The notes under the pieces are model-generated. The model searched no databases, was not told where the DNA came from, and saw only the letters and a list, made by a program, of their open reading frames with translations. DNA of 24,206 nt from a virus. The position numbers were made by a program, and so were the translations under genes. Below, one piece after another: positions 1-24,206 of this stretch; positions within the stretch are counted from its first letter, which is position 1; every line of letters begins with the position of its first letter. The stretch lies in IMG/VR virus record IMGVR_UViG_3300044716_000609, positions 1 through 24,206 of that record; one strand, written 5' to 3'.

Positions 1-8
1 TTTGGGTT

Positions 9-25
9 AAAAAAAAAAAAAAAAA
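9..25. repeat. Homopolymer run of 17 A at the window edge
   Basis: Seventeen consecutive A directly follow TTTGGGTT. The run lies inside the C-terminal coding part of the upstream gene and breaks its frame. It could be a sequencing or assembly length error, or a genuine slippage-prone tract. Confidence 0.7.
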
Positions 26-73
26 CACGACGATGTTATAGATGTATCATTAGAAGACATCAAAGAAGAATAA
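11..73 (+). CDS. C-terminal end of an upstream + strand gene (partial)
   Basis: The reading frame ending in TAA at 71-73 encodes a run of lysines followed by an acidic tail ending in DVSLEDIKEE, which looks like a natural protein C-terminus. It is followed 9 bases later by the next + strand gene. The frame has a stop at 8-10, just before a run of 17 A (9-25). The upstream part of the gene must therefore enter through a different frame, or the homopolymer length is wrong. The product is not identifiable. Confidence 0.4.
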   Translation, partial: KKKKKHDDVIDVSLEDIKEE

Positions 74-82
74 GTATATTAT

Positions 83-385
83 ATGAAATTTGATAAATTA
101 GTAAAATCATTATTAAACGAAGCACCAATTGCTGCATTTTCAACAAAAGAAGGATTACCTGTAAGCATAGATTTAAAAATAAAAGATCAATATGCAACAG
201 ATTATATTGGTTTTATTTCTTATATCAAACAGGTAATGTCACAATTAGATCCCGATTCTAAAAATAAATTTCTAGAAGAATTAAAGAATAACGAAGAATT
301 TAAAAATACTTTTGATTATTTTTATACTAAAAATGGTAATTTAAATAAAACAATAACTGATTTTTATAATGATATAAATCAATAA
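83..385 (+). CDS. Small protein with a candidate capsid-targeting N-terminus
   Basis: A 100-residue protein of unknown family. It starts MKFDKLVKSLLNE (residues 1-13), an amphipathic leader ending in L-N-E. This matches the (L/I)-x-E signature that the T4 prohead protease gp21 cuts after. T4 internal head proteins carry a similar short N-terminal capsid-targeting leader. The rest is helical and charged, with no transmembrane segment or cysteines. It follows another + strand gene by 9 bases and runs toward the major capsid gene, separated from it by a bidirectional terminator. Two other proteins in this window start with the same MKF-type leader (minus strand, 20510 and 21817). The packaged-protein role is inference; existence of the gene is well supported by the clean frame and clear stop. 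Confidence 0.75.
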   Translation: MKFDKLVKSLLNEAPIAAFSTKEGLPVSIDLKIKDQYATDYIGFISYIKQVMSQLDPDSKNKFLEELKNNEEFKNTFDYFYTKNGNLNKTITDFYNDINQ

Positions 386-410
386 TTTTTTTGTTTTAAT
401 TTTTAAAAAT

Positions 411-444
411 AAAAAACCCCATTTCCGAAGAAATGGGGTTTTTT
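411..444. terminator. Bidirectional rho-independent terminator between convergent genes
   Basis: A perfect 9-bp stem (CCCCATTTC at 417-425 with GAAATGGGG at 430-438) has a CGAA tetraloop. It is flanked by six A on the left (411-416) and six T on the right (439-444), so it works as an intrinsic terminator on both strands. It sits between the + strand gene ending at 385 and the minus-strand capsid gene ending at 469. It is the most obvious strong terminator seen in the window. Confidence 0.93.
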
Positions 445-468
445 GAGTTTTGACCTGTATCTAACTTA

Positions 469-1938
469 TTAGAGATAGATGCGTCCTGTGTCGGGCTTGA
501 AGGCATTGCCAAGACCTTTAACAATAATGATATGATAGTAGAGATTCGCACCGAAGATGTGATCTACTACACCATAACGAGTCATAAGACCTACTCTTGG
601 AGAGAAGTCGTTAGGACCGATTGTTCTTTGGATCATGACAGGAATATAAGGACAATAGACGATACCAGTGTCATAATATTCTGTACCTTTGAAACCTAAG
701 AGGGCATATTCTAATGAGGTTGAGCGTTGACCATCGAGATACTGAGCATCTGTACGAGTGTCACGGTAGACAGTAAAACGTCCGCCAAGTGAACCAACTT
801 TGGCAATGCCTGAAGGTTGGGTGTTGACGTTGCCGTTTACTGGCATCCACTGAAACTCTGGTAACATCTCAAGAATTGCACAAACGCGAGGAGTTGCAAT
901 AATGAAGTTAGCGGAACCACGACGATTGCGGATAGCAATACGGTTGGCTTCGACAATAACTTTGCTGTAGAAGTCACGATTACGCTCACCGAGCCAACGT
1001 GCGTCAGCTGATGCGGCGTACCAGAAGCTGTATCCATTCGGAGAACCTGCATTGAGGGCAACTTGAACCATTCTCATGACCATTTCGCGGTCGATTTCGG
1101 CTTGAATTTCATACGACATTGCGTTTGTCAATTCACCGTCGATATCGAGTCCGTTCATGTTCTTCAAGTCTTGTTCAAGTTCAACAGACCAACGAGCAGC
1201 AAGGCGGCGTGTGCCAGCCTCAACAGCTGTTTTGCTGAATTCGACAGTGACTTGAGGAATATTTCCGGTCAATTCAAATTGACTGAGAATAGCGGCAACA
1301 CCTTTATCAGAATCGAGAACCTCGAAATCTGCATTGGAGGTGAAGTTTGCGCTAGTACCAGTAAATCTGGTGTCTAAGTATTGATAGCCAAGTTCTTTGC
1401 CTTTACCAGCATCTGGACCAGATGTGATATCAGCATATGAACGATTGATAAAGTCTCTACCAGTGGTAGTTTTACCACTAGCATAACCATCAAGTCCATT
1501 AGCACCTAAGCTATCAGCCTCATAGCGGTAACGAAGAGCGAAGGCCAATCCTACTGGTCCACTCATTGGCTGGACACCGACGATTTCGTTAGTGATCAAC
1601 TCAGGGAATGTACGACGAACCATAGGTATTAAAACCTTTGGTAAGCGTTGGTCGCCTGTTGCATAACGATCTCCAGCGGTAACCGTTCCGGGTGGTGAGT
1701 AAAGAGCAGTACCGGGAGTGCCAAAAGCACCACCGCCACCAGCGATATTACTACCGCTTTCTTCGATGCACCATCTTTCTTGGTTTTCCATTAGGATCGC
1801 AGTTGTTAAACGGGCATGTTCGTCTTCAATCGGAGCAACCTTATCGGATGTGTAATTGAGTACGGGTGACCATTTTTCGACTAATTGTTGAGCACGGGAT
1901 CTATCTATGTAGCCTGTGGCTGGATTAACATTTCTCAT
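469..1938 (-). CDS. 23: Major capsid protein, T4 gp23 family
   Basis: 489 residues, close to the usual length of gp23 (about 520 in T4). It forms the hexamers of the phage head. Family hallmarks include the N-terminal delta region and VRRTFPELITNEIVGVQPM (residues about 108-126), equivalent to the T4 MVRRAIPNLI...CGVQPM block, then GLAFALRYRYE. The precursor is expected to be trimmed by gp21: C-I-E-E at 57-60 followed by SGSNIAGGGG fits the (L/I)-x-E cleavage signature and lies near the T4 site (Glu65). It is the last gene of the head operon, 72 bases after gp22, and ends at the terminator at 411-444. Base composition is clearly more GC-rich than its neighbours, which fits codon selection for very high expression or a separate history. 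An AAAGG sits about 16 bases before the ATG, too far for an ordinary Shine-Dalgarno. Identification is secure. Confidence 0.97.
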   Translation of the reverse strand: MRNVNPATGYIDRSRAQQLVEKWSPVLNYTSDKVAPIEDEHARLTTAILMENQERWCIEESGSNIAGGGGAFGTPGTALYSPPGTVTAGDRYATGDQRLPKVLIPMVRRTFPELITNEIVGVQPMSGPVGLAFALRYRYEADSLGANGLDGYASGKTTTGRDFINRSYADITSGPDAGKGKELGYQYLDTRFTGTSANFTSNADFEVLDSDKGVAAILSQFELTGNIPQVTVEFSKTAVEAGTRRLAARWSVELEQDLKNMNGLDIDGELTNAMSYEIQAEIDREMVMRMVQVALNAGSPNGYSFWYAASADARWLGERNRDFYSKVIVEANRIAIRNRRGSANFIIATPRVCAILEMLPEFQWMPVNGNVNTQPSGIAKVGSLGGRFTVYRDTRTDAQYLDGQRSTSLEYALLGFKGTEYYDTGIVYCPYIPVMIQRTIGPNDFSPRVGLMTRYGVVDHIFGANLYYHIIIVKGLGNAFKPDTGRIYL

Positions 1939-2010
1939 AATTTATTTTTTATTACCTTTCTATGGATATAGAATCAAGAAAAACAGATGCTTTTCTTCAA
2001 CTGGAAATTT

Positions 2011-2913
2011 TTAGAACCTACTAAGTTCATTAAGATAGTTCGAAACTGGGTTAAATTCATCATTTTCAGATGAAACTGTTTTGGATTCCTTTATAACACT
2101 TTGAGCATATGGTTTTACATCACCACTCAAAGCCTTTTTCTTGGCTTCCTGAACCAAATCAGAAGATTTCTCTTCTTCAGAGCGTTCGAACATCTCAACG
2201 ACATAATTAAAGTTTTCTTCAATGTATGAAGAATCTTTGTCGTTCAATAAGTTAAAAATGTATTCTTTTTTAGCTGATGGCAATCCTTTAGTTTTCTTTT
2301 CTAAAAGAACGGCAGTTTCATTTAATTTCAACTTTTCAGCAAGCATATGATTTTCTTTATATGCTTCATTTAATTTTTCATTAAGATCGTCAATTTTGGA
2401 TTTTCCTTTGGAAACAACAGATTTAACACTTTCGTTAATATAATCTGGATCAATCCCAACTAACTCTCTAATTTTATCAAGCTGTTTACGTGCATATGTA
2501 TTTTGAACAGCTTCTTCTAATTGAAGATTAGGAACATTTTTATCAAGATAAAGATCTAAATAATTGCTAATCTCGGAAACAATTTTTCCAGAAAATTTTT
2601 CTGCTTTTTCATTAATAGCCTTGCGGTAAAATGAAATTACATTTTTTAATTTATCTGTGTGATTTTCAGTAAGGGCATTTACGACTTGTTGTAATTTACC
2701 AGTATGATCTGTATCAATTGCCTCTAAAAGTGTTTTAAGTTTATTTGCGTGATTTTCATCCTGTTTGGATAACGCGCTTTCTAATTCTAAAGTAACTCTA
2801 GCATTTACCTTTTCTTCTACTGCATTATCAAATGCTTCGGTAATTGCTTTGGCGGTTTCTTCGTTGATGACACTTTCATCGACTTGTTTTAAGATTTCTG
2901 CGAATTTATTCAT
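2011..2913 (-). CDS. 22: Prohead core scaffolding protein, T4 gp22 family
   Basis: 300 residues (T4 gp22 is 269), rich in Glu, Lys and Ala and almost entirely helical or coiled coil, as expected for the internal scaffold of the prohead. The family C-terminal block FNPVSNYLNELSRF is present, and the gene lies directly upstream of the capsid gene as in T4. T4 gp22 is chopped to small peptides by gp21; possible sites here are I-N-E (16-18), L-E-E and several others. The N-terminus MNKFAEILKQVDESVINE resembles a head-targeting leader. The start at 2913 has an A/T-rich leader with GAAAGG 20 bases upstream and an AATAATAATA stretch between. That leader is very like the one of the next gene upstream. 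Confidence 0.93.
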   Translation of the reverse strand: MNKFAEILKQVDESVINEETAKAITEAFDNAVEEKVNARVTLELESALSKQDENHANKLKTLLEAIDTDHTGKLQQVVNALTENHTDKLKNVISFYRKAINEKAEKFSGKIVSEISNYLDLYLDKNVPNLQLEEAVQNTYARKQLDKIRELVGIDPDYINESVKSVVSKGKSKIDDLNEKLNEAYKENHMLAEKLKLNETAVLLEKKTKGLPSAKKEYIFNLLNDKDSSYIEENFNYVVEMFERSEEEKSSDLVQEAKKKALSGDVKPYAQSVIKESKTVSSENDEFNPVSNYLNELSRF

Positions 2914-2953
2914 AAGCTGTATATTATTATTTACCTTTCAAGAATGACATTTA

Positions 2954-3421
2954 TTATAATTTTCTTAATGTATAACCACCATGGTCATCAACGAACCAAA
3001 CACGTGGATAGAAACTTTCTTGATCCATACGTTTTCTCAAAAAATTTTCGGCATCTTCTTCATCACCGAATGTTGCTAAATGTTTACCGCCATAAATTGA
3101 GACATCTGTTCTGCCTCCCAATGTTCCGGAACTACTAATAATATAATCCTCTTCTTCTGGTTGTTCTTCTGACAGATTTGGAATCCTATCTTGAGTATCT
3201 TCAGGTTCTGAGAAATCACCGAAATCATTGTCATCTAAATTTTCTTTAACGACCTTTTTCTTTTTCTTTTTGCCACATTCTTCGCAACATGCTTTGTGCA
3301 TTTTTTTAACCTTTTCTTTTAACTTTTTTTCAATTAAAGTTTCAAGTGTTGAATTTGCCGAAGAATAATTCTTTTCGCAAATTTGTGTTATAAACTTAGA
3401 GATGTCTTTTCGCAATTCCAT
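2954..3421 (-). CDS. Probable prohead core or internal protein between gp21 and gp22
   Basis: 155 residues, no confident family. There are three zones: an N-terminal helical segment with I-C-E at 14-16 (possible gp21 cut site); a basic Cys-containing patch with CCEECGKKKKKK (about 45-56); then an acidic linker and a C-terminal globular part (about 100-155) with GGKHLATFGDEEDAENF and WFVDDHGGYTLRKL. Its place between protease gp21 and scaffold gp22, and its highly charged composition, recall the small T4 core proteins gp67/gp68, which lie next to gp21. No sequence match to those can be claimed. The Cys cluster could bind a metal but has no clear second pair. The start at 3421 has a GATAAATA octamer ending 10 bases upstream. 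Confidence 0.8.
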   Translation of the reverse strand: MELRKDISKFITQICEKNYSSANSTLETLIEKKLKEKVKKMHKACCEECGKKKKKKVVKENLDDNDFGDFSEPEDTQDRIPNLSEEQPEEEDYIISSSGTLGGRTDVSIYGGKHLATFGDEEDAENFLRKRMDQESFYPRVWFVDDHGGYTLRKL

Positions 3422-3454
3422 AATGTATTATTATTTATCTTTTTTTATTCACAA

Positions 3455-4126
3455 TTAAAGTTTTTTTATTGCATTAATAAATGTAATAAATTGTTCTTTT
3501 AAATATGCGTCTCTTTCTTTGTTTGGTAATTTAGAAATAGCCTTTTCAAATGTATCGTAAAAAGGTTCAAATTCACCACTCTCAGCAAGAACCCATTTTT
3601 TGGATTCTAAGATACCATTAACAAATGCAGTAGGAACGGATGGATCAGCAACAACATCAATTGCAACCAATCTAAAGTCAGATACAACACCAACCCCTTG
3701 TTTGTTGTTATCAACTCTTCCCAATGCTCTGGATGATACACCTAATTTAACACCATCCATAATTAATGAACGAACGATTTGTCCCATTGGAGTAGAGAGA
3801 ATTTTTGATTTACCTTCAAAGATGTCACCATTTTGTTTTAATTCTGTAACCATGTGACAGGCTCTTTCCAAATTAACTTCAGGTGAGGTAGGATGATTTA
3901 ATTCACCTGTAGATCTACTATTAACAATCATTTCGGAGGTATATCTATTGACCTCTTCTACCATTTGGTTTCTTGGATAAATTCTATTATTTCTATTTGG
4001 TCTATCTGCCATCAAAAACGGCCCTTGTATAAAAAGATTAGACGGAGAGTTTCTATTTTTTTCTTCAACCAAATATTTCAACTCATAATTTGGTGTTTCT
4101 ACTAATAGATTATAGGCATTGCTCAT
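3455..4126 (-). CDS. 21: Prohead core protease, T4 gp21 family (peptidase U9/S80)
   Basis: Serine protease that matures the prohead by cleaving scaffold, core and capsid proteins after (L/I)-x-E. Seen here: the IQGPFLMADRPNRNNRIYP block, GELNHP with the catalytic His, and GVSSRALG with the catalytic Ser, all in T4 order; length about 223 residues against 212 in T4. The frame is open to an ATG at 4162 that overlaps the gp4 stop (ATGA). I prefer the ATG at 4126 because MSNAYNLLVETP aligns with the T4 start MNEPQLLIETWG, and the 12 residues before it are an Asn/Ser-rich translation of AT-rich leader. The 4162 start, coupled to gp4, remains possible. L-V-E at residues 8-10 could be a self-cleavage site. 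It lies between gp4 and the core protein gene. Confidence 0.93.
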   Translation of the reverse strand: MSNAYNLLVETPNYELKYLVEEKNRNSPSNLFIQGPFLMADRPNRNNRIYPRNQMVEEVNRYTSEMIVNSRSTGELNHPTSPEVNLERACHMVTELKQNGDIFEGKSKILSTPMGQIVRSLIMDGVKLGVSSRALGRVDNNKQGVGVVSDFRLVAIDVVADPSVPTAFVNGILESKKWVLAESGEFEPFYDTFEKAISKLPNKERDAYLKEQFITFINAIKKL

Positions 4127-4158
4127 ATTTATATTATTATTACTTATACTACAGCTGT

Positions 4159-4617
4159 TCATTTTAAATGGTTTTCGTTAAAAATTAAAAATAAGTATCC
4201 TCTTTTTTCACACCATTCTCTTGCATATTTCCATTTTGCTAAATTTACTTCATAGTTATACTTTTCATAAAGTATAGTTGATTGTTTTTTTCTACTGGTT
4301 ATTGTCGGTGGTTTGGTTTGCTTTTCTGGTTTTACTTCAATTAAAACTTTTTTAATCGATTTATCTTTCATTTTTATTTCTGCTACCAAATCAACAAAAT
4401 ACCTGTGCATACGACCATCAGCAGGAGAAACATAAGGTATTACAACCGATTCTGATCCCCATGATATAACATTGATACTATTATCTAAAAATCTAAATGA
4501 TGATAGTTCTAGTGAACTTCTATATATTATCGGAAAACTTCCTATGTATTTTTTTTTATTTTTCGGTGTAAAAATACCTTGTACATAGTTTCTATTCTTT
4601 TTTCCTAATGTTTTCAT
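4159..4617 (-). CDS. 4: Head completion nuclease-like protein, T4 gp4 family
   Basis: 152 residues, like T4 gp4 (150), which acts after DNA packaging to complete the head before tail joining. The conserved pattern is visible: YIGSFPIIYRSSLELSSFRF, W-G-S-E near 53-56, IPYVSPADGRMHRYFVD (60-76), then LIEVKPEKQTKPP (92-104) and a C-terminal AKWKYAREWCEKRG. Glu37, Asp76 and E94-x-K96 form the acid/acid/E-x-K arrangement of a TnsA/restriction-like nuclease fold, suggesting a metal-dependent nuclease. It follows gp13 with a stop/start overlap (TAATG), so it is probably translationally coupled. In T4 gene 4 lies elsewhere (near 2, 3 and 53), so this placement inside the capsid operon is a rearrangement. 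Confidence 0.85.
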   Translation of the reverse strand: MKTLGKKNRNYVQGIFTPKNKKKYIGSFPIIYRSSLELSSFRFLDNSINVISWGSESVVIPYVSPADGRMHRYFVDLVAEIKMKDKSIKKVLIEVKPEKQTKPPTITSRKKQSTILYEKYNYEVNLAKWKYAREWCEKRGYLFLIFNENHLK

Positions 4618-5483
4618 TAACCAACAAAGAATCTTACAGGATCAGAATCAACATAGTTGGACATTAATTCTTTTTCTAATTCATCTTTTTCTTTTTCGCC
4701 TTGTCTCATTAAGTCTGTAGAATTTACAGTTTGACCACCAAATAAATTAGTTCCGCTGTATTTTCCTCTGGTATGTGCAACTGCTATTTTCACCAAAGCT
4801 GTTGTATACCTAAAAACCCAAAGCTGAGATACCAAATCTTTAATTGGTTTTTGTACTTTGCAACCAAGTAAACCATAATATATACCAGTATTTGGTTCTG
4901 GTATAAGTTTCATTATTTGAGTATCTGGATTAAAACGAACATATGGTTTTAATGCCAATAACTTTTCTCTTGTATCTAACCAATCTTTTAATACATGCCA
5001 TGTTACCAAGTCATATCCAACATTACCTAATAGATGTCCGAAATATGCTTGTTGTGCAATAGTATGTTCGATAGTAAAAAGAGTATTAACACCACTGGTA
5101 TTTCCTTGTTCAATGGAAAATATATCAACAACTTTTCTATAATCATCTAAATCAAAATCATAACTTTCAGAATTATCTGGTAATGTTGGGTCAGATGAAT
5201 TGTTCATATCTGGAGTTATACTAAAAAGTTTATCGATTCGTAAACCAACTCCTCTTTCATATAAATCTGATCTAAAAATTAAATACTCTTCGGTTACACC
5301 AGCAAATTTAGTAAACCATTCAATAGCAATATCTATTAATTCATACATTTGTTCACTACTAATTTCTATTTCAACTAGTGGTTCACCTAATGTTCTTCTT
5401 ACTCTTTGTGCCAAGTGATCATAACTTTTAATCTTGGAATTAAAGGTTGTGCTTCCGTGAAATGAATTAGGTAATACTGACAT
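4617..5483 (-). CDS. 13: Neck (head-tail connector) protein, T4 gp13 family
   Basis: 288 residues (T4 gp13: 309). gp13 and gp14 form the neck that closes the filled head and joins the tail. Matches to the family: the N-terminal RVRRTLGEPLVEIEISSEQMYELIDIA block (split as RVRRTLGEPLVEIEI and EQMYELIDIAIEWF), the segment KLIPEPNTGIYY, WVFRYTTALVKIAVAHTRG near the C-terminus, and the terminal pattern of an acidic EKEKDELEKEL helix followed by FFVG (T4 ends ...ILVG). It lies 17 bases after the portal gene with a perfect TATAAATA octamer in the gap, and overlaps gp4 by one base. Confidence 0.88.
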   Translation of the reverse strand: MSVLPNSFHGSTTFNSKIKSYDHLAQRVRRTLGEPLVEIEISSEQMYELIDIAIEWFTKFAGVTEEYLIFRSDLYERGVGLRIDKLFSITPDMNNSSDPTLPDNSESYDFDLDDYRKVVDIFSIEQGNTSGVNTLFTIEHTIAQQAYFGHLLGNVGYDLVTWHVLKDWLDTREKLLALKPYVRFNPDTQIMKLIPEPNTGIYYGLLGCKVQKPIKDLVSQLWVFRYTTALVKIAVAHTRGKYSGTNLFGGQTVNSTDLMRQGEKEKDELEKELMSNYVDSDPVRFFVG

Positions 5484-5489
5484 ATAATA

Positions 5490-5497
5490 TATTTATA
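5490..5497 (-). promoter_or_regulatory. T4-type late promoter core for gp13
   Basis: A perfect TATAAATA (T4 gp55-dependent late promoter consensus) reads leftward in the 17-base gap between portal and gp13. Its last base is 6 bases before the gp13 ATG, so a start point at the usual late-promoter distance would fall within about a base of the start codon. Confidence 0.65.
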
Positions 5498-5500
5498 TTA

Positions 5501-7396
5501 TTATGTGGTAGGTTGCTCAGTTTCTTCTTCCTCTGCTTGACCTGCTGGCTGTGGTTCTAAACCTTGACCTGCGGGAACCTCTCCACCCGCCTCGGCTCCT
5601 GCTTCTGGTGTTCCTGCTGCCCCGCCACCACCTCCACCAAATTCTGGAATAGCAGAGGAACCGCCGCCACCCCCTCCACCGCCACCACCGCCCATTCCTG
5701 CTTCTGCTCCACCTTGAGCAGCAACATTTTCGGCAGCTTCTAAATGTTCTCTCCAATTTGGACCAGTGGTAGCAATTTGGTCGAGTTCCCATTTCAATGC
5801 TGCATCTTTTCTCAACCATTCCATGTTTTCACTTATTTTGGAATCATTCAATCCTAAGTAATGGCGCATGGCAAATGTTTTAGATATATTTTCTTGCTGT
5901 GCCATACTTTCAAAATTTTTAATCTTTAATTCTAAATTTTGATTTTGTCTTAATGCAAAATAACTACTAGGAGGACAAAATTCCAAATCAAAATAAGATT
6001 CGTGTAATTTATATTCATTCCACCATCCTCTTATTTTTAAATGAGTAATAAATGCATCTTTCAAACCTTTACAGAATTGAAATTGCATTCTTAAAATCAT
6101 TTTTGCAAATCTTAATTCTTCTCTTAAAATTTCAGATCCATCCTTATAAGAATCTTCTGGATTTAATCTGGTAGAAGGAACACCCAATGCATTATATAAC
6201 TTTGTTACGAAATACATCAAGTCTTTCAATTCTCCAAGATTTTGACCACCTTGTAAAACCTGAACATCGGAACCTGATTCACCAGTCCTCTTTGCAAACC
6301 AATATGAATCCAACATAGATTGTGGATCATATATATTACCTGCGCTTCCACCATTTTGTGGATCATAGGATTTCTTAGACCAGTATGATTGCATTAATTG
6401 TTTTAAATATGCTTCTGCTTTTGCTGGTGGCATATTACCCACATCAATAACGAATTTAAGTCTTTCTGGTGCTCTTACTAAACGATAAATTACTATAGCA
6501 TCTTCAATTAATGATAATTGTTTATATGCTCTTCTTCCTTTTTCTATATGAGGAATTCTTATAGACATATCCTCGTTCCAAATACCGGAATTTATATAGG
6601 TTATTTGATTTCCTTCAAATGTTATTAGTTGATGTTGTAAAGAATTGGTAGGATTAGGATTAGGCATCGGCAAGTTTGGTTGTCCTTGCTGATTATTTGT
6701 CATATTTATTGGTTTTTGAAATATGAAATTCTGAATTACATTGTTTTGAATGTTGTCATAGATGGGATTTATCAACTCACCGGGCACATTTAAGACACCA
6801 ATAATTCCCAAGTCTTTATTTTTTTCGTGTACAATATTTTCAAAAAATATTTCTCCCTCGGTTAATAACTGTCTACAATAACCCCATCCTTTATTTTCTA
6901 ATTCATAACTTTGAACAAATTTATGAAATTCTTTTTCTATTTCTAATTTTTCTTGACTATCAATTTTATTGAAACCAGAAAATTTAATGTTTACTACTTT
7001 TCCGTTTTCGTCTTTATTTATAAATTCATCACATATAGCATCCAAGCAATCAGCCACTTCAGAAAAAGATGCCATTCTTCTATATTCCGATAATCTTCTT
7101 ATTTTATCTGTATCTATTTGAGCATAAATAAAGTTATGATACCCTTTATCGGTTGACATCAAATTCGGATTATAATAATCCGATTGATTTTGATTCATGA
7201 ACGGTCCGGTAATAACGGACTGTTGCATTACTCTCAATTCACGCTTTTTAGATAACCTATCAAATAATTCGTATTTGGGATTTGTATCACCAACATCCAA
7301 TGCCTGATCAACATATGGTAATTTTGACAACAAAGAAGCTATAAAACTTCTTCCGGAATCTGGTTGCCTATTTGGTTGTGGTAAAATATCTGCCAT
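5501..7396 (-). CDS. 20: Portal vertex protein, T4 gp20 family, with a Gly-rich C-terminal tail
   Basis: 631 residues against 524 in T4. The dodecameric portal initiates head assembly and is the DNA channel. Family signatures: RRLSEYRRMASFSEVADCLD (80s-100), AICDEFINKDENGK, EGEIFFENI, VYRLVRAPERLKFVIDVGNM-type block (about 305-325), LGVPSTRLN and ILREELRFAKMILRM. The extra length is at the C-terminus (about 565-631): two polyglycine runs, then an Ala/Glu/Gly/Pro tail ending in acidic EEEET and QPTT. This tail is encoded by GC-rich DNA unlike the surrounding sequence and should be disordered. The gene starts a head operon (20, 13, 4, 21, core, 22, 23). No clear late-promoter octamer is seen in the 79-base gap upstream. 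Confidence 0.95.
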   Translation of the reverse strand: MADILPQPNRQPDSGRSFIASLLSKLPYVDQALDVGDTNPKYELFDRLSKKRELRVMQQSVITGPFMNQNQSDYYNPNLMSTDKGYHNFIYAQIDTDKIRRLSEYRRMASFSEVADCLDAICDEFINKDENGKVVNIKFSGFNKIDSQEKLEIEKEFHKFVQSYELENKGWGYCRQLLTEGEIFFENIVHEKNKDLGIIGVLNVPGELINPIYDNIQNNVIQNFIFQKPINMTNNQQGQPNLPMPNPNPTNSLQHQLITFEGNQITYINSGIWNEDMSIRIPHIEKGRRAYKQLSLIEDAIVIYRLVRAPERLKFVIDVGNMPPAKAEAYLKQLMQSYWSKKSYDPQNGGSAGNIYDPQSMLDSYWFAKRTGESGSDVQVLQGGQNLGELKDLMYFVTKLYNALGVPSTRLNPEDSYKDGSEILREELRFAKMILRMQFQFCKGLKDAFITHLKIRGWWNEYKLHESYFDLEFCPPSSYFALRQNQNLELKIKNFESMAQQENISKTFAMRHYLGLNDSKISENMEWLRKDAALKWELDQIATTGPNWREHLEAAENVAAQGGAEAGMGGGGGGGGGGGSSAIPEFGGGGGGAAGTPEAGAEAGGEVPAGQGLEPQPAGQAEEEETEQPTT

Positions 7397-7475
7397 ATAA
7401 ATTATACTTACAACAATTTTAAATTATTGCTAGTGTTAATAATTTACATTATCATTTTAAACTGTTTTATGACAT
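7397..7475. other. 79-base gap upstream of the portal gene
   Basis: One of the longest gaps between minus-strand genes. It is very AT-rich. I see no strong terminator and no perfect TATAAATA; the closest leftward octamer is TGTAAATT. An imperfect A/T inverted repeat (CAATAA with TTGTTG) lies near the middle. A promoter for the head operon would be expected here but cannot be pinned down. Confidence 0.35.
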
Positions 7476-9860
7476 TTATTCAACAATCAACAAGGATCCT
7501 GTTGCAGTTACAGCAGATAAACTATTACCAAATGTTACAACCATTGTTTCTGGTCCTTCTGTTAGCATGTCATTTGTTAAAGTAAAATATATCACTGCTC
7601 CTGCTCCCATTCCTTCTGGATGAGTAGTAACTATTCCATTTAATGGAATATCTATATCTTGTTCAGAAATTCCGGTTATAGAGTAAGGAACTTCTACACC
7701 TACTTCTGTGTTTGTAATATTAACTACACAATATAAAGAAGTTCCCTCCGATGCTTCTGTTACGATTGTATTGTTATCAACAAACAACATGTTAAAAAAT
7801 ATAGGAACATTATCGTGAATAGGCCAACCCCTTGCAGATAATTCCATTCTAGCAGATAAACCTACACTAGAGGGCAATGACATTAATGGTCCCCTTAAAG
7901 TAATTTCTGCATGAGTGGCCCAACTAAAATCTGGATATGTACCAAATGAATTAAAAGCTGTTAATATGTGATCTACTGTTTGTTGAGTGAATTGGTTATT
8001 TGAAACATCAAAATGTTGCAATGAACTCAAGCCTGTTATATCGAGATTAGTTAAATTACAATTATATAAATCCAAAGAGGTCATTTTTGAATTGTTTTTT
8101 GGAAGATGAACAGATGATAGTGATGGACTATCTATACAAATAAGAGTTAACATCTCTTGTAGATTACTACAATCAATTGAACTTAAATTAGCATTTTGAA
8201 GACCAATATACGCTAAATTATTACTATTTTTAATATCAAGGCTTGAAATACCCTGATATGGCAAACTAAGTGACCCTAAATATGGATAATTTGAAGCATC
8301 AATTCTTCCTCCTCGATTTATTATAGAAGAATCATTTAGTTGGAATGATCCTAAATTAATATTACTAGTATCTATTAATAATTTATTTCCATCAATTCTG
8401 TACGGTACACCCCACGACGTTTCAGATAAAACTTGCGGGGTTGGAAGAGGTAACTGTGTATCAAAATCATACCAAAAAATTCTTTCTCCTTCAATTGGAG
8501 TATCAGTTGGAGTCTCTGTTGGAGTCTCTGTTGGAGTATCGGTAGGAGTTTCTGTAGGAGTTTCTGTAGGAGTTTCTTCCGACTCGTCTTTACCTAATTG
8601 ATAAAAAACTCTACCTGATAAAGTTACAGTAGGTGAATATGTGTTGGAATCGGTTTCATCCAAACTAACGTATGTGGTTGTTGAACTTAAAGTAGGAATA
8701 GTAGTACCGTCCCATGCGGCTAGATTTAAATCTCTGGCAATATTAGTTATTCTACATCCAATAGCATGGGTTGGAAACTCCATGCCTGGACCAGCAAAAA
8801 GCAAACCAACGATTTTCCATTTTTCATCGGGTGTTCCTCTATCAAATAATCCGAGAACCATAGATCCAGAATCTCCCCCTCTACCGGGAACCGAACTTCC
8901 TCTGAATAAGAAAGAGTTAGAAAATCTAACAAAATAATTGTTATACACGCCAACAATAGCTGAAGCGAATTGATATGCGGATAAACTACAACTATTTGTG
9001 TTACCCGGATAGCCAATTGGACCACACGTTCTTCCGGATCTAAATAATGGAGCACCAAAATTTACAGAATCTGTATCTAATAATGAATCTATTTCTTCAT
9101 CTGTTGCAAATGGATAAGGTGGGGCAAAATCAAATCCTATTGGTTGCAAACTATTAGAATCTAACAACCCATCATAAGTTTTTAATTCAACAATTGCTGC
9201 ATCACACGATGTATCCCAAATGATATTATATGGAGTAGCACCCATAAGACTTGGGTCTAGATTTCCCATAACAACTGGTCTTTTTGTTTTACCTATGTGA
9301 TCATTTTCTATAGTAGTTTTCCAATATCCACTTGGTTGATATGCGGATATACTAGATGTATTAACTCTAGCAGAAGGAATACTTGCAGATATTTGAGAAT
9401 TAGCAAAAACATGACTATTAGATAGAGCAACAATCTGACCATCGCTTTTATCAATAACAAAAGTTCCTAATGTACCAACAACTGCTCCCCAATTTCCACC
9501 GATTGTTTCGCAACCAGATTTTAAAGATCTTCTTCTTATTCTGTTGGATTTTACTGGTTCAACAGTATTGCTTATAGCATGACAATCTGTGTATAATTTT
9601 TCATATATTTGTTTTTCTTGAATATCGGTTTTATAAAAAATATCTTGTATTTGATAAGTTTTTGGTAATATTTCATTAGGTGGAATTGCACTCAATGGTT
9701 TTTTAACATCAACAGTAATAATTAAAGAATATTCTCCAGTTTCTATTCCGTCTTTAATTTTCGGTCCCCATCCCAAGCCAAGAACATTTTTATCAGGAAA
9801 AACATCATTGACATCGGTTTCGCGTATCCACTTTAATAATTCTTTTGTGTTATTATTCAT
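7476..9860 (-). CDS. Multi-domain virion protein: trypsin-like protease, Pro-Thr linker, leucine-rich repeats, Calx-beta-like domain
   Basis: 794 residues. Residues about 1-95 form an N-terminal domain of unknown type. Residues about 115-385 look like a chymotrypsin-fold serine protease: LSNSHVFA (His150), CDAAIVEL (Asp220) and PGRGGDSGSMV (Ser331) form an ordered catalytic triad. There is no signal peptide. Residues 430-455 are a PTETPT/PTDTPT linker. Residues about 535-640 carry leucine-rich-repeat-like units (SSLDIKNSNNLAYIGL, SSIDCSNLQ, TSLDLYNCNLTNLDI, SLQHFDVSNNQF). Residues about 690-794 are a Calx-beta-like domain containing PYSITGISEQDIDIPLNG. It overlaps the preceding gene by 8 bases and lies between that gene and the portal, so it is probably a late virion component. 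Whether the protease acts on phage proteins, on itself or on the host surface is unknown. Confidence 0.85.
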   Translation of the reverse strand: MNNNTKELLKWIRETDVNDVFPDKNVLGLGWGPKIKDGIETGEYSLIITVDVKKPLSAIPPNEILPKTYQIQDIFYKTDIQEKQIYEKLYTDCHAISNTVEPVKSNRIRRRSLKSGCETIGGNWGAVVGTLGTFVIDKSDGQIVALSNSHVFANSQISASIPSARVNTSSISAYQPSGYWKTTIENDHIGKTKRPVVMGNLDPSLMGATPYNIIWDTSCDAAIVELKTYDGLLDSNSLQPIGFDFAPPYPFATDEEIDSLLDTDSVNFGAPLFRSGRTCGPIGYPGNTNSCSLSAYQFASAIVGVYNNYFVRFSNSFLFRGSSVPGRGGDSGSMVLGLFDRGTPDEKWKIVGLLFAGPGMEFPTHAIGCRITNIARDLNLAAWDGTTIPTLSSTTTYVSLDETDSNTYSPTVTLSGRVFYQLGKDESEETPTETPTETPTDTPTETPTETPTDTPIEGERIFWYDFDTQLPLPTPQVLSETSWGVPYRIDGNKLLIDTSNINLGSFQLNDSSIINRGGRIDASNYPYLGSLSLPYQGISSLDIKNSNNLAYIGLQNANLSSIDCSNLQEMLTLICIDSPSLSSVHLPKNNSKMTSLDLYNCNLTNLDITGLSSLQHFDVSNNQFTQQTVDHILTAFNSFGTYPDFSWATHAEITLRGPLMSLPSSVGLSARMELSARGWPIHDNVPIFFNMLFVDNNTIVTEASEGTSLYCVVNITNTEVGVEVPYSITGISEQDIDIPLNGIVTTHPEGMGAGAVIYFTLTNDMLTEGPETMVVTFGNSLSAVTATGSLLIVE
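8496..8573 (-). repeat. (Pro-Thr-Glu/Asp-Thr) linker-coding repeat
   Basis: Twelve-base units reading ggagt(t/a)tc(t/g)gt on the + strand encode PTETPT/PTDTPT at residues 430-455 of the protease protein. The same type of repeat is found in the two genes upstream. Confidence 0.85.
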
Positions 9861-12576
9861 AATTTTTAATTTCTATCATACCGCTGTTACTTGGATATAG
9901 TGTATCAGTATAAACAAACGAATCGGGTGTATTTTCATTTGGAGTAAAATATATTGTCTTATCACTTACACCGTACCATGGATCATTATTATATGATCCT
10001 TCTACATTATTTCCAACATCATATAAATCATTTCTTAATGCAAAAGGATGATTATTGGTTTTTACGATAAAATCATAATTTGTACCTCTATAACAAGTTA
10101 ATGTTGGACAATTTGAACCTATTTGATCAAATCTATATCTAGCATCTATGTCATTGTTTACTGGATCAAGATCAACAACTAAAGGTATGGAATTTGCCGA
10201 ATATAATGCTTTTTGATTCCAAGGAGTTGGAGTCTCCGTTGGAGTTGGCTTCGGTGGAGTTGGCTTCGGTGGTGGAACAATAATTTGCCATAAATTATTA
10301 AAGAATGTATCTACACAATCTTTTAATTCAAATAAATTTATATGAAGACCTATAGAATACCATGACCCTCTATGAGCAGTTTTTCCCCCTGATTCACTAT
10401 CAGAATATATATATATATAGTCCGGATTATTGTTTGATGAAAAATCTTCTAAATCGATAGTGCTATAACTATCATGAGGACAATCAGGCCAACCATCAGT
10501 TTTTGAATTTCCCCATAATGCTGTTAAGCTTCTTGTGTATGATTCACAAGTAATTGAATATAATCCATGAATAAATCTTGGATCATTTGGATCATAACAG
10601 GCAGTAAATATATTATTTCCATTACGTTTTTGGTTCAGCGTACCAATGATTTGATTCAACATGTTAGTTGTATGAATTCTATTAACACCTTTATCCGGTA
10701 AACTAAGATTTAAAGTACCAATTAATGGTTGTAATTCATAAGATTGATAGTCACCTTCTGTAACATAAAAACTAAGATGTCGATCTTCTTCAATATCATT
10801 ATTATAAACATTAGATAATAAAAATTTTTGTTCACCGTCACCTTTTAATCCAGTAGCTCTATTGTAATCTGAATCAGTAAAAGCGTTATTGCCTGGATTT
10901 GGACCCTTTAATGGAACCAAAGCACCAGCCAATGTTCTAGCACCAGCCATAACACAAGCTGCTGATATTTTATTCCAAAGATTTCTAGACTTTAAATCAA
11001 CAACAAAATCATTAATAGCAGTTTTTATTTCTGGTTCTAATTCTTCACCATCAACAATTTCAACTCTAGATATATAATCTAATGCATCATTATCAAATTC
11101 AGATGGAGTTTCTGTTGGAGTACTTGTTGGAGTAGGTGTAGGAGTACTTGTAGGAGTCTCTGTTGGAGTAGGAGTTATATCTATATCTGAGCATCCTAAT
11201 ACAAAACCATAAATTCCTTCTTGTGGATTTATGATATTTTTTAATTTCCAAGTACTCATACCATTAATACCCCACAAACCACCAATACCCCAATTTTCGA
11301 ATAAAAGAGTCTCACCTTCTATGAATACTCTTTCATCAAGATATTTAAATCCTCTTACATCTGAAATTGGTGAATCTTGATATTCTGCTTGTGTTATAAT
11401 TCCAAATTCACTATATGGTATAAGTAATTGTACACCATCAGGATCTTCGTTTGGTCTGTTTACACCATAAGTTGCTGCACCAGGAAAACCATCAGCATCT
11501 AAATCTACGGTGTAAACTGCACCAGAAGTTAATCCTGTTATTTTATTATTATTTGGTAATTTTGAAAGTACTCCATTCGAATAAATTATTAGGTCGTCTC
11601 TTAAAAAATTATGTCCTTCGGGTAAACAAGATAATGGATTATTTTTAATAACCAAAGAACCAGAAACAGCAGGCTCAACGTTATCTAATGTAATCACCAT
11701 TGTTTTTGAACCGTCTGTTATCGCATCAGCAGATATATTAAATGTTAATATACTATTACCAGCAGACATAATAAAAGTTCCTACTAATGGAATGTCTATA
11801 TCCGATTCTGAAATTCCTGTTATAGTATATGGAAATTCTGTTAAATCATTTACTTCAGCATAAAGTATGGCAGCTACAGCAGTTCCTTCAACAACTTCAT
11901 TAACTACAGTACTTGATCCGTTTCCATCATCTATACTAAATTCTATTCTATAATTAGATGGAGTTTCCGTAGGAGTATCGGTTGGAGTATCGGTTGGAGT
12001 ATCGGTTGGAGTATCGGTTGGAGTATCGGTTGGAGTATCGGTTGGAGTAGGTGTAGGTTCCGGTGTTGGTGTAATAAACGGAGGTGGCAGATTAACAGAA
12101 GAAACCGAAAATCCTAATACCAAAGAACCTGTATTATAATAATACAATGTAAAATATTCATCATTTATAGTAGATAATGTACATTTTTGTGTGACATATA
12201 ACGATGGAACATCACTAGCAATTAAATTCGTAGTAGTTATTCCTAAATTACAATCATAAAAATCGGCTGGATTAAAATTATTTTGAAGAGTAAATCCATC
12301 CAATCCATTTATAAAAAATTTAAAATTGTTTACTAATTCATCAACAGTAAAATAATAATTTTCTTGAGAATTTAAATTCATAACAAATCCATTATTATCA
12401 ATTGTTACATATATGGGATTGTTATTTTTTTGAACAAAAATATTTTTGAGATAATTTACAATATCGTTTAAAGTAGTTCTAAATTCAGCAGAACCATCAT
12501 TTTTGTAACCAACCAAAAAATCGCCGCTCAGTAAAGAAGATTTAGAATCAAAATCAGTAAAATTAATAGATGCCAT
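9853..12576 (-). CDS. Large modular tail-fibre or decoration-type protein with Pro-Thr linkers
   Basis: 907 residues made of modules joined by three Pro-Thr linkers (170-206, 469-491, 768-785). Module 1 (1-165) begins INFTDFDSKSSLLSGDFLVG, a start typical of phage fibre or structural proteins that attach to the virion. Module 2 (207-312) is Calx-beta-like, with PYTITGISESDIDIPLVG, and is clearly related to the C-terminus of the next gene. Module 3 (about 316-462) is unassigned. Module 4 (about 495-765) is a lectin-like or jelly-roll-type virion domain (AINDFVVDLKSRNLWNKI, AGARTLAGAL, GLKGDGEQKFL). Module 5 (about 786-907) resembles the cupredoxin-like domain of marine phage structural proteins (CYRGTNYDFIVKTNNHPFAL, TIYFTPNENTPDSFVY). 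It lacks the usual QCxxH-type segment, having YPSNSGMIEI instead. It follows the gp15-like gene and overlaps the protease gene. Confidence 0.85.
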   Translation of the reverse strand: MASINFTDFDSKSSLLSGDFLVGYKNDGSAEFRTTLNDIVNYLKNIFVQKNNNPIYVTIDNNGFVMNLNSQENYYFTVDELVNNFKFFINGLDGFTLQNNFNPADFYDCNLGITTTNLIASDVPSLYVTQKCTLSTINDEYFTLYYYNTGSLVLGFSVSSVNLPPPFITPTPEPTPTPTDTPTDTPTDTPTDTPTDTPTDTPTETPSNYRIEFSIDDGNGSSTVVNEVVEGTAVAAILYAEVNDLTEFPYTITGISESDIDIPLVGTFIMSAGNSILTFNISADAITDGSKTMVITLDNVEPAVSGSLVIKNNPLSCLPEGHNFLRDDLIIYSNGVLSKLPNNNKITGLTSGAVYTVDLDADGFPGAATYGVNRPNEDPDGVQLLIPYSEFGIITQAEYQDSPISDVRGFKYLDERVFIEGETLLFENWGIGGLWGINGMSTWKLKNIINPQEGIYGFVLGCSDIDITPTPTETPTSTPTPTPTSTPTETPSEFDNDALDYISRVEIVDGEELEPEIKTAINDFVVDLKSRNLWNKISAACVMAGARTLAGALVPLKGPNPGNNAFTDSDYNRATGLKGDGEQKFLLSNVYNNDIEEDRHLSFYVTEGDYQSYELQPLIGTLNLSLPDKGVNRIHTTNMLNQIIGTLNQKRNGNNIFTACYDPNDPRFIHGLYSITCESYTRSLTALWGNSKTDGWPDCPHDSYSTIDLEDFSSNNNPDYIYIYSDSESGGKTAHRGSWYSIGLHINLFELKDCVDTFFNNLWQIIVPPPKPTPPKPTPTETPTPWNQKALYSANSIPLVVDLDPVNNDIDARYRFDQIGSNCPTLTCYRGTNYDFIVKTNNHPFALRNDLYDVGNNVEGSYNNDPWYGVSDKTIYFTPNENTPDSFVYTDTLYPSNSGMIEIKNYE
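10222..10275 (-). repeat. Third Pro-Thr linker-coding repeat of the modular protein
   Basis: Encodes PKPTPPKPTPTETPTP (residues 768-785), including a direct repeat of the 15-base unit ggagttggcttcggt on the + strand. Confidence 0.75.
11104..11172 (-). repeat. Second Pro-Thr linker-coding repeat of the modular protein
   Basis: Encodes [22 protein letters not shown] at residues 469-491, separating the third and fourth modules. Confidence 0.8.
11959..12069 (-). repeat. First Pro-Thr linker-coding repeat, perfect 12-mers
   Basis: On the + strand the 12-mer ggttggagtatc recurs about six times perfectly. This encodes tandem TDTP units at residues 170-206. Such perfect nucleotide identity implies recent slippage-driven expansion. 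Confidence 0.9.
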
Positions 12577-12584
12577 ATATCATA

Positions 12585-12592
12585 TATTTATA
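12585..12592 (-). promoter_or_regulatory. T4-type late promoter core for the modular protein gene
   Basis: A perfect TATAAATA reads leftward, ending 8 bases before the ATG at 12576 and overlapping the stop codon of the gp15-like gene. Confidence 0.6.
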
Positions 12593-14315
12593 TTAAAGTT
12601 ATCGCATTTTCGTTTTTTATATCAACTAAAGTTTTTCCAGAAATTGAATATATATTATTATTTAAAACATTTGATTGAATTTTAAATATTTCTTTTCCGG
12701 AAATTGTTTTTAATGTTTTTCCAGAAATCGAATATATATTATTATTTGAAACGGTTGATTGAATTTTAACAATATCTTTTCCGGAAATTGTTTTTAATGT
12801 TTTTCCAGAAATTGAATATATGTTGTTTTGATTTACGGTTGGTGTTTCAGTTGGAGTACTAGTAGGAGTATTTGTAGGAGTCTCCGTAAGTGTTAAAGTA
12901 GGAGTACTTGTAGGTGTACTGGTTGGAGTATTTGTAGGAGTACTGGTTGGTGTTAAAGTAGGAGTACTTGTAGGAGTGTTTGTAGGAGTGTTTGTAGGAG
13001 TGTTTGTAGGTGTACTGGTTGGTGTTAAAGTAGGAGTACTGGTTGGTGTTAAAGTAGGAGTACTGGTTGGAGTATTTGTAGGAGTGTTTGTAGGAGTTAA
13101 AGTAGGAGTTTCGGTAGGGGTTAAAGTAGGAGTGCTTGTAGGAGTAGGATTTATTATCAATAAACCATCCATTCCACAATCTTCACATTCTAATCCTAAT
13201 GCTCCATCATATGCAAAAACTTTAGGACGTTGCTTATCTTCTGTTAAAATTCCATAACCTGCTTCATTTTCTACTATAACATCAACATATCCAGAAGTTT
13301 TTGGTACTTGAGGTAAATCAAAACTTAAAAAGTTTTCATTAAACAAATTAAATTCCGGAACTATTATACCCCTGAATGCGGGATATGCACTTTCCATTCT
13401 TGGGATAGAAGAAAACGGATTGAATAAACTAATTCCATCAAACATTTCTTCGTTTGACGCACTTAAATAAACATTTCTAACTTCAAAAAATGATTTTCCG
13501 TATATTTCAATAGTTTTAAAATTATTGAATTGATTATATGCTATAACTTTACATGGTTCTATGTCTCTGAGTTGAGGTCTAGCGGAAATAGAAAGATGAT
13601 CTGTATATTGTTCATCTAAATCTATTAATAAATTTGAATCACTGTTTATTGCGGTGTAATCAGAATTTATTACATATATTTTTTTAACTATTTCGTCTAT
13701 TTTCTTAAAAAGCCATCCCTTTATAGTAAAATTTGTATCAGCCGCTATTCTAAATGCTTGATTTGGACCCGCATCATTTGGATATTGTAATGAAATATTA
13801 CCATTCCATAAAACCTCGGTTCTTATTTCATATTGAGTTAATGAGCCTTCTAAATCAGGAGTTTTCCACGAAATTACAATATATGGATCACAATATGGAG
13901 TAAAATTGGATATCAATTGCTCCATATCATTTTGATATTTTGTTATCAATGTCATATTGACACCGATATTAACAGGAATTGGTTGAGGTATATGTTTTAC
14001 ATAATCTATAGATTCATTTATCTTATTATAATTGACATTGAATCCATCGTTTTTATTAAAAACTCTATTTTGATCTCTGGAAATGGATGCTATACTAACA
14101 GCAATAGCGGGAACCGTAATTCCACCCGGTGCGGGATTTTGCAAAGTATTAAAAACTCTTTGCTTGGGTCCATATACATAGTTTACTTTTATATCATTTG
14201 CAGGAGTTACTAAATTTTTATCTTTATCGTATCTTTTAATAAAGACATCATTGAAAGCACCAACGAACTGCTCTAAAATCGTTTGAATCTCCCAGTAGTA
14301 TGTATATTTTTTCAC
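12588..14315 (-). CDS. 15: Tail completion and sheath stabiliser (T4 gp15-like) with Ig-like domain, Pro-Thr linker and repeat tail
   Basis: 575 residues; T4 gp15 is 272. Residues 1-220 match the gp15 pattern: [79 protein letters not shown] and FTIKGWLFK. In T4 gp15 caps the tail and contacts the neck. Residues about 250-370 look like an IPT/TIG Ig-like domain ([34 protein letters not shown]). Residues 390-494 are a long Pro-Thr linker with Ser, Asn or Leu at the variable position. The last 79 residues are three copies of a 28-residue repeat ([17 protein letters not shown] core). The start is GTG at 14315, supported by an upstream TGTAAATA octamer and by [10 protein letters not shown] being the conserved beginning. 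The assignment rests on the N-terminal third; the extension has no T4 counterpart. Confidence 0.8.
12591..12827 (-). repeat. Three tandem copies of an 84-base (28-residue) coding repeat
   Basis: On the + strand ccagaaat(t/c)gaatata recurs at 12637, 12721 and 12805, an exact 84-base period. The first two copies are full length and the third, at the protein C-terminus, diverges at its end. They encode [17 protein letters not shown] followed by D/E-I-x-K-I-Q-S. Each unit also contains an internal half-repeat, SISGKTL then TISGKDI. Confidence 0.9.
12834..13148 (-). repeat. Long Pro-Thr linker-coding repeat
   Basis: About 26 degenerate 12-base units (ggagt[a/g][c/t]ttgta on the + strand) encode alternating PTSTPT, PTLTPT and PTNTPT units, about 105 residues. 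It is the longest of the window's Pro-Thr linkers. Confidence 0.9.
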
Positions 14316-14321
14316 TACTTA

Positions 14322-14329
14322 TATTTACA
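14322..14329 (-). promoter_or_regulatory. Late-promoter-like octamer for the gp15-like gene
   Basis: TGTAAATA (7 of 8 to TATAAATA) reads leftward, ending 6 bases before the GTG start, in the 17-base gap after the helicase gene. This would separate a late virion block from the replication operon upstream. Confidence 0.5.
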
Positions 14330-14332
14330 TAA

Positions 14333-15994
14333 TCAAACTATTCTATCTAAAAAATGTTTTGGTAAATTTGACTTCTCGCGCATTATAGTATCTGCAATAA
14401 TACCATCCAAGATATATGTCATAGAATAATCATCCTTTGATCTTGTACACCTCCCACACATCTGTATTAACTTGTCTAGCATTTTCATTGTGTATTGTTT
14501 TGGGTTTTTATCAAACATCATCTTTATTCTTTTAGAACCTAATGGTAAAAATGGAGATTTTAATATGATTTGAAATCTACCTAAATCACCATCTAAACTA
14601 ATACCAGTATCTAGTGATGGACTTACTAAAACAGTTGGTTCAGTAGTATTTTTATGATCATCTAGAAGTTTTTCATTGTTAGTAACCAAATCTTTAAATA
14701 AAAATCTTTTGTGTTCTTTAATTTTAATTTTTAATTTATCGGCTATTTGATTAGTATGTGTATGTACTAATCCCTTATCATTCTTATGCTTGTCACATAT
14801 TGCTACAGCAGCATCTAAAACATGGGGTAAATTCTCTTCCATGTTTTTATAGGACAATCTATATTTTCTACTACATAAAATAGGAGATTTTTTAGGATCA
14901 AAAGAGGATTCCATTTCAAAATACTCATAATCATTTATACCCAAACTTTTAGCATATTCTTTATGATTACTGATTGTAGCAGACATCATAAGAATTTTAT
15001 CTGCACCATCAAACATTTCTTTTGCAATAGGTTTTACATCATATGGACAGAATATAACACCTTCCGAATCTCGTTTTTCTGTCAAGAATGAACACTTTTC
15101 CCAATTGTCGATTGTTTCTTTCAATGAATTGAAAAGCCTGTTTAATTTAGACATTCTTTGCATTGATTTAAAATAAAGTTTATCCGTTGAACCATTCGGC
15201 ATATTGGATAATTGATCTTTTACCGCATCTAGTTCTTTTTCAATTTGCAGATATATATCTTGCAACCAAAACAAAGATGTCTTTTGATCATCGGTCAAAA
15301 GTTTTTTGAACTTTATGTTTTCTGAATATAAAGTTGTATATTGTAAATTTAAACTACACTTTGAAACAAGTTCATCCTCTAAACCATTTGCTTCATCACA
15401 AATATAAATTTCCCTTTTCTTTAAAAAAGTTGGTAAATTAAAAAATACTCTATAATTTAAAATAGGACAATGCGAAGATAAAGATTCATTCCTTGCTCTG
15501 TAATAAGGACATCTATCGTTATCAAAGCATTCTTGTTTTAATTTAGGAGAAAATAAACACGGTGCGTTTTCTGTACTGAAATTACAATCTACTTCACATT
15601 GGTAATTATTTTTTCCTTTGATTGTTGGTATATATGGAAAAAGACCTTTATATTGATCTTGTAAAGATTTTGTAATTGTTAAAATAAAAGATCCAGATGA
15701 TGCAGCATTTAAAAAATTTGATTCATATAAATACTCATTGTTTTTATTCTTTTTATAAATCGCATATGAATTTATTAGTCCTTTTAAACTATCATCCATA
15801 TAAGAAGCGGAATTACCTACTGTGAGGCCAATATGACTCTTTCCAGAGCCTGTAGGTAAACATCCAATTACTATTTTTTTACCAGTACTAAAGCATTTAT
15901 CGATTTTTGATAATGCTTCAACTTGTTGCTTTCTAGGTTTAGAATTTTCTGGAAAAAAATCTACTAATTTGTTTTTATGTTCTAAAGTTTTCAA
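14333..15994 (-). CDS. XPD/DinG-type superfamily 2 helicase with a probable iron-sulfur cluster
   Basis: 553 residues. Motif I is LPTGSGKS (46-53). Motif II is DEAN (200-203) in the XPD-like context YICDEANGLEDELV, where XPD/DinG have DEAH. The later motif LIQMCGRCTRSKDDYSMTYI carries the Q-x-x-G-R-x-x-R signature (motif VI). Between I and II lies the family's Fe-S domain pattern, starting KGKNNYQCEVDC, with cysteines at 133, 137, 146, 156, 162 and 176; four of these could hold a 4Fe-4S cluster. The family unwinds DNA 5' to 3'. The only start upstream of motif I is TTG at 15994: an in-frame stop lies two codons before it and no ATG follows within 60 codons. It overlaps the zinc-ribbon-like gene by 20 bases and ends the operon starting at 18420. 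Confidence 0.88.
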   Translation of the reverse strand: MKTLEHKNKLVDFFPENSKPRKQQVEALSKIDKCFSTGKKIVIGCLPTGSGKSHIGLTVGNSASYMDDSLKGLINSYAIYKKNKNNEYLYESNFLNAASSGSFILTITKSLQDQYKGLFPYIPTIKGKNNYQCEVDCNFSTENAPCLFSPKLKQECFDNDRCPYYRARNESLSSHCPILNYRVFFNLPTFLKKREIYICDEANGLEDELVSKCSLNLQYTTLYSENIKFKKLLTDDQKTSLFWLQDIYLQIEKELDAVKDQLSNMPNGSTDKLYFKSMQRMSKLNRLFNSLKETIDNWEKCSFLTEKRDSEGVIFCPYDVKPIAKEMFDGADKILMMSATISNHKEYAKSLGINDYEYFEMESSFDPKKSPILCSRKYRLSYKNMEENLPHVLDAAVAICDKHKNDKGLVHTHTNQIADKLKIKIKEHKRFLFKDLVTNNEKLLDDHKNTTEPTVLVSPSLDTGISLDGDLGRFQIILKSPFLPLGSKRIKMMFDKNPKQYTMKMLDKLIQMCGRCTRSKDDYSMTYILDGIIADTIMREKSNLPKHFLDRIV

Positions 15995-16232
15995 GACTTC
16001 TTACTATATCAACATTGACAACTTTACGCAAGCAAGAACATGGAGAAAAAGAATAATTTTGATGATTCCTTCCTGTGTTATATCTACCATAACACTTTTT
16101 ACAATTTCTAGGAGGATTTTTGATCAATGGTATTTGACCTACATCTAGAAGTTTGATATCACTTTCAAGAACATCATAAATTGTTCCAGAAAATACGCTA
16201 TATACTGGTGTTGTTTTAATATTGGTTTCCAT
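15975..16232 (-). CDS. Small zinc-ribbon-like protein
   Basis: 85 residues, no named family. Cys44-K-K-Cys47 in PPRNCKKCYGRY and Cys65-x-Cys67 in SPCSCLRKVV form a four-cysteine set suited to one zinc, as in short zinc ribbons. It overlaps the gene before it by 17 bases and the helicase gene after it by 20 bases, so it is probably translationally coupled in this operon. It might be a nucleic-acid-binding accessory protein; that is inference. Confidence 0.75.
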   Translation of the reverse strand: METNIKTTPVYSVFSGTIYDVLESDIKLLDVGQIPLIKNPPRNCKKCYGRYNTGRNHQNYSFSPCSCLRKVVNVDIVRSLENFRT

Positions 16233-16575
16233 CTATTAATAGTATTGTATCCCAAAATTTATTTCCTGCAATCTTTTTTGGGTAAAGAGACAGATACATT
16301 TCTATATCTGGTGAATATTTTGCAAGAGTTTTTATTCTATAATCAAAAAATACTAAGTTGTCATCTTCATGAATTTCCACATCATAGGGAATAGGTATTT
16401 CTATTTTTTCTTTATCTTTTTTTGATGTTTTCATAATGAAAACCAGAAAAAAGTTTTTTTGATAAAACAGTATAAGTTTACCTTTTTTAAAGGATTTTTT
16501 TCCTATATCCATTGTTATTTCTTTTTGTAAAAGAAGTTTACATGCATTTTCTAATTTTGAACCATGTATTGTCAT
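16216..16575 (-). CDS. Hypothetical protein of the replication operon
   Basis: 119 residues, not recognised. There is a predicted beta-rich centre with KKGKLILFYQKNFFLVF (about 30-47) and IEIPIPYDVEI (about 58-68), and no transmembrane segment of usual length. It is preceded by the DUF2693-like gene with a 5-base gap and overlaps the zinc-ribbon gene. Confidence 0.72.
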   Translation of the reverse strand: MTIHGSKLENACKLLLQKEITMDIGKKSFKKGKLILFYQKNFFLVFIMKTSKKDKEKIEIPIPYDVEIHEDDNLVFFDYRIKTLAKYSPDIEMYLSLYPKKIAGNKFWDTILLIDGNQY

Positions 16576-16580
16576 TTTTT

Positions 16581-16970
16581 TTATTTGTCCATGAATGCTT
16601 TCTTTTGCATAGCAGTCATTTTACCTAAAACTAAATCGAAATATCTCCAAAATTCGGTCTGTTCTTTGGTTGTACCCATTTTAAACATTTTTATTAATTC
16701 ACAAGAATTTGCTGGTATTGCTCTCCAATCTTGCATAAAAATATCCCAAACTACAACAAGACCTTTAGATTCCGCATTATAAGAAGGACTTGATTTGGGT
16801 GGTTTAAAATTCAAAATTTGTTTTCCAAGTTCAGAGTTTAATACTTGAAAATTTAAAGTGCATAACATTCTTCTGGTAGATGGTATACGAAGTTTGTTTC
16901 TTCTAACAAACTTTAATTCCAAAATACCAGTTTGGCACAATTTTTTTAAACCTACTACACTAAGAGCCAT
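16581..16970 (-). CDS. DUF2693-like small phage protein (SH3-type barrel)
   Basis: 129 residues. Its layout resembles the small phage proteins grouped as DUF2693: an N-terminal helix (LKKLCQTGILELKFVRRN), then RRMLCTLNF and a C-terminal VVWDIFMQDWRAIPANS strand region. Those proteins are thought to have an SH3-like barrel and have no established function. This one has a longer insertion between the two halves than usual. The gap to the GroES-like gene upstream is one base (TGA-T-ATG). Confidence 0.7.
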   Translation of the reverse strand: MALSVVGLKKLCQTGILELKFVRRNKLRIPSTRRMLCTLNFQVLNSELGKQILNFKPPKSSPSYNAESKGLVVVWDIFMQDWRAIPANSCELIKMFKMGTTKEQTEFWRYFDLVLGKMTAMQKKAFMDK

Positions 16971-16971
16971 A

Positions 16972-17355
16972 TCATTTAGCTATGGGAGAACACACACCAA
17001 ATATTCTAGATTCATTTAAAAATACAATGTTCTTTAAACCATTTAAATTTGTTACTTGAATACCTTTATCATTAGGAAAAATGATATGATCGCCTTCTTT
17101 TACGGTTTGGCATTTAGGGCCAGCCAATAAAACCTTTGCAACTCTCCATGCAAAATGAACAGTATTAATAGGAACCCAAATACTTCCTCGTTTAACCTCA
17201 GTACCATCTTCATTCACATCTACATATTGACACATCAAAATATCGTCTAATACTTTATCCAAATTCCAATCAATAAGTTCTAATGAACTTCCTTTGTATA
17301 AATCCAATTGTACTTTTCCACCAATTACGTCTTCTTGTTCGGGTCTTGTTATCAT
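16972..17355 (-). CDS. Probable GroES-like co-chaperonin (T4 gp31 analogue)
   Basis: 127 residues. The second half fits the GroES barrel pattern: RVAKVLLAGPKCQTVKEGDH (variable loop, then V-K-x-G-D), IIFPNDKGIQV, and the end IVFLNESRIFGV, like the GroES ILREDDILAV. T4 gp31 replaces GroES so that the host GroEL can fold gp23, and a gp23 is present in this window. The stretch LDDILMCQYVDVNEDGTEVK may hold the mobile loop, but no clear GroEL-binding hydrophobic tripeptide can be fixed. It lies 4 bases after the gp62 gene. Alternative: another small beta-barrel protein with a chance resemblance. Confidence 0.6.
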   Translation of the reverse strand: MITRPEQEDVIGGKVQLDLYKGSSLELIDWNLDKVLDDILMCQYVDVNEDGTEVKRGSIWVPINTVHFAWRVAKVLLAGPKCQTVKEGDHIIFPNDKGIQVTNLNGLKNIVFLNESRIFGVCSPIAK

Positions 17356-17359
17356 AAAA

Positions 17360-17746
17360 TTAATTAGTAGGTGTTTTTAAATCTTCAAGTGCTTTTTGTA
17401 AAAAAAGAATTTCTCTACTCGATAATTCCATATTTTCAGATATTTGAATTATTTCATTGTCTATATCGTCATCTATAGCGGATGTTTCCTTTTTAATATA
17501 GTCTATTTTCTTGGTACATTTAGGTAAAACTATTCTATAGAAATCTACAAAAGGAAAATCTGAAATCTTAAACATCCATCTGTTTGTTGTAGCATTTATT
17601 ATATTAACAGTGTCAGAATCCACCATAGACAACCATCTATTAAAAATAAAATGATAAACATTAAAATTAGATGGTTTATATTTTGAATTTTTCAAAACCC
17701 AATTTATAACCCCGAAAAGATTAGTTTTGTCTTCTCTTTTTTTCAT
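17360..17746 (-). CDS. 62: DNA polymerase clamp loader small subunit, T4 gp62 family
   Basis: 128 residues, shorter than T4 gp62 (187) but like the compact clamp-loader A subunits of environmental T4-like phages. Key pattern: FNVYHFIFNRWLSMVDSDTV (28-47), INATTNRW, FYRIVLPKCTKKIDYIKK and a late SSREILFLQKALE helix. With gp44 (not in this window) it loads the sliding clamp onto primed DNA. It lies 2 bases after the glycosyltransferase gene and 4 before the GroES-like gene, inside the replication operon. Confidence 0.78.
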   Translation of the reverse strand: MKKREDKTNLFGVINWVLKNSKYKPSNFNVYHFIFNRWLSMVDSDTVNIINATTNRWMFKISDFPFVDFYRIVLPKCTKKIDYIKKETSAIDDDIDNEIIQISENMELSSREILFLQKALEDLKTPTN

Positions 17747-17748
17747 TA

Positions 17749-18420
17749 TTAATAAAGTTGTTTAAATTTATTTGCGCTTTCTTGCCATTCTGGTGTATTC
17801 ATAGAATCGCCTAAACCAAAATGTGTTACCTTTATTGGATACACTCCCATTTTTAATTTATTGGAATTTGCTCTTAAACAAAAAGATATATCATAATGAT
17901 GAAAATTAAAATTTTCATCAAATCTAGTATTTGTATCCAATAATCTATTAACATTAACTCCTATAAACAAACCATCTAAAATCAAAGCACGGGAATCCGT
18001 ATCACCAAAAGTACTCGTCCATACCTTTTTATCTTTTGAGTGGGAAACTTCTCCAACCCAATCATTTCTATCCGACATTAAATGCCATGCTGACATAGGA
18101 GAACCCAAGTTACACTTTTTAGATCCTGCTAAACCAACTATGTCATATTTCTCAAAAGCTAACTTTATTTTTTCTTCAAAAAATAAATCTTCTATCAATA
18201 CATCATCGTGTATAAAAATAACATATTTGTCTCTATTTTCTTCTGTTATAAAAGAATTATATATTTTAGGCAACCCTTCCTTGTTTTCGGTTATTGCTGT
18301 ACACTTGTTCGATATTCCTATCTTATCTAAAGACAGACGTAATTGTGAATTTTTTTTGAAATCTTCTAAATTATATTGTGTTGCGGTTACAATTTTATAT
18401 TGGTTGTTTATTTTGTTCAT
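17749..18420 (-). CDS. Glycosyltransferase, family 2-like
   Basis: 223 residues, similar in plan to short GT-A fold enzymes. The early block EGLPKIYNSFI is followed by the nucleotide-sugar/metal motif VIFIHDDVLIED (HDD at 71-73). ILDGLFIGV (147-155), FDENFNFHHYDISFCLRAN (168-185) and a late VTHFGLGDS with His200 complete the usual acceptor and metal-site order. It probably moves a sugar onto phage DNA, a virion protein or a cell-surface glycan; the substrate cannot be told. It is the first gene of a seven-gene minus-strand operon and is transcribed divergently from the + strand gene 33 bases away. Confidence 0.78.
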   Translation of the reverse strand: MNKINNQYKIVTATQYNLEDFKKNSQLRLSLDKIGISNKCTAITENKEGLPKIYNSFITEENRDKYVIFIHDDVLIEDLFFEEKIKLAFEKYDIVGLAGSKKCNLGSPMSAWHLMSDRNDWVGEVSHSKDKKVWTSTFGDTDSRALILDGLFIGVNVNRLLDTNTRFDENFNFHHYDISFCLRANSNKLKMGVYPIKVTHFGLGDSMNTPEWQESANKFKQLY

Positions 18421-18439
18421 GTGAAAAGTAAATATATAA

Positions 18440-18447
18440 GATAAATA
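18440..18447 (+). promoter_or_regulatory. Late-promoter-like octamer for the + strand gene at 18454
   Basis: GATAAATA (7 of 8 to TATAAATA) ends 6 bases before the ATG at 18454, the same spacing as in front of gp13 and of the gene at 21817. The whole divergent region (18421-18453) is only 33 bases and must also carry the start signals for the glycosyltransferase operon. Confidence 0.5.
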
Positions 18448-18453
18448 ATTCTA

Positions 18454-19035
18454 ATGAATAATTTGAGAAAGTCAAAAAAGAAAAACATGAAAACAAAAAA
18501 AGCGCACTCTGAAGTAAAAAGAATTTTAAATTCTAATATACAAAGATTAGATTTAAACGAAAGTTCAGATATACCTTTTGTTAAAAATTTTTTATATTCT
18601 TTAATTAAAGAACAAGAAGATATTGTTCCAGAACAAGACTCAAAAAATCCAAAAACTCCCAATGATTTTACACCGGAACAAAATCAAAAAGATCTAGAAA
18701 ATTCATTAGATCCTAATACCGATCCTTCTCAATTTGATGTCGAGGGAGTAGCACCAGAACTAACAGTTCAAAATATCGAAAAGGTTTTAGACTGGTCTAA
18801 AAAACTTGATGAATTTGCAATGTTCTTAAATAGTCCACAGGAAGATTCTTTACATAAAATCCTTGCTGATAATGATAGAGCAGGTAGTTTGCTTAGAGGT
18901 GTTACCAGAAAAGCATCGGATTCCATAACCAGAATCACTGGTGAAATTGAAAAACTAAAAGCAGTATTGGATACATATATTAACACTGCACCTAAGAAAT
19001 TACGCGATACTGAACAGTTAAAAATGGGAAGTTAA
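18454..19035 (+). CDS. Hypothetical charged helical protein on the opposite strand
   Basis: 193 residues, family unknown. A very basic N-terminus (RKSKKKNMKTKK) is followed by a leader-like stretch ending in L-N-E (34-36), then an acidic, Pro/Asn-rich linker (about 60-105) and a helical C-terminal half with LDWSKKLDEFAMFL and SITRITGEIEKLKAVLDTY. There is a second possible start at Met12. It is the only complete + strand gene between 386 and 21874. Its TAA and the primase TAA (opposite strand) share the palindrome TTAA at 19032-19035. The late-type promoter, basic leader and (L/I)-x-E suggest a virion or head protein; this is inference. Confidence 0.75.
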   Translation: MNNLRKSKKKNMKTKKAHSEVKRILNSNIQRLDLNESSDIPFVKNFLYSLIKEQEDIVPEQDSKNPKTPNDFTPEQNQKDLENSLDPNTDPSQFDVEGVAPELTVQNIEKVLDWSKKLDEFAMFLNSPQEDSLHKILADNDRAGSLLRGVTRKASDSITRITGEIEKLKAVLDTYINTAPKKLRDTEQLKMGS

Positions 19036-19988
19036 AAAATACTATTAAGTATTATTTGATAATCGATTTCGTCCAAGTTTTCCTTAACTGCCAAATCATT
19101 AAAATCTTTAAATTTCATATCGGGAGTCCACATAAAAACATGTTCTCCCTTTTCTATTAATTCGTTAGTTTTTTCTTTTGCTGTATTATCAAAAGAAGGA
19201 TTGTCCAATACCCATATTTTTTTATGAAATGGATATTCATTAAGCTGTTTTCTTTGTAGTGGGTTCAGGGTTAAACCAGCAGCACTTACTGAATTTTTTA
19301 CAAACATTGAATCTATTGGACCTTCAAATATAAAAATGTATTCTAATGATACATCTATATTATCTATTCCAAATAATGATTTTTCATATCCAACTTTTCC
19401 TAAATACTTTGGATTAGAACCATCTAATGATCTGGTTTGATAAAAAATAACTTTATTAAATCTATCATAAAATGGTATACATAACCTATTTTTGTGATAA
19501 ATGTCAGTAAAGCTAACATATAAGCTTTTGGATCTATTTACAGCAGTATAAAGTTTTCTGTTTTTACAGTATTCTACAGCAGTATTAAATATTTTATTTT
19601 TAGAATAAAATTTATTTTGAATAGAATCAAAAATATTTATAGAATCATATGGCAAAGAAGGTAATTCCCTTTTCTTTGAAACAAATGGTGTTGTTTTTTT
19701 AAAAACATCTATAGAAGTATTGTTTTCTTTTATTTCACAGAAAACTTCTTCTGGTGAAGAATTTGAAACTTCACATATCCATTTCAAGGCATTCCAAGAC
19801 CTAGAACAATTAAAACAATAAAATGTATTAGATGTTGGATAATAATATAATCTTTTCTTACTACCCCAACTACTTCCTTCTCTACAGATAGGACAACTTG
19901 CATTGTAAACATTGTCGTATCTTTTGTGTTCAGGATCTCCGGAGTATGCGTAAAACTTATTTAATATATAAGTTTCTGGTATTTTCAT
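19032..19988 (-). CDS. 61: DNA primase, T4 gp61 family
   Basis: 318 residues (T4 gp61: 342). It makes RNA primers with the replicative helicase. There is an N-terminal CHC2-type zinc finger with SCPIC (C32, C35) and YCFNC (C58, C61). A Toprim catalytic domain follows, with FIFEGPIDSMFV (Glu222) and WVLDNPSFDN (Asp262, Asp267). The IPFYDRFNKVIFYQTRSLDG segment between them is typical of the linker before Toprim. The start codon at 19986-19988 lies exactly in the loop of a perfect 10-bp hairpin. It sits 30 bases after the acidic protein gene and converges with the + strand gene, sharing the TTAA stop palindrome. Confidence 0.93.
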   Translation of the reverse strand: MKIPETYILNKFYAYSGDPEHKRYDNVYNASCPICREGSSWGSKKRLYYYPTSNTFYCFNCSRSWNALKWICEVSNSSPEEVFCEIKENNTSIDVFKKTTPFVSKKRELPSLPYDSINIFDSIQNKFYSKNKIFNTAVEYCKNRKLYTAVNRSKSLYVSFTDIYHKNRLCIPFYDRFNKVIFYQTRSLDGSNPKYLGKVGYEKSLFGIDNIDVSLEYIFIFEGPIDSMFVKNSVSAAGLTLNPLQRKQLNEYPFHKKIWVLDNPSFDNTAKEKTNELIEKGEHVFMWTPDMKFKDFNDLAVKENLDEIDYQIILNSIF

Positions 19989-19998
19989 AATACCAGAA
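19974..19998 (-). promoter_or_regulatory. Hairpin presenting the primase start codon in its loop
   Basis: On the mRNA, the arm UUCUGGUAUU and its perfect complement AAUACCAGAA are separated by the pentaloop AUGAA, which contains the start codon of the primase gene. The arms are 10 bp with no mismatch. The structure spans the last 10 leader bases and the first codons, where it could control initiation, for example as a binding site for a translational repressor. Confidence 0.7.
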
Positions 19999-20018
19999 TA
20001 CTAGTTTTTAAAAAGATG

Positions 20019-20510
20019 TCAATTAAATTTGTTCTCTAGGTTATTGAAAACGGAATCATCAAAACTAAAATCTTCAGAGTTTTCTTGTTCATCAGTTTCT
20101 TGTTCCGATGTTTCTTCGTTTGAATTTTCATCTTCGGAAGATTCATTCTCTGTAGAATCTTCATCATTTTTCTCTTCAAATGGAGAGAAAGATTTTCTTT
20201 CTTTTATAAAGAATTTTATAAATTCGTTAGCATTGAATTCGACTGGACTTTTCTTATCAAAATTATGCTTTAAGTTGTTTTCTATTATAGATTTAATTTT
20301 AGAAATGGTAAAACGATTTTCTTCATTATCTTGTTTTAAAAATTCTAAAATTTTTGAATATATAGGTTTACTTAAATTATCATCGGACATTTTTTCGATA
20401 TAATTTTCAATATCATCAAAATCCAATGAAATTTCTTTGGAATGATCTGTCTTTGGTCTTCCTTCTAAAAGGGTTTCTAAATAGTTTTCAACTAAAATGT
20501 CAAATTTCAT
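20019..20510 (-). CDS. Acidic protein with a candidate capsid-targeting N-terminus
   Basis: 163 residues, no known family. It begins MKFDILVENYLETLLE-G, ending in the L-L-E (14-16) expected at a gp21 cut site and closely matching the start of the gene at 83. The middle is helical. Residues about 110-163 are extremely acidic, with runs of Glu, Asp, Ser and Asn. A mature acidic internal head protein or a DNA mimic would both fit. It follows the kinase gene by 8 bases and precedes primase by 30. Confidence 0.75.
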   Translation of the reverse strand: MKFDILVENYLETLLEGRPKTDHSKEISLDFDDIENYIEKMSDDNLSKPIYSKILEFLKQDNEENRFTISKIKSIIENNLKHNFDKKSPVEFNANEFIKFFIKERKSFSPFEEKNDEDSTENESSEDENSNEETSEQETDEQENSEDFSFDDSVFNNLENKFN

Positions 20511-20518
20511 ACCAATAT

Positions 20519-21169
20519 TTACAATTTAAATGTAGCAGGTACGATATCTGATATTAAACTTTGCTCTTCACCAAATGGTTTACCTTCTTTAGTAATATAA
20601 AGTTCGGTCATTTTAATTCTTTGCTCTGGATTACCAAAAATTTCAATCAAAGCAGGACATTCATTTGTAGGGAAAACTCTACCATCTGCTCGGAGATATG
20701 ATTGTTGAAATACTTTAAAGATATTATCAATTTCTTCTCTATAGATTGGATCGATATCTCTAAGTTCATTATCTTCTAATGGAACCTCGGCCACCTTTGT
20801 TAAGGGAAAGAAAAAAATAACATCAAACATTTTTAAGGTTTCCCTTACAATAAGTCTGGTTTCTTCTAGAAACCTATCAGAAACCTTTTCTTGTAAATTC
20901 AACCAAGATGAATATGCTAAATTATCCAAAACACACCTATCCAAAATAACAAAATCTTTTTTTGAAGATTCTATAGTTTGATCTACTAGAAAATTTAGTA
21001 TTTGTTTTTGAGACTCTTCTGTTCCATCTTTGCTGTGTCTGATTTTATCGTTCTTGATCAAATCTCTATAAGAAGATTGTGACGTTTCATACATAGGCCA
21101 ATTTTTTAAAAAATCTTGAACATATGTTGTTTTTCCTGTACTGTGAGTTCCTACTGTTGCTATTTTCAT
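20519..21169 (-). CDS. P-loop ATPase/nucleoside kinase-like protein (AAA_28/NadR-like)
   Basis: 216 residues. Walker A is GTHSTGKT (7-14) at the very N-terminus. A Walker B-like VILDRCVLDNLAYSSW (about 74-89) has the D-R-x-x-x-D-N pattern of nucleotide kinases. RLIVRETLKMFDVIFFFPLT is followed by an acidic E-D-N-E-L-R-D lid-like segment. This is the layout of NadR-type ribosylnicotinamide kinase and related AAA_28 proteins common in phages. The substrate is unknown; nucleotide or NAD precursor metabolism is possible. It sits 7 bases after the gene at 21431. Confidence 0.8.
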   Translation of the reverse strand: MKIATVGTHSTGKTTYVQDFLKNWPMYETSQSSYRDLIKNDKIRHSKDGTEESQKQILNFLVDQTIESSKKDFVILDRCVLDNLAYSSWLNLQEKVSDRFLEETRLIVRETLKMFDVIFFFPLTKVAEVPLEDNELRDIDPIYREEIDNIFKVFQQSYLRADGRVFPTNECPALIEIFGNPEQRIKMTELYITKEGKPFGEEQSLISDIVPATFKL

Positions 21170-21176
21170 ATAGTTT

Positions 21177-21431
21177 TTATTTTTTTAATTCTGGAAAGTA
21201 ATTTAAAATATCTTCCGTATTTTCTTCTGAAAATACGGAATTTTCAATCTGAGAAATATATAAATTCTCTGTTGGTATATTAGTATATTGTAATCTTAAT
21301 TTTTTGCATATTTCTACCATTTTAGAAATATCTTCTTTATACCAATCTGCACAAATATCAACAGAAGATGAGAAAAGTAAAGATTCTAATATATATTTTA
21401 ATTCTTCTTGGGAAAGTTTTAATTCGATCAT
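21177..21431 (-). CDS. Small hypothetical protein
   Basis: 84 residues, unrecognised. Helical, starting MIELKLSQEELKYILESLLF, with Cys residues at about 27 and 42 and an acidic end. The SQEELKYILESL start is a common helical opening of small phage proteins that describes no function. It lies between two other minus-strand genes with gaps of 38 and 7 bases. Confidence 0.7.
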   Translation of the reverse strand: MIELKLSQEELKYILESLLFSSSVDICADWYKEDISKMVEICKKLRLQYTNIPTENLYISQIENSVFSEENTEDILNYFPELKK

Positions 21432-21469
21432 TAAAACTAATATATCATAAAATTAAAATAAATCAAATA

Positions 21470-21817
21470 TTAAAAGCTATTTTCTGGAAAATTTGATTGT
21501 GTACTATCTAAAAATGATTGAAGTGTTTTTTCTGCTTCTTTTGGTTCTGTTTCTATTTTTTTTTCTAAATCAGACAAATTGTTTCTTTTGTCTGTATCGT
21601 TTTTATATGCCATAATCAATGCTTTTTGAACCATTAAAAGCAATGCTTTATATTTTTCTTCATTTAAATCAATAGTTTCTTCTGTTGGTAATTCGGTATC
21701 TAATACTTCAGTAGGTTGAGATTGTTCAACAGAAGGATCTTCTGCCATCATTTCATCAGCTTGTTGTTCTGTTAAATACTGTCTTGCTGCTTTGTCGAAT
21801 ATGTCTTTAAATTTCAT
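21470..21817 (-). CDS. Small acidic protein with a candidate capsid-targeting N-terminus
   Basis: 115 residues, family unknown. The leader MKFKDIFDKAARQYLTE ends in L-T-E (15-17), a gp21-type site, and resembles the starts at 83 and 20510. After it comes an acidic, Pro/Thr-containing stretch (18-50) and a helical C-terminal half with YKALLLMVQKALIMAY. Two perfect TATAAATA octamers lie just upstream, one exactly 6 bases before the ATG, marking it as a late gene, as would fit a packaged head protein. It is divergent from baseplate gene 6. Confidence 0.78.
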   Translation of the reverse strand: MKFKDIFDKAARQYLTEQQADEMMAEDPSVEQSQPTEVLDTELPTEETIDLNEEKYKALLLMVQKALIMAYKNDTDKRNNLSDLEKKIETEPKEAEKTLQSFLDSTQSNFPENSF

Positions 21818-21823
21818 TTTATA

Positions 21824-21831
21824 TATTTATA
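21824..21831 (-). promoter_or_regulatory. T4-type late promoter core, copy 1
   Basis: A perfect leftward TATAAATA, ending 6 bases before the ATG at 21817. It is the proximal one of a tandem pair. Confidence 0.65.
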
Positions 21832-21832
21832 T

Positions 21833-21840
21833 TATTTATA
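21833..21840 (-). promoter_or_regulatory. T4-type late promoter core, copy 2
   Basis: A second perfect leftward TATAAATA, 9 bases further upstream, in the 57-base divergent region shared with baseplate gene 6. No equally good rightward octamer is seen for gene 6, whose immediate leader is AAGTAATAATA before the ATG. Confidence 0.55.
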
Positions 21841-21874
21841 CAGTAATTTACAATATTTTGATTAAGTAATAATA

Positions 21875-23680
21875 ATGGACGAGAGTTTTATATTTAACAA
21901 AAATTCATATGTGGCATTTGATGGCACAAGTTTAAGAGATATAATCATAGATAGATTAAATCGAGGAAAAGTTTTTACCGATCAAAATTATCAAGGTTCT
22001 AATATCTCTGCTATTATAGATGTTATATCATATAGTTTTAGTAATTTATTATTTTATCTAAATAAAACATCATCGGAAAGTTTGTTTTCTGAATCTCAAT
22101 TATATGAGAACATGAATAGAATTGTCAAGCTTTTAAATTATAAGCCAGTGGGTCCACAAGGGCAAACTATTCCTGTTAAACTAACAGTGACAAATATTCC
22201 AAAAGGTAATTATATTATACCTAAGTATAGTTATATAAATGTTGGAAGTACAACATATTCATTTAATGAAGATGTATCTTTTTCCAAATTAACAGATTCT
22301 TTGGTAGAAGAAATAACCATACTTGATAATAAAGTAACACTAAGAGAAGGTTTTTTTCAAGAATATCCATTATATACATCTGGTGGAATAGATAATGAAA
22401 AAATTTATTTATCGGTTGATTCAAAAGTAACAGTAGACAACTTTAATATTTTTGTATATGTTAAAAAATATAATACCGACACATGGCAAAAATGGACAAG
22501 AGTACAAGATTTGTTTTTAAATAAAGCTACGGACACCGTATATGAAGTAAGATACAATGAAAATAAAAGATATGAAATAACATTTGGAGATGATATAAAC
22601 GGTAAAAAATTAGAAAAGGGAGATTCTGTTGCTATCTATTATTTAAAAATAAATCCAGATATCCAAAATGTTGGAGTTGGTGGTATGAATTTAGTTCCTA
22701 CGATATTATATAATTCCATTCAATTTACAAAAATTTTATCAGATACTGGTATAGATTCAGGAAATTATTTAAATTCAAATGGTTGTTTAAATGTAAAAAT
22801 AAGCAATGAATTTCCATCCACTGCATATTCACCAGAAGAAACTGTAGATAGCATTAGAAAAAATGCACCACAAAATTTTAAATCTCAAAATAGATTGGTA
22901 ACAGCATCAGATTATGAAATTTTTATTAAAAGCAATTATAAAAATTTAATATCTGATATTAAATTATTAAACAATGACGAATATTTAAAACAACATATAA
23001 AATATCTTTATGATAATGGATTAAAAAATCCTCAACAAGATACAAAAATATTATACAATCAAATTAAATTTGCAAATTCTTGTAATTTTAACAATTTATA
23101 TGTATACGTAATTCCTTCAAATCAAGGACAAGAATATTTGACACCATCTCAAAAAGAATTTATCTTAGAAGGACTTAAAGAAGTAAAAACCATAACAACT
23201 CAAATAATTCCAATAGATCCGGTTTATGTATATATGGATTTTTATTTAAAAAGTTCAGAAGGTTCAAGTATAAACCTAGCCGATATAAATCAAACTAAAA
23301 TTTTGATAAACAAATCATTTAACACAAGAAGAGCATCTTCGGCAATTGCATTGGAAATTAAAAAAATATTCGATGATTCTTTCTCAAGAGAAAATTCTAA
23401 ATTAGGACAAATTATAGACATATACCAAATAGCAAACAATATAGTTAATATTGATGGAGTAGATAGTATACAGACATATAGATCTGATATAAATCTAACT
23501 ATAGACGGTTTATCTTTTGTTGTTTGGAATCCAACATATCCAGAAACCGATGTTAATGTGTTTACACAAAATTTAACAATAGAAAATTTCAAATTTCCTA
23601 TTTTTAACAATATAGAAAATATTTTAGATAGAATAGAAATAGTAGAAAAATCAAATAGTATAAAAATTGCAGATTTTTAA
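21875..23680 (+). CDS. 6: Baseplate wedge subunit, T4 gp6 family
   Basis: 601 residues (T4 gp6: 660). gp6 forms the ring that links baseplate wedges and controls the hexagon-to-star switch. Seen: the N-terminal AIIDVISYSFSNLLFYLNK block (45-64), ESQLYENMNRIVKLLNYKP, VKLTVTNIPKGNYIIPK, YEVRYNENKRYEITFGDDI, and the FKSQNRLVTASDYEIFIK segment (about 340-357). These are found in the gp6/gpJ baseplate family. It opens a rightward operon and is followed 9 bases later by a PKD-domain gene. Confidence 0.92.
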   Translation: MDESFIFNKNSYVAFDGTSLRDIIIDRLNRGKVFTDQNYQGSNISAIIDVISYSFSNLLFYLNKTSSESLFSESQLYENMNRIVKLLNYKPVGPQGQTIPVKLTVTNIPKGNYIIPKYSYINVGSTTYSFNEDVSFSKLTDSLVEEITILDNKVTLREGFFQEYPLYTSGGIDNEKIYLSVDSKVTVDNFNIFVYVKKYNTDTWQKWTRVQDLFLNKATDTVYEVRYNENKRYEITFGDDINGKKLEKGDSVAIYYLKINPDIQNVGVGGMNLVPTILYNSIQFTKILSDTGIDSGNYLNSNGCLNVKISNEFPSTAYSPEETVDSIRKNAPQNFKSQNRLVTASDYEIFIKSNYKNLISDIKLLNNDEYLKQHIKYLYDNGLKNPQQDTKILYNQIKFANSCNFNNLYVYVIPSNQGQEYLTPSQKEFILEGLKEVKTITTQIIPIDPVYVYMDFYLKSSEGSSINLADINQTKILINKSFNTRRASSAIALEIKKIFDDSFSRENSKLGQIIDIYQIANNIVNIDGVDSIQTYRSDINLTIDGLSFVVWNPTYPETDVNVFTQNLTIENFKFPIFNNIENILDRIEIVEKSNSIKIADF

Positions 23681-23689
23681 TATATTTTT

Positions 23690-24206
23690 ATGGGAAGTTT
23701 ATCGATCAATTTAAATAGAGAAACGGGATATACTAAGGCTACTAATTTTAGTGTATCTGTAAGTTATGCACAATTAGACGAGTTAATAAAAATAAAATGG
23801 AATTTTGGTGATGGTGCTATCATATATGATAAAAAAGAATTGGATCACAACTATGCCGTACCCGGTCAATATGATATAAATCTATTTGCATTTACAAATA
23901 CTGATGTTTTAACAGCAAAAAGAACAGTAAAAGTAGAAAATTATGTAAAAGATTCTGTATATTTTAATGAAATTCCACCTCCAGCATTTGCAGGACATAT
24001 AAATCGTTATCCATTTAGATTAGAAATAACCACAGCATCTGTTGGTGAAAATATTATAGATTTACATGCACAATATTCCAGATCCTATCCATACCAAGAA
24101 CCACAAAATAAATGGTCTTTTTTAAAACCACAATGGAGATTTTTGGATTTAGATGGAAATCAAATATGGAATATTAAAACTACCGATTCACCACTGAAAA
24201 TAACAG
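23690..24206 (+). CDS. PKD-domain virion protein at the gp7 position (partial, runs off the window)
   Basis: 172 codons are visible from the ATG at 23690 with no stop. Residues about 5-88 form a PKD/Ig-like domain with the hallmark KWNFGDG (37-43), DHNYAVPGQYDINLF and TVKVENY. The next part (about 90-172), with FAGHINRYPFRLEI and SFLKPQWRFLDLDGNQIW, is a different domain. In T4, gene 7 (baseplate wedge) directly follows gene 6, so this may be the start of a gp7-like protein. I cannot confirm that from the visible part. Confidence 0.8.
   Translation, partial: MGSLSINLNRETGYTKATNFSVSVSYAQLDELIKIKWNFGDGAIIYDKKELDHNYAVPGQYDINLFAFTNTDVLTAKRTVKVENYVKDSVYFNEIPPPAFAGHINRYPFRLEITTASVGENIIDLHAQYSRSYPYQEPQNKWSFLKPQWRFLDLDGNQIWNIKTTDSPLKIT

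Follow-up and report, generated by a model that had tools for sequence, protein, structure and literature searches.

Three proteins with predicted capsid-targeting leaders in an uncultured T4-like aquatic phage

The DNA analysed here, a 24,206-base IMG/VR fragment referred to in its whole length as the window, comes from an uncultured, distant T4-like aquatic phage. The head genes gp23, gp22, gp21, gp20 and gp6 were identified in it. Compared with cultured phages, the gp23 product was closest to those of cyanophages, with about 34% identity, the best among the matches listed.

Four of the head-region proteins, all encoded on the minus strand, carry the tripeptide [LI]xE, as the earlier note on this DNA had pointed out. 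The major capsid protein gp23 (469–1938) has a propeptide extending to IEE at residues 58–60 (1759–1938). The scaffold gp22 (2011–2913) begins with the leader MNKFAEILKQVDESVINE (2860–2913), ending in INE at residues 16–18, and contains many internal [LI]xE sites. The core-like protein (2954–3421), encoded between gp21 and gp22, begins with MELRKDISKFITQICE (3374–3421), with ICE at residues 14–16. The prohead protease gp21 (Peptidase S77; 3455–4162), the presumed cutter, itself has LVE at residues 20–22 and 31–33.

Elsewhere in the window, positions 18454–19035 (plus strand) encode a 193-aa acidic protein with [LI]xE at residues 49–51 (IKE). The LIKE motif is retained in a relative (G005), and the product is another candidate gp21 substrate. 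Long Thr-Pro repeats (TPTETPT/TPTNTPT) were observed in three large proteins at 7476–14315 (minus strand), where they probably form extended linkers of tail or fibre proteins.

Three further open reading frames, at 83–385 on the plus strand (protein A), 20019–20510 on the minus strand (protein B) and 21470–21817 on the minus strand (protein C), were found with the N-terminal residues that the earlier note had described. Their leaders comprise 13, 16 and 17 residues, respectively, and each ends in [LI]xE. In protein A, the predicted capsid-targeting leader MKFDKLVKSLLNE (83–121) would be cut after Glu13, with A as the next residue, and the predicted mature part of 87 aa (122–385) is expected to fold into a beta-beta element and four helices. 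A TAAGTA box resembling a late promoter, and presumably acting as one, lies 12 nt upstream (71–76, plus strand).

In protein B, the predicted leader MKFDILVENYLETLLE (20463–20510, minus strand) would be cut after Glu16, with G following, and the predicted mature part of 147 aa (20019–20462) has an acidic C-terminal tail. Upstream lies a TAAATA box (20516–20521, minus strand) with the same putative function. In protein C, the predicted leader MKFKDIFDKAARQYLTE (21767–21817, minus strand) would be cut after Glu17, with Q following, and the predicted mature part of 98 aa (21470–21766) consists of a low-confidence linker and then helices. A late-promoter-like box, TATAAATA, is located immediately upstream of C (21824–21831, minus strand), with a second at 21833–21840; the window-wide count of this box was not above chance, while its position is suggestive.

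No significant Pfam or PHROG match was obtained for A, B or C, in agreement with their earlier description as proteins of unknown family. Their acidity was also confirmed, and extends to all three: the net charge of the mature part is −3 for A, −21 for B and −13 for C. Searches of PDB and BFVD for A, and of BFVD for C, gave no fold match, and no homologue of A or C was found in cultured phages, T4 included. In AlphaFold2 models, the leader of A formed a low-confidence helix ahead of a compact domain, and that of C preceded the low-confidence linker and a helical domain. The suggestion that the three proteins are injected anti-defence factors found no support in these family and fold searches.

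The earlier note described the leaders as near-identical and based its main argument on their (L/I)-x-E ending. The description applied to A and B, which have MKFDxLV in common, and failed for C, which shares only MKF with them. The ending is present in all three leaders, but it proved not to be discriminating. [LI]xE occurs in a random 13-residue stretch of window proteins with a probability of 0.14, and it was found at residues 8–20 in 4 of 17 other window proteins. In cyanophage S-CREM2, mass spectrometry (MS) found 52 of the 219 proteins in virions. The detected fraction was 13/42 for those with an [LI]xE among their first 24 residues and 39/177 for the rest (p = 0.15). Because the motif arises in 14% of cases by chance and does not predict S-CREM2 virion proteins, it is too weak as a criterion when used alone and was rejected in that role. 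Also rejected, as not predictive, was a looser register (P7/P4/P3/P1 within 22 residues; 5/14, p = 0.22).

The complete leader, on the other hand, is far above chance and constitutes strong evidence. The 2.9 million IMG/VR contigs were scanned with a degenerate DNA pattern encoding MKFDxLV and, behind it, two hydrophobic positions and Glu13. It matched 42 contigs, and a scrambled decoy matched 1. Across six related genomes, 24 of 1339 start-zone Mets and 1 of 2698 internal Mets carried the strict leader (p = 5e-11), a control that is imperfect in that N-termini and protein interiors differ in composition. Synonymous codons vary at nearly every constant leader residue; what is conserved is therefore the peptide and not the DNA.

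Whether such leaders also occur on cytoplasmic enzymes depended on the rule applied in these six genomes. A broad rule also caught gp32, the gp44 clamp loader and an Hsp20-like protein (named by eye), and the strict M[KNR]1-2F rule was therefore adopted, under which no replication or metabolic enzyme was recognised. A chance resemblance, produced by Lys-rich hydrophobic N-termini combined with a common tripeptide, would fit the frequent and unpredictive occurrence of [LI]xE near N-termini and the little that C shares with A and B. Set against the decoy count, the comparison of start and internal Mets, the varying codons and the unrelated mature parts, it is highly improbable.

Conservation within the families was concentrated in the leader. 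In family A, 9 of 13 leader columns were invariant compared with 12 of about 89 columns elsewhere, one member (L086) having been found through the leader pattern; residues fixed by a search pattern are not usable as evidence of conservation. In family C, every homologue's leader ends in [LI]xE followed by Gln, though leader length varies by up to three residues.

Proteins with the DUF6267 domain offered a view of the leader boundary. In G018 the leader MKSFKLYFEQYELLNE is followed by the mature part AKANTHLTHLEEL, in Melnitz-1 (L)INFSKYITE is followed by DKGGKNLHLEHIEDE, and in HTVC008M MYNDLLVE is followed by DKNTHLEHLEDD, while the S-SZBM1_141 homologue is leaderless and begins MAKNTHLEHLEDD. 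Three different leaders thus have a common [LI]xE boundary, which corresponds to the start of the leaderless homologue. Judged from these sequences, the DUF6267 leader is a visible add-on with a boundary that coincides with the predicted cut.

These data bear on the proposal that the leader is an uncut peptide by which proteins dock to the prohead or to some other structure of the phage, with [LI]xE being part of a binding helix and no cleavage site. Cleavage is here predicted from sequence rather than observed, and a T4 capsid-targeting sequence (CTS) with Asp at position 10 still targets although its cutting is blocked (PMC9026906). However, the Glu at the leader end is invariant in families A and C, the DUF6267 leader ends where the leaderless homologue starts, and gp21 is encoded alongside, which makes uncut docking improbable. 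Leader-like starts lacking [LI]xE were observed at G002:C1:22592 (plus strand, MKFDTLIEQTLSGLAQGK) and in a Nudix-like protein at G002:C1:3608 (plus strand, MKFSDYMSSNFEGAG); these are possibly degenerate or uncut leaders.

The leader was not confined to one kind of protein. When 87 distinct leader proteins of the window and its relatives were clustered by mature part, 33 clusters were obtained, three of which look like spurious ORFs, giving about 30 unrelated families. The scaffold gp22 is itself a bearer. Among the others are small Lys/Arg-rich proteins, some of them DUF5872-like, as well as DUF6267 proteins, a possible Zn-protease and a kinase resembling zeta toxin (PF06414, E = 5e-7). For the leader protein at G001:103236, an ADP-ribosyltransferase reading was rejected, the match being weak (E = 0.06) and the PDB matches (E 0.9) being due to chance. 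ParB- and GNAT-like readings of L066 and L065 were weak or made by eye only and were likewise rejected.

In 7 of 8 cyanophage multi-domain proteins of the T4-GC119 type (L111–L114, L155, L159), an [LIV]xE ends 0–3 residues before the DUF5872-like domain. These proteins, whose sequences are homologous and not independent, are possibly polyproteins cut into beads. A wider arrangement of beads on a string, with cut sites before each T4-GC119 domain, was rejected as it holds only for the DUF5872 bead (7/8, with V allowed at P3).

The protease accompanied the leader. Among the newly found leader contigs, each of the seven exceeding 86 kb encoded gp21 (Peptidase S77), as did one of 36 kb, and both long relatives of the window encode it too. 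Eight leader contigs of 42–83 kb gave no gp21 match; these are uninformative, because portal and gp23 searches of the same contigs gave no match and no positive control matched either. In two relatives (G019:C1:97447–98994 and G020:C1:147021–148568; L106–L109), gp21 is a 614-aa frame with two PF03420 pieces about 1.1 kb apart, a split that appears to represent an intein-like insertion.

A TAAATA/TAAGTA box was present within 32 nt upstream of 15/28 leader genes compared with 276/1289 other genes (p = 2e-4), and A, B and C have one late-promoter-like box each. In the window (upstream of 83, 20510 and 21817) and in the relatives G001, G002, G018, G020 and G011 (tiles L032–L051 and L115–L141), TAAATA boxes peak 11–12 nt before the ATG, while the corresponding distance in cyanophages S-CREM2, S-SM1 and S-SZBM1 is 24–34 nt. 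Since only 11–12 nt separate the box from the ATG, the spacing suggests leaderless late mRNAs, and with them a host making little use of Shine-Dalgarno signals.

Published virion proteomes of cultured phages were then compared with a T4-type pattern, consisting of M, one or two residues, and [FYW]xx[FYW][LI]xE (9–10 residues). In S-CREM2, leaders of this type were found on the SAM lyase gp6 (PF23780, E = 2e-19), the kinase gp14 and the cytidylyltransferase gp154, all three of which were MS-detected in virions (Table 3 of PMC10665884). A broadened pattern, with residue classes picked after the detected N-termini were known, added gp13 and gp136 (both detected) and gp175 (undetected), yielding 5/6 (p = 0.003), or p = 2e-4 when structural proteins were excluded.

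Comparable results were obtained for other cyanophages. In S-SM1, the only annotated protein matching the pattern was the T4-GC190 cytidylyltransferase SSM1_190, which is present in virions (PMC3037559). In S-SCSM1, of whose genome about 83% was scanned, it was NMNAT, named as a virion protein (PMC9602691). The virion cytidylyltransferase of S-SZBM1 has the nine-residue leader MRFRQFIIE followed by A, whereas two other perfect T4-type leaders of this phage were not among its 30 virion-detected proteins (PMC9146016). In the four cultured relatives together, the T4-type leader was found on 8 annotated proteins, 6 of which were MS-detected in virions.

The authors of the S-CREM2 and S-SCSM1 studies left undecided whether the enzymes were packaged or contaminating (PMC10665884, PMC9602691), and neither leaders nor targeting are mentioned in the S-CREM2 paper (PMC10665884). 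The presence of predicted leaders on these virion enzymes favours packaging over contamination. S-CREM2 gp160, a virion protein with seven peptides, matches DUF5872 and other mature domains of the leader proteins of the window's relatives. A separate observation concerns S-CREM2 gp12 (L157:7704–10313, minus strand), which is annotated as Cas9 and was virion-detected: its residues 19–25, FASFMAE, resemble a capsid-targeting leader, and no Pfam or NCBIfam match was obtained for the protein.

Taken together, these results point to the leaders of A, B and C being capsid-targeting sequences, that is, the entry tag of T4 internal proteins in a 13-residue variant, with a rough probability of 0.8. The central claim of the earlier note, T4-like capsid-targeting leaders cut by gp21, was thus supported on grounds other than its [LI]xE reasoning: the roughly 30 unrelated families of bearers, the co-occurrence of gp21, the conservation concentrated in the leader, the DUF6267 boundary and the MS-detected bearers of T4-type leaders. 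Counted against it were the two perfect S-SZBM1 leaders and the broadened S-CREM2 match (gp175) undetected in virions, together with the MKFDxLV form, which is unlike T4's ten residues, and the acidic mature parts, which are unlike T4 internal proteins.

In the proposed course of events, the A, B and C precursors would probably be made late, and the short N-terminal amphipathic helix would draw each of them into the assembling prohead core, presumably via gp22. gp21 would then cut behind the terminal Glu of [LI]xE, leaving the mature protein free inside the head, from where it may pass to the next host along with the DNA. Prohead entry, cleavage and the position of the cut are likely on sequence grounds. 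For injection into the host the odds are about even, because the mature parts are acidic and the acidic tail of B recalls a prohead-core protein, T4 gp67.

The latter resemblance belongs to a rival explanation, namely that A, B and C belong to the prohead core (scaffold), as do the small T4 proteins gp67 and gp68, which are gp21 substrates (PMC9026906). As such they would be recruited by the leader, cut by gp21, active in shaping the head and then mostly degraded or expelled, neither retained nor injected. The net acidic charge of B, C and A and their extra internal [LI]xE sites (3, 1 and 1, respectively) fit this explanation, as do the leader of the same type on gp22 and the fact that A and gp23 are neighbours on opposite strands in the window, G001 and G002. 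However, one to three internal sites compare with fifteen in gp22, enzymes and small basic proteins bear the same leader type, and enzymes in mature virions bear T4-type leaders, which makes a purely core-forming role rather unlikely. In Pfam and PHROG, no family match was obtained for A, B, C or the core-like protein, and only the core-like protein (2954–3421) lies inside the gp20–gp23 cluster, B and C being outside it.

For the capsid-targeting reading, a wider extension can be offered tentatively, at slightly less than even odds: the interchangeable leader may be a general cargo system of T4-like aquatic phages, by which about 30 protein families would be loaded into the head and delivered with the DNA. 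With similar reserve, the cargo could comprise SAM lyase, kinases, NMNAT-like enzymes, the zeta-toxin-like kinase and small basic proteins.

Injected proteins work ahead of any phage gene expression and, to our knowledge, few are known beyond T4 and the giant phages; growing most uncultured phages is not possible. With a validated leader, likely head cargo could be listed straight from metagenomes, and if the cargo-system reading is true, sequence alone would reveal which proteins an uncultured phage injects. The leader also gives a simple explanation for enzymes that recur in cyanophage virion proteomes and that the authors could not separate from contamination. As far as could be checked, two things are new: the 13-residue MKFDxLV variant, borne in uncultured aquatic phages by a wide range of cargo, and the match of T4-type leaders to the unexplained enzymes of published cyanophage virion proteomes. 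Among the open-access papers retrieved on capsid targeting sequences and phages, no title named a cyanophage.

Among known systems, phiKZ and SPN3US have a protease related to gp21 that cleaves head and ejected proteins behind a Glu (PMC9026906). phiKZ, compared here through the review's description, differs from the window phage in belonging to another phage group and in its S/A-X-E motif (PMC9026906). The virion enzymes of S-CREM2, S-SM1, S-SCSM1 and S-SZBM1 are similar in that a leader of the MKxFxxFLxE type occurs on MS-detected non-structural proteins. Their leaders, however, have only 9–10 residues, and the enzymes are not homologous to A, B or C.

In T4, the CTS is an N-terminal propeptide of about 10–19 residues ending in L/I-X-E, and such leaders have already been proposed as the route by which T4-like phages package varied proteins (PMC9026906). 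The precedent cited in the earlier note, the IPIII leader MKTYQEFIAE, was confirmed in sequence; these first ten residues alone are needed for head incorporation, with residues 4 and 7 being important for targeting and residues 8 and 10 for cutting (PMC9026906). For IPII, the database record annotates a ten-residue leader as removed.

In contrast to the 10 residues of the T4 CTS (19 in IPI), the leaders of A, B and C have 13–17, and the 13-residue variant differs in its Phe3-Leu6-Val7 pattern and one extra helical turn. The mature parts also differ, those of IPI, IPII and IPIII being basic and those of A, B and C acidic, with no Pfam or PHROG homology between them. When A was aligned at the cut, hydrophobic residues occupied the positions of IPIII Tyr4, Phe7 and Ile8; at the aromatic positions 4 and 7 these are the non-aromatic Val7 and Leu10, with a Phe at position 3, and B and C fit partly. 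With IPI, IPII and IPIII, the three proteins nevertheless share a short leader that ends in [LI]xE and is hydrophobic at the targeting positions, and, as in T4, one leader occurs on unrelated proteins and the phage encodes both gp21 and gp22.
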